Shown here piece by piece: positions 1 to 45,572 of a stretch of DNA of 45,572 bases. The position numbers and the translations under genes were made by a program. Each line of letters begins with the position of its first letter. Position 1 is the first letter of the stretch. Origin of the DNA: Rhizobium sp. (GTDB lineage: Bacteria > Pseudomonadota > Alphaproteobacteria > Rhizobiales > Rhizobiaceae); NCBI GenBank assembly GCA_003527225.1, contig DPXQ01000081.1, forward strand, positions 65,577 to 111,148. The letters run 5' to 3'. The notes under the pieces were generated by a model. The model was not told the DNA's origin and did not search any database. It worked only from the letters and a program-made list of their open reading frames with translations.

Positions 1-585
1 GGTCTCGGTGTGCAGACGGCCGCTGTCCGCAACATCCACACGCAGGGTGAACTGGCCCAGACTTCGAATGAGCTTGATCTCGCCCTCGTCGGCCGCGGCT
101 GGTTTCAGATCGAATCCCCGGACGGCACGGTCCTCTACAGCCGCTCCGGCGCCTTCAATACCAATGCCGAAGGTCAGCTTGTGACCATTGATGGTTATGC
201 CGTCTCGCCTGCAATCACCGTTCCGCAGGACGCAAGTGAAGTCGTAGTCAGCCGCACCGGCATGGTTTCGGCGCGCCTCGGCAACAGTTCCGACTTTACC
301 GAACTCGGTCAGCTCACCATCGCCAATTTCGTGAACGAGGCTGGTCTGAAGCCGCTTGGCGACAATCTCTTCGCGCAGACGGCAGCCTCCGGCGAGCCGA
401 TCGTCGCTGCCCCTGAAGATCCGGGCTTTGCCTATATCAAGCAGGGTTACCTGGAGTCGTCGAACGTCGATTCCGTCAAGGAGATCACTGACATGATCTC
501 GGCCCAGCGCGCCTATGAAATGAATTCCAAGGTTATCCAGACCGCCGACGAAATGGCGCAGATTGTCAGCAAGAATCTGAAGTAA
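1..585 (+). CDS. flgG: Flagellar distal rod protein FlgG, 3' part (partial)
   Basis: The reading frame is open from base 1, so the gene starts upstream of the window. About 194 codons remain of the roughly 262 usual for FlgG. The visible part has the central rod/hook fold ([14 protein letters not shown], then [17 protein letters not shown]) and the conserved C-terminal helix with [20 protein letters not shown], typical of FlgG-type axial proteins. FlgG polymerises into the distal rod that passes through the P and L rings. It is followed after 18 bp by flgA, so it belongs to the same basal-body operon. The proximal rod protein FlgF is the alternative, but the rod gene just before flgA is normally flgG. 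Confidence 0.95.
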
Positions 586-603
586 GCGGAAGGCAGGGCA
601 AAC

Positions 604-1089
604 ATGACGTTTCGCCGGATCACTACATACGCGAGAATGACGGCGGTCGGTTTGGCCGTCGCATCGTTGTCTTGCGGCCAGGTCCGCATCGCCGAGGCAA
701 GGGATGGCTATGCCGTCGTGCCGACCCAGATCATCTATCCGGGCGAAACGGTGTCCGCCTCCAAGATCGTGGAGGTCGCTGTGACCAATCCGAACCTTGC
801 AGGCGGCTATGCCAGTTCGGCCCACGACGTGATTGGTATGGTGACCACGCGCACGCTTCTTCCCGGCCGCACGATCCCCGTCTCGGGACTGCGCGAACCC
901 TATGCGATCAAGCGCGGAACCAATGTGCGGCTGACTTTCGCAATCGGCAGCATGCAGATCTCGGCCTCGGGAACCCCGCTCGCCGACGCGTCGATCGGTG
1001 AAGTCATCAAGGTCAGAAATCTCGATTCAGGGGTGATCGTCACCGGAACGGTCATGGCGGATGGAACGGTACAGGTGATGGCCAAATGA
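604..1089 (+). CDS. flgA: P-ring assembly chaperone FlgA
   Basis: A 161-residue periplasmic protein. Residues 1-32 look like a signal peptide (basic start, hydrophobic MTAVGLAVASLSCG, then AEA before the mature part). The rest has the short SAF-type fold of FlgA, with VVPTQIIYPGETVSASKIVEVAV near the start and GEVIKVRNLDSGVIVTGTV near the end. FlgA helps FlgI assemble into the P ring around the rod. It is shorter than the enterobacterial protein because it lacks the N-terminal extension, as is common in alphaproteobacteria. Its stop overlaps the flgI start by 4 bp (ATGA), which suggests translational coupling between chaperone and client. Confidence 0.94.
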   Translation: MTFRRITTYARMTAVGLAVASLSCGQVRIAEARDGYAVVPTQIIYPGETVSASKIVEVAVTNPNLAGGYASSAHDVIGMVTTRTLLPGRTIPVSGLREPYAIKRGTNVRLTFAIGSMQISASGTPLADASIGEVIKVRNLDSGVIVTGTVMADGTVQVMAK

Positions 1090-2207
1090 AATTGCTTCGT
1101 TCGAGCGCGATCGCTCTGCTTGTCATTGCATTGGCCTGCATTCCGGCCTTCGAGGCCAGTGCTTCGGCCTCGCGGATCAAGGACGTCGCCTCCCTGCAAT
1201 CGGGTCGTGACAACCAGTTGATCGGCTATGGCCTGGTCGTCGGCCTGCAAGGATCCGGCGACAGTCTCCGTTCCTCGCCTTTCACCGAGCAGTCGATGCG
1301 GGCGATGCTGCAGAACCTCGGGATATCCACCCAGGGTGGCCAGTCGAACGCCAAGAATGTGGCAGCGGTTATGGTCACGGCGACCCTGCCGCCGTTCTCG
1401 AGCCCCGGCAGCCGTATCGACGCGACCGTGAGTTCGCTCGGCGATGCCACTTCGCTTCGTGGGGGAACGCTGGTGATGACGTCGCTCACCGGCGCCGATG
1501 GCCAGATCTATGCCGTTGCCCAGGGCTCGGTCATCGTTTCGGGTTTCACGGCCCAGGGCCAGGCTTCCAGCGTCACGGAAGGGGTCTCGACTTCTGGCCG
1601 GGTCCCGAACGGTGCGATCATCGAGCGTGAACTGCCGTCGAAGTTCAAGGATTCCATCAACCTCGTGCTGCAGCTTCGTAACCCCGATTTCACCACCGCG
1701 ATGCGTATCGCCGAGACGGTGAATGCCTATGCGTCGGCAACATACGGTGCCCCGATCGCCGAGGCGCGCGATTCCCAGGAGGTCGTGGTCCAGAAGCCTC
1801 GCACGGCGGATCTGGCCCGGCTGATGGCTGCCATCGAAAACCTTGTCGTGGAAACCGATACGCCGGCCAAGGTCGTCATCAATGAGCGAACGGGCACCAT
1901 CGTCATCGGCGCCGATGTCCGCGTCTCCAAGGTGGCGGTAAGCTACGGGACCCTGACGGTGCAGGTCACCGAAACCCCGCAGATCGTCCAGCCGGCACCG
2001 TTCTCCCGCGGGCAGACGGCGGTCCAGCCCCAGACCGATATCCTTGCTCAGAAGGACGGTGGGCCCGTCACGATCGTCGATGGTCCGGACCTGCGCACCC
2101 TGGTCAGCGGATTGAACAATATCGGCGTCAAGCCCGACGGCATCATTGCCATCCTCCAGGGCATCAAGTCGGCCGGCGCCCTGCAAGCGGAGCTCGTTCT
2201 GCAATGA
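1086..2207 (+). CDS. flgI: Flagellar P-ring protein FlgI
   Basis: A 373-residue protein with a Sec signal peptide (MKLLRSSAIALLVIALACIP, cleavage probably after the Ala/Ser-rich stretch near residue 28). It is followed by the family start SRIKDVASLQSGRDNQLIGYGLVVGLQGSGDSL, an almost invariant FlgI signature. Length matches the family. FlgI forms the periplasmic P ring that acts as a bushing for the distal rod. It is translationally coupled to flgA upstream and overlaps motE downstream by 4 bp. Confidence 0.97.
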   Translation: MKLLRSSAIALLVIALACIPAFEASASASRIKDVASLQSGRDNQLIGYGLVVGLQGSGDSLRSSPFTEQSMRAMLQNLGISTQGGQSNAKNVAAVMVTATLPPFSSPGSRIDATVSSLGDATSLRGGTLVMTSLTGADGQIYAVAQGSVIVSGFTAQGQASSVTEGVSTSGRVPNGAIIERELPSKFKDSINLVLQLRNPDFTTAMRIAETVNAYASATYGAPIAEARDSQEVVVQKPRTADLARLMAAIENLVVETDTPAKVVINERTGTIVIGADVRVSKVAVSYGTLTVQVTETPQIVQPAPFSRGQTAVQPQTDILAQKDGGPVTIVDGPDLRTLVSGLNNIGVKPDGIIAILQGIKSAGALQAELVLQ

Positions 2208-2737
2208 AGCACAGCACTTTCTTGGCCAACGTCCCGACCGTCATTCGCAATTCCCTGCTGATTGCCGCCCTGGCGTTCGCGCCGGTCACAACCGGCTACG
2301 CGGCAGGCGACACCGCCCTGAACACGGCCACCCAGGCGGAAATCCAGCAGTTCTGCACGAGCATTGCTGAACCCGCGCGAGACCAGCGCTACCTGTTGCA
2401 GAAACAGGAACTCGAAAAGCTGCAGGCGGATATCGACGGCCGCATCGCCATTCTCGAGAAACGCAAGGCGGAATACGAGGACTGGCTGAAGCGCCGCAAT
2501 GATTTCCTGAAGCAGGCGGAAGGCAATCTGGTCGATATCTACAAGAAGATGAAAGCCGATGCGGCGGCGCCGCAGCTCGAGCAGATCGATGTCGTCCTGG
2601 CGGCCGCGATCATCATGAGGCTGCCGTCGCGCCAGTCGAGCCTCATCCTCAGCGAAATGGACGCGGAAAAGGCGGCCCTCGTGGCGGCGGTCATGTCGAG
2701 CGCGGCCGATCCCAATACGTCGAAGGACCCCTCATGA
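2204..2737 (+). CDS. motE: Motility protein MotE (periplasmic MotC chaperone)
   Basis: A 177-residue protein with an N-terminal hydrophobic signal (residues 12-34). It then has a long charged coiled coil (about residues 60-110, QELEKLQADIDGRIAILEKRKAEYEDW) and a C-terminal segment with RLPSRQSSLILSEMDAEKAALV that resembles the MgtE intracellular N-domain. In S. meliloti the gene between flgI and flgH is motE, whose product is described as a chaperone for folding and stability of the periplasmic motor protein MotC. The same position and architecture support the name, and motC is present in this window. It overlaps flgI and flgH by 4 bp each. Confidence 0.85.
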   Translation: MKHSTFLANVPTVIRNSLLIAALAFAPVTTGYAAGDTALNTATQAEIQQFCTSIAEPARDQRYLLQKQELEKLQADIDGRIAILEKRKAEYEDWLKRRNDFLKQAEGNLVDIYKKMKADAAAPQLEQIDVVLAAAIIMRLPSRQSSLILSEMDAEKAALVAAVMSSAADPNTSKDPS

Positions 2738-3447
2738 CCAACCGTTCCTCAGCTATTCTGGCTGTCCTCTTTCTGGCCGGCTGCCAGAGCCAGACCTTGA
2801 AAGAGATTGGAAACGCGCCGTCGATGAGCCCGATCGGCAGTGGCCTGCGCTATAGCCAGACCCCGCAAATGGCGCTCTACCCGAAACAGCCGCGCCAGAT
2901 CTCCAGCGGTTATTCGCTATGGAGTGATTCGCAGTCGGCGCTTTTCAAGGATTCGCGCGCAATCAACGTCGGGGACATTCTGACGGTTAACATCCAGATC
3001 AACGACAAGGCCTCGTTCAACAACCAGACGGATCGCAGCAGGGTGAACTCAAGCGGCATCAACTGGCAGACGCAGGCCGAACTGTTCGGCTGGACGCCGC
3101 CCGTCACGAGCGGTGACTTGGGGTCGGGTTCCGACACCAGCACGAAGGGCAAGGGTTCGACCGAGCGCTCGGAAAAGCTGACGCTTCTCGTCGCGGCCGT
3201 CGTCACCGGCATTCTCGAGAACGGCAATCTCCTGATCAGCGGCTCGCAGGAGGTGCGCGTCAACCATGAGATTCGTATCCTGAACGTCGCCGGTATCGTG
3301 CGTCCGCAAGATGTCGACGCGGAAAACACGATTTCCTATGATCGCATCGCCGAGGCGCGTATCTCTTATGGCGGCAGGGGACGCCTGACGGAAGTTCAGC
3401 AGCCACCAGTCGGACAACAGGTCGTTGATCTGTTCTCGCCGATCTGA
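2734..3447 (+). CDS. flgH: Flagellar L-ring lipoprotein FlgH
   Basis: A 237-residue outer-membrane lipoprotein. The lipobox LAGC at residues 14-17 gives Cys17 as the lipidated residue. Family motifs include SLWSDSQSALFKDSRAINVGDILTVNIQINDKASFNNQTDRSR and, toward the C terminus, NGNLLISGSQEVRVNHEIRILNVAGIVRPQDVDAENTISYDRIAEARISYGGRG. FlgH forms the L ring in the outer membrane. Overlap with motE by 4 bp places it in the same operon. Confidence 0.97.
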   Translation: MTNRSSAILAVLFLAGCQSQTLKEIGNAPSMSPIGSGLRYSQTPQMALYPKQPRQISSGYSLWSDSQSALFKDSRAINVGDILTVNIQINDKASFNNQTDRSRVNSSGINWQTQAELFGWTPPVTSGDLGSGSDTSTKGKGSTERSEKLTLLVAAVVTGILENGNLLISGSQEVRVNHEIRILNVAGIVRPQDVDAENTISYDRIAEARISYGGRGRLTEVQQPPVGQQVVDLFSPI

Positions 3448-3490
3448 TCGGGCTTGCGATTCGCAAAGGTAAAACGGGCGGCTGGGAACG

Positions 3491-4009
3491 ATGGAAGAAT
3501 CGGAAACGACTCAAGGGAAGAAGAAATCCCCGCTGGTGCTCACGATCGCGGCAATCGCGATCCTGACCGTGCTCGGCGGCGGCGGCGGTTGGCTGGTCGG
3601 AACCATGATCGCACCAAAGATCAAGGCTGCGGAAAGCGCCAAACTGATGGATGCAGCGAAGGCGGCGGACGCTCATGGGGCAGGCAAGGCAGGCGAGGAG
3701 GGGCTTCCCCGCATCTCGACCGAAGCCAACGGCGTCGTGCAGCTGGAACCGGTCACCACGAACCTCGCTTACCCCTCCGAAAACTGGATCCGCCTCGAGG
3801 TCGCGCTGCTGTTCAAGGGCGCGCCGGACGTCACGCTTTCCGAGGCCATCCACCAGGATATCCTCGCCTATCTGCGCACCGTCTCGCTCCAGCAAGTGGA
3901 AGGGCCGAGGGGCTTTCAATATTTGAAGGATGACATCCAGGAGCGTGTTGACCTTCGCTCTGAAGGCCGGGTATCGAAGGTGATGTTCAGGACCTTTGTG
4001 ATCGAATGA
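3491..4009 (+). CDS. fliL: Flagellar basal-body-associated protein FliL
   Basis: A 172-residue single-span inner-membrane protein. It has a short cytoplasmic N terminus with a KKK stretch, a transmembrane helix at about residues 14-37 (VLTIAAIAILTVLGGG), and a periplasmic FliL domain ending in DLRSEGRVSKVMFRTFVIE, which resembles the canonical FliL C terminus. FliL associates with the stators and stabilises torque generation. It follows flgH after 43 bp and overlaps fliP by 4 bp. A second FliL-like protein is encoded at 26385-26924. Confidence 0.92.
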   Translation: MEESETTQGKKKSPLVLTIAAIAILTVLGGGGGWLVGTMIAPKIKAAESAKLMDAAKAADAHGAGKAGEEGLPRISTEANGVVQLEPVTTNLAYPSENWIRLEVALLFKGAPDVTLSEAIHQDILAYLRTVSLQQVEGPRGFQYLKDDIQERVDLRSEGRVSKVMFRTFVIE

Positions 4010-4743
4010 TTCGATACCTCTTCTTGCTTGCCGTCATGATGGCGGTGCCGGAGCTTGCCCACGCGCAGCAGCTTCCGACCAATCTATTCAACGCCCCGAT
4101 CGACGGATCGGTTGCGGCCTGGATCATCCGTACCTTCGGCCTGCTCACGGTCCTTTCCGTCGCGCCAGGCATCCTGATCATGGTCACGAGCTTTCCACGC
4201 TTTGTGATCGCTTTTTCGATCCTCAGGTCCGGCATGGGCCTCGCGACAACTCCCTCCAACATGATCCTGACCAGCATGGCGCTGTTCATGACGTTCTACG
4301 TCATGGCCCCGACCATGGACCGTTCCTGGAAGGACGGTGTCCAGCCGCTGCTCGACAACCAGTTGACCGAAGCCGAAGCTGTGCAGCGCATAGCCGAACC
4401 CTTCCGTACCTTCATGGCCGCCAACACCCGCGACAAGGACTTGCGACTGTTCATCGATATCGCCAACGAGCGTGGACAGACCTCCGTCACGGGCGACAAG
4501 GTGGATTATCGCGTCCTTGTGCCTGCCTTCATGCTGTCGGAGATCAGGCGCGGTTTCGAGATCGGTTTTCTTATCGTGCTGCCCTTCCTCGTCATCGACA
4601 TGATCGTCGCCACAATCACCATGGCGATGGGCATGATGATGCTGCCGCCGACGTCGATTTCGCTGCCCTTCAAGATCCTGTTTTTCGTCCTGATAGACGG
4701 CTGGAATCTTCTGGTCGGCAGTTTGGTGCGCTCCTTCTCCTGA
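4006..4743 (+). CDS. fliP: Flagellar export gate protein FliP
   Basis: A 245-residue protein. FliP is unusual among export-gate proteins in having a cleavable signal peptide, visible here as MIRYLFLLAVMMAVPELAHA before QQLP. Four further hydrophobic segments follow. Signatures include TSFPRFVIAFSILRSGMGL and the family ending MMMLPPTSISLPFKILFFVLIDGWNLLVGSLVRSFS. FliP forms the core of the type III export gate with FliQ and FliR, both encoded later in the window. It is the last gene of this operon; 335 non-coding bases follow before flaA. Confidence 0.98.
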   Translation: MIRYLFLLAVMMAVPELAHAQQLPTNLFNAPIDGSVAAWIIRTFGLLTVLSVAPGILIMVTSFPRFVIAFSILRSGMGLATTPSNMILTSMALFMTFYVMAPTMDRSWKDGVQPLLDNQLTEAEAVQRIAEPFRTFMAANTRDKDLRLFIDIANERGQTSVTGDKVDYRVLVPAFMLSEIRRGFEIGFLIVLPFLVIDMIVATITMAMGMMMLPPTSISLPFKILFFVLIDGWNLLVGSLVRSFS

Positions 4744-5020
4744 AGGCATGGATCCCGCTTCGGGCGCGCGCGAACGCACTCCTCATATGCGGATGGCATC
4801 AATATTTGCCACGAGACTTCCTGCTTTTCGTCAAAGAGCGAGGAAATAACTGCTTGCATTGGATGCCTGTAAAGAAATGTCCGGCGAATTCGAGAAAAAC
4901 CGCGATAAATGGTTTTTTAACCATGCAGCTTCAGCCAACGTTAAACTCCATGCTGTCTTATCCGACATCAGAGGCGGATTAATTTTAGCATTAATTAATT
5001 GACATGATGTCGTCCGCCCC
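4744..5020 (+). other. Intergenic region upstream of the flaA leader
   Basis: No gene is seen. The region becomes AT-rich toward flaA and holds a 16-bp palindrome at 4909-4924 (ATGGTT, four T, AACCAT), followed by AATTTTAGCATTAATTAATT at 4981-5000. Just before the leader hairpin, 5001-5011 reads GACAT-G-ATGTC, an interrupted palindrome. The flaA promoter and perhaps the end of the fliP operon must lie here, but no sigma-factor consensus could be assigned with confidence. Confidence 0.5.
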
Positions 5021-5074
5021 TGCCGGTAGGAAAACCCGGCATGTCCTCCATCGTATCTAGTATCCAAGGGGACA
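5021..5074 (+). promoter_or_regulatory. flaA leader: conserved hairpin plus SD-pairing strand
   Basis: Hairpin I is TGCCGG (5021-5026), a 9-nt loop and CCGGCA (5036-5041). The following strand TGTCCTC (5042-5048) can pair over 7 bp, with one G-U pair, with GGGGACA (5068-5074). GGGGACA contains the ribosome-binding site, and the ATG is at 5079. Equivalent structures stand before the other three flagellin genes. The pairing is read directly from the sequence. A regulatory role, for example as a FlbT target, is inferred. Confidence 0.6.
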
Positions 5075-5078
5075 CATC

Positions 5079-6041
5079 ATGACCAGCATCATGACCAATA
5101 CCGCTGCACTCGCAGCTCTCGACACGCTTCGTTCGATCAGCGCCGATCTCGATAACACCCAGGGCCGCATTTCTTCCGGCTACCGCGTTGGATCGGCTTC
5201 CGACAACGCTGCCTACTGGTCGATCGCCACCACCATGCGTTCGGACAACAAGGCTCTCTCGGCTGTCAGCGATGCGCTCGGCTTTGGCGCTGCCAAGACC
5301 GACACCGCCTATACCGGCATGGAAGCGGCCATCAATGTCGTGTCGGAGATCAAGGCAAAGCTCGTTGCCGCCCGCGAGCCGGCTGTCGACAAGGACAAGA
5401 TCAACAAGGAACTGACCGAGCTGAAGTCGCAGCTCTCCTCGATTTCGCAGTCGGCTTCGTTCTCCGGTGAGAACTGGCTCTACAACGAATCGACGACGGC
5501 TGTCGGCACCAAGGAAATGGTCGGCTCGTTCGTCCGCGCCGCAAATGGCACGGTTTCCGTCGAAACGCTGACTTTCGATGCAGCCGACTCCGTCCTGATC
5601 GATACCAACGACGCCAACCTCGGCCTGCTGACCAAGGGCTTCGAGGTCACACAGCCTTCCGGCGCAACGACCACCGCCGCGACCTACTTCCTGGTTGATG
5701 CCGGTTCGACGACGTCAGCCACCGGCTCTGTCATCGAACTGACCACGTCCATGAGCGATGAGGACCTCGAAGGCATGATCTCGGCAGTCGACGCCATGCT
5801 GCAGGATATGACCGACGTCGGTGCAACGCTCGGTGCGACCAACAGCCGAATCGAGATGCAGACCAATTTCGTCGCCGACCTCATGGACGTGATCGACACC
5901 GGTGTCGGTCGTCTCGTCGACGCGGACATGAACGAGGAATCGACCAGGCTCAAGGCGCTCCAGACCCAGCAGCAGCTCGGTATCCAGGCGCTCTCGATCG
6001 CCAACTCGAACTCGCAGAACATTCTGTCGCTGTTCCGTTAA
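5079..6041 (+). CDS. flaA: Flagellin A
   Basis: A 320-residue flagellin. The N-terminal D0/D1 helices (MTSIMTNTAALAALDTLRS, then ISSGYRVGSASDNAAYWSIA) and the C-terminal D1/D0 helices (residues about 275-320, ending ALSIANSNSQNILSLFR) are conserved. The central part is short and Thr/Ser-rich, as in complex rhizobial filaments. It is secreted through the flagellar type III gate and polymerised on the hook-associated proteins. The start is set by AAGGGG 8 nt upstream. First of four paralogues of exactly equal length. It shares long identical DNA tracts with flaB. In S. meliloti the first flagellin of the cluster is the principal subunit; that role is inferred here from position. Confidence 0.96.
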   Translation: MTSIMTNTAALAALDTLRSISADLDNTQGRISSGYRVGSASDNAAYWSIATTMRSDNKALSAVSDALGFGAAKTDTAYTGMEAAINVVSEIKAKLVAAREPAVDKDKINKELTELKSQLSSISQSASFSGENWLYNESTTAVGTKEMVGSFVRAANGTVSVETLTFDAADSVLIDTNDANLGLLTKGFEVTQPSGATTTAATYFLVDAGSTTSATGSVIELTTSMSDEDLEGMISAVDAMLQDMTDVGATLGATNSRIEMQTNFVADLMDVIDTGVGRLVDADMNEESTRLKALQTQQQLGIQALSIANSNSQNILSLFR

Positions 6042-6088
6042 TCGGATCCGCGATCCAGCCCAGAGATGGGCGGGAACAGGAGAAATTA

Positions 6089-6120
6089 GACCGCGCCCCC
6101 CTGGGCGCGGTCTTTTCGTT
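6089..6120 (+). terminator. Rho-independent terminator after flaA
   Basis: A perfect 10-bp stem GACCGCGCCC / GGGCGCGGTC (6089-6098 and 6103-6112) with a 4-nt loop is followed by TTTTCGTTT. It lies 48 bp after the flaA stop. Confidence 0.9.
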
Positions 6121-6318
6121 TAGGGAATGATTCTGACTCATTGCTGACAGCCTTCATGCCGCATCAACTCCCCCATGACGCTATTGGCCAAGGTTCGCGA
6201 GCCGCCTTTCCAGAAATCCATGATTTTCACGCGCCAGGCGAGAGCCGGTCGGGCTGAATCCGTCTGTTTCCGCCAGCGCGTAAAATATATTGCAGACCGC
6301 AGTCCGGCTTTAGCATCT

Positions 6319-6331
6319 ATTAACCTTAATA
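6319..6331 (+). promoter_or_regulatory. 13-mer shared upstream of flaB and flaD
   Basis: ATTAACCTTAATA lies 148 bp before the flaB ATG. The same 13-mer is found 145 bp before the flaD ATG. The rest of 6121-6406 shows no gene. It may be a binding site or part of the promoter; the assignment rests only on exact recurrence at nearly equal distance. Confidence 0.4.
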
Positions 6332-6406
6332 GAGTTTACTACAGATATCAAAACGACGGATTAACCAATTGTAAACAAAGGTTAATTGCATGAAGCAGGC
6401 TGTCGT

Positions 6407-6460
6407 TGCCGGTATCGAAATCCGGTATGTCCCTTCCCAATTTCCTGTCAATAAGGGGCA
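6407..6460 (+). promoter_or_regulatory. flaB leader: conserved hairpin plus SD-pairing strand
   Basis: Hairpin I is TGCCGG (6407-6412), a 9-nt loop and CCGGTA (6422-6427), with one G-U pair. TGTCCC (6428-6433) can pair with GGGGCA (6455-6460), which overlaps the ribosome-binding site. ATG at 6467. The sequence just upstream, GCATGAAGCAG (6389-6399), also recurs before flaD. Confidence 0.6.
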
Positions 6461-6466
6461 GTACCT

Positions 6467-7429
6467 ATGACGAGTATTATGACAAATACCGCTGCAATCG
6501 CAGCTCTTGACACCCTGCGCTCGATCAACTCCGATCTCGAAACCACGCAGAGCCGCGTATCTTCGGGCTACCGCGTTGAATCCGCTGCCGACAACGCCGC
6601 CTACTGGTCGATCGCCACCACCATGCGTTCGGACAACAAGGCTCTCTCGGCTGTCAGCGACGCGCTCGGCTTTGGCGCAGCCAAGACCGATACCGCCTAT
6701 ACCGGCATGGAAGCGTCCATCAATGTCGTGTCGGAGATCAAGGCCAAGCTCGTTGCCGCCCGCGAGCCGGGTGTCGACAAGGACAAGATCAACAAGGAAC
6801 TGACCGAGCTGAAGTCGCAGCTCTCCTCGATTTCGCAGTCGGCTTCGTTCTCCGGTGAGAACTGGCTCTACAACGAATCGACGACGGCTGTCGGCACCAG
6901 GGAAATGGTCGGCTCCTTCGTCCGCGCCGCAGATGGCACGGTTTCCGTTGAAACGCTGGTTTTCAATGCAGCCGACTCCGTCCTGATCGATACCGCCAAC
7001 GCCAACCTTGGCCTGCTGACCAAGGGCTTCCAGGTCACACAACCTTCAGGCACGACGACCACCACCGCGACCTACTTCCTGGTTAACGCCTCCTCAACGA
7101 CGGCAGCCACCGGCTCTGTCATCGAACTGACCACGTCCACGACCGACGACAACCTCGAAGGCATGATCTCGGCAGTCGACGCCATGCTGCAGGATATGAC
7201 TGACGTCGGTGCAACACTCGGTGCGACCAACAGCCGAATCGAGATGCAGGCCGACTTCGTGGCCGACCTCATGGACGTGATCGACACCGGCGTGGGCCGT
7301 CTCGTCGATGCTGACATGAACGAGGAGTCGACCAGGCTCAAGGCGCTCCAGACCCAGCAGCAGCTCGGTATCCAGGCGCTCTCGATCGCCAACTCGAACT
7401 CGCAGAACATCCTGTCGCTGTTCAAGTAA
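6467..7429 (+). CDS. flaB: Flagellin B
   Basis: A 320-residue flagellin, very close to the product of flaA throughout and nearly identical over residues 45-150 and the last 80 residues. Differences cluster in the short central Thr-rich part. D0/D1 helices are complete at both ends (MTSIMTNTAAIAALDTLRS at the start, NSNSQNILSLFK at the end). Start chosen at the ATG 6 nt after AAGGGGCA. A 128-bp block (6772-6899) is identical to flaA 5384-5511, including third codon positions, which suggests recent gene conversion. Confidence 0.96.
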   Translation: MTSIMTNTAAIAALDTLRSINSDLETTQSRVSSGYRVESAADNAAYWSIATTMRSDNKALSAVSDALGFGAAKTDTAYTGMEASINVVSEIKAKLVAAREPGVDKDKINKELTELKSQLSSISQSASFSGENWLYNESTTAVGTREMVGSFVRAADGTVSVETLVFNAADSVLIDTANANLGLLTKGFQVTQPSGTTTTTATYFLVNASSTTAATGSVIELTTSTTDDNLEGMISAVDAMLQDMTDVGATLGATNSRIEMQADFVADLMDVIDTGVGRLVDADMNEESTRLKALQTQQQLGIQALSIANSNSQNILSLFK

Positions 7430-7480
7430 GAGCGATAGCCTTCCGGAAGGCCCAAGGGCTCTCCGCGCCGGATCTGACGG

Positions 7481-7520
7481 AAATGCCGCGTTCTTCCCGA
7501 ACGCGGCATTTTTTCGTTTT
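7481..7520 (+). terminator. Rho-independent terminator after flaB
   Basis: A 13-bp perfect stem, AAATGCCGCGTTC (7481-7493) with GAACGCGGCATTT (7499-7511), 5-nt loop, followed by a T-rich tract (TTTTCGTTTT). It begins 51 bp after the flaB stop. Confidence 0.92.
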
Positions 7521-7561
7521 CCCGCAACAGATTAACAATTCGCATCCTGCATTTAGGATTC

Positions 7562-7574
7562 ATTAACCTTAATA
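7562..7574 (+). promoter_or_regulatory. 13-mer shared upstream of flaD and flaB
   Basis: A second exact copy of ATTAACCTTAATA, 145 bp before the flaD start. Related TTAACC words also occur upstream of flaC (around 8855-8880) and flaA (4918), but without the full 13-mer. Confidence 0.4.
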
Positions 7575-7647
7575 ATGTCTTTTGATCCCATCAGAACGGT
7601 GGGCCGGACGAACACAAGATCCGGACGTGCATGAAGCAGACTCCCGT

Positions 7648-7701
7648 TGCCGGTGTTTTACTCCGGCATGTCCCTTTCAAAATTCCTGTCAACGAGGGGC
7701 A
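7648..7701 (+). promoter_or_regulatory. flaD leader: conserved hairpin plus SD-pairing strand
   Basis: Hairpin I is TGCCGG (7648-7653), a 9-nt loop and CCGGCA (7663-7668). TGTCCC (7669-7674) can pair with GGGGCA (7696-7701), which covers the ribosome-binding site. ATG at 7707. An in-frame ATG at 7647 sits at the hairpin and has no ribosome-binding site, so it is not used as the start. Confidence 0.6.
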
Positions 7702-7706
7702 GTATA

Positions 7707-8669
7707 ATGACGAGCTTGATGACGAATACCGCTGCGATCGCAGCTCTTGACACTCTGCGTTCGATCACGAGCGCAATGGAGGAAACCCAAAATCGCGTTT
7801 CCTCTGGTTACAGGGTTGAATCGGCTTCCGACAACGCCGCCTATTGGTCGATCGCCACCACGATGCGCTCCGACAACAAGGCGCTTTCCGCTGTACAGGA
7901 CGCTCTCGGCTTCGGCGCCGCCAAGACGGATACCGCCTATACCGGCATGGAGGCGACCGTTAATGTCGTGTCGGAGATCAAGGCCAAGCTCGTTGCCGCC
8001 CGCGAACCGGGTGTCGACAAGGACAAGATCAACAAGGAACTGAAGGAGCTCAAGGCTCAACTGAATTCGATTGCCGAATCGGCATCGTTCTCGGGCGAGA
8101 ATTGGCTCTTCAACGAGAGCACCGCCGCTGTCGGGACCAAGGAAATGATGGGCTCCTTCGTCCGCTCCGCGGATGGCCTTGTCTCGGTTTCGACACTGAC
8201 CTTCGATACCGCCGATTCCGTCCTGATTGACACTGTTGACGCCACGCGTGGCCTGCTGACCAAGGATTATGAAGTCGATGTGACCATCAGCGGCACCGCG
8301 ACCAAGGCAACCTACTTCCTTGTAAGCGCAGGCGGAACGGGCACGAGCGGCAGCGTCATTGAGTTGACCACAACTACCACCGATGACCAGGTCGAAGGCA
8401 TGATTTCGGCCATCGATGCCATCCTTGCGGACATTACCGACGCTGCGGCAACTCTCGGCGCGATCAATATGCGCGTCGAAATGCAGACGAACTTCGTCGC
8501 CGACCTCATGGACGTGATCGATACCGGCGTCGGTCGCCTCGTCGATGCGGATATGAACGAGGAGTCGACCAGGCTCAAGGCCCTTCAGACCCAGCAGCAA
8601 CTCGGCATCCAGGCGCTCTCGATCGCCAACTCGAACTCGCAGAACATTCTGTCGCTGTTCAAGAACTAA
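7707..8669 (+). CDS. flaD: Flagellin D (third flagellin of the cluster)
   Basis: A 320-residue flagellin with the start MTSLMTNTAAIAALDTLRS. The in-frame start 60 bp upstream would add 20 residues with no flagellin similarity and would run through the conserved leader, so 7707 is preferred. GAGGGG stands 8 nt before it, and this start gives exactly the same length as the other three flagellins. The central region (about residues 165-235) differs from flaA and flaB, while the C-terminal 60 residues are nearly identical. The letter D follows the S. meliloti order flaA-flaB-flaD-flaC and is an inference from position. Confidence 0.93.
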   Translation: MTSLMTNTAAIAALDTLRSITSAMEETQNRVSSGYRVESASDNAAYWSIATTMRSDNKALSAVQDALGFGAAKTDTAYTGMEATVNVVSEIKAKLVAAREPGVDKDKINKELKELKAQLNSIAESASFSGENWLFNESTAAVGTKEMMGSFVRSADGLVSVSTLTFDTADSVLIDTVDATRGLLTKDYEVDVTISGTATKATYFLVSAGGTGTSGSVIELTTTTTDDQVEGMISAIDAILADITDAAATLGAINMRVEMQTNFVADLMDVIDTGVGRLVDADMNEESTRLKALQTQQQLGIQALSIANSNSQNILSLFKN

Positions 8670-8723
8670 GAAGAGAGGCGGGCTCAACGCCTTCCTTTCC
8701 GAGAAGACGGAACAACCATTCGA

Positions 8724-8760
8724 CGCCGCGGCCCGCACAAGGCCGCGGCGTTTTGCGTTT
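8724..8760 (+). terminator. Rho-independent terminator after flaD
   Basis: A 10-bp stem CGCCGCGGCC (8724-8733) / GGCCGCGGCG (8741-8750), 7-nt loop, followed by TTTTGCGTTT. Confidence 0.9.
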
Positions 8761-8954
8761 CCGGCCCGCCGGTGTTCCGCGGAAACGCATTGCGAATTTT
8801 GGCCCCGATACGTTGATGACTTGTTTACAGAGTTTAACAAATCCTTTATTGCGTTAACCACTTGTTAACCTTCTTGTCGTTAAGAAATTATTAACAACGT
8901 CGGGTCAGCCGCCAGGGCAAACAGCTGGCTGATAAGCATGATGCAGTCCGTCGT

Positions 8955-9004
8955 TGCCGGTAGCGTATTTGAATCCGGCATGTCCCGTAGACCTTAGTGG
9001 GGCA
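8955..9004 (+). promoter_or_regulatory. flaC leader: conserved hairpin plus SD-pairing strand
   Basis: Hairpin I is TGCCGG (8955-8960), a 14-nt loop and CCGGCA (8975-8980). TGTCCC (8981-8986) can pair with GGGGCA (8999-9004) at the ribosome-binding site. ATG at 9009. The loop and the spacer differ in length from the other three leaders, yet both helices are kept. The AT-rich stretch 8810-8900 upstream holds several TTAACC/GTTAA words and probably the promoter. No gene is seen between flaD and flaC. Confidence 0.6.
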
Positions 9005-9008
9005 ATCA

Positions 9009-9971
9009 ATGACCAGCATCATGACCAACACCGCCGCAATGGCGGCTCTACAAACTCTCCGAACCATCGACTCGAACATGCAAGAGACGCAGGCGCGTAT
9101 CTCCTCCGGCTACCGCGTTGCGACCGCTGCGGACAACGCCGCCTACTGGTCGATCGCAACCACGATGCGCTCTGACAACGCCGCACTGTCTACCGTGCAG
9201 GATGCCCTCGGACTCGGTGCCGCCAAGACAGACACCGCCTATACCGGCCTTGAATCGGCTGTCGAAGTCGTCACGGAGATCAAGTCCAAACTCGTCGCCG
9301 CACGCGAACCGGGCGTCGACAAGGGGAAGATCAACAAGGAACTCGCCGAGCTGAAAAACCAGCTCGCGGCAATCTCCGAATCTGCATCATTCTCCGGTGA
9401 GAACTGGCTGTACAACACGTCGACCGCGGCGCCCGGAACGAAGGAGATTGTTGCCTCCTTCAACCGCGCCACCGACGGAACCGTCTCGGTTACGACTCTC
9501 GCATTCGATATCGCCGATTCCGTGCTCATTGATACGAATAACGCCAACTACGGCGTGCTGACGCGGGGCGTATCGGTCCAACAGCCATCGGGCACAACCA
9601 CCACGACCGCCACATATTTCCTGATTAACGTCAACTCGACGACTTCGGCGACAGGCACCGAGGTGATGTTGACCGACAGCACGGGCTACGACGTACTGGA
9701 CGGCATGATCAGCGCCGTGGACCTGGTGCTTCAGCAACTGACCGATTCCGCCTCGACTCTTGGTGCGATCACGAGCCGTATCGAGATGCAGGATGAATTC
9801 GTGTCGACCTTGATGGACGTGATCGACAAGGGCGTGGGCCGCCTCGTCGATGCCGACATGAACGAGGAATCGACGAAGCTGAAGGCGCTGCAGACGCAGC
9901 AGCAGCTTGGCATTCAGGCGCTTTCGATCGCCAATACCAATGCCGAAAACATCCTCACTCTGTTCAAGTAA
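9009..9971 (+). CDS. flaC: Flagellin C (fourth flagellin, most divergent)
   Basis: A 320-residue flagellin starting MTSIMTNTAAMAALQTLRT. An in-frame ATG 12 bp upstream falls inside the ribosome-binding-site region, so 9009 is preferred. The D0/D1 ends are kept (ISSGYRVATAADNAAYWSIA; C terminus IANTNAENILTLFK), but this paralogue differs most from the other three: VEVVTEIKSKLV instead of NVVSEIKAKLV, and a distinct central region. It probably makes a minor filament component. The letter C follows S. meliloti order and is inferred. Confidence 0.93.
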   Translation: MTSIMTNTAAMAALQTLRTIDSNMQETQARISSGYRVATAADNAAYWSIATTMRSDNAALSTVQDALGLGAAKTDTAYTGLESAVEVVTEIKSKLVAAREPGVDKGKINKELAELKNQLAAISESASFSGENWLYNTSTAAPGTKEIVASFNRATDGTVSVTTLAFDIADSVLIDTNNANYGVLTRGVSVQQPSGTTTTTATYFLINVNSTTSATGTEVMLTDSTGYDVLDGMISAVDLVLQQLTDSASTLGAITSRIEMQDEFVSTLMDVIDKGVGRLVDADMNEESTKLKALQTQQQLGIQALSIANTNAENILTLFK

Positions 9972-10296
9972 TCGATCCGCAACGGACCGGAGTTGAAAAC
10001 TTACCTCTCTACCGTGCCGCCGGTCATCGGCATAAGGTGGAACCGTTGGACCGCGCAACTGCCCTGGCGCGGTCCAACACATTCATCCTCGCACAAGTTT
10101 GAGATTTTAGCGTCCGCGAAGGCATGCGTCAGGCTTGGGCCGCGTCGCACGAGCGAGGGACTTCCAGGTCCTTCCGAGAACTGAGGTTGGCAGTGGGTGT
10201 CATGATGAGATGCAGTCTGGAGATATTCGGCCCCTTCTACCCGGGGGTGGTCCATGAAGGCCAGCTACCGACCGTCGCCTTTGGAGGCGAAAGCGA
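9972..10296 (+). other. Intergenic region between flaC and the motBC operon
   Basis: No gene is seen. A 12-bp stem at 10045-10056 / 10067-10078 (GTTGGACCGCGC with GCGCGGTCCAAC, 10-nt loop) ends the flaC unit, although no T tract follows. The remainder (10079-10296) should hold the promoter of the fliH-like/motB/motC operon; no clear consensus was recognised. Confidence 0.55.
10045..10078 (+). terminator. Terminator-like hairpin after flaC
   Basis: A perfect 12-bp stem with a 10-nt loop, 73 bp after the flaC stop. It lacks a T tract, so it may act as an RNA stabiliser rather than an intrinsic terminator. Confidence 0.6.
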
Positions 10297-10947
10297 ATGA
10301 GCATGCCGCTTGCGCACTACCTGAAGGATTTTTCAAAGCCTGCGAATGGTCCGGCCGGCATCGGCGGCGCTGATTTCACCTCCTCCGATCCCGAGCCCTT
10401 CGATCTTGATTTCGCGGTCGCGAACGCGCCGGAGCCTGTTGATCTGGAAAGTGAGAGGCGCGCAGCCTATGCCGAAGGCTATGAGACAGCCGAGCAGGCG
10501 CTCCAGGAAAAGTTCGAAACCGAGCGCCAGTCGCTTCTCGAGGCGCACGCCCGTGAATTGGACGACCTGCGGCAAAAATTCGAAGCCGAAGCGACGCAGG
10601 CCATCGCCGGGGGAATCCAGAAGCTCGCCCTGGAGATTGCCTATGCCGTCAGCGATCAGACGGCCGTCGCGATCGCGCCGCTGATCTCCGAGCAGATTGC
10701 CGCAAAAGCGGTGAGCGACCTCGCTGATCTCCTTCGCACTGCCATCCTTTCCGGCGAGGCCGGAACGGTCACCGTCAAAGGGCCGAGCAGCCTTTTCGAC
10801 GCGCTGGTTGGCAACATGCCGGAAGTAGCCGGAAGCCTGCGACATGTGGAGGCCGATGATCTCGATTTGTCGGTCGATATCGGCGAAACCGTGCTGGTGA
10901 CGCGCATATCGGCCTGGACCGCTAGCCTGAAGAAAGTGCTGGGATGA
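10297..10947 (+). CDS. FliH-like protein (candidate export-ATPase regulator)
   Basis: A 216-residue soluble protein. Residues 1-50 are acidic and Pro-rich. Residues 53-105 form a long charged helix (RRAAYAEGYETAEQALQEKFETERQSLLEAHARELDDLRQKFEAEA). The C-terminal half is a compact domain ending DDLDLSVDIGETVLVTRISAWTASLKKVLG. That order, an AYAEGYE-type helix then a C-terminal domain with an acidic beta-hairpin and a final helix, is the layout of FliH/SctL, the peripheral-stalk partner of the export ATPase FliI. Sequence similarity is weak, so this is inference. It overlaps motB by 4 bp, far from where fliI would be. Many rhizobial genomes carry it as a hypothetical protein. Confidence 0.6.
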   Translation: MSMPLAHYLKDFSKPANGPAGIGGADFTSSDPEPFDLDFAVANAPEPVDLESERRAAYAEGYETAEQALQEKFETERQSLLEAHARELDDLRQKFEAEATQAIAGGIQKLALEIAYAVSDQTAVAIAPLISEQIAAKAVSDLADLLRTAILSGEAGTVTVKGPSSLFDALVGNMPEVAGSLRHVEADDLDLSVDIGETVLVTRISAWTASLKKVLG

Positions 10948-12206
10948 GCGACAGCGAAAATCACCACCACGGCAAGAACGAGATTGTCATCATCAAGCGC
11001 CATGGTGGCGGCGATCATGATAGCCACCATGGCGGAGCCTGGAAGATCGCCTACGCCGATTTCATGACCGCGATGATGGCATTCTTCCTGGTGATGTGGC
11101 TCGTCAACGCCGCGAATGAGGAGACGAAAGCCTCTGTGGCGAGCTATTTCAATCCGATCAAGCTATCGGACGAAAAACCGACCGAGAAAGGCCTGAAAAA
11201 GCCGGTCGATCAGGCCGACGGCGAGCAGAAACAGGAAAAGTCCAAGCAACAGGCGGATCAGCAGACGAACGGATCCGCGGCGGCCACGGGCGAAGATCAG
11301 ACCGCGACGTCAGGGGACCAGTCCAACTATTCCGAAGCCGACTTCTTCGAAAACCCCTATTCGGTCCTTGCCGAAATCGCCCAGGAGGTCGGGCAGCAGG
11401 CGAATGTGAGCGCAAAGGGCGAGGGCGGCGCCAGCGATTCCGGCCCTTCGACCGGCGCGCAAGGCGGCGAAGCCTACCGAGATCCCTTCGATCCGGATTT
11501 CTGGACCCAGCAGGTCCAGACCGCCAAAGGTCCGCCCGGTGAACCGAAATCGCCTGATGCGACCGAGCCCGCACAAATGGCGGAGGCCGCCAAAGCAGGG
11601 GAGACGGACACGGCGCAGACCGAACAGCGGGTTGCCATTGCAGTTCCGCGCGAAAAACCCTTGCAGGCCGACGCCCTCACAGAAAAGGTCGATCCGGACG
11701 CGGCCGTAGCCAAGGGTCCCGAGGCTCAGCAGCAGGCCAGGGAAAAGGCCGCCGGCGACCTGAAGAAGGCAATCGAGAAGGAGATCGGCGGTCTGGCCGG
11801 CAAACTTGCCGAAGGGCTTGTCGTCACACCTTCCGAGGGCGGCCTGCTCGTCACCATCTCCGATCAGCTTGACACGCCGATGTTCAATATTGGCTCCGCC
11901 GTGCCGCGCAAGGAGCTGGTTCTGGCAATGGAGAAGATCGGCAAGCTGCTCGAAAGTCGGAAAGGCGCGATCATCATTCGCGGCCATACGGATGGCCGAC
12001 AGTTCAAGGGAACGGAAAACGACAACTGGGGCCTGTCCATGGCGCGCGCCCACAGCGCCTATTACATGCTCGTGCGCGGCGGCCTATCCGAAGGCCGGGT
12101 ACAGCAGGTCTCCGGCTTCGCCGACCGCCGTCTGCAGATACCCGATGATCCTCTCGCCGGTGCCAACCGCCGGATCGAGATATTGATCCAGTCGGACCAA
12201 GGATAG
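10944..12206 (+). CDS. motB: Flagellar stator protein MotB
   Basis: A 420-residue stator subunit. The transmembrane helix with the essential proton-binding aspartate is clear: GAWKIAYADFMTAMMAFFLVMWLV, with Asp39. The C-terminal OmpA-like peptidoglycan-binding domain occupies about residues 290-415 (FNIGSAVPRKEL, then GHTDGRQFKGTENDNWGLSMARAHSAYYML, NRRIEI). Between them lies a very long hydrophilic linker (about residues 70-280) rich in Gln, Glu, Ala and Lys, longer than in enterics but usual in rhizobia. MotA, its partner, is not in the window. N-terminal His-rich stretches (HHHG, HDSHHGG) are present. It is coupled to the preceding gene by a 4-bp overlap. Confidence 0.96.
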   Translation: MSDSENHHHGKNEIVIIKRHGGGDHDSHHGGAWKIAYADFMTAMMAFFLVMWLVNAANEETKASVASYFNPIKLSDEKPTEKGLKKPVDQADGEQKQEKSKQQADQQTNGSAAATGEDQTATSGDQSNYSEADFFENPYSVLAEIAQEVGQQANVSAKGEGGASDSGPSTGAQGGEAYRDPFDPDFWTQQVQTAKGPPGEPKSPDATEPAQMAEAAKAGETDTAQTEQRVAIAVPREKPLQADALTEKVDPDAAVAKGPEAQQQAREKAAGDLKKAIEKEIGGLAGKLAEGLVVTPSEGGLLVTISDQLDTPMFNIGSAVPRKELVLAMEKIGKLLESRKGAIIIRGHTDGRQFKGTENDNWGLSMARAHSAYYMLVRGGLSEGRVQQVSGFADRRLQIPDDPLAGANRRIEILIQSDQG

Positions 12207-12210
12207 CATC

Positions 12211-13500
12211 ATGACGCGGCTGAAGCTGCCCCTCCTTTGCTCCGCTCTCCTTGCCCTGGGCCTCGCGGGCTCGGGGCAAAGCCACGCGGAAGACATGGAA
12301 ACGATCGCACCCTACAAGATGCTGCGCTCGCTTCAGTTCGTTCAGGATTCCGTCGTTTTGGGTGATCACTCGGCCGCGGAAATGCAGCGTTTCATGCTGG
12401 CGACAATCGACAAGCGGCTCAGGCAGGCGGATGCCTCGGTGTTCGATAATACCGACAACGTCGATGCCGCCCTGATCTATGCCATGAGCGGCGGCAATCC
12501 GGCCACGCTCGAATATCTGGCTGCGCGCGATGTGAACGGCAATTTCGATAGCCGGGTCTCGGAAGCGCTACGGAAATATCTGGGTGGCAAGGGCGTCCTC
12601 GTTGCCAAGTCCCTTGCCGAGATGGTGCCCGAATACAAGGATACGAAGATCGCGCCATACCTGGCGCTCGTTGCAGGCAATGTCACGATCGTGAACGATC
12701 CGGTCGGTGCGCTCAAATTCTACGACTGGGCTCGACTGACGGCGCCGGGAACTATCGTCGAGGAGGCCGCGCTTCGCCGCTCGCTTGCGGTCGCCGTCGA
12801 GGCAGGCATGGTTGAAAGGGCGGCGGGCTATGCCAATCGCTATGCCCGCCGCTTCCTTCATTCGCCCTATGCGAGCCAGTTTGCGGATATCTTCGTCCAG
12901 CTTGTCGTTGAGCACTACGATGCGCTCAACGCCCAGGATGTTCATGCAACGCTTGGCTATATGGATAGCGACCGCCAGCGCGAAGTCTACCTGAGGATCG
13001 CGAGAAGTGCCGCGATCAAGGGCAAGAACGACCTCGCGCGCCTGGCGGCGGAGCGTGCCAAGATGTTGTCCGGGTCGGCTGAGGGTGCCGATGCTCTCGC
13101 AGCCCTTTACGGCGGTCTCGCCGATATTCCGACATCCGACGTCGTTTCCGCCATCGAAGCCATATCCGACATTCCGGATGCGCTGCTGTCGCCGTCTGAT
13201 CGGGCTCTGCGGTCCGCGGCCGAAGCAATCGCGCAGGAGGTCCTGCGCAAGCCGGAACCGGCAAGTTCCGCGCAAGTCGAAAGTCCTAATGTAGAATGGC
13301 CGAACGATTTGGCGGTGATAGCTGACAACCCTGCTGATGTGGCAGCCGATCCGGTCGGAACGGCGCCTGCGACGACGGCAGCCGAGGTGAGAAGCGAGAC
13401 TCCGAATACTGACCCCGAATTTCGCACATTTGTCGATGCCGGCCGCTCGAAGCTGGATGAAATCGACAGTCTGCTGGAAAAAGAAAGCGCTGTGAAATGA
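12211..13500 (+). CDS. motC: Periplasmic motor protein MotC
   Basis: A 429-residue secreted protein with a signal peptide (residues 1-26, cleavage near SHA-ED). The body is mostly helical and repeat-like (residues 40-350, APYKMLRSLQFVQDSVVLGDHSAAEMQRFML onward). A low-complexity Ala/Pro/Glu tail follows. In S. meliloti MotC is a periplasmic protein that interacts with MotB and is needed for rotation; it is specific to rhizobia and relatives. It lies 4 bp after motB and overlaps fliK by 4 bp. Its proposed chaperone gene motE is at 2204-2737. Confidence 0.9.
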   Translation: MTRLKLPLLCSALLALGLAGSGQSHAEDMETIAPYKMLRSLQFVQDSVVLGDHSAAEMQRFMLATIDKRLRQADASVFDNTDNVDAALIYAMSGGNPATLEYLAARDVNGNFDSRVSEALRKYLGGKGVLVAKSLAEMVPEYKDTKIAPYLALVAGNVTIVNDPVGALKFYDWARLTAPGTIVEEAALRRSLAVAVEAGMVERAAGYANRYARRFLHSPYASQFADIFVQLVVEHYDALNAQDVHATLGYMDSDRQREVYLRIARSAAIKGKNDLARLAAERAKMLSGSAEGADALAALYGGLADIPTSDVVSAIEAISDIPDALLSPSDRALRSAAEAIAQEVLRKPEPASSAQVESPNVEWPNDLAVIADNPADVAADPVGTAPATTAAEVRSETPNTDPEFRTFVDAGRSKLDEIDSLLEKESAVK

Positions 13501-15053
13501 TCGACATCGGTATTGCAGGAAAAGTCCCGTCCGCAGATCTTTCCGTGAAAGCAGGCTCGGCGGCGTCCTCGGGATCGGGTGAGAAGGCAGGCGGCGGCGG
13601 CGATTTTTTCGACGCCTTGGCTGATGCAGGTCATCAGGGCCGAAAGATTGGCGGCGGCGAGAGAGGCAAGCAGCATTCGAACGGCACAAAGGCGGGCGAG
13701 AGCGCGGACGCAGGCGCAATGGTTGAAGCTGATGCTGAAGACAACAGCGTGCCCGGTTCGGCGAAGCCGATCATCGAGATTTCGGGAAGAAATCGGCACG
13801 CTGCTACCACCCAACCGCCCGTCGTTGATGCAGACGCGCTGAATCTCCCCTCGGAGAACCAGCGCGAAGAAGCGGAGACGCAATCTGCCTCTTCTCAGGC
13901 CAGGATCGCGAAGCGGCTTGCCAAGGATAATGCCATGGCGGCTTCGATCAAGAATGGTGCCGCTCCCGACGCTGGGCAGATCGGCACGGTCGGCGAGGCA
14001 GTGGATTCGGGCAAGGTCGAAAAGACGATATCGTCGAAGGGCCGGGATGCGGCTCAAGGCACGGGGACGGATGCAGAAGACGACCGCCTGGTGACTGATT
14101 CCGGGGTGAATGATGTTCTTTCGCTGCTGACAGGGAGCAAAGCGGAATTGGCACAGGCCGGACTTGCCGCAGGCCAGGCGGCGAGCGCGACTTCGGTGAA
14201 GCCTGACCGTAGCGAGAAAGGCCAAACTTCTTCCGAGGAGAGCCTCTCGGCGCTGAAGTCGCTGACCTCCACGATCTCGGATACCGCCACTGGCCCGGAT
14301 GCACCGGATGGTGCCGCGGAACCACAAGGCGATGCCGATCATGCCTTCCGGTTCGTTCGCGCCGACGGCAAGGGTCAGTCCCTGTCGATGCGGGTCGCGG
14401 CGGCCGAGGATAAGCCGACGCACTTCGAGACCGGTACGGCGAACGAAGGCGGGCAGACCGTGGCCGTCCTCGATGCCCGCCGTTATCTGGCTCCAGCCTC
14501 CAATGCAGCCAGCATCACCGCGGCGATGGTGGCTGATAGTGAATGGGCGCACGCGATGCAGCCCGGTTCAGAATTGGCGAATGCGCTGACGCAGTCGAAT
14601 AGCGGCAAGGTCGTCAATACGCTGAAGATCCAGATGAGCCCGATCGAGCTTGGAAATGTGACCGCGACATTGCGGCTGACGGGCGACGAACTGACGGTCC
14701 ACCTGACGGTCGAGAATCGTGCGGCCTTCAAACACCTGAACGATGATCAGAGCGATATGCTGAGGGCCCTTCGGTCCCAGGGCTTTGCCGTCGATCAGAT
14801 CCAGATCAGCCTTTCGAGCGCAGCCGACCGGGGCGCCTCCGATACGGGGCAGAGCGGTGCGCAGGGGCAACAGGCCCCACAGGGCGGCGGACAGAACGGG
14901 ACGGGCGGCGGTGGCCGGCATGAGCCCTTCACGCAGCCAGACAGAGGCGGTACTGCAATGGGAAGGACTGGCGATGATGCAGGCACGGTACAGACGGTTG
15001 GTGGTGATGCCGGCACTGCTGGTGGCCTTCGCCCTGACCACGTCTATATCTGA
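13497..15053 (+). CDS. fliK: Flagellar hook-length control protein FliK (formerly MotD)
   Basis: A 518-residue protein. The first 350 residues are low-complexity and rich in Ala, Gly, Ser, Asp and Lys, as expected for the molecular-ruler part. The conserved Flg_hook domain is at about residues 370-445 (LKIQMSPIELGNVTATLRLTG, then FKHLNDDQSDMLRALRSQGF). A Gly/Gln-rich tail follows. FliK measures hook length and switches export specificity at FlhB. In S. meliloti the gene at this position was first called motD and later identified as fliK. Its end overlaps the start of the transglycosylase gene by 80 bp. Confidence 0.9.
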   Translation: MIDIGIAGKVPSADLSVKAGSAASSGSGEKAGGGGDFFDALADAGHQGRKIGGGERGKQHSNGTKAGESADAGAMVEADAEDNSVPGSAKPIIEISGRNRHAATTQPPVVDADALNLPSENQREEAETQSASSQARIAKRLAKDNAMAASIKNGAAPDAGQIGTVGEAVDSGKVEKTISSKGRDAAQGTGTDAEDDRLVTDSGVNDVLSLLTGSKAELAQAGLAAGQAASATSVKPDRSEKGQTSSEESLSALKSLTSTISDTATGPDAPDGAAEPQGDADHAFRFVRADGKGQSLSMRVAAAEDKPTHFETGTANEGGQTVAVLDARRYLAPASNAASITAAMVADSEWAHAMQPGSELANALTQSNSGKVVNTLKIQMSPIELGNVTATLRLTGDELTVHLTVENRAAFKHLNDDQSDMLRALRSQGFAVDQIQISLSSAADRGASDTGQSGAQGQQAPQGGGQNGTGGGGRHEPFTQPDRGGTAMGRTGDDAGTVQTVGGDAGTAGGLRPDHVYI

Positions 15054-15558
15054 TGCGGAAGCCTCCACAGGGGCTTGTGAGCGCGAAATACAGGCCGCCG
15101 CAGCGAAGTATTCGATACCTGAAGGCATCCTCTATTCCGTCGGTTTGACGGAAACGGGACGCAAGGGATCGCTTCAGCCTTTCGCGATGAACGTGGAAGG
15201 CAAGCCGATGTTCTTCGATAGCGAGGGTGAGGCCATCAGTGCTTTCGTTGCCGCGAGGCAGAGTGGCGCGAAACTCATCGACGTCGGCTGCATGCAGATC
15301 AACCAGCACTTTCATGGGGAGAACTTTGCCTCCGTGCAGGCCATGTTTGATCCGCGAAAGAATGTCGATTACGCCGCGAAGTTCCTCGTGAACCTCCATA
15401 GCCGCCACGAGACATGGACGATGGCGGTAGCCAGATACCACGCGGGGCCGAATAACGACCCCGCCCAGAAGAGATATGTCTGCCGGGTGATTGCGAATCT
15501 GGTTGCGACAGGCTACGGAAACTGGACGTCAAACGCCCGAAAATTTTGTAGTGAATAG
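14974..15558 (+). CDS. Soluble lytic transglycosylase, flagellum-associated
   Basis: A 194-residue SLT-family protein. A signal peptide (MQARYRRLVVMPALLVAFALTTS...AEA) precedes a lysozyme-like domain with catalytic Glu60 in YSVGLTETGRKG and the family motif VGCMQIN, then ARYHAGPNN. The start at 14974 (or 14977) is chosen because GGAAGGA stands just before it and the signal peptide follows at once; longer upstream frames lie inside fliK. It cleaves peptidoglycan, probably so the rod can pass the cell wall, because the FlgJ-like protein of this cluster (25440-25994) has no muramidase domain. SltF of Rhodobacter sphaeroides is a functional precedent. Confidence 0.88.
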   Translation: MMQARYRRLVVMPALLVAFALTTSISDAEASTGACEREIQAAAAKYSIPEGILYSVGLTETGRKGSLQPFAMNVEGKPMFFDSEGEAISAFVAARQSGAKLIDVGCMQINQHFHGENFASVQAMFDPRKNVDYAAKFLVNLHSRHETWTMAVARYHAGPNNDPAQKRYVCRVIANLVATGYGNWTSNARKFCSE

Positions 15559-15838
15559 CAATTACAGGTTGTAGGTGACGCAAATCACCATATTTGGCGT
15601 GAATGTGACCGTAATTGGGGCAAAATATGTCCGGCAAGCAGGTTGTTAACCATCTGTTAATTTATCCACCGGAAATTAGTGCCTGTCTTCGGTGATAGCC
15701 ACTAGATGTAGATCAAATCACCACTGAATTCTTAATCAACTATTAATACCCATCATTAACTTTCACCAGTTGTCGCTGATTCCTGCGATTCGTACCGATA
15801 GTGCATCGAGGCACCCACACTGATTCGGAGGCGGACGA

Positions 15839-16510
15839 ATGATCGTAGTGGTTGATGAGCGTGAGCTTGTAAAAGAAGGGTACACGTCCCTGTTTGGGCG
15901 TGAAGGCATTCCATCGACCGGATTTGATCCGGCGGAATTCGGTGAGTGGGTGAATACGGCGGCTGATAGCGATATCGCGGCAGTCGAGGCCTTCCTGCTC
16001 GGGCAGGGTGAACGGACCATGGAATTGCCGAGGGCAATTCGCGACCGGACGATGGCCCCGGTTATCGCGGTCAGCGACCAGCCCTCGCTCGAGGCGACCT
16101 TGGCGCTGTTCGATTGTGGCGTGGACGATGTCGTGCGCAAGCCGGTTCACCCCAGGGAGATCCTTGCCCGTGCGGCGGCAATCCGCCGGCGTCTGAAGGC
16201 GATTACGAACTTCACCGAGATCGGCCCGATCAGGGTCTTCTCCGATGGTCGCGATCCTGAAATATCCGGCGAAGTCTTCCCCTTGCCGCGCCGCGAGCGC
16301 CGCATCCTGGAATACCTGGTCGTCAACCGCGGGCGTCGCGTTTCGAAGTCCCAGATCTTCAATGCGATTTACGGCATCTTCGATGAGGAAGTCGAAGAAA
16401 ATGTGGTCGAAAGCCACATCAGCAAGCTTCGCAAGAAGCTTCGCAAGAAGCTTGGTTTCGATCCGGTCGATTCCAAGCGCTTCCTTGGTTACTGCATAGA
16501 CTGGAGCTGA
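15839..16510 (+). CDS. rem: Orphan OmpR-type flagellar regulator (Rem/FtcR type)
   Basis: A 223-residue response-regulator-like protein with a receiver-like N-terminal domain (residues 1-118) and an OmpR/PhoB winged helix (residues 125-223, with [29 protein letters not shown] and [15 protein letters not shown]). The receiver is degenerate: the phosphoacceptor position in [13 protein letters not shown] holds no Asp (Glu50 is closest), although the acidic pair near residues 6-7 and Lys in VVRKPVHP remain. No sensor kinase is adjacent. The same position in S. meliloti encodes Rem, activator of later flagellar genes; the Brucella orthologue is FtcR. Start has GGAGG just upstream. The 280 bp before it are AT-rich and should hold its promoter. 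Confidence 0.9.
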
Positions 16511-16516
16511 TTTTCC

Positions 16517-16570
16517 GCTCCCGGGCCGGGAGCTCGGGCCTTGATGTCGACGTGATTTCGATCAAGGCCC
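16517..16570 (+). terminator. Tandem hairpins between rem and flgE
   Basis: Two hairpins follow the rem stop. The first is GCTCCCG (16517-16523) / CGGGAGC (16527-16533) with a 3-nt loop. The second is GGGCCTTGAT (16536-16545) / ATCAAGGCCC (16561-16570) with a 15-nt loop. There is no T tract, so either could be an attenuating or protective structure. The flgE promoter would lie after them. Confidence 0.5.
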
Positions 16571-16641
16571 GCATAACCAGACAGCTTCACGCAAGGCCCG
16601 CCTCATACTCTCTGGAATGACTACAGAAACGAGGATGTACT

Positions 16642-17853
16642 ATGAGCCTTTACGGAACGATGCGGACCGGTGTGTCCGGAATGAATGCCCAGGCCAATCG
16701 TCTCGGCACGGTCGCTGAAAACATCGCCAACTCCAGTACGGTCGGCTACAAGAAGGCATCCGTCCAGTTTTCGTCGATGATCCTGCCGTCCACTGCCGGC
16801 GCCTACAATTCAGGTGGCGTCGAAACGGACGTCCGCTATTCGATCTCCGATCAGGGCACGTTCAGCTACACGACGTCCGCGACGGACCTGGCCGTCAACG
16901 GCAATGGCTTCTTCATCGTTCAGGGCTCTGATGGCATCGACTATCTGACGCGCGCCGGTTCCTTCGTCGTGATGGACGATGGTACGCTGCAAAACTCCGC
17001 CGGCTATACGCTGATGGGTTACAAGTATTCCTCGACCAGCGACCCGACGATTGTCGTCAACGGTTTCGATGGTCTCGAACCGATCGATCTCTCATCCGCG
17101 TCGATCTCTGCAACGGCTTCGACCAGTGGCACGCTGAACGTCAATCTGCCCTCGGGCGAGGCGGTCGGGTTCACCAAGTCGACCTCGTTGGTGGCCTATG
17201 ACAGCCAGGGCAACAGCCGCCTTCTCGATTTCACCTACACCAAAACCGGCGCCAATGCATGGACGGTCCAGGCCGATTACGCCGGTCCGCCGGCGACTGC
17301 TGTGGTGGCTCCGACACCCGTCACGTTCGACGTCAACGGTAAAATTACGGGTCCGATGACGCTGGCGACGACCGCGCTGACGGCTGCGACCCTCAACGGC
17401 GCCGAGCTTCCGAGTTTCAACATCGACATCTCGGGTTCGACCCAGCTTGCCGCCGAATTCTCCGTTTCGCTCGGCGACTGCAACGGCAATGCTGCGAGCG
17501 AAGTCACCGGTTATGAGATCGACGAAAAGGGCGTGGTGTCCGTGGTCTATGACAACGGCGATCTGACCCCACGGTTCCGCGTGGCGCTTGCAAGCGTCCA
17601 GAGCCCGGACAACCTGACGCCAATCGCCGGCAACCTCTATTCGCAGAGCAACGATTCCGGCGTCGTCGTCATGGGCTATGCGGGTTCCAGCGGCTTCGGA
17701 AAGATCCTGTCGGGTGCGCTCGAAGACTCCAATGTCGACGTGGCGGAAGAACTCACCGCGATGATCGAATCGCAGCGCAACTACACCGCAAACTCGAAGG
17801 TGTTCCAGACCGGCTCCGAATTGATGGATGTCCTGGTCAACCTGAAGAGATAA
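16642..17853 (+). CDS. flgE: Flagellar hook protein FlgE
   Basis: A 403-residue hook subunit. The N terminus (MSLYGTMRTGVSGMNAQANRLGTVAENIANSSTVGYKK) has the ANIAN-type motif of rod/hook proteins. The middle has NGNGFFIVQGSDGIDYLTRAGSF, and the C-terminal helix has EELTAMIESQRNYTANSKVFQTGSELMDVLVNLKR. Length is typical for FlgE and longer than FlgF or FlgG. First gene of a long operon that runs through flgK and flgL. Confidence 0.96.
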   Translation: MSLYGTMRTGVSGMNAQANRLGTVAENIANSSTVGYKKASVQFSSMILPSTAGAYNSGGVETDVRYSISDQGTFSYTTSATDLAVNGNGFFIVQGSDGIDYLTRAGSFVVMDDGTLQNSAGYTLMGYKYSSTSDPTIVVNGFDGLEPIDLSSASISATASTSGTLNVNLPSGEAVGFTKSTSLVAYDSQGNSRLLDFTYTKTGANAWTVQADYAGPPATAVVAPTPVTFDVNGKITGPMTLATTALTAATLNGAELPSFNIDISGSTQLAAEFSVSLGDCNGNAASEVTGYEIDEKGVVSVVYDNGDLTPRFRVALASVQSPDNLTPIAGNLYSQSNDSGVVVMGYAGSSGFGKILSGALEDSNVDVAEELTAMIESQRNYTANSKVFQTGSELMDVLVNLKR

Positions 17854-17874
17854 CGGAAAGGTCCTGGCAGCCAG

Positions 17875-19329
17875 ATGTCGCTCACTTCTGCACTTAACAC
17901 GGCTCAAGCCATTTTCAGGAATACGGGGGAGCAGACCTCCGTCATCTCGAACAATATTGCCAATGACAGCAATGCAAATTATGTGCGGCGTTCGGCTGTC
18001 GTAACCAATACGATCTTCGGCGCGACAACAGTGATGACGGAGCGGGCCCAGCAGCAGGCCCTGCTCATGCAGACCGTGGGTGCCACGTCCCTCTCGAGTG
18101 GTCAGGACACGCTTCTGAAAGGCCTGGAGACTTTGTCGTCCAGTCTCGGGGGCAACGACTACGAACTTGCCCCTTCGACCTATATGGCCGAGCTCGAAAC
18201 CAGCCTGCAGGCTTTCGCCGCGTCCCCGGGCGAGCTTTCGCTGGCCCAGACGGTGGTGACGGATGCGCAGGATGTGGCGAGTTCGCTGAACAATGCCTAC
18301 GCGACGGTGCAGAAACTCCGCTCGGATTCGGATGCCGACATCGACAGCCAGGTTATCAAGCTGAACAGGCTTCTGGCGGATTTCCAGGTTGCCAATGACG
18401 CCGTCGTTCGTGCGACGGCGACTGGTGGCGATCCGAGTGACGCCCTGGACAGGCGCGATACGCTCCTGAAGGAAATCTCCGGGATCATGGGCGTCGACGT
18501 CGTCACCCGCGAGAACAACGATGTCGCCCTCTATACCGCCGACGGAACGACCCTTTTCGAAACGGTCCCGCGCACGGTCACGTTCAACCGGACCTATACC
18601 TATGGGGCGAGCACGATCGGCAATGCGGTCTATATAGACGGTGTTGCGGTCAATGCAGGTCAGGGCGGGGATACCACTGCCGAGGGATCGCTCGCGGCTC
18701 TTCTACAGTTGCGGGACGATATCGCGCCCGTCTTCCAGTCTCAGCTGGACGAAGTGGCGCATGGTCTGATCGAGGCTTTCGCCGAAACCGACCCGTTGGG
18801 AGTCGCGCCCGATATGGCGGGCCTGTTCACCGGGGCTCCCGGGCCGCTGACATCCGGAACGGTTTCGCCGGGTCTTGCCGGCGCGATCACGGTCAACCCC
18901 GCGCTGGTCATGGCTTCGGGCGGCAATCCGATGCTGCTGAGGGATGGCGGCATCAACGGCGCCGCCTATGTCTGGAATACCGGCGCAAACAGCGGCTATT
19001 CCAATCTGCTGCAAAGCTACCTTGCCGGGCTAAATGCGAGCAGGGCATTCGATGCCAGCACGCAACTCGACACCTCCTCCAGCATCATGATTTTTGCCAC
19101 TGATTCCGTCGGCTGGCTCGAGGAACTTCGGTCCAATGCCACAACGGCGAAGGAAAACAAGACGGCATTCTACGAGCGCGCGTTTCAGACCTATTCCTCC
19201 GAAACCGGTGTCAGCCTTGATGAGGAGCTTTCTTTGCTCCTGGATGTGGAGCAGTCCTACAAGGCTTCGGCGAAGCTGGTGGCGACCGTTGACGCGATGC
19301 TTCAGGCGGTTCTGGAAATGGCGGGCTAA
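17875..19329 (+). CDS. flgK: Hook-filament junction protein FlgK (HAP1)
   Basis: A 484-residue protein with a FlgK N terminus (MSLTSALNTAQAIFRNTGEQTSVISNNIANDSNANYVRR) and the C-terminal axial helix GVSLDEELSLLLDVEQSYKASAKLVATVDAMLQAVLEMAG. It joins hook and filament together with FlgL. It follows flgE after 21 bp, with GGAAAGG ahead of the ATG, and is 3 bp from flgL. The export chaperone candidate FlgN is at 26020-26385. Confidence 0.95.
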   Translation: MSLTSALNTAQAIFRNTGEQTSVISNNIANDSNANYVRRSAVVTNTIFGATTVMTERAQQQALLMQTVGATSLSSGQDTLLKGLETLSSSLGGNDYELAPSTYMAELETSLQAFAASPGELSLAQTVVTDAQDVASSLNNAYATVQKLRSDSDADIDSQVIKLNRLLADFQVANDAVVRATATGGDPSDALDRRDTLLKEISGIMGVDVVTRENNDVALYTADGTTLFETVPRTVTFNRTYTYGASTIGNAVYIDGVAVNAGQGGDTTAEGSLAALLQLRDDIAPVFQSQLDEVAHGLIEAFAETDPLGVAPDMAGLFTGAPGPLTSGTVSPGLAGAITVNPALVMASGGNPMLLRDGGINGAAYVWNTGANSGYSNLLQSYLAGLNASRAFDASTQLDTSSSIMIFATDSVGWLEELRSNATTAKENKTAFYERAFQTYSSETGVSLDEELSLLLDVEQSYKASAKLVATVDAMLQAVLEMAG

Positions 19330-19332
19330 CCC

Positions 19333-20361
19333 ATGTCGACATCGAATGTTTCGAACCTTTCCATACAGACTTCAATGCGTTTGACGATCAGGCAGGCGCA
19401 GAATGAACTCATCAAGTCGCAGAACGAGGTCAGTACCGGCATCTTTTATGATGTCGGCGCCGAGTTGGGCGGAGAAACTGCCAGCACCCTCGACCTCACC
19501 CGAGACGGTCTTCGTCTGCAGTCCATGATCGATACGAATGCGATCGCCACTCAACGTCTTGAATCCTCCCAGGAGTCCCTCTCTCAGATGTCGACGGCCG
19601 CCCAGGAGATGCAGGACGCGCTGATTTCGCTTGGGAATTCAGGTACGTCGACGACCATCGATGTCGCCAAGCAGACCATCAGCAATGCGCTCAATACCTT
19701 CACGAGCGTGGCGAATACATCTGTAGGCGGGGAGTATCTCTTCGCCGGAATCAACACTGACGTTCAGCCGCTGACACCCTATGACGCTACCTCTGCCGCG
19801 AAGGTGGCTTTCGACACCGCCCTCGCGTCCTACCCCTGGTCAACGCCTAAGACGGCGGCCGAGATGGACGACTTCATTACCAACGTGGTCGAGCCGATGT
19901 ATTCCGGGGCGAACTGGAATACCGATTGGTCCAGTGCGACTGATCAGGCCATGACCAGTCGGATCAGCCAGACGGAGGTCGTCGATACTTCCTCCAGCGC
20001 CAATTCCAACGGCATGCGCTATTTCGCGCTGGCCGCAGTTCTTTCCAAGGAACTTCTCGGTCTCGATCTGCATGATGACGTCCGCTCCGTGGTCAGCCAG
20101 AAGGCGATTGCCTACACGGGCGTGGCCATTGCAGGGATCAACTCCCAGCGCACCCAGCTGGGCATGTCGCAGAACCGCGTGGAGAAGGCCAATACGTCCC
20201 TCAAAGTGCAGATCGACATCCTTGACACGACCTTGAAGAGCAAGATCGAAGTCGATGCCTACGAGGCCTCGACACGGGTGAACAATCTCCTGGCGCTGGT
20301 TGAGGCTTCCTACACTCTGACTTCAAAGATTCAGAAACTGAGCCTTGTCAACTACCTTTGA
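19333..20361 (+). CDS. flgL: Hook-filament junction protein FlgL (HAP3)
   Basis: A 342-residue flagellin-like protein. The N terminus (NLSIQTSMRLTIRQAQNELIKSQNEVSTGIFYDVG) and C terminus (STRVNNLLALVEASYTLTSKIQKLSLVNYL) match the D0/D1 helices of FlgL, and gene order after flgK supports the call. It forms the second junction ring on which flagellin polymerises. Confidence 0.94.
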   Translation: MSTSNVSNLSIQTSMRLTIRQAQNELIKSQNEVSTGIFYDVGAELGGETASTLDLTRDGLRLQSMIDTNAIATQRLESSQESLSQMSTAAQEMQDALISLGNSGTSTTIDVAKQTISNALNTFTSVANTSVGGEYLFAGINTDVQPLTPYDATSAAKVAFDTALASYPWSTPKTAAEMDDFITNVVEPMYSGANWNTDWSSATDQAMTSRISQTEVVDTSSSANSNGMRYFALAAVLSKELLGLDLHDDVRSVVSQKAIAYTGVAIAGINSQRTQLGMSQNRVEKANTSLKVQIDILDTTLKSKIEVDAYEASTRVNNLLALVEASYTLTSKIQKLSLVNYL

Positions 20362-20398
20362 TGATCAAAGGGAATGAATGAAAATGAAGGACACATGA

Positions 20399-20746
20399 AT
20401 GTACCAGTTTTCATATGCCGAAATCATGGAGGATGGCGTCGCTGACGCCAAGGACCGTGAACGGCAAGCACTGACCCGGTCAATCGAACTACTCGAGAGG
20501 GCGCGTGATGAAAGCGGTTATTCGCGGGAGGCCATCGAGGCTCTCTTCTACACCCGAAGGGTATGGATCCGATTCATCGAGGATCTGAAACAGCCGGAAA
20601 ACGAGCTTGGCTCCGAATTGCGGGCCAATCTCATTTCCATCGCCATATGGATCTTGAAGGAATGCGACCGGATCAGGAAACGGCAATCCAGCAACTTCCA
20701 GGGCATAATTGACGTGACAACCATCATCAGGGATGGACTGAAATGA
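20399..20746 (+). CDS. flaF: Flagellin synthesis regulator FlaF
   Basis: A 115-residue, mostly helical cytoplasmic protein. Family motifs are [30 protein letters not shown] and [36 protein letters not shown]. In Caulobacter FlaF is needed for flagellin synthesis and opposes FlbT, which binds flagellin mRNA leaders. Here flaF is directly followed by flbT with a 4-bp overlap. Possible targets in this window are the conserved leaders before the four flagellin genes. Confidence 0.93.
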
Positions 20747-21192
20747 AGAGCACACTGCGCATATCACTTAAATCCGGGGAACGTATCTTCATCAATGGAG
20801 CAGTGCTGCGCGTCGACCGGAAGGTCGCGCTGGAGTTCCTGAATGACGTGACGTTTCTGCTGGAGAACCACGTCCTTCAGCCTGAAGATGCTACGACGCC
20901 GCTGCGTCAGCTCTACTTCATCGCACAGATGATTCTGATCAACCCGGAGGGCCGTGATCAATCGATGGCGATGTTCCGCAAGTCGGTCACCATGTTGCTG
21001 ACCTGCTTCGAGAACGAGGAAGTGCTCGCCGAGTTGAAGCGGATCGACGGCATGGTCGCCTCCGGCCGCGCCTTCGACGCCCTGAAGGCGATCCGTGGCC
21101 TCTATCCGATCGAGGATCAGATCCTGAACAGCCAGGAAATGACTGCTGCGACGGTTGAGCAGATTCGCAGGGAGATTGCGCCATGGCGGTAG
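20743..21192 (+). CDS. flbT: Flagellin post-transcriptional repressor FlbT
   Basis: A 149-residue protein that begins [45 protein letters not shown], the FlbT family signature, and has full family length. In Caulobacter crescentus FlbT binds the 5' untranslated region of flagellin mRNA and promotes its decay when the hook-basal body is incomplete. In some rhizobia and Brucella it can act positively. It overlaps flaF by 4 bp and flgD by 10 bp. Confidence 0.95.
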
Positions 21193-21614
21193 CCCCGGTC
21201 ACATCGGCCACGGCGTCGGCGGAGACGAAGAAGGGGTCGTCCGCCGATCAGGCTTCGGCCTCCTCGTCGCTGAACTACGATTCATTCCTCAGGCTCTTGA
21301 TCGCCCAGATGAAGAACCAGGATCCGACCGACCCAATGAAGGCCAGCGAGCAGATCGCACAACTTGCCACCTTCTCCCAGGTCGAGCAGACGATCCAGAC
21401 CAACAAGAATCTCGAAAGCCTGATTTCGGGCTCCGCGCTTGACATGGCTACCTCTTATATCGGGAAGACTGTGACCAGCGCCGACGGAACGACTTCGGGT
21501 GTTGTGGCGTCCATCAAGGTCTATAGCGACGCGATCGTCGCGACCACCACGACCGGTGCAACGATCCCGCTTGGTATCGGCGTTTCGGTGAAGGATACCG
21601 CACCGTCGACGTGA
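21183..21614 (+). CDS. flgD: Hook cap scaffold protein FlgD (short form)
   Basis: A 143-residue protein with the conserved FlgD N-terminal core, [52 protein letters not shown] (about residues 31-82). Only a short C-terminal beta part follows ([39 protein letters not shown]). Compared with about 230 residues in E. coli, the tudor/FNIII-like C-terminal domains are reduced, as is usual in rhizobia. FlgD caps the growing hook. The start overlaps the end of flbT. Confidence 0.93.
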
Positions 21615-21686
21615 GACGCGTCCGGTGATACGGATGCCTGAGGGCCGGGGGAACTGATTCCCGGTCCCCGACCAAGGATCCGAGCG

Positions 21687-21953
21687 ATGAATGAGGCCGA
21701 CGCCCTAGATATCATGCAGGCAGCCGTGTGGACCGTGCTCGTGGCATCGGGGCCGGCGGTTCTGGCCGCCATGATCGTTGGCGTCACCATCGCACTGATC
21801 CAGGCGCTGACGCAGGTTCAGGAAATGACGCTGACCTTCGTGCCGAAGATCGTGGCCATCCTGATTACCATCGGCGTGTCGGCACCCTTCGTCGGCGCCC
21901 AGATTTCGCTCTTTGCGAATCTCGTCTTCTCCCGTGTCCAATCCGGGTTCTAG
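21687..21953 (+). CDS. fliQ: Flagellar export gate protein FliQ
   Basis: An 88-residue protein with two transmembrane helices and the family pattern MNEADALDIMQAAVWTVLVASGPAVLAAMIVGVTIALIQALTQVQEMTLTFVPKI. The QALTQVQEMTLTFVPK loop is the FliQ signature. It forms the export gate with FliP and FliR, both in the window. A 175-bp spacer without a recognised gene separates it from flhA. Confidence 0.97.
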   Translation: MNEADALDIMQAAVWTVLVASGPAVLAAMIVGVTIALIQALTQVQEMTLTFVPKIVAILITIGVSAPFVGAQISLFANLVFSRVQSGF

Positions 21954-22128
21954 TGGAGCCGTTGCGGCAAGGGCCAGTCGTGCCGCCCGTAGGCAGGACC
22001 GCGCGGATCGGTTTCCTCTTGGTGTCCTCAGCCACCCTCGCGCAAGCTTCGACCATTAACTGTCGGGCGAACATGGCCGTATAGCGTATTGCTGCCGGCC
22101 GCCTTCTCATGAAGAGACGGATTGAAAA

Positions 22129-24216
22129 ATGGCGCAACCACCTGCAATCACCATTCCGAAAGTAAGTCCGAATGGTCGTGATATCGGCTTTGCATTCGGC
22201 ATTGTCGTCATCCTTTGCATCCTCTTTCTGCCCATCCCGCCCTTTCTGATCGACATGGGGCTGGCGTTCTCGATCGCCTTTTCCGTCCTGATTCTCATGG
22301 TGGCGCTGTGGATCCAGCGGCCGCTCGATTTCTCGTCCTTTCCGACGATCCTGCTGATCTCGACCATGATCCGTCTGTCGCTCAACATCGCGACGACACG
22401 TGTCATCCTTTCACATGGCCATGAAGGTCACACAGCCGCGGGTGGCGTCATCGCCGGCTTCTCAAGCCTTGTGATGTCAGGCGATTTCGTAATCGGCCTG
22501 ATCGTTTTCATGATCCTGGTCACGGTCAATTTCATCGTCATCACCAAGGGCGCAACGCGCATTGCCGAAGTCGGCGCCCGCTTCACCCTCGATGCCATTC
22601 CCGGCAAGCAGATGTCGATCGATGCCGACCTTTCCGCTGGCATGATCGATGATAAGGAGGCCCAATCCCGCAGGCGCGAGCTTGAGCAGGAAAGCTCGTT
22701 CTTCGGCGCCATGGACGGTGCGTCGAAATTCGTTCGCGGCGATGCGGTCGCCGGCCTGATCATCACCGCGATCAATGTATTCGGCGGTATCATCATCGGC
22801 TATTTCCGCCATGGCATGGAAATCGGCCAGGCGGCCGATGTTTTCGTCAAGCTGTCGGTCGGCGACGGCATCGTCTCGCAGATCCCCGCCCTGATCGTTT
22901 CGCTCGCGGCCGGCCTGCTCGTCTCGCGCGGCGGAACCCCGGGCTCCACCGACCAGGCGGTCATCAACCAGTTGAGCGGCTACCCGCGCGCGCTTTCCGT
23001 CGCGGCTTCCCTGATGGTCCTGCTGTCGGTCATTCCTGGCCTGCCGATGATCCCGTTCCTGGCGCTCGGCGGCATCATGGCCTTCGGCAGCTGGTTCATC
23101 CCACGTCAGATCGAGGCGGAAAACAAGGTCAAACGCGAGCAGGAAGAAAAGAAGGTCATCCAGACCAAGGAAGCCGAGAAGGATTCCGTCAAGTCGGTGC
23201 TCAAGACCGCTGAAATCGAACTGGCGCTCGGCAAGCTCGTCTCGACCCGTCTTCTTGGCGCCCATCAGGAGCTTGCCTTCCGGGTCGGCAAGATGCGCAA
23301 GAAGTTCGCCAGCCAATACGGCTTCGTCGTGCCGGAGATCAAGGTCACGGACGACATCGCCATCGCGGAAAAGTCCTACCAGATCCGTATCCACGGAACG
23401 ACCGTCGCTTCGAACATGCTGCGCGTCGGCGAAGTGCTGGTCGTCACCGGCTCTGGCCGCAAGCCGAAAGTGCCGGGCGACGAAATCCGGGAACCCGCAT
23501 TCGGCATGCCGGCCATTTCGGTCCTCGAGACATTCACCGAAGACCTCAAGCGCGAAGGTTTCCACCCGATCGACAATGTCTCGGTGGTGCTCACCCATGT
23601 CAGCGAGGTCATCCGCAACAACCTGCCGCAGCTTCTGTCCTATAAGGACGTGAAGATCCTGATCGACCGGCTCGATCCCGAGTACAAGAAGCTTGCAGAG
23701 GAAATCTGCTCGTCGCACATGTCCTATTCTGGCCTGCAGGCGGTGCTGAAGCTGCTTCTCGCCGAGCGCGTATCGATCCGCAACCTGCACCTCATTCTCG
23801 AAGCCGTGGCGGAACTGGCCCCCCATGTCCGGAAGACCGAGCAGATCGTCGAGCACGTGCGCGTGCGCATGTCCCAGCAACTCTGCGGGGATCTGGCCGA
23901 CAACGGCGTGCTGCGAGTGCTCAGGCTCGGCAGCAAGTGGGATCTGGTTTTCCACCAGGCACTCAAGCGCGACGCCAAGGGCGAGATCGTCGAATTCGAC
24001 ATCGACCCACGCAGCCTCGAGGATTTCAGCGAGCAGGCAAGCAAAGTTATTCGTGAATTCATGGACCGCGGGCTGCCCTTCGTGCTTGTCACTTCGCCTG
24101 AAACGCGCTCCTATGTGCGCATGATCATCGAACGCCTATTCGCTACATTGCCCGTCCTTTCCCATGTGGAACTGGCCAAGGGCATCGAAATAAAGATCCT
24201 GGGCTCCATTTCATGA
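22129..24216 (+). CDS. flhA: Flagellar export apparatus protein FlhA
   Basis: A 695-residue protein with about eight N-terminal transmembrane helices (residues 15-320), then a linker and a large cytoplasmic domain (about 350-695). The FHIPEP-family signature is present ([30 protein letters not shown], near residues 145-175). FlhA forms the nonameric export ring that docks chaperone-substrate complexes and uses the proton-motive force. Length is typical. It overlaps fliR by 4 bp. Confidence 0.98.
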
Positions 24217-24962
24217 TAAGTGACCCCGAGGGGACCGTTCTTGCCTTGTTCGCGGCCTTCTGCCGCATAGGCGCATGCATGCTGACCTTGCCCGGTTTCT
24301 CTTCGGCCCGCATATCTCCGCAAATCCGCATCTTCATCGCGCTTGCGGTATCTCTAGCCCTCTTGCCGGTCCTTTGGGACACGATCTATCCCCGCGTTTC
24401 GGGGGCCGGATATAGCTATATCAAACTGGTCGTCGGCGAGACGCTGATCGGCTCCATGTATGGGCTGATCCCGCGCCTTTTCGTCCTCGGACTGCAGTTT
24501 GCGGGCTCGGCTATTTCCATGTCGATCGGATTCAACTCGCCGGGGGCTCCCGACATCCTGGAAGACACGGCTGAAAACCAGCTGACCAACATGATCAGCT
24601 TCGGCGGCCTCCTGCTTCTGTTCCTGATGGATTTCCACCACACGGTTTTCCGTGCTCTGGTCGATTCCTATACGCTCATGCCGCTTGGCGGCTTCCCCGA
24701 CGTGCAGAAGACGCTGATCACGCTGACGGATACGCTGAGCGCGACCTTCTATCTGATGCTGCGGCTTTCGAGCCCGTTCATCATCTTTGGCCTGATGTTC
24801 AACGTCGCGATCGGCCTGATCAACAAGCTGGCGCCGCAGATCCCGATCTATTTCATATCCATGCCCTACCTGCTGATGGGCGGGCTCTTCCTGCTTTATC
24901 TTTCGATCGCAGCGCTTGTGAACCAGTTCGCTGAGCATTTCACAACGATATTCCTCGGTTGA
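24213..24962 (+). CDS. fliR: Flagellar export gate protein FliR
   Basis: A 249-residue membrane protein with about six hydrophobic segments and the family pattern [41 protein letters not shown] at the N terminus. Other typical segments are [17 protein letters not shown] and [40 protein letters not shown]. It completes the FliPQR gate. It is coupled to flhA by overlap. Confidence 0.97.
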
Positions 24963-24995
24963 ACCGCGCATTCTGCGTGGCTTCGGAGAATGCCA

Positions 24996-25409
24996 ATGGG
25001 TCCACAGAAGAAATCCGAAAAGCTCAAGCGGCTCGTCGCGGTCCAGCGCCACATGGAAAAAATGGCGGAAAGCGACCTTGCGAATACGGCGCGTCAACGC
25101 GAGGAGGTCACCGCCTCGATGAACACGGTGATGGAAGCGATCGGCTCGCTCGATCCGGTTCACCGCCTGTTCGCCCAGCAATACGCGGACCGTTTCGACC
25201 GCCTGACGAATATGGAGAAGCAGCTGGCCGGCATCCAGCAGGCCCAGGAAATGAAGGTGCTGCGCGAACGGGCCAAGGGCGACCGGCTTGAGGACAACAT
25301 GGTGGAGGCGCGCATCGGCGAGGATCGCGAGGCCGACGACGATGCAATCTTCGATCTCGTCGATATGCGGTACTCGACGCCAGCCTCCAGCAAGCTTCAC
25401 GAGCGATAG
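24996..25409 (+). CDS. Small coiled-coil protein, candidate FliJ
   Basis: A 137-residue protein, almost entirely helical and charged (KKSEKLKRLVAVQRHMEKMAESDLANTARQREEVTASM, then FDRLTNMEKQLAGIQQAQEMKVLRERAKGDRLEDNM). The N-terminal KLKRLVAVQRHMEKMAE pattern is like the start of FliJ, the coiled-coil stalk of the export ATPase. The second ATG at 24996 is preferred over 24990 because GGAG at 24985-24988 is then 7 nt away. It sits between fliR and the flgJ-like gene. The FliJ call is from shape, size and context, not from a firm motif. Confidence 0.55.
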   Translation: MGPQKKSEKLKRLVAVQRHMEKMAESDLANTARQREEVTASMNTVMEAIGSLDPVHRLFAQQYADRFDRLTNMEKQLAGIQQAQEMKVLRERAKGDRLEDNMVEARIGEDREADDDAIFDLVDMRYSTPASSKLHER

Positions 25410-25439
25410 TCCTCGCGAACAAGCAATGAGGACGATCAC

Positions 25440-25994
25440 GTGGCAATTTCACCCCCGAGCGATCTCGTCCTGGACGTTGTCCGGGCAGCCGACCCTATGG
25501 ACGTGCAGGCGGCGCAGGCGCGGCTGAAGGCCAGCCGGGCCGCTTTCGCGGCGACAAGCCTTGCTGAAAAGGGTGCCGGTTTCGAAGCGGCTGTGGATAT
25601 CCTGAACGGAGCGGCCTCGAAGGCGGGACTTGGCGACGTCAAGACAAAAAAAACGGACGAGACGCCAAAGGTTTACCAGCAATTCGAAGCCGTCGTACTG
25701 CAGAATTTCGTCAAGTCGATGCTGCCGAGCGACAGCGAAGCCGTTTACGGCAAGGGCAATGCCGGTGAGATTTGGAAGAGCATGATGGCCGAACAACTCG
25801 GCGAGGTTCTGTCGAAAAATGGGGGCGTCGGCATTGCCGATCAGATGTATTCGGAAGAACTGGCACGACAGCGTGACAAAGGGATCATCAACGCCTCGAC
25901 CGATGAAAACGACCGGAGCGTTGCTCTGAGCATGGTCACTGATCTCGAACGCCGGACGCTGGGTGTGTCGGCTGCCGACGAACACAGCGCGTAA
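25440..25994 (+). CDS. flgJ: Rod-binding protein, FlgJ N-terminal-domain type
   Basis: A 184-residue protein that starts at GTG with GAGGA 8-12 nt upstream. Residues about 78-150 match the FlgJ rod-binding domain: YQQFEAVVLQNFVKSMLPSD, then GEIWKSMMAEQLGEVLSKNGGVGIADQMY. There is no C-terminal muramidase domain, so it could cap the rod but not cut peptidoglycan. The transglycosylase at 14974-15558 could supply that activity. Rod-binding proteins of this short type are common in alphaproteobacteria. Confidence 0.85.
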   Translation: MAISPPSDLVLDVVRAADPMDVQAAQARLKASRAAFAATSLAEKGAGFEAAVDILNGAASKAGLGDVKTKKTDETPKVYQQFEAVVLQNFVKSMLPSDSEAVYGKGNAGEIWKSMMAEQLGEVLSKNGGVGIADQMYSEELARQRDKGIINASTDENDRSVALSMVTDLERRTLGVSAADEHSA

Positions 25995-26019
25995 CAACTG
26001 GAAATCTGGGGCTGGCATA

Positions 26020-26385
26020 ATGGAAATCACCTCAAGCGATTATCGGATCAAGACGGTCTTGGGTCGTCTCGAAATGATCATCGACAATGAAAACCAGCGC
26101 ATCGGCAAGGATCCGGAGTTCGACCTCAAGGTTTCGAATGCGCACAAGAGCCGTTGCCTCTACGAGCTCACCATGCTCTGCCGCGATACTGACCCGCGCG
26201 AACTGGCGAGCAGCTATATCGAGCAGATGCACAGCCTCAAGAAGAAGCTGGCACTGAATGCCCGGCGCGTTGAAGCACATATGCATGCGGTGCGTGCCGT
26301 TGCGGATCTGCTGAAGAGCGCGGTTAAGGATGCCGACGCCGACGGCACCTATTCCCAGGAACAGTTCCAGTATAGCGAGTCCTGA
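26020..26385 (+). CDS. Candidate FlgN-type export chaperone
   Basis: A 121-residue helical protein. The start is the ATG of MEITSSDYRIKTVLGRLEMIIDNENQRIGKD; an in-frame ATG 57 bp upstream would overlap the previous gene. Features resemble FlgN, the chaperone of FlgK and FlgL: a first helix with paired Glu/Asn, then NAHKSRCLYELTMLCRD and a C-terminal amphipathic helix (KKKLALNARRVEAHMHAVRAVADLLKSAV). It shares its end with the next gene by a one-base overlap (TGATG). The function is inferred from fold and context. Confidence 0.6.
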   Translation: MEITSSDYRIKTVLGRLEMIIDNENQRIGKDPEFDLKVSNAHKSRCLYELTMLCRDTDPRELASSYIEQMHSLKKKLALNARRVEAHMHAVRAVADLLKSAVKDADADGTYSQEQFQYSES

Positions 26386-26924
26386 TGGTCAAGCTTGTCG
26401 TCGTCGGATTCTGGGTTTGCCTCGTGACGCTGGGCGCGGTCTTCTTTTCCGTGCAAATGGCGACTGCGCCCGTCGCCGATATCGGAGACAAGGCCAAGAA
26501 AGACCCGGGGCAACTTGTGCGCGGTGAACCGATCACCGTTCCGCTGATTGCCGATGGCGCCATCAAGGGCTATTTCCTCGGACGCGTTTCCTTCATGATG
26601 AACAAGGACAAGATCAAGGGCGTCGATTTGCCGATGACCGAGATCATGACCGATGAGATGTTCACCTTGCTGGTCGGCAACAAGATGGTCGACATCACGA
26701 GCATGAGCTCTTTTGATCTCACGGCATTTCGCGAAACCATAAAGACCGATCTCAACAAGCGTCTCGGTGATGGATTTGTCGAGGAGGTCATGGTCGAACA
26801 GCTGGACTACCTGTCAAAGGAAGATATTCGCGCTACCAGCGAGGGCACCAAGAAGCCGATGGGCGCGCCGGTGAAGATCGTAGAGGGCGTGAAGATCGAG
26901 GACCCCGCTCATTCCGGAAAGTGA
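26385..26924 (+). CDS. FliL-like periplasmic motor protein, MotF candidate
   Basis: A 179-residue single-span protein. A transmembrane helix at residues 2-24 (VKLVVVGFWVCLVTLGAVFFSV) is followed by a periplasmic domain. Its C-terminal part (FRETIKTDLNKRLGDGFVEEVMVEQLDYLSKEDIR) has the helix-then-strand pattern of FliL. S. meliloti has a FliL paralogue, MotF, required for stator activity; this gene, last in the flagellar cluster, is a reasonable orthologue, but I cannot confirm the locus. Its stop codon lies in a hairpin (26904-26929). Confidence 0.6.
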   Translation: MVKLVVVGFWVCLVTLGAVFFSVQMATAPVADIGDKAKKDPGQLVRGEPITVPLIADGAIKGYFLGRVSFMMNKDKIKGVDLPMTEIMTDEMFTLLVGNKMVDITSMSSFDLTAFRETIKTDLNKRLGDGFVEEVMVEQLDYLSKEDIRATSEGTKKPMGAPVKIVEGVKIEDPAHSGK

Positions 26925-26929
26925 GCGGG
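26904..26929 (+). terminator. Hairpin overlapping the stop codon at the end of the flagellar cluster
   Basis: CCCGCTCA (26904-26911) pairs with TGAGCGGG (26922-26929) around a 10-nt loop. The TGA stop is the start of the right arm. No T tract follows. The next 277 bp (26930-27206) contain no gene that I can support. Confidence 0.5.
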
Positions 26930-27206
26930 CCGCTTCAACGTGGCGGGCGCTTCCTGTCCGGTGATTAAGGCAAAATGAATTTTCGGCCGTCAAATGTAGC
27001 GGACCGTTTAAGCCGAGTTAGACGCATCGCTGATAGAAGGGGACAGAGATGTTCTTTCTATCATGTGGTTCCATGCAATTTCATCCTTCGATCGCGCCCC
27101 TCACGGCATCCGGTAGCAACTCCGTTTCGGAGTTGCGGATCTCTTCGCCATTGTCGCGTGCAAGTCTAGCCGTCTCGCGTCGGCACGGGCTCGGTATTGC
27201 GGGAGC

Positions 27207-28019
27207 TTGCACTTGGAACCGCTGAAGTTGCCTCCTGTGCCATCGGACGAGCCGCCAAGGCTTCCGATCTTCGGCTTCCCGGTCCATGACCTGACCTGGG
27301 ACGGTGCGCTGGCCTTTGTCAGCGAGCGCGCCTCCATGCCGATCGGACAGACGCATATCTCGTTCCTCAACGCCAACAATGCCAACATCATGCTCGTCGA
27401 CCAGGAATACCGCGAAATCCTGTCCGGCCACGTTGTCTTGCCCGACGGGATCGGAATGGACATGGCATCGAGATCACTGAACGGAATGCAGTTCTCGGCC
27501 AACCTGAATGGCACGGATTTCGTCCCGGCGCTTTTGACCTACATGACGACGAAGAAGCGTATCGGCCTGGTGGGAGGCCACGAAGAGGTGCTTTCGGCCA
27601 CAGCTACCCGGCTCAAGGAGCACAGTCCCTGGCACGATTTCGTCGAGATCGCCGACGGGTTCTTCGACAAGGAGGATTCCTCGGCGGTGATCGAGATCCT
27701 CGACCGGAGCGAACTCGATATCCTGCTGGTGGCGATGGGAACGCCGCTCCAGGAGAAGTGGATACACTATAATGTCGCCGCCGAGCATGCACGCGTTGTC
27801 ATGGGCGTCGGCGCCCTGTTCGATTTCGTCTCCGGCAGGGTTCCACGCGCGCCGGTCTGGGTCAGGCATCTGCGCTGCGAATGGGCGTATCGCCTGTGGA
27901 TCGAGCCCTCCCGCCTCTGGTATCGCTATGTGGTCGGAATCCCGGTCTTCCTTGTCCGGGTGATGCAATACAAATTTGCGACCCGCCGTGAGCGCACGCC
28001 GGAGACTTCCTCGCGTTGA
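27207..28019 (+). CDS. WecG/TagA/CpsF-family glycosyltransferase
   Basis: A 270-residue GT26-type enzyme. Motifs are NANNANIMLVDQEYREIL and LPDGIGMDMASR (Asp80 in PDG is the expected catalytic residue), then GGHEEVL, MGTPLQEKWI and the C-terminal basic region EWAYRLWIEPSRLWYRYVVGIPVFLVRVM that binds the membrane. Such enzymes transfer N-acetylmannosamine(uronate) or glucose-type residues from a nucleotide sugar to a lipid-linked acceptor during polysaccharide synthesis. No ATG is available: starts are TTG at 27207 or, with GGGAG 7 nt away, TTG at 27213. No other polysaccharide gene is adjacent. Confidence 0.85.
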   Translation: MHLEPLKLPPVPSDEPPRLPIFGFPVHDLTWDGALAFVSERASMPIGQTHISFLNANNANIMLVDQEYREILSGHVVLPDGIGMDMASRSLNGMQFSANLNGTDFVPALLTYMTTKKRIGLVGGHEEVLSATATRLKEHSPWHDFVEIADGFFDKEDSSAVIEILDRSELDILLVAMGTPLQEKWIHYNVAAEHARVVMGVGALFDFVSGRVPRAPVWVRHLRCEWAYRLWIEPSRLWYRYVVGIPVFLVRVMQYKFATRRERTPETSSR

Positions 28020-28164
28020 TCGCCCGGTACGAAAGTTGGCAACGCGCCGTCCCGGATTGTTCTTGCATTTGCTGCTTTTTGACACCATAGGGCGGGCACA
28101 GGCAATTCGCGTTCGCTTGCGGGCGCTAGGTTGCGCGGAAGATCGGATGTGAGGGGTGGCAGGC

Positions 28165-29064
28165 GTGACGACGGTTATTGACGGCAAGCAGGCAGCGGCT
28201 TCGGTGATCGAGGCGGTAAGATCGGCGGCATTGGATCTGGAAGCCCAGACGGGGACGAAGCCCGGGCTTGCGGTCATCATCGTGGGCAACGATCCGGCGA
28301 GTCAGACCTATGTGGCATCCAAGAGCAGGATGGCCAGGGAGTGCGGCTTCAAGTCCATCCAGCACAGCCTTCCCGAAGATGCCACCCAGCAAACGCTTAT
28401 GGCGCTGGTGGCTGACTTGAACGTGGATCCCGAAATCCATGGCGTGCTGGTGCAGCTTCCGCTGCCGAAGCATCTGGATTCGGAAAAGGTCATTCAGTCG
28501 ATCCTGCCGGAGAAGGACGTCGACGGCCTTCATGTCGTGAATGCCGGAAAGCTCGCCACGGGCGACAGCGAAACCGGACTGGTATCGTGCACACCGGCCG
28601 GCGCCATGATCCTTGTGCGTGCCATCCGTGGAACCGACCTATCCGGCCTGAACGCGCTGGTGATCGGCCGCTCCAACCTCTTCGGCAAGCCGATGGCGCA
28701 ACTGCTGCTCGCCGCCAATGCGACGGTGACAATCGGTCATTCCCGGAGCCGCGATCTGCCCGCGATTGCCCGCACGGCCGATATCCTCGTTGCCGCCGTC
28801 GGTCGTCCCGAGATGGTCAAGGCCGACTGGGTCAAGCCCGGCGCGACGGTCATCGATGTCGGCATCAATCGTATCCCGGCGCCCGAACGGGGCGAGGGCA
28901 AGACACGCCTCGTCGGTGATGTGGCCTTCGGCGAATGCGCCCCCGTTGCGGGCGCGATCTCGCCGGTGCCTGGCGGTGTCGGCCCGATGACAATCGCCAT
29001 GCTGATGGCCAATACGGTCATCGCCGCCTATCGGGCCGCCGGCAGGGCTGCGCCTAAATTCTGA
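28165..29064 (+). CDS. folD: Bifunctional methylene-THF dehydrogenase/cyclohydrolase FolD
   Basis: A 299-residue enzyme of one-carbon metabolism that interconverts 5,10-methylene-, methenyl- and 10-formyl-tetrahydrofolate with NADP. Signatures are [20 protein letters not shown] (Tyr and Lys of the YxxxK motif), [19 protein letters not shown], the Rossmann stretch [16 protein letters not shown] and the ending [14 protein letters not shown]. Start: two GTG codons are possible (28156 and 28165). The second is preferred because GAGGGG lies 8 nt upstream, but the longer form would add only three residues. It is convergent with aglR across a MITE copy. Confidence 0.93.
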
Positions 29065-29105
29065 TAATCCGTTTCTTCTTCGAGATTGTCGCCACAGTCG
29101 GGCTA

Positions 29106-29376
29106 GAGCATTTCCGGCCAATTCGGAGTCGTTCTGACGGAGCGATTTTGCGGCGAGATCAAGCAGGGACGCGAAGAGCATATCCGAAGATACGGTCGAG
29201 CGGCTTTGCGCCGATATTGACGCAAAAGCGCCCGTCCCTCCGGGTTTCCGATTGGCGGACACCCGATGGCGACCCGGTCTTGCCCGATGTCGGGCATCGC
29301 GCCGCGACCGGTTCACCACCGGATCGCACACGCCAATCGAGAAACAGAACCGACCCCGAATTGGCCGGAAACGCTC
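29106..29376 (+). repeat. 271-bp MITE-like element, copy 1
   Basis: The ends are 21-bp inverted repeats (29106-29126 and 29356-29376) with one mismatch, beginning GAGCATTTCC and ending GGAAACGCTC. A TA dinucleotide stands on both sides (29104-29105 and 29377-29378), as in insertions of the IS630/Tc1-mariner kind. It contains nested inverted repeats (TGCCCGA-TG-TCGGGCA at 29281-29296; GATTGGCG 29250-29257 with CGCCAATC 29331-29338) and no credible gene, so it is non-autonomous. It lies in the aglR stop codon. Copy 2 at 37142-37412 has the same length, orientation and all but 6 bases by eye. Confidence 0.85.
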
Positions 29377-30401
29377 TAGCCCGGCGCCGGGCCGGTCGAG
29401 GCGCGAATGACGAGATCGGCCTTCCAGAGCTCATGCTCGGGTGGTTGCGGTTTTGTCCGTTCGATCTGGGCGATCAGCCGTTCGGCAACGCGGATCCCGG
29501 CGGCGCGCAGCGACGAGCGCGTGGTGGTCAGCGGCACGGTGAAATGTTCCGGCTTCAGCAGTGGCAATACATCGTCATGCGCGATCAGTGAGATGTCGTG
29601 ACCGAGCCTCAGTCCGGCCGTGTTGATGGCCCTGACTGCGCCAAGCGCCAGCACGGTACTGGCGCACAGGACCGCCGTCGGCGGATCGGGGTGCCGCAGC
29701 AGTTCCGACATGCCGCGAAAGCCATGTTCGTCGGTCATCGCCGTATGCCGGGTGAGCGCGGGGGCCAGCGTTAAACCGCGGCTCTTCAACGCCGACTTTA
29801 CCCCGAGCTTGCGGCGGATTGCGAAATCCAGGTCATCCGGGCCGTTGAGCAAAGCGAAGCGGCGATGTCCGAGGTCGAGCAGCAGTTCGGCCGCGTCGCG
29901 GAAGGCGCCCTCGTTGTCGACATCCAGATAGGGGTAAGCGTCTTCCACCCCGTAGGAGCGCCCGTGCACGATGAAGGGGACGCCGAGCGATTTCGCCATG
30001 GCGATGCGCGAATCCTTCTCCCGCATATAGGCAAGGTAGTAACCGTCGACGCTGCCGCTGGCGACCAGCCAACGGATCGCCTGTTCCTCGTCCCGGGGAT
30101 GTGCAGGCATGATCACAAAATGGAAGTCGTGCTTCAGCGCCTCTTCGCTGAGGCCGCTCTGGAATTCCCCGAAATGCACGTCGGAATTGTGCCCGGGCGC
30201 CGTCGGCATGACGAGGCCGATGGAGCCGGCCTTGCCGGTTGCCAGGCGTTGTGCCGCCCTGTTGGGGCGGTAGCCAGTCTCCTCGGCCGCCTTGAGGACG
30301 CGCTTGCGCGTTTCCTCGCTGACTTCGGGATAGCCGTTCAGCGCCCGGCTGATCGTCGTTTGCGAAAGTCCGAGCAGTTCCGATAGTTGTCTTAGGTTCA
30401 C
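29376..30401 (-). CDS. aglR: LacI-family repressor of alpha-glucoside use, AglR
   Basis: A 341-residue LacI/GalR regulator. The N-terminal helix-turn-helix and hinge are NLRQLSELLGLSQTTISRALNGYPEVSEETRKRVLKAAEETGYRPN, followed by a periplasmic-binding-like sugar-sensing domain. The start is the GTG at 30401 with GGAGGA just upstream; a longer frame would add 48 residues before the DNA-binding domain. It is divergent from aglE and probably represses the operon through the palindrome at 30625-30636 until an alpha-glucoside binds. Its TAG stop is made of TA plus the first base of MITE copy 1. Confidence 0.9.
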   Translation of the reverse strand: MNLRQLSELLGLSQTTISRALNGYPEVSEETRKRVLKAAEETGYRPNRAAQRLATGKAGSIGLVMPTAPGHNSDVHFGEFQSGLSEEALKHDFHFVIMPAHPRDEEQAIRWLVASGSVDGYYLAYMREKDSRIAMAKSLGVPFIVHGRSYGVEDAYPYLDVDNEGAFRDAAELLLDLGHRRFALLNGPDDLDFAIRRKLGVKSALKSRGLTLAPALTRHTAMTDEHGFRGMSELLRHPDPPTAVLCASTVLALGAVRAINTAGLRLGHDISLIAHDDVLPLLKPEHFTVPLTTTRSSLRAAGIRVAERLIAQIERTKPQPPEHELWKADLVIRASTGPAPG

Positions 30402-30587
30402 TTTCCTCCACCCTCCCTGGCGCAATGGACAACCGGAGATCGTTCCATTTCCCTTGTCGGCCAGTGCGTTGAGCCTATTTAGCAGCAGGCGGAATGCAGA
30501 CAAACAGGAAAATGACAAAGCAGGCTGCATATGCTTAAATCTCAACCAGAAGGTGGATTCCCTTCGTGGCAGGCGTCAGAAAATTGC

Positions 30588-30636
30588 TTGACTCTCTTTC
30601 TCGCAGAGTGAAATGAGGTTGAGTCAAAGCGCTTTG
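30588..30636 (+). promoter_or_regulatory. aglE promoter region with LacI-type operator
   Basis: A perfect 12-bp palindrome CAAAGCGCTTTG at 30625-30636 matches the general LacI/GalR operator pattern with a central CG. About 30 bp upstream is TTGACT (30588-30593), a possible -35 box; AAATGA or TGAAAT near 30609-30616 may be the -10. The operator would then overlap the transcription start, which fits repression by AglR. The region 30402-30706 holds no gene. Confidence 0.65.
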
Positions 30637-30706
30637 GATGGCCCGCTTTCTTAAGTTTGGCCCGGCGGGATCAACCGGTCGGAAAATGTGATGGGAGGTA
30701 AATCAT

Positions 30707-32062
30707 ATGAAAAGAACCTTTATTCTGAGCGTGGCTGCCTTGGCCTTGCTGACTGCTTCCGCAGGCGCTGCGGACCTGAAGTTCGCCCCCGGAGAGGATT
30801 CCAGGTTCACCTGGTCGAGCTACGAGGAATTCAAGAAGTCCCATGACCTGAGCGGGCAGACAGTATCGATCTTCGGCCCGTGGCTCGGTCCGGACAGGGA
30901 TCTCTTCTTGAGCGTGCTGGCCTATTTTGAAGAGGCGACCGGCGCCAAGGTCGAGTATGCCGGTTCGGACTCCTTCGAACAGCAGATCGTCATCGATACG
31001 CAGGCCGGGAGTGCTGCCAACATCGCTGTCTTCCCGCAGCCTGGCCTCGCGGCCGACCTCGCTTCCAAGGGGCTCCTGACGCCGCTCAAGACGGAAGTCG
31101 CCGATTGGCTCAAGGAAAATTATGCCGCTGGCCAATCCTGGGTCGACCTCGGGACGTACAAGGACAAGGCCGGTAATTCGACTTTCTTCGCCTTCCCGTA
31201 CAAGGCCGACCTGAAGTCGCTGGTTTGGTACGTGCCTGAGAACTTCGAGGACGCAGGCTACAAGGTTCCGGAAACCATGGAAGACCTCAAGGCGCTGACG
31301 GAGAAGATCGTCGCCGACGGCGGCACGCCGTGGTGCATCGGTCTGGGTTCGGGTGCCGCGACCGGCTGGCCGGCGACCGACTGGGTTGAAGACATGATGC
31401 TGCGCACGGCCGACCCGGCCACCTACGACAAGTGGGTCAGCAACGAAATCCCCTTCACTGACCCCGCCGTCGTCACCGCGATCGACGAATTCGGCTGGTT
31501 CGCCAAGACCGACAAGTTCGCCGATGGCGGAACGGCAGGCGTCGCCTCAACCGACTTCCGCGATAGCCCCAAGGGCCTCTTCACCTCGCCGCCGAAATGC
31601 TACATGCACCACATGGCATCGTTCATCTCGTCCTTCTTCCCCGAAGGAACGGAACTGGGCGTGGATGCCGATTTCTTCTACTTCCCGGCTTATAAGGGCA
31701 AGGATCTCGGCAAGCCCGTTCTCGGCGCCGGCACATTGTTTGCCATCACCAAGGACAGTCCGATCGCCCATGCTTTCATCGAGTTCCTGCAGACCCCGAT
31801 CGCTCATGAGATCTGGATGGCCCAGTCCGGGCTCCTGACGCCGTTCAAGGGCGCCAATCCGGAAGCCTATGCCAATGAGACGCTCAAGAAGCAGGGCGAA
31901 ATCCTGACCAGCGCGACCACCTTCCGCTTCGATGGTTCGGACCTGATGCCCGGCAAGATCGGTGCCGGTGCGTTCTGGACCGGAATGGTGGACTATGTCG
32001 GCGGGAAGTCTGCGGCCGATGTTGCCGCAGACATTCAGAAGTCCTGGGACGCCCTCAAGTAA
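30707..32062 (+). CDS. aglE: Alpha-glucoside ABC transporter, substrate-binding protein AglE
   Basis: A 451-residue periplasmic binding protein of the extracellular solute-binding family 1. A signal peptide (MKRTFILSVAALALLTASAGA) is cleaved before ADLKFAPGED. The mature part has the two-lobe fold motifs, including VSIFGPWLGPDRDLF and PETMEDLKALTEKIVADGGTPWCIGLGSG. In S. meliloti AglE binds sucrose, maltose and trehalose-type alpha-glucosides; the full aglREFGAK order here supports the name. It is followed by a stable hairpin, which often raises the level of binding-protein mRNA over the permease genes. Confidence 0.92.
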   Translation: MKRTFILSVAALALLTASAGAADLKFAPGEDSRFTWSSYEEFKKSHDLSGQTVSIFGPWLGPDRDLFLSVLAYFEEATGAKVEYAGSDSFEQQIVIDTQAGSAANIAVFPQPGLAADLASKGLLTPLKTEVADWLKENYAAGQSWVDLGTYKDKAGNSTFFAFPYKADLKSLVWYVPENFEDAGYKVPETMEDLKALTEKIVADGGTPWCIGLGSGAATGWPATDWVEDMMLRTADPATYDKWVSNEIPFTDPAVVTAIDEFGWFAKTDKFADGGTAGVASTDFRDSPKGLFTSPPKCYMHHMASFISSFFPEGTELGVDADFFYFPAYKGKDLGKPVLGAGTLFAITKDSPIAHAFIEFLQTPIAHEIWMAQSGLLTPFKGANPEAYANETLKKQGEILTSATTFRFDGSDLMPGKIGAGAFWTGMVDYVGGKSAADVAADIQKSWDALK

Positions 32063-32083
32063 GCAAGCATAGCATAACGGGAT

Positions 32084-32107
32084 TGCCGGACCACATCAGG
32101 TCCGGCA
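32084..32107 (+). terminator. Intercistronic hairpin between aglE and aglF
   Basis: A perfect 9-bp stem, TGCCGGACC / GGTCCGGCA, with a 6-nt loop, 22 bp after the aglE stop. No T tract, so it is probably a stabiliser or partial terminator that gives more binding protein than permease. Confidence 0.6.
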
Positions 32108-32176
32108 GTCTGTGCCGGCATGCTTGCCGTTGATCCCGGGACAAACCGGGGCGTGAGGTCAAGGGAGGGGTAGTCT

Positions 32177-33187
32177 GTGGAACAGTTGGCTTACGCGTTG
32201 TTGACGATCGTTCTCGGGGTTTTGGGAGCGATCGGCTATTTTTACGGCTCGAACCTGCTGCTCGACCGTATCTTCCCGGCGCAGATCGAGGATACGGCTC
32301 GCGCCTCGCGCAATCTTCGCAGGGCCAACATGGTGCGACCTTGGCTGTTCCTTGGCCCCGCCCTGATCTCCCTTTCCATTTATCTCGTCTATCCGGTCTT
32401 TTCCTCAGTTGCCTACTCGGTGTTCGACCGCTCGGGCACTCGTTTCGTGGGCCTGTCCAACTATCGCTGGATGTTCTTCGACCGCGAATTCCGCGAGTCG
32501 ATCTTCAACAACATGCTGTGGCTGCTCGTCGTTCCTGCCGCTTCCACGCTGTTCGGCCTGATCATTGCAGCGCTCACCGACCGTATCTGGTGGGGAAACA
32601 TCGCCAAGTCACTGATCTTCATGCCGATGGCAATCTCGTTTGTAGGCGCCTCGGTGATCTGGAAATTCGTTTATGACTACCGCGGCGAAGGCAGCGAGCA
32701 GATTGGCATCCTCAATGCGATTGTCGTCTATTTCGGCGGCGATCCGCAGATATGGATCGCACTGCCCTTCTGGAACAATTTCTTCCTGATGGCCATTCTC
32801 GTCTGGATTCAGACCGGTTTCGCGATGGTGCTCCTGTCGGCGGCACTGCGCGGCATTCCGGAGGAAACGATCGAAGCGGCCGTGATCGACGGGGCCAATC
32901 CGTTCCAGATTTTCATGAAGATCAAGGTGCCGCAAATGTGGAGCACGATCGCCGTTGTCTGGACGACGATCACCATTCTCGTCCTCAAGGTTTTCGACAT
33001 CGTTCTCGCCATGACAAACGGGCAATGGAACACGCAGGTTCTCGCCAATCTCATGTTCGACTGGATGTTCAGGGGCGGTGGCGACTTCGGGCGCGGCGCG
33101 TCCATCGCTGTCGTCATCATGGTGCTGGTGGTCCCGATCATGATCTGGAACATCCGCAACGCGCGCCGGGAAATGGAAGGACGCTGA
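32177..33187 (+). CDS. aglF: Alpha-glucoside ABC transporter, permease AglF
   Basis: A 336-residue inner-membrane permease of the MalF-type binding-protein-dependent family. Helices occur at residues 5-25, 55-75 and onward. The EAA loop is ALRGIPEETIEAAVIDGANPFQIFMKIKVPQM (near residues 225-255), the contact site for the ATPase AglK. The start is GTG with AAGGGAGGGG upstream. It ends 1 bp before aglG. Confidence 0.92.
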   Translation: MEQLAYALLTIVLGVLGAIGYFYGSNLLLDRIFPAQIEDTARASRNLRRANMVRPWLFLGPALISLSIYLVYPVFSSVAYSVFDRSGTRFVGLSNYRWMFFDREFRESIFNNMLWLLVVPAASTLFGLIIAALTDRIWWGNIAKSLIFMPMAISFVGASVIWKFVYDYRGEGSEQIGILNAIVVYFGGDPQIWIALPFWNNFFLMAILVWIQTGFAMVLLSAALRGIPEETIEAAVIDGANPFQIFMKIKVPQMWSTIAVVWTTITILVLKVFDIVLAMTNGQWNTQVLANLMFDWMFRGGGDFGRGASIAVVIMVLVVPIMIWNIRNARREMEGR

Positions 33188-33188
33188 T

Positions 33189-34334
33189 ATGCGCAAGAGT
33201 ACACGGTCGCCTCTGACCTGGTTCGTCCATCTTTCCGTTCTCTTCCTCGTCGTTCTCTGGACCTTGCCGACGGCCGGGCTTTTCATCACGGCAATTCGCG
33301 ACAAGGATCAGATCGTCGCGTCAGGTTGGTGGACGGCGCTCTCCACCTCGACGCAGAACGTCATCTACCGTGCTCCGGCGGCCGACAAGCAGGTCGAAGA
33401 GAACGGAGTCTACGTCATTTCCGGGAACGTCCTGGAAGGTGGCAAGGGCGGTATCAGCGCCTTCGGAACCGATAGCCGCACGCCCGGTGCATACTCGACC
33501 GGCACGACCGTGGATCTCGCCGATGGAGCGCAACTGACGGTCGCCGACGATGGCGCATTCCGCATCACCTCGCCGACCCCGTTCGAAAACAAACGCGGCA
33601 TGCGTATCTTCTACACGGCCGAGATACCGCCGCGCTTCACGCTGGAGAACTATCGGAACGTCCTGTCCGCCGAGGGGATCGGCCAGTCGTTCCTGAACTC
33701 GCTGACGGTTGCCGTTCCTTCGACCGTCATTCCTATTCTGGTTGCCGCCTTCGCGGCCTATGCCCTTGCCTGGATGAAATTCCCCGGACGTGCCTTGATC
33801 CTTGCTGTCATCGTCGGCCTGCTCGTCGTACCCCTGCAAATGTCGCTGATCCCGCTCCTGCAGATGTACAACAAGATCGGCGCCTTCTTTGGTGTCCCGG
33901 CCAAGACTTATCTCGGCATCTGGCTGGCGCATATGGGCTTCGGGCTTCCGCTCGCAATCTATCTCCTGCGGAACTATATTGCCGGATTGCCGCGGGAAAT
34001 CATGGAGTCCGCGCGCGTCGACGGCGCCAGCGATTTCACGATCTTCGTCAAGATCGTGTTGCCTCTCTCCTATCCGGCTCTCGCCTCGTTTGCGATTTTC
34101 CAATTCCTCTGGACCTGGAATGACTTGCTCGTCGCCACGGTGTTCCTCGGCAACAGCGAAGAGACGATCGTGCTGACCGGGCGCCTTCGCGAACTGCTCG
34201 GCTCGCGCGGCGGCAATTGGGAGATACTCACGTCTTCCGCCTTCATTACCATCATCGTCCCGCTTCTCGTGTTCTTCACCCTGCAACGCTACCTCGTTCG
34301 CGGCCTTCTCGCGGGCTCGGTCAAGGGCGGCTGA
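33189..34334 (+). CDS. aglG: Alpha-glucoside ABC transporter, permease AglG
   Basis: A 381-residue MalG-type permease. After the first helix (residues 9-36) comes a periplasmic insert of about 110 residues (about 45-155) rich in Gly, Thr and Asp. The remaining five helices follow, with the EAA loop LPREIMESARVDGASDFTIFVKIVLPLSYPAL. The insert is large for the MalG family but is, from memory, a feature of AglG proteins. It pairs with AglF. Confidence 0.92.
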   Translation: MRKSTRSPLTWFVHLSVLFLVVLWTLPTAGLFITAIRDKDQIVASGWWTALSTSTQNVIYRAPAADKQVEENGVYVISGNVLEGGKGGISAFGTDSRTPGAYSTGTTVDLADGAQLTVADDGAFRITSPTPFENKRGMRIFYTAEIPPRFTLENYRNVLSAEGIGQSFLNSLTVAVPSTVIPILVAAFAAYALAWMKFPGRALILAVIVGLLVVPLQMSLIPLLQMYNKIGAFFGVPAKTYLGIWLAHMGFGLPLAIYLLRNYIAGLPREIMESARVDGASDFTIFVKIVLPLSYPALASFAIFQFLWTWNDLLVATVFLGNSEETIVLTGRLRELLGSRGGNWEILTSSAFITIIVPLLVFFTLQRYLVRGLLAGSVKGG

Positions 34335-34377
34335 GGCCCGGCGAGTGACATCTGATTTTCTTCGACAAGGAACAAGC

Positions 34378-36033
34378 ATGAGTTCAGCATCGCAATCGCC
34401 GCTTACGCAGGACAAGGACTGGTGGCGCGGCGCGGTGATCTACCAGATCTATCCGCGCTCCTACCAGGATTCCAACGGCGACGGCATCGGCGATCTCAAG
34501 GGGATTACGGCGCGCCTTCCGCATATCGCCGCGCTCGGCGCCGACGCGATCTGGATTTCGCCTTTCTTCACCTCGCCGATGAAGGATTTCGGATACGACG
34601 TCTCGAACTATGTCGATGTCGATCCGATGTTCGGCTCACTTGCCGATTTTGACGGACTGATCGCCGAAGCCCACCGTCTGGGCATTCGCGTCATGATCGA
34701 CCTTGTGATGTCGCACACCTCGGACCAGCATCCCTGGTTCATCGAGAGCCGTTCGAGCCGCATCAATGCCAAGTCGGATTGGTATGTCTGGGCCGATGCG
34801 AAGCCCGACGGCACGCCGCCGAACAACTGGCTTTCGATTTTCGGCGGGTCCGCCTGGCACTGGGACCCGACCCGCATGCAATATTACATGCACAACTTCC
34901 TGGTCTCTCAGCCCGATCTCAACCTGCACAATCCGGATGTCCAGAATGCGTTGCTGGACACCACCCGTTTTTGGTTGCAGCGTGGTGTCGATGGCTTCCG
35001 CCTCGATACGATCAACTTCTATTTCCACGACAGGAAGCTGCGCGACAACCCCGCGCTCGCACCGGAAAGACGCAATGCCTCGACCGCGCCGGCGGTCAAT
35101 CCCTATAACTTCCAGGAGCACATCTACGACAAGAACCGCCCGGAAAATCTCGAATTCCTGAAGCGTTTCCGAGCAGTACTCGACGATTTTCCGGCGATTG
35201 CGGCCGTTGGCGAAGTCGGTGACAGCCAGCGCGGGCTCGAGATCGTCGCCGAATATACCTCCGGCAATGACAAGATGCACATGTGCTACGCCTTCGAATT
35301 CCTGGCTCCGGAACCGCTGACGCCCGCGCGGGTGGCCGAAGTCCAACGTGCTTTCAGTGCAGCGGCACCCGAGGGTTGGGCCTGCTGGGCCTTCTCCAAT
35401 CATGATGTGATACGCCATGTCAGCCGCTGGGGCGCCGACGTTGTCGATCGGGATGCATATGCGAAGATGCTGGCAGCGATCCTGATGACCCAGCGCGGTT
35501 CGGTCTGCATCTATCAGGGCGAGGAACTGGGCCTCACTGAAGCCGATATCGCCTTTGAGGATCTGCAGGACCCTTACGGGATCCAGTTCTGGCCGGAATT
35601 CAAGGGCCGCGACGGATGCCGCACGCCGATGGTATGGGACGCGCAATCCTCGCAGGCCGGCTTCAGCACCGCCGAAAAGACCTGGTTGCCGATCCCGGTC
35701 GAGCACAGCATTCACGCCGTGAACACCCAGGAAGGGGACCCAGGCTCAGTGCTTGAGCATTACCGCCGTTTCCTGGCCTTCCGCAAGGAGCATCCCTGCT
35801 TCGCCAAGGGCGGCATCGCGTTCATTCCGGCCAAGCATCCGGTCCTTGCCTACACGCGTTCGCTCGGAAACGAGACTGTACTCTGCATGTTCAACATGTC
35901 GGAGGGCAAGGCGAAGGCGGAGCTTCCGCAGGGCGACTGGCAGATTCTGCCTGGCCATGATTTTACTAGTAGCGTCAACGACCGCAAGGTTGAGCTTCCG
36001 GCCTGGGGGGCGTTCTTCGCGCGTCATGCCTGA
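34378..36033 (+). CDS. aglA: Alpha-glucosidase AglA (GH13)
   Basis: A 551-residue cytoplasmic glycoside hydrolase of family 13. Start at MSSASQSP with AAGGA upstream; a longer frame 33 bp earlier has no such site. The barrel starts WWRGAVIYQIYPRSYQDSNGDGIGDL. Catalytic residues are Asp210 (nucleophile, in GFRLDTINF), Glu279 (acid/base, in AVGEVGD) and Asp343 (in FSNHDVIRH). It hydrolyses imported alpha-glucosides such as sucrose, maltose or trehalose to glucose and the aglycone sugar. The gene order with the transporter supports a role inside the cell. Confidence 0.95.
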   Translation: MSSASQSPLTQDKDWWRGAVIYQIYPRSYQDSNGDGIGDLKGITARLPHIAALGADAIWISPFFTSPMKDFGYDVSNYVDVDPMFGSLADFDGLIAEAHRLGIRVMIDLVMSHTSDQHPWFIESRSSRINAKSDWYVWADAKPDGTPPNNWLSIFGGSAWHWDPTRMQYYMHNFLVSQPDLNLHNPDVQNALLDTTRFWLQRGVDGFRLDTINFYFHDRKLRDNPALAPERRNASTAPAVNPYNFQEHIYDKNRPENLEFLKRFRAVLDDFPAIAAVGEVGDSQRGLEIVAEYTSGNDKMHMCYAFEFLAPEPLTPARVAEVQRAFSAAAPEGWACWAFSNHDVIRHVSRWGADVVDRDAYAKMLAAILMTQRGSVCIYQGEELGLTEADIAFEDLQDPYGIQFWPEFKGRDGCRTPMVWDAQSSQAGFSTAEKTWLPIPVEHSIHAVNTQEGDPGSVLEHYRRFLAFRKEHPCFAKGGIAFIPAKHPVLAYTRSLGNETVLCMFNMSEGKAKAELPQGDWQILPGHDFTSSVNDRKVELPAWGAFFARHA

Positions 36034-36050
36034 GAAAAGAGGGGGATACG

Positions 36051-37142
36051 ATGGCAGGCCTCGTTCTGAAAGACATCCGCAAGAACTATGGGCAGGTGAA
36101 AGTCCTGAAAGGCATCGACCTGGAAATTGAGCAGGGCGAATTCATCGTGTTCGTCGGCCCGTCCGGCTGCGGAAAATCCACGTTGCTGCGCATGATCGCG
36201 GGGCTTGAGGATGTCACAGGCGGAGAATTGATCATCGATGGCCAGGTGGTCAACGATGTGCCGCCGTCGAAGCGCGGCATCGCAATGGTCTTCCAGTCCT
36301 ATGCGCTCTATCCCCATATGACCGTCTACGACAACATGGCTTTCGGAATGCGGATAGCCAAGGAGAGCAAGGAAGAGATAGACCGGCGCGTCCGCGCGGC
36401 GGCCGATATCCTGCAACTCGGCCCCTATCTCGATCGGCTTCCGAAGGCGCTTTCCGGCGGTCAGAGGCAGCGAGTCGCGATTGGTCGCGCGATTTGCCGC
36501 GATCCCAAGGTCTTCCTCTTCGACGAGCCGCTTTCAAACCTCGACGCGGCGCTGCGTGTCGCGACCCGCATCGAGATCGCCAAGCTCAATGATTCGATGC
36601 CCGATACGACGATGATCTACGTGACCCATGACCAGGTCGAGGCCATGACGCTCGCCGACCGGATCGTGGTATTGTCGGCCGGCCGGATCGAACAGGTCGG
36701 TCCGCCGCTGGAACTCTACGAGCACCCCGCCAATCTCTTCGTCGCACAGTTCATCGGCTCGCCGGCGATGAACATCATGCCCGTCACCATCACCGAGACC
36801 GGCAATCCGACGAAAATCACCTTCAAGGACGGCAGCACGGTCGCGGTGGATATCGCAACGCCTTCGGACGACAAAGGCAAGAAGGCCAGCTTCGGTGTCC
36901 GGCCGGAGGATCTGAGCATCGCCACGGATGGCAACCATCTTTTCGAAGGGACTGTCGGCATCGTCGAGGCATTGGGCGAGGTGACGCTGCTCTATGTGGA
37001 AGGCCCGGTGGAGGAAGAGCCCATCGTCGTCAAGCTTCAGGGCATCGCCGATGTCAAGAAGGGCGAGAAGCTGCGGTTCGCCGCGGACCGCACCAAGCTG
37101 CACCTCTTCGATGAAACCGGCCACAGCTACAAAAGGAGCTAG
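36051..37142 (+). CDS. aglK: Alpha-glucoside ABC transporter, ATPase AglK
   Basis: A 363-residue ATPase of the MalK/UgpC type. Walker A is GPSGCGKST (residues 36-44), signature LSGGQ (134-138), Walker B FLFDEP (155-160), and the switch His is in VTHDQ. A C-terminal TOBE/OB regulatory domain follows (residues about 240-360). It powers uptake with AglE, AglF and AglG. It starts 17 bp after aglA with GAGGGGG upstream. The TAG stop is formed of TA plus the first G of MITE copy 2; the pre-insertion stop would have been TAA. Confidence 0.95.
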   Translation: MAGLVLKDIRKNYGQVKVLKGIDLEIEQGEFIVFVGPSGCGKSTLLRMIAGLEDVTGGELIIDGQVVNDVPPSKRGIAMVFQSYALYPHMTVYDNMAFGMRIAKESKEEIDRRVRAAADILQLGPYLDRLPKALSGGQRQRVAIGRAICRDPKVFLFDEPLSNLDAALRVATRIEIAKLNDSMPDTTMIYVTHDQVEAMTLADRIVVLSAGRIEQVGPPLELYEHPANLFVAQFIGSPAMNIMPVTITETGNPTKITFKDGSTVAVDIATPSDDKGKKASFGVRPEDLSIATDGNHLFEGTVGIVEALGEVTLLYVEGPVEEEPIVVKLQGIADVKKGEKLRFAADRTKLHLFDETGHSYKRS

Positions 37143-37412
37143 AGCATTTCCGGCCAATTCGGAGTCGTTCTGACGGAGCGATTTTGTGGCAAGATCAAGC
37201 AGAGACGCGAAGAGCATATCCGAAGATACGGTCGAGCGGCTTTGCGCCGATATTGACGCAAAAGCGCCCGTCCCTGCGGGTTTCCGATTGGCGGACGCCC
37301 GATGGCGACCCGGTCTTGCCCGATGTCGGGCATCGCGCCGCGACCGGTTCACCACCGGATCGCACACGCCAATCGAGAAACAGAACCGACCCCGAATCGG
37401 CCGGAAACGCTC
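37142..37412 (+). repeat. 271-bp MITE-like element, copy 2
   Basis: Same length and orientation as copy 1 (29106-29376), with 6 differences by eye. The inverted ends are 37142-37162 and 37392-37412 with two mismatches. TA lies on both sides (37140-37141 and 37413-37414). The insertion is in the stop codon of aglK. The following bases TAACC show that the original stop was TAA. No gene is seen inside. Confidence 0.85.
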
Positions 37413-37464
37413 TAACCTGCGTCGTTAAAGGCTTCGTTTACCCTGTTGGCAGAGCCAGGTTCTG

Positions 37465-37481
37465 GCCGCGCTTGGCGCGGC
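37465..37481 (+). terminator. Possible displaced terminator of the agl operon
   Basis: A 7-bp stem GCCGCGC / GCGCGGC with a 3-nt loop lies 53 bp after the end of MITE copy 2, followed only by TTGTCC. Without the element it would stand about 50 bp after the aglK stop. The gap 37143-37551 otherwise holds the MITE and the upstream region of the PilZ-like gene. Confidence 0.35.
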
Positions 37482-37551
37482 TTGTCCATACCATCTGTTA
37501 AACCACCGCTGCTAGATTCGCCTTCACACGAACGGGGAAGGGGAAGGAAAC

Positions 37552-37959
37552 ATGAGAGCGTCTTCGAGCGGATCGAACTATCTGAAGCGCGAAGAGTCAT
37601 TCATGTATGATCGCGAAAATCGCTTTCCCATGGAAGACACGATGAATGCGGCGCGAATCGAGTATACCGAGAAGGGCGTCATGCACATGGCCGCGCGGCG
37701 CTGCGATGTCATTCGCATTTCGCTGAGCGGTGCCGTCCTTGGTCTATTGACCCAATACAACCTTCCGCAGCAGTTCTATCTCGATATTCCGGATGCCCGT
37801 ATCAGCAAGGTCGGCTGCATGTTGATGAAAACCTTCGCCAACAATACGGTGGAGGTGCGCTTTCTGCGCCTGTTGACCCAGAAGGAACTCGACCGCATCT
37901 TCGTCTTCTCTACCCATCCCGCGCACCGCGACAAGGTGCTCGACGTCCGCTCCTGGTAG
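37552..37959 (+). CDS. PilZ-like domain protein
   Basis: A 135-residue soluble protein with a strong ribosome-binding site (GGGGAAGGAAAC) before ATG. Residues 35-110 resemble a PilZ beta-barrel: ARIEYTEKG, AARRCDVIRISLSGAVLGLL (like the conserved RxSxxG loop), PQQFYLDIPDARISKVGCMLMKTFANNTVEVRFL. The full c-di-GMP motif (RxxxR plus [D/N]xSxxG) is not exact: Arg stands in place of Asp/Asn, and the RR pair is close to the loop. Binding of c-di-GMP is therefore uncertain. Similar small proteins are frequent in Rhizobiaceae. It is followed by a hairpin terminator. Confidence 0.6.
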   Translation: MRASSSGSNYLKREESFMYDRENRFPMEDTMNAARIEYTEKGVMHMAARRCDVIRISLSGAVLGLLTQYNLPQQFYLDIPDARISKVGCMLMKTFANNTVEVRFLRLLTQKELDRIFVFSTHPAHRDKVLDVRSW

Positions 37960-37980
37960 GGACCAAACAGAGATCGCATG

Positions 37981-37996
37981 CCCGCCGGCAGGCGGG
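37981..37996 (+). repeat. Small hairpin after the PilZ-like gene
   Basis: CCCGCC and GGCGGG form a 6-bp stem around GGCA, 22 bp after the stop. It may assist the stronger terminator that follows. Confidence 0.4.
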
Positions 37997-38014
37997 TTGA
38001 ACATGAATGAGGTT

Positions 38015-38045
38015 GGCCGCACGAACATGCGGCCCTTTCTTTTTG
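38015..38045 (+). terminator. Rho-independent terminator after the PilZ-like gene
   Basis: GGCCGCA (38015-38021) pairs with TGCGGCC (38028-38034) around a 6-nt loop, followed by CTTTCTTTTT. The remaining gap to 38303 holds no gene that I can support and presumably contains the promoter of the next gene. Confidence 0.85.
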
Positions 38046-38303
38046 CGGGGTGCCGCAGGGAGTGCCCAAGCGAAAAAATATAACTCTGCACGGTGCCTCA
38101 CCGCCCCTGTACGGCGGTGCGGCCGCTCTTCTCCATGCACTTCATTTCTTTGCGCGCCGTAAACCTCTTGGTTACCAGATTTCTTCATACTTTAGTTTGT
38201 TCGGAATAGCTCGCCCTGCTTTGGCCACGTGCAGATCATCAAATCGGCACAGTTTTCCAGCAGGAGCTCCGGATGAGTTCTGTGTCTGACAACGAGTAAG
38301 AGT

Positions 38304-39653
38304 ATGGCGTTCTCGACCGAATCCAATCGTGACAACAAGATTGTCAAAGCATCGCGCCCGGTAATCGGTGCGTCCCGCAAGGCATTGATGGGTGCAGTTC
38401 TGGTGGGCGGGGTCATCGCCGTAGCGATCTGGACCACAGCGGTCATCGCCACCGTTCAAACGGCAACCGTCTCCATATCCGCGGACCCGGGCATGCGCAA
38501 TGCCGCAGCCGGCCGGAGGGATGTCGCCCTGCGCGACGATGCCGCCATGAGGAACGGGTTCGGGAAAGCCGCCAGGCGGTCCGCATCCGCCGCCGATATC
38601 GAAGAGGCAAAGCTGCGTATCGCGGCGGCCGTGGCCAGGACCGAGGACCCGCTTCTTGCAGTCCTTCCCGAGGCCATGAGCCTTGCCTCCGTCGACAAGG
38701 CCGACCGGCTTGCCTGGTCGCGGGCGGACGTCTCTCCGGACGAAAACGCGCTCGCCGTTCTCCGGCGGGCGCTCAAGAAGGCCGAGGGTGAGCGCGCGGC
38801 CATGATTGCGCTCGCCGCCGAACTGGAGAAGCAACAAGCTGCCGCCAAGCCGCAGATGGTGGCATCCATCGAGCCGCCGGACGCGTCCGTTGATCGTCTG
38901 TCGACGGGTGCCATTCCTTCCTCGTCGATGTCCGGCTCCTTCGCCCTTGCCTATGCCGCACCCTCTTCGGCTCGCGAAACCGTCGAAAGCACGCTCGCCG
39001 AGGATGCCTTTGGCGAGGTTCTTGCGGGAAGCGAGGAGATCGATTCCGGTCTTCCCGAGGACGGTCCGTTACCGTCCAAGCGTCCGAAAATTCCGGAAAA
39101 GCAGCAATTCGCCAAGAGGCCCGAAAAAGAAAACGAAAAGCCTGCGGCAACTGAACAGGCCTATGCCAAGCCCGGAAATTCCATTGTCGAGGAGGATGAT
39201 AAACGACCATCGCTTTTCGGCAGAAAGGCACAACTTCCGGGCCGCGGCAGCCGCATTGCCGTCTATGACATATCCGCTGGCATGGTCTACATGCCGAACG
39301 GAGAAAAGCTTGAGGCGCATTCCGGGCGCGGCAACATGCGGGACAATCCGCGTCACGTCAGCGTCAAGAACCGTGGACCCACGCCGCCGAACGTCTATAG
39401 CTTGCGGATGCGCGAAAGCCGCTTCCATGGGGTCGAGGCGATCCGCATGACCCCGGTGGGTGGTGCCAAGATGTATGGCCGCGACGGCTTCCTGACACAT
39501 ACCTATCTCTTGCGTCAGCGCGGCGATTCCTCCGGCTGCGTGGTATTCGAGGACTACAACCGCTTCCTCAAGGCCTTCAAGCGCGGCGAGGTCGCGAAAC
39601 TGATCGTTGTGCCGCGCATGGCCGAACTGCCGAAATACATGGCGGCCCTCTGA
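38304..39653 (+). CDS. Membrane-anchored L,D-transpeptidase-like protein (DUF2778/Tlde1 domain)
   Basis: A 449-residue protein. There is one N-terminal transmembrane helix (about residues 27-52, ALMGAVLVGGVIAVAIWTTAVIATV). A long Ala/Glu/Pro-rich periplasmic linker (60-300) follows. The C-terminal domain (about 315-445) has IAVYDISAGMVYMPNGEKLEAHSGRG, then His399 in FLTHTYLL and Ser409-Ser-Gly-Cys412 in GDSSGCVVF. This His...SxGC arrangement is that of YkuD-like L,D-transpeptidases and of the Tlde1 effector family. No secretion or immunity gene is near, so a house-keeping role at peptidoglycan is more likely than an antibacterial one. Confidence 0.8.
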   Translation: MAFSTESNRDNKIVKASRPVIGASRKALMGAVLVGGVIAVAIWTTAVIATVQTATVSISADPGMRNAAAGRRDVALRDDAAMRNGFGKAARRSASAADIEEAKLRIAAAVARTEDPLLAVLPEAMSLASVDKADRLAWSRADVSPDENALAVLRRALKKAEGERAAMIALAAELEKQQAAAKPQMVASIEPPDASVDRLSTGAIPSSSMSGSFALAYAAPSSARETVESTLAEDAFGEVLAGSEEIDSGLPEDGPLPSKRPKIPEKQQFAKRPEKENEKPAATEQAYAKPGNSIVEEDDKRPSLFGRKAQLPGRGSRIAVYDISAGMVYMPNGEKLEAHSGRGNMRDNPRHVSVKNRGPTPPNVYSLRMRESRFHGVEAIRMTPVGGAKMYGRDGFLTHTYLLRQRGDSSGCVVFEDYNRFLKAFKRGEVAKLIVVPRMAELPKYMAAL

Positions 39654-39767
39654 GGAGCCCAGGGGCGGATAGCATTCCGCCTCCTCCTGGCCGGTTCTTG
39701 AGGTTAGCCTGGGTACTCGTTTGCGAGGCACTTGCGCGCCATTGCACCTGGCCACATCATGACCAGA

Positions 39768-40220
39768 TCAGTTCTTCCGTGAGAGGATCGTATCTCTCGT
39801 GGCTACTATTTCCCGCACGAGCCTGCCGAGATCTTCACCCGAAAGTCCGGTTGCCTCGCCTACGCAGGCGGGAATTGCAAGAGCCTTGGCGCGCAACAGC
39901 TTTCCCTCCTCCGTTAGGCGCACGCGCACCTGCCGTTCATCGACAGGATCGCGGTTGCGCGTCAGATAGCCCATGCTCTCCAGGCGCTTGATGAGCGGCG
40001 TTAGCGTGTTCGATTCCAGAAAGAGCGCGCGCCCCAGGTCCTTCACCGTCTGATCGTCCTTCGACCAGAGAGCGACCATCGCGAGATATTGCGGGTAGGT
40101 GAGGCCGATCTCCTCGAGCAACGGGCGGTAGAGCTGATTGAAGGCATGCCCGGCCGAATAGATTGCAAAGCAGAGAAGTGCGTCGAGCGAAAGTGCGGCC
40201 TGCTCGTCTGTATCGTCCAT
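39768..40220 (-). CDS. MarR-family redox regulator, OhrR type
   Basis: A 150-residue winged-helix regulator. The start is at the ATG of MDDTDEQAALSL with AAGGA upstream; the longer frame is unsupported. LCFAIYSAGHAFNQLYRPLLEEIGLTYPQYLAMVALW with Cys17 is the hallmark of OhrR, where this Cys is oxidised by organic hydroperoxides. Cys119 may be the second, resolving Cys, so it looks like the two-Cys type. The wing is DERQVRVRLTEEG. It is divergent from a hydrolase gene rather than from ohr, which is less usual. Confidence 0.85.
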   Translation of the reverse strand: MDDTDEQAALSLDALLCFAIYSAGHAFNQLYRPLLEEIGLTYPQYLAMVALWSKDDQTVKDLGRALFLESNTLTPLIKRLESMGYLTRNRDPVDERQVRVRLTEEGKLLRAKALAIPACVGEATGLSGEDLGRLVREIVATRDTILSRKN

Positions 40221-40277
40221 GCTGGTTTCCTTGCCGAATCTGTTCGTAACGAGCGATCCCCCACCTCCAGGAATATA

Positions 40278-40291
40278 AATCGTACACGATT
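40278..40291 (+). promoter_or_regulatory. Candidate operator between the OhrR-type gene and the hydrolase
   Basis: AATCGT-AC-ACGATT is a perfect 6-bp inverted repeat with a 2-nt spacer in the 134-bp divergent interval. A weaker inverted repeat (ATTG...CAAT) follows at 40288-40304. The location suits control of both genes, but the match to a known OhrR site was not tested. Confidence 0.5.
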
Positions 40292-40354
40292 GAAATGTAC
40301 ACAATAGAAATAGCCGAGCGCGAATGTACCTGCGCAAAATTGAAGGAGACTGTC

Positions 40355-41326
40355 ATGCCCGGGCTGCCAAAGCTCTTCGTCACCCGTCGCGGAGCGTTCC
40401 TTGGCGGCGCAGCCCTAACCGCTACCCTCATCCTGCCGGCGATGTCGGCAGCCTCAAGAACCTTGAACTCAGCTAAAGGAAATGTTCCCATGACCGAGAA
40501 TTTCATTAAGACCAAAGACGGCGTTGATATTTTCTACAAGGACTGGGGTCCGAAAACGGCGCAGCCGATTGTATTCCATCACGGATGGCCGTTGTCCGGC
40601 GACGACTGGGATGCTCAGATGCTCTTTTTCGTCAACAAGGGCTATCGCGTGATCGCCCACGATCGCCGCGGCCACGGCCGTTCGACCCAGGTCTCCGACG
40701 GTCATGACATGGACCATTACTCCGCCGATGTCGCCGCGGTCACCGAGCATCTCGATCTTCGCAACGCCATCCATGTCGGTCACTCGACGGGCGGCGGCGA
40801 AGCCGCAGCCTATGTCGCCCGCCACGGCAAGGGGCGCGTCGCCAAGCTTGTGATGGTCGGCGCCGTACCGCCGATCATGCTCAAGACCCCAGCCAATCCG
40901 GACGGCCTGCCGATCGAGGTGTTCGACGGCTTCCGTTCCGCACTCGCTGCCAACCGCGCCCAGTTCTATCTGGACGTCGCCTCAGGCCCGTTCTACGGCT
41001 TCAACCGGCCGAACGCCCAGATCTCCCAGGGCGCGATCCAGAATTGGTGGCGTCAGGGCATGATTGGTGGCGCCAAGGCCCATTACGACGGCATCAAGGC
41101 CTTCTCCGAAACCGACTTCACCGAAGATCTGAAGAAGATCGACGTTCCCACTTTGGTGATGCATGGCGACGACGACCAGATCGTGCCGATCGACAATTCC
41201 GCTCGGCTCGCGGTCAAGCTGCTGAAAAACGGTACGCTGAAGGTCTATGAAGGCTATCCGCACGGCATGCTTACCACCCATGCCGACGTGCTGAATGGCG
41301 ATCTTCTCGCCTTCTTCAATTCCTGA
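40355..41326 (+). CDS. Alpha/beta hydrolase, chloroperoxidase-like, with Tat-type signal
   Basis: From 40355 the protein has 323 residues. It begins with a twin-arginine-type signal ([25 protein letters not shown], residues 9-33), and AAGGAG lies upstream. The hydrolase core then starts at Met46 (40490), which has its own AAAGGA site and would give the usual 278-residue cytoplasmic form. The catalytic triad is Ser144 (GHSTGGG), Asp274 (HGDDDQIVP) and His303 (YPHGM). Such enzymes are called non-haem chloroperoxidases but act mainly as esterases or perhydrolases. Control by the adjacent OhrR-type regulator is inferred. Confidence 0.85.
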
Positions 41327-41338
41327 CACTAACGACGA

Positions 41339-41364
41339 CAAGGCGCGGAGCGCTCCGCGCCTTG
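41339..41364 (+). terminator. 26-bp perfect palindrome between convergent genes
   Basis: The two 13-base halves (CAAGGCGCGGAGC and GCTCCGCGCCTTG) are perfectly complementary, so the RNA can fold into a stem with a tight loop. It lies 12 bp after the hydrolase stop and 71 bp from the stop of the gene on the other strand. It may terminate from both sides, although there is no long T tract. Confidence 0.65.
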
Positions 41365-41435
41365 CAATTCCAGTTCCAGATCGCAGGGGCGCCAAGGCGT
41401 CACTCCATTGGAGCACCAGGCCGGGGCCGATGCTC

Positions 41436-42743
41436 TCAGTTGGCGGCCGGCGCAGCCGTCACCCGCCAGATGACATCGCCGACATCGTCCGCGACGAGCA
41501 GCGAGCCATCCGGGCCGAGCGTGACGCCGACCGGGCGGCCATAGGAGTATTTCTCGTCCGGCGCCAGGAAGTCGGTGAGAATGTCGCGCGGTGGGCCGGA
41601 CGGACGCCCATTTTCGAACGGCACGAAGATCACCTTGTAACCCGCCAGCGTGGACCGGTTCCACGAGCCGTGCTGGCCGATCACCATGCCGTCCGGGAAG
41701 CCAGGCAGCGTGCCGGCCGGCAGCCAGCAGAGACCGAGCGAGGCGGTGTGGCCGCCCAGCGCATAGTCGGGACGGATCGCAGTCGCGACCTTGGCCGGAT
41801 CCTGCGGCACGCGGTCGTCGACCGTCTGCCCCCAGTAGCAATAGGGCCAGCCGTAGAAGCCGCCGTCCTTGACCGAGGTGAGATAGTCGGGCGGGGTTTC
41901 ATCGCCGAGCCCGTCGCGCTCGTTGACCACGGTGAACAGGTTGCCGGTTGAAGGTTCGAAGGCAAGGCCGACGGGGTTGCGAAGACCGCTCGCGAAGATG
42001 CGGTTCTCGCCGGTCTCGAGGTTCACCTCGTAGATGCAGGCGCGTCCTTGCTCCTGATCCATGACGTCTTCGCCGATATTGCTGAGCGAGCCAACCCCTA
42101 CATAGAGCTTCTTCCCGTCGCGGCTCGGCAGGATGCTGCGGGTCCAGTGACCAGCCGGCTTGTAGTCGGCGATCTTTCTGCCCTCAGCCTGGATCCTCGT
42201 CGCGCCCTCCACATAGGGAAAGGCCATCACGCCGTCGGTATTGCCGACATAGAAGGTGCCGTCGAGCATGGCCATGCCGAAGGGATGGTTGAGGCCTTCC
42301 ATGAAGGTGTGGCGCACTTCCGCGACCCCGTCGCCGTCGGCGTCGCGCAGAAGCGTGATGCGGTTCGGGCTGTCGCCGACGGCCGCCGCCCGCTTCATCG
42401 TCGAATACATGGCATAGTCGAACGGCGTCCTGATCCGCCCGCCGTCGACGCCGAGCGCCTCGGCCGTCAGCACGTCGCCGTTCGGCAGCACATAGATCCA
42501 GCGCGGATGCTTGAGGCCCTTGGCAAAGGCATTGACCTTGAGGCCGGGGGCGGCGGTCGGCGTATGCCCCTCCGTCCAGCCTCTGGCGGTCGGCATCTTC
42601 AGCGTCGGAATGCGCTGCGCCTTGGCTTCAGGAATGATCGGCGCGCCGCCAATCGCGGGCCTTTCCGGGCTTTTGCCCCAGCGCCGCATCAGGATCATCA
42701 TCGCGCCGATCATGGCGACGATGCGTGCGAAAATGGCCGACAT
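41436..42743 (-). CDS. PQQ-type sugar dehydrogenase, sorbosone dehydrogenase-like
   Basis: A 435-residue protein with an N-terminal hydrophobic helix (about residues 4-19, IFARIVAMIGAMMILM) that may anchor it or serve as an export signal. The rest is a six-bladed beta-propeller of the GdhB/sorbosone dehydrogenase family: GLKHPRWIYVLPNGDVLTAEA, GLNHPFGMAML, KKLYVGVGSLSNIGEDVMDQEQGRACIYEVNLETG, NERDGLGDETPPDYL, GSWNRSTLAGYKVIFVPF and the ending GRPVGVTLGPDGSLLVADDVGDVIWRV. It would oxidise an aldose or similar in the periplasm with PQQ. The substrate is unknown. ATG has GAAGGGG upstream. Confidence 0.8.
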   Translation of the reverse strand: MSAIFARIVAMIGAMMILMRRWGKSPERPAIGGAPIIPEAKAQRIPTLKMPTARGWTEGHTPTAAPGLKVNAFAKGLKHPRWIYVLPNGDVLTAEALGVDGGRIRTPFDYAMYSTMKRAAAVGDSPNRITLLRDADGDGVAEVRHTFMEGLNHPFGMAMLDGTFYVGNTDGVMAFPYVEGATRIQAEGRKIADYKPAGHWTRSILPSRDGKKLYVGVGSLSNIGEDVMDQEQGRACIYEVNLETGENRIFASGLRNPVGLAFEPSTGNLFTVVNERDGLGDETPPDYLTSVKDGGFYGWPYCYWGQTVDDRVPQDPAKVATAIRPDYALGGHTASLGLCWLPAGTLPGFPDGMVIGQHGSWNRSTLAGYKVIFVPFENGRPSGPPRDILTDFLAPDEKYSYGRPVGVTLGPDGSLLVADDVGDVIWRVTAAPAAN

Positions 42744-42806
42744 GCTATTACCCCTTCATCTCATCGCGAACACCATAGCCGATGCATCCCGGATCTGGAA
42801 TTGACG

Positions 42807-42914
42807 ATGTGCAATTTGTATCGTCTACGAAGACGTGTCTTGACGCGCGAGGTCGAGTGGGATCGGCCCCCAATGTCCGCTATGCCGACATCTACCTCCG
42901 TGGGTCTAGGGTAG
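42807..42914 (+). pseudogene. Possible remnant of an SRAP (HMCES/YedK-like) gene
   Basis: A 35-codon frame begins MCNLYRL. MCNLY with Cys2 is the hallmark start of bacterial SRAP proteins, which crosslink to abasic sites in DNA; full-length members have about 200-250 residues. Here the frame stops after 35 codons, and no continuation is obvious because the AraC gene begins at once on the other strand. A chance match of five residues cannot be excluded. Confidence 0.3.
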
Positions 42915-42929
42915 CCATGGCGTCTCGCC

Positions 42930-43937
42930 TCACCGTGGGCGAACGGACGCGGAAGCGCCGTTGCCGATCGCTCCGGGCGGATAGCCGGTGACGCGCTTGA
43001 AGGCGCGGCTGAAGGCGGCGTGGGAGCCGTATCCCAGCCGATGCGCGGCGGTCTCGATCGGCATCCCGTCCCGCGAGATCCACTGGGCGGCAAGACGCAT
43101 GCGCATCTCGGTCAGGTAACGCAGCGGCGGCACGCCCGTGACCGCGAGAAAGCGCTCGGCGAAGACGGAGCGCGAGGCGCCCATGAGCTTCGCCAGTTCC
43201 ACAAGTGTCCAGTCGCGGCCGGGCTCGCGGTGAAGGGCGACCAGCACGCGCCCGAGGCGCGGGTCGCGCAAGGCGGCGATCCAGCCGCTCGCATCGCCGC
43301 AGCCGCATTCGACCCATGCCCGGACGATCGAGGCGGCGACGACATCGGCGAGGCGGGCGAGGATGCCTGCGTAGCCGGCGCGGCCCTGGCTGACCTCGCG
43401 CGCCATCGCCTCCAGCATCGGCAGGATTTCGGGATAGCGCGTCATGATCGTGTCGACCCGCATGACCTCGGGCATCAGCGCCACGAGCGGGTGCATGCTG
43501 CCGAGGTCGAAATCCATGCAGGCAGAGAAGATCAGTACGCGCTCTTCTTCGCGGCATGCACTCTCGTCACAGGCCATGATCGCGCTCACCATGGCGCAAA
43601 GCGGCTCCTTGTGCAGCGTGCCAAGATCGGCGCAGGGCTGAGAGACCTCGGCCGACGAGCCGATGAGATGACGGCCGCCGCGCGGCAAGAGCGCTGCGTC
43701 GCCTGCCTTCATCTCGTGCAGCACGCCGCTCGGCGCGCGAAGCGTGATCGTCCCGCGCGCGACGAACATGAATTTCGCCCGGCTGTCCCCCTCGCCGAAG
43801 GCATAGGCGAAGGGCGGCGAAAGCTCCACGCGGCGATAGTCGACCCCTACAAGCCGCATCCCGAGCAGCAACTCGCTGACGAGGTCGGGATCGAGGGAGC
43901 CGGTTGAGTGTGAAGTGGCGGACGTTCGATCAAGCAT
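42930..43937 (-). CDS. AraC-family regulator with cupin sensor domain
   Basis: A 335-residue regulator. The N-terminal part (about 20-210) is an AraC-type cupin (cupin_6): GVDYRRVELSPPFAYAFGEGDSRAKFMFVARGTITLRAPSG, AGDAALLPRGGRHLI. The C-terminal part (about 235-325) has two helix-turn-helix units with WTLVELAKLMGASRSVFAERFLAVTGVPPLRYLTEMRM and ETAAHRLGYGSHAAFSRAFKRVTGYPPGA. It is divergent from an MFS transporter, 84 bp away, and probably controls it. Confidence 0.88.
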   Translation of the reverse strand: MLDRTSATSHSTGSLDPDLVSELLLGMRLVGVDYRRVELSPPFAYAFGEGDSRAKFMFVARGTITLRAPSGVLHEMKAGDAALLPRGGRHLIGSSAEVSQPCADLGTLHKEPLCAMVSAIMACDESACREEERVLIFSACMDFDLGSMHPLVALMPEVMRVDTIMTRYPEILPMLEAMAREVSQGRAGYAGILARLADVVAASIVRAWVECGCGDASGWIAALRDPRLGRVLVALHREPGRDWTLVELAKLMGASRSVFAERFLAVTGVPPLRYLTEMRMRLAAQWISRDGMPIETAAHRLGYGSHAAFSRAFKRVTGYPPGAIGNGASASVRPR

Positions 43938-43940
43938 AAC

Positions 43941-43963
43941 GGATTTTCTGACATAGAAAGTCC
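43941..43963 (+). promoter_or_regulatory. Inverted repeat between the AraC gene and the MFS gene
   Basis: GGATTTTCT (43941-43949) and AGAAAGTCC (43955-43963) form 9-bp arms with one mismatch around GACAT. It begins 3 bp upstream of the AraC start codon in a short divergent interval and may be the binding site of that regulator. Confidence 0.4.
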
Positions 43964-44021
43964 GGGGAGTCCAGCCTAGCTTTTCGCCGTGCCATTCCTC
44001 CCATCGCGAAAGGTCAAGCTG

Positions 44022-45227
44022 ATGACATCCACCACCACCCAGGACCCCCCCGCCGGCGGGGCGTCCACGCCGGCCTGGCCGGCGGTCGCCTCCATGACGA
44101 TCGGCGTCTTCAGTCTGGTGACCGCCGAATTCCTGCCGGCCAGTCTCCTGACACCCATCGCCGCCGATCTATCCATAAGCGAAGGCGCGGCCGGCCAGGC
44201 CGTGACGACCACCGCGCTGTTCGGCTTCGCCACCAGCCTGCTGATCACCGCGGCTGCGCGCGGAACCGACCGGCGCAACCTGCTGATGTTCTTTTCCGCG
44301 CTCCTGATCGCCTCCAACCTGCTTGTCGCCTTTGCGCCGGGCCTTCCCCTTTTGCTCTTCGGCCGCGTGCTTCTCGGCGTGGCGCTCGGCGGCTTCTGGG
44401 CCATGTCCACCGCCGTCACTATGCGGCTGGTGCCGGCGGTGCTGGTGCCGAAGGCGCTCGCCATCCTCATGAGCGGCGTCTCGGTCGCAACCGTGCTGGC
44501 GGCGCCCGTGGGAAGCTATCTCGGCGATCTCCTCGGCTGGCGTGACGTCTTCCTGCTCGCCGCCGCGCTGGGTCTCCTCGCCTTGCTAGCGCAATGGTTG
44601 AGCCTTCCCTCCATGCGGCCGACAGGGGTCACGCGGCTGCGGACCATGTTCGACGTCCTGGTGCGTCCGGGCATCGGCTCCGGCATGCTGGCGGTGCTGC
44701 TGGTCTTCGGCGGACACTTCGTCTTCTTCACCTATCTGCGCGCATATCTCGAGAGCGGCAGCGGCTTTTCCATCGAATCGATCTCGGTCATCCTGCTCGG
44801 CTTCGGGGCGGCGAACTTTCTCGGAACGCTGCTGGGCGGGCGCCTCGTGCAGAAGAGGCTGCGGCTGACGCTGGTGTTGGCGCCGCTCGCCATGGGATCG
44901 ATCGCGACCACGATCGTTTTGGCGGGCACCGATCCTGTTGCCGATGTGGTCGCGGTCGTCCTCTGGGGCCTGTTCTTCGGCGCAGTGCCGGTCGCCTGGT
45001 CGAGCTGGATTGCCCATACGGTGCCGGACGAGACCGAGAGCGCCGGTGGGCTCTTCGTCGCCTCCATCAATGTCGCGATCGCGCTCGGCGCGGGTCTCGG
45101 CGGCCTGGTCTTCGACTTCACGGGCGGAACCGGAACCATCGCCGCGAGCGGGGCGGTGCTGGGGCTTGCCGCATTGAGCATCATGCTGGGCGTAAGGCTG
45201 CGTGCGCCCGCCGCCGTCGCGGCCTGA
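44022..45227 (+). CDS. MFS efflux transporter (DHA1 type)
   Basis: A 401-residue protein with about twelve transmembrane helices. Typical segments are VTAEFLPASLLTPIAADLSISEGAAGQAVTTTALFGFATSLLI and the motif-C-like stretch GVSVATVLAAPVGSYLGDLLGWRDVFLLAAALG in helix 5, which points to an antiporter of the DHA1 drug or sugar efflux kind. The start at 44022 is preferred over GTG at 43989 because AAAGG lies at the right distance. Substrate unknown. It is probably controlled by the divergent AraC gene. Confidence 0.88.
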   Translation: MTSTTTQDPPAGGASTPAWPAVASMTIGVFSLVTAEFLPASLLTPIAADLSISEGAAGQAVTTTALFGFATSLLITAAARGTDRRNLLMFFSALLIASNLLVAFAPGLPLLLFGRVLLGVALGGFWAMSTAVTMRLVPAVLVPKALAILMSGVSVATVLAAPVGSYLGDLLGWRDVFLLAAALGLLALLAQWLSLPSMRPTGVTRLRTMFDVLVRPGIGSGMLAVLLVFGGHFVFFTYLRAYLESGSGFSIESISVILLGFGAANFLGTLLGGRLVQKRLRLTLVLAPLAMGSIATTIVLAGTDPVADVVAVVLWGLFFGAVPVAWSSWIAHTVPDETESAGGLFVASINVAIALGAGLGGLVFDFTGGTGTIAASGAVLGLAALSIMLGVRLRAPAAVAA

Positions 45228-45252
45228 ACAACCTCACCGAACCTTGTTGGAC

Positions 45253-45272
45253 GGCGGGGAATCACTCCCGCC
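45253..45272 (+). terminator. Hairpin between convergent MFS gene and edd
   Basis: GGCGGG (45253-45258) and CCCGCC (45267-45272) pair around an 8-nt loop in the 66-bp convergent gap. No T tract is visible, so the assignment is tentative. Confidence 0.4.
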
Positions 45273-45293
45273 GCTCCGACATCGGCGGGATGA

Positions 45294-45572
45294 TCAGTAG
45301 AGCACGCTTGCACCCTGATCGGCGGGACCTGCATTCTGGCGGAAAGTGGCGAAGAGTTCGCGCCCGAGACCGAATTCGTTGGCCGAGAGATCGGCGATTG
45401 CCAGTGGCCGCGCGTCAAATTCCGCTGTCTCGACCAATACTTCAAGCGTGCCGGAGACTGCATCGACACGGATCATGTCGCCGTTGCGGATCTTTGCGAT
45501 CGGCCCACCGTCGACGGCTTCCGGCGTGACGTGGATCGCCGCCGGCACCTTGCCGGAAGCGCCCGACATGCG
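45294..45572 (-). CDS. edd: Phosphogluconate dehydratase Edd, C-terminal part (partial)
   Basis: The frame is open to the window edge, so the gene begins beyond it. The last 92 residues are present: [47 protein letters not shown], then [19 protein letters not shown]. This is the C-terminal swivelling domain of the IlvD/Edd family. Wording such as [13 protein letters not shown] fits Edd better than IlvD. Edd converts 6-phosphogluconate to KDPG in the Entner-Doudoroff pathway, the main sugar route in rhizobia. Confidence 0.9.

Follow-up and report, generated by a model that had tools for sequence, protein, structure and literature searches.

What is the repeated arrangement of complementary sequences directly 5' of the four flagellin starts in the window, by which we mean the whole 45,572-nt stretch of Rhizobium sp. 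DNA that was analyzed, and what could it do for the genes that follow? The first-pass annotation had described a leader of two helices. Both helices, P1 and P2, are present, but they make up only the 3' half of the element; the 5' half had been overlooked, with its closing stem (S1), a hairpin whose sequence varies freely (H0) and the mini-hairpin P0, GC-AUGAN-GC, which hardly changes. Comparison gives the order of parts as S1 enclosing H0 and P0 in a three-way junction, followed by P1 and finally by P2, in which the Shine-Dalgarno region of the flagellin mRNA forms the 3' strand. Judged by this comparison, the ∼115 nt leader 5' of flaA, flaB, flaD and flaC is almost certainly a real structured RNA, and the best reading is that it controls the translation of late motility genes. 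The features are:

4973–4977, +, flaA S1 5' strand GGCGG, partner 5014–5018 (RNAfold, which extends it to 4973–4979/5012–5018; S1 pairing in relatives)
4978–4999, +, flaA H0, arms 4978–4984/4993–4999 (ATTAATT/AATTAAT; RNAfold)
5002–5010, +, flaA P0 mini-hairpin ACATGATGT, outer pair changed from G-C to A-T
5014–5018, +, flaA S1 3' strand CCGCC (RNAfold)
5021–5041, +, flaA P1, arms 5021–5026/5036–5041, loop 9
5042–5074, +, flaA P2, TGTCCTC (5042–5048) with GGGGACA (5068–5074) at the Shine-Dalgarno site, 7 bp with one U.G, spacer 19
5079–6041, +, flaA flagellin gene (Pfam PF00669/PF00700)
6353–6359, +, flaB S1 5' strand ACGACGG, partner 6400–6406 (RNAfold and relatives)
6360–6386, +, flaB H0, arms 6360–6366/6380–6386 (ATTAACC/GGTTAAT; RNAfold)
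6388–6396, +, flaB P0 GCATGAAGC
6400–6406, +, flaB S1 3' strand CTGTCGT (RNAfold and relatives)
6407–6427, +, flaB P1, arms 6407–6412/6422–6427, loop 9
6428–6460, +, flaB P2, TGTCCCTT (6428–6435) with AAGGGGCA (6453–6460), spacer 21 on the core helix
6467–7429, +, flaB flagellin gene (PF00669/PF00700)
7597–7603, +, putative flaD S1 5' strand, weak, partner 7643–7649 with G-U pairs, register uncertain, absent from the RNAfold minimum
7604–7624, +, flaD H0, arms 7604–7608/7620–7624 (CCGGA/TCCGG; RNAfold)
7629–7637, +, flaD P0 GCATGAAGC
7648–7668, +, flaD P1, arms 7648–7653/7663–7668, loop 9
7669–7701, +, flaD P2, TGTCCCTT (7669–7676) with GAGGGGCA (7694–7701), spacer 21 on the core helix
7707–8669, +, flaD flagellin gene (PF00669/PF00700)
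8897–8903, +, probable flaC S1 5' strand ACGTCGG by analogy with relatives, partner 8948–8954 with one U-U mismatch, absent from the RNAfold minimum
8904–8933, +, flaC H0, arms 8904–8911/8926–8933 (GTCAGCCG/TGGCTGAT)
8936–8944, +, flaC P0 GCATGATGC
8948–8954, +, flaC S1 3' strand CCGTCGT (read from the sequence)
8955–8980, +, flaC P1, arms 8955–8960/8975–8980, loop 14
8981–9004, +, flaC P2, TGTCCCG (8981–8987) with TGGGGCA (8998–9004), spacer 12 on the core helix
9009–9971, +, flaC flagellin gene (PF00669/PF00700)
20399–20746, +, flaF, candidate member of the control circuit (PF07309, E 3e-34)
20743–21192, +, flbT, candidate leader-binding regulator (PF07378, E 5e-43)

Direct reading of the window agrees with the first-pass annotation on the P1 arms TGCCGG/CCGGYA at all four sites, on the UGUCC strand that pairs with the Shine-Dalgarno strand, with the loops and spacers listed above, and on the recoding of flaA P2, which keeps its helix; the annotation was also right that FlbT and FlaF are encoded here. 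The conserved AGGGCAAA of flaC was considered as a −10 box and dropped, the sequence being the H0 loop. A P1+P2 covariance model made from relatives (108 seeds, the four window sites among them) and run over the whole window with filters off returned the four sites with E-values of 8e-12 to 2e-15; no further site came in under 0.09. A fuller model, R2, has 25 seeds with flaB as the only window leader among them, and scores flaA, flaD and flaC at E 7e-15, 1e-14 and 4e-13.

In the four window leaders the computed pairing probability of the Shine-Dalgarno strand is 0.94–0.96 and only the closed form is predicted. The capacity to mask the ribosome-binding site, which had been claimed from the outset, fits these values and the retention of P1 and P2 in other Hyphomicrobiales, and on the folding model the leader very probably does so. 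Single-sequence folding energies of the window leaders are no better than those of dinucleotide shuffles (z −0.3 to −1.1), and the case for structure therefore rests on comparison. RNAalifold, applied to the MAFFT alignment A1, recovered P2 and P0 in part and missed P1.

It is upstream of the two helices first described, in S1 and H0, that covariation is strongest. H0 was found in 144 of 198 leaders; block shuffles gave it in 12.7% and combinations with another leader's 5' region in 20.5%. It has 89 distinct arms and starts 17–41 nt upstream of P0. S1 forms at least six contiguous pairs in 86 of the 142 parsed leaders compared with 26% of swapped partners, the other 56 having been excluded where an H0 score of 13 was not reached or P1 was unparsed. 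Among its 74 distinct stems, the score of the leaders' own strands exceeds all permutations (0/5000, z 14.9). These arm tests are model-free: the arms were picked as best-scoring, and the only yardstick was shuffled or swapped sequence put through an identical procedure. In alignment A4 (150 leaders), 90.0% of cells pair, falling to 30–50% when slid, and S1 and H0 together hold 526 cells altered on both sides. Under a purpose-built tree-based null, predicted pairs take all of the top 11 places among 6903 column pairs (six in S1, four in H0 and one, ranked 11th with E 0.33, in P1; E 0.00–0.33), although A2 and A4 were fitted to models, and the pair counts and column ranking from them lean towards structure. 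The covariation analysis that had been proposed for these leaders thus supports S1 and H0 beyond relatedness. Since these covarying pairs lie well upstream of P0, main transcription starts 3' of the hairpin are unlikely; the available text of three papers on transcription start sites does not give the flagellin starts (PMC3616915, PMC4842269, PMC10469942).

In P1 and P2 the sequence itself is largely conserved. The P1 core pairs are identical in 137 to 144 of 150 leaders, and the top pair by the G statistic is a P1 pair adjoining the CCGG core (best of 3160 in A1 and of 3003 in A2); no single P0, P1 or P2 pair in A1 or A2 has an E-value below 1 under the tree-based null, and in the ranking of 6903 pairs, too, single pairs of these three helices fall short of significance. 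A1 comprises 108 rows (109 cluster representatives less L051), selected for CATGA, which is a possible bias. The P0 block GCATGA occurs in 82 of 90 model-found rows, where the model itself scores the block, and beyond its 3 bp there is no excess of pairs. The second helix, whose conservation elsewhere had been named as decisive, keeps at least five of its six core pairs in 189 of 196 leaders. Covariation in P2 is modest. In the P2 analysis (193 unique leaders kept of 210), the 47 leaders with an altered 5' strand pair better with their own 3' strand than with permuted ones (22/10000), whereas the permutation test in fixed register finds no covariation (p 0.25 and 0.56), and the altered strands pair similarly with canonical 3' strands (−7.04) and their own (−6.91). 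Recodings of P2 are found in L302, L303, L298 and L150/L159; the helix is lost in five related leaders (L292 and L294–L297; duplex energy −0.1 to −1.4). As far as sequence comparison shows, then, S1 and H0 covary as RNA helices, and P1 and P2 pairing is kept across much of the order.

The whole-structure model R2 matches 71 of the 297 genomes from the order. Of the 90 model-found rows, 84 stop at the initiation codon of a frame whose N-terminus is of flagellin type, and in a prediction test 12 of 14 inspected R2 matches unreported by the first model, R1, precede frames with a flagellin N-terminus. With strict filters, R1 finds matches in 5 of 385 genomes of the class, strong ones only in G001 and G049, both of the order; a quick pattern look did not place the three weak ones before flagellins. 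From the set of 204 start regions, 2 false starts and 2 regions without a CATGA anchor were dropped. Three flagellin-type starts in Rhizobiaceae loci (L035:4928, L041:6779, L051:5001) lack a recognizable element. In Bradyrhizobium-like genomes, so judged by protein sequence and two FlbT copies, the element is carried by LafA-like flagellins. It also precedes some MCP genes, and the junction and P1 without P2 precede a protoglobin-MCP/che operon (14 leaders), both P2 strands being jointly absent in 14/14.

How would such a leader act? We propose that P2 keeps flagellin translation low and that a trans-acting factor recognizes the sequence-conserved parts (the P0 loop, the P1 core CCGG and UGUCCC), for which the freely varying S1 and H0 would be a scaffold. 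Once bound, the factor would alter either the equilibrium of P2 or the decay of the mRNA, and the filament would then be synthesized after assembly. The likeliest factor would be FlbT, with FlaF and flagellin. We lean towards use of the leader as a regulated switch; that a protein, FlbT first, regulates translation through it is an evenly balanced proposition, and the choice of FlbT as the partner is a shade more tentative. Of the 71 genomes that R2 matches, 70 encode FlbT, the exception being G127, against a base rate of 210/297, a figure confounded with the possession of flagella. In the published text available, FlbT is described as translationally inducing the lateral flagellins LafA1/2 of Bradyrhizobium (PMC8429497) and as a hit when Agrobacterium fabrum was screened for motility (PMC9812332). 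Its binding to flagellin 5'UTRs has been proposed in Caulobacter and Brucella, where its effects have opposite signs, and that account calls its mode of action on flagellin mRNA unclear (PMC4347634).

A simpler function is that of a constitutive stabilizer, in which tight 5' structure shields abundant flagellin and chemotaxis mRNAs from RNase, P2 only tunes translation and there is no dedicated regulator. S1 and H0 vary in sequence while keeping their pairing, as a protective fold would, and in the che leaders the junction+P1 module stands without P2. The fixed sequences of the P0 block and P1 core pairs, however, point to specific recognition, and stability alone needs no P2 on the Shine-Dalgarno strand, where nearly all parsed flagellin leaders have it. 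We consider this explanation unlikely, but it is the strongest of the alternatives.

Less probable still is a riboswitch, with the junction and its invariant P0 loop sensing a motility-linked small molecule and acting on P2. A three-way junction in which unpaired bases are conserved would suit such a sensor, and the genes that follow it (flagellin, che and MCP) are of the kind that c-di-GMP riboswitches control elsewhere. However, no Rfam riboswitch family matches in the window or in 12 loci, only a few unpaired positions are strictly conserved, most of them within a single tiny loop, and the che leaders show no P2.

Sigma-28-like promoters of rhizobial flagellin genes are described in older literature, and the block GCATGANGC-N-CCGG could be a class III promoter or activator site in DNA, with the RNA pairing incidental. 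The element marks co-regulated late motility genes, and the distance between CATGANG and the P1 core hardly varies (12–15 nt in the 180 of 204 rows that fit the pattern); CtrA is described as directly controlling flaA, flaB and flaC of S. meliloti (PMC4433202). The S1 3' strand, lying between P0 and P1, accounts for this constancy. A DNA protein that reads sequence would need neither the both-side changes in the S1 and H0 that enclose the block nor their free arms and varying loops, and this explanation is already disfavored, with a very low probability. Least probable is a short reading frame from the ATG of P0 (GC-ATG-A) that couples translation to flagellin: almost every leader retains the ATG (ATGA in 86 of 90 model-found rows, the A1 rows having been chosen for CATGA) and in flaB the frame from 6390 ends in a TGA overlapping the flaB start, but by eye the end varies (after 9 codons in two L001 leaders, for example), the 12–15 nt P0–P1 spacing shifts the frame, and L178:3416, L174:2880, L162:1739 and L176:70 keep the P0 stem without ATGA.

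Returning to the translational control leader, a wider possibility, which we offer tentatively, is that one module, the junction with its AUGAN mini-hairpin plus P1, marks the Hyphomicrobiales late motility regulon (flagellin genes, the protoglobin-MCP/che operon and some MCP genes) and that one RNA-binding circuit (FlbT, flagellin, FlaF) times it after assembly; P2, added in the flagellin and MCP leaders, would relay the signal to the ribosome-binding site. No FliA/FlgM checkpoint is known in these bacteria, and if the proposal is true the circuit would be its post-transcriptional stand-in. The leader suggests a way in which late motility genes are ordered in bacteria for which no flagellar sigma factor is known, as the available text of PMC12826043 describes them. 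Its helices are defined and named and it occurs in many genomes, which opens the FlbT question to direct tests in model symbionts.

Among known RNAs, Rfam 15 gave no match at the gathering score in the window or in 12 loci (riboswitches, thermometers and leaders included), and the leader would therefore be a new RNA family; we found no description of it in the parts of the open-licence literature seen, most subscription papers being outside that scope. At E up to 10, positions 4900–9060 gave two matches, far below gathering scores and off the leaders. The flg-Rhizobiales RNA (RF01736) is similar in taxon and in being described as a candidate cis-regulatory RNA of flagellar genes (PMC2864571), but differs in both sequence and fold, and none of the window leaders reaches its gathering score. 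A search of 12 genomes found it in three, two over the cut-off, before a gene taken as flgF by sequence, and small flagellins of two such genomes carry the present element. FlbT reportedly controls the flagellin 5'UTR (fljK and others) in Caulobacter crescentus. That system is alike in using a flagellin mRNA leader as a post-transcriptional control site, and FlbT and FlaF are present here too; the flagellin leaders of other alphaproteobacteria that were read, some of them judged Caulobacter-like (L205, for example), lack S1, H0, P1 and P2, and our class sample gave no strong model match outside the order, although FlbT of Caulobacter does act on flagellin leaders. Ribosomal-protein autoregulatory leaders and RNA thermometers hide a Shine-Dalgarno site, as the computed helix over that strand would here; the flagellin leader matches no such family in Rfam and adds to this design a conserved three-way junction.

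The flagellin leader, about 115 nt long, is predicted from sequence to be a three-way junction of a closing stem (S1), a hairpin of free sequence (H0) and a mini-hairpin, GC-AUGAN-GC (P0), with the TGCCGG/CCGGYA hairpin (P1) and then the helix between a UGUCC strand and the Shine-Dalgarno strand (P2) lying downstream. The coordinates, arm sequences, and loop and spacer lengths that the first-pass annotation had given for the window all match the sequence on direct reading. P1 and P2 form in all four window leaders, each folded separately, and the computed pairing of the Shine-Dalgarno strand is 0.94–0.96; in folding energy the leaders do not stand out from shuffles (z −0.3 to −1.1). In whole-leader folding, a motif before H0 in flaB (ACGACGG) pairs with a CTGTCGT strand between P0 and P1, and flaA has an equivalent pairing; S1 is weaker in flaD and flaC and is absent from the computed minimum. 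The four flagellins have 320 aa each; the window also encodes FlaF and FlbT, as well as proteins resembling FlgL and the response regulator Rem (names from position and domain); the nearest FlaB relatives found are Ciceribacter and Rhizobium records, 82–83% identical. Inverted repeats rich in G+C, each with a T run behind it, lie 3′ of flaA, flaB and flaD (window 6085–6120, 7480–7516 and 8727–8760), which is what separate transcripts would lead one to expect.

A single scan with FlaB yielded 72 loci, with titles nearly all from Rhizobiaceae, from which 204 distinct start regions were drawn, two of them false starts. One pattern (CATGANG, 12–15 nt, [CA]CGG, 5–17 nt, CCG[GT], TGT[TC]C) is matched by 180 of the 204; those outside it are mostly near misses, and at three of them (locus positions L035:4928, L041:6779 and L051:5001) no element can be recognised. 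When 108 representative leaders were aligned, 84.7% of cells were paired in P1 and 86.4% in P2, versus 33–46% for the whole structure when slid. A covariance model of P1 and P2 (R1) finds matches at E 1e-9 or better in 14 of 14 genomes tested and, at E 0.001, in 59 of the 297 genomes sampled from the order Hyphomicrobiales/Rhizobiales. Within the fetched loci it gives 107 matches. Of the 90 read, 84 run precisely up to the start codon of a frame whose N-terminus is of flagellin type; L176:1284 is 15 nt off such a frame, L179:291 and L181:2940 precede a divergent flagellin-like protein, L147:1115 precedes another protein, and no frame was called downstream of L166 and L176:70. In a sample across the Alphaproteobacteria, 5 of 385 genomes match under strict filters, strongly only in G001 and G049, both from the order; G001 has, away from its main cluster, two further genes of flagellin type (G001:C32:51887-52285 and G001:C27:30274-30669) at which the leader models give no match at the limits used. 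At L179:291-361, L180:4110-4180 and L181:2940-3007 the junction and P1 are present but a good P2 is missing, and the gene that follows, in the same clusters, encodes a different flagellin-like protein (MTVKITS or MTYKITS start). A flagellin leader in a 1.3 Mb genome of the class (locus L207, genome G342) has a perfect P0, TGGCATGAAGCCG, some 50 nt 5′ of the start codon; this leader is not among the element's matches and, as far as read, is without P1 or P2.

S1 and H0, in the upstream half of the leader, are kept as pairing. H0 is an inverted repeat of free sequence that ends 0–5 nt before GCATGA in the upstream regions read. Of 198 leaders, 144 have such a repeat with a score of 13 or more and a loop no longer than 25 nt; the same holds for 12.7% of sequences shuffled in blocks and for 20.5% of those with swapped partners. 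The arms come in 89 different forms. S1 is maintained across relatives through many sequences, such as AACGACGG/CCGTCGTT, AACGGTGA/TCACCGTT and ATGGCAGG/CCTGCCAT, and also CATGACAGG/CCTGTCATG, ATAGTAGA/TCTACTAT and others. When 142 of the 198 leaders were put to an anchored test, own S1 partners scored 13.75 versus 8.6 for permuted partners (0 of 5000 permutations, z 14.9), and 86 of these leaders have stems of at least 6 bp, with 74 distinct stems among them. A 27-pair model of the whole structure, built from 25 seeds (R2), was run on 82 sources (the window and 81 loci) and gives 181 matches, its own seeds among them, at E 0.001. In the 150 best of these, 90.0% of cells pair versus 30–50% when slid (S1 92.5, H0 76.8, P0 100, P1 87.3 and P2 99.3%). 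When all 6903 column pairs are ranked under an in-house tree-based null, each of the top 11 is a predicted pair, with E of 0.00 to 0.33. The conserved block might instead be read as a DNA site; this reading is disfavoured because the arms vary freely, are variably spaced and covary. R2 matches 71 of the 297 genomes of the order, adding 12 to the 59 that R1 had matched. We inspected 14 R2 matches without an earlier R1 report, including all 13 from the 12 added genomes. A frame with a flagellin N-terminus follows 12 of these matches, in two cases 10 and 39 nt further on, and the others, L301 (the sole match of G256) and L304, have no downstream flagellin-type frame and are probably false.

In flaC-type leaders, at window 8912–8925 and in other loci, CAGGGCAAA is often conserved as the loop of H0; its GGGCA could replace the Shine-Dalgarno strand as the partner of UGUCC, a possible competing pairing seen in this paralogue type. 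By eye, many loci have a conserved stretch around GCAAG about 30–45 nt upstream of S1, and flaC-type leaders have CtrA-like TTAA-N7-TTAA boxes upstream of S1 (window 8880–8894); both are probably promoter parts.

P2 keeps its pairing in other Rhizobiales, and its covariation is modest. In fixed register, all six core pairs are present in 165 of 196 leaders, five in 24 and fewer in 7. Changes in P2 say little because U pairs with both G and A, and the first permutation tests, in fixed register, were negative (p 0.25 and 0.56). When the register was left free, the 47 leaders whose 5′ strand is changed formed better duplexes with their own 3′ strands than with permuted ones (−6.91 versus −6.19 kcal/mol, 22 of 10000 permutations); the corresponding counts are 344 of 10000 for the 24 leaders with at least two 5′-strand changes and 1 of 3000 for all 193 leaders. 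Against covariation, the changed 5′ strands pair about equally with canonical 3′ strands (−7.04). Clear recodings in individual leaders are as follows.

P2 recoding in single loci
L302: GTCTTTTC/GGAAAGAC
L303: TGTTTC+CCTC/GAGG+GAAACA
L298: GCTT+CCCC/GGGG+AAGC
L150 and L159: TGTTCC/GGAACA

Five related flagellin leaders (L292 and L294–L297) have lost P2 and the UGUCCC strand and kept the junction and P1. The Shine-Dalgarno region is GGTACGAGTACC or GGTACGTGTACC in three of them; RNAfold covers the Shine-Dalgarno site of L294 with a small GGTA/TACC hairpin of local pairing, and does not clearly do so in the other P2-less leaders.

The module also precedes other motility genes. R1 also gives weak matches within the flagellin clusters, at a distance of about 30 kb from the flagellin genes, and at 12 such places (L103–L113 and L270, the place of L285) the downstream open frame resembles a globin-type MCP, least clearly in L112. 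Protoglobin and MCP domains were found by Pfam in the three run (L104, L283 and L284). In L104 STAS and response-regulator genes come after this gene, and the same genome encodes a CheA-type Hpt protein less than 1 kb past them. R2 matches all 14 globin-MCP leaders tested (L103–L113 and L283–L285), with E from 3e-7 to 0.003. Every one of them lacks TGTYC in the 10 nt past the P1-ending pattern and GGGRCA in the next 120 nt. One more such leader, L276, falls outside the 14 tested for R2 and P2 strands. H0-like stems occur in 12 of 13 globin-MCP leaders (not L112), a raw count without shuffle background. Two MCP genes, L258 (MCP by Pfam) and L259, carry the element together with both P2-type strands, TGTCC and AAGGGGC, upstream of the start codon. 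An exact-pattern search of 30 genomes gave 3 to 16 per genome among the matches listed, versus 0 to 2 for the reversed pattern.

Conservation is of two kinds, S1 and H0 being kept as pairing, not sequence, and the P0 block, P1 core and P2 strands mostly as sequence; this division suggests a scaffold plus a recognised face, in which S1 and H0 would present that face beside the helix covering the ribosome-binding site. The natural candidate for a partner, with binding putative, is FlbT: it is encoded in 70 of the 71 R2-matched genomes (210 of 297 overall), lies beside FlaF in the window and is reported to act on flagellin translation in Bradyrhizobium (PMC8429497) and in Brucella and Caulobacter (PMC4347634). 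Six genomes have two FlbT copies and both large and small flagellins, and here R1 and R2 matches occur at small flagellin genes only; the model search gave no match at the large ones, and some small ones are also without the element (L223–L225 and the first gene of L236).

Searches of open-licence papers showed no description of this leader in the passages found (PMC3616915, PMC2936354, PMC10469942, PMC8781033, PMC9812332, PMC7591256, PMC8429497, PMC12826043, PMC4433202, PMC4842269, PMC4823718, PMC3930126, PMC4347634, PMC2873474 and PMC2864571), and the leaders have no match in Rfam 15. The nearest family by name, flg-Rhizobiales (RF01736), is a different RNA that lies before an flgF-like gene.
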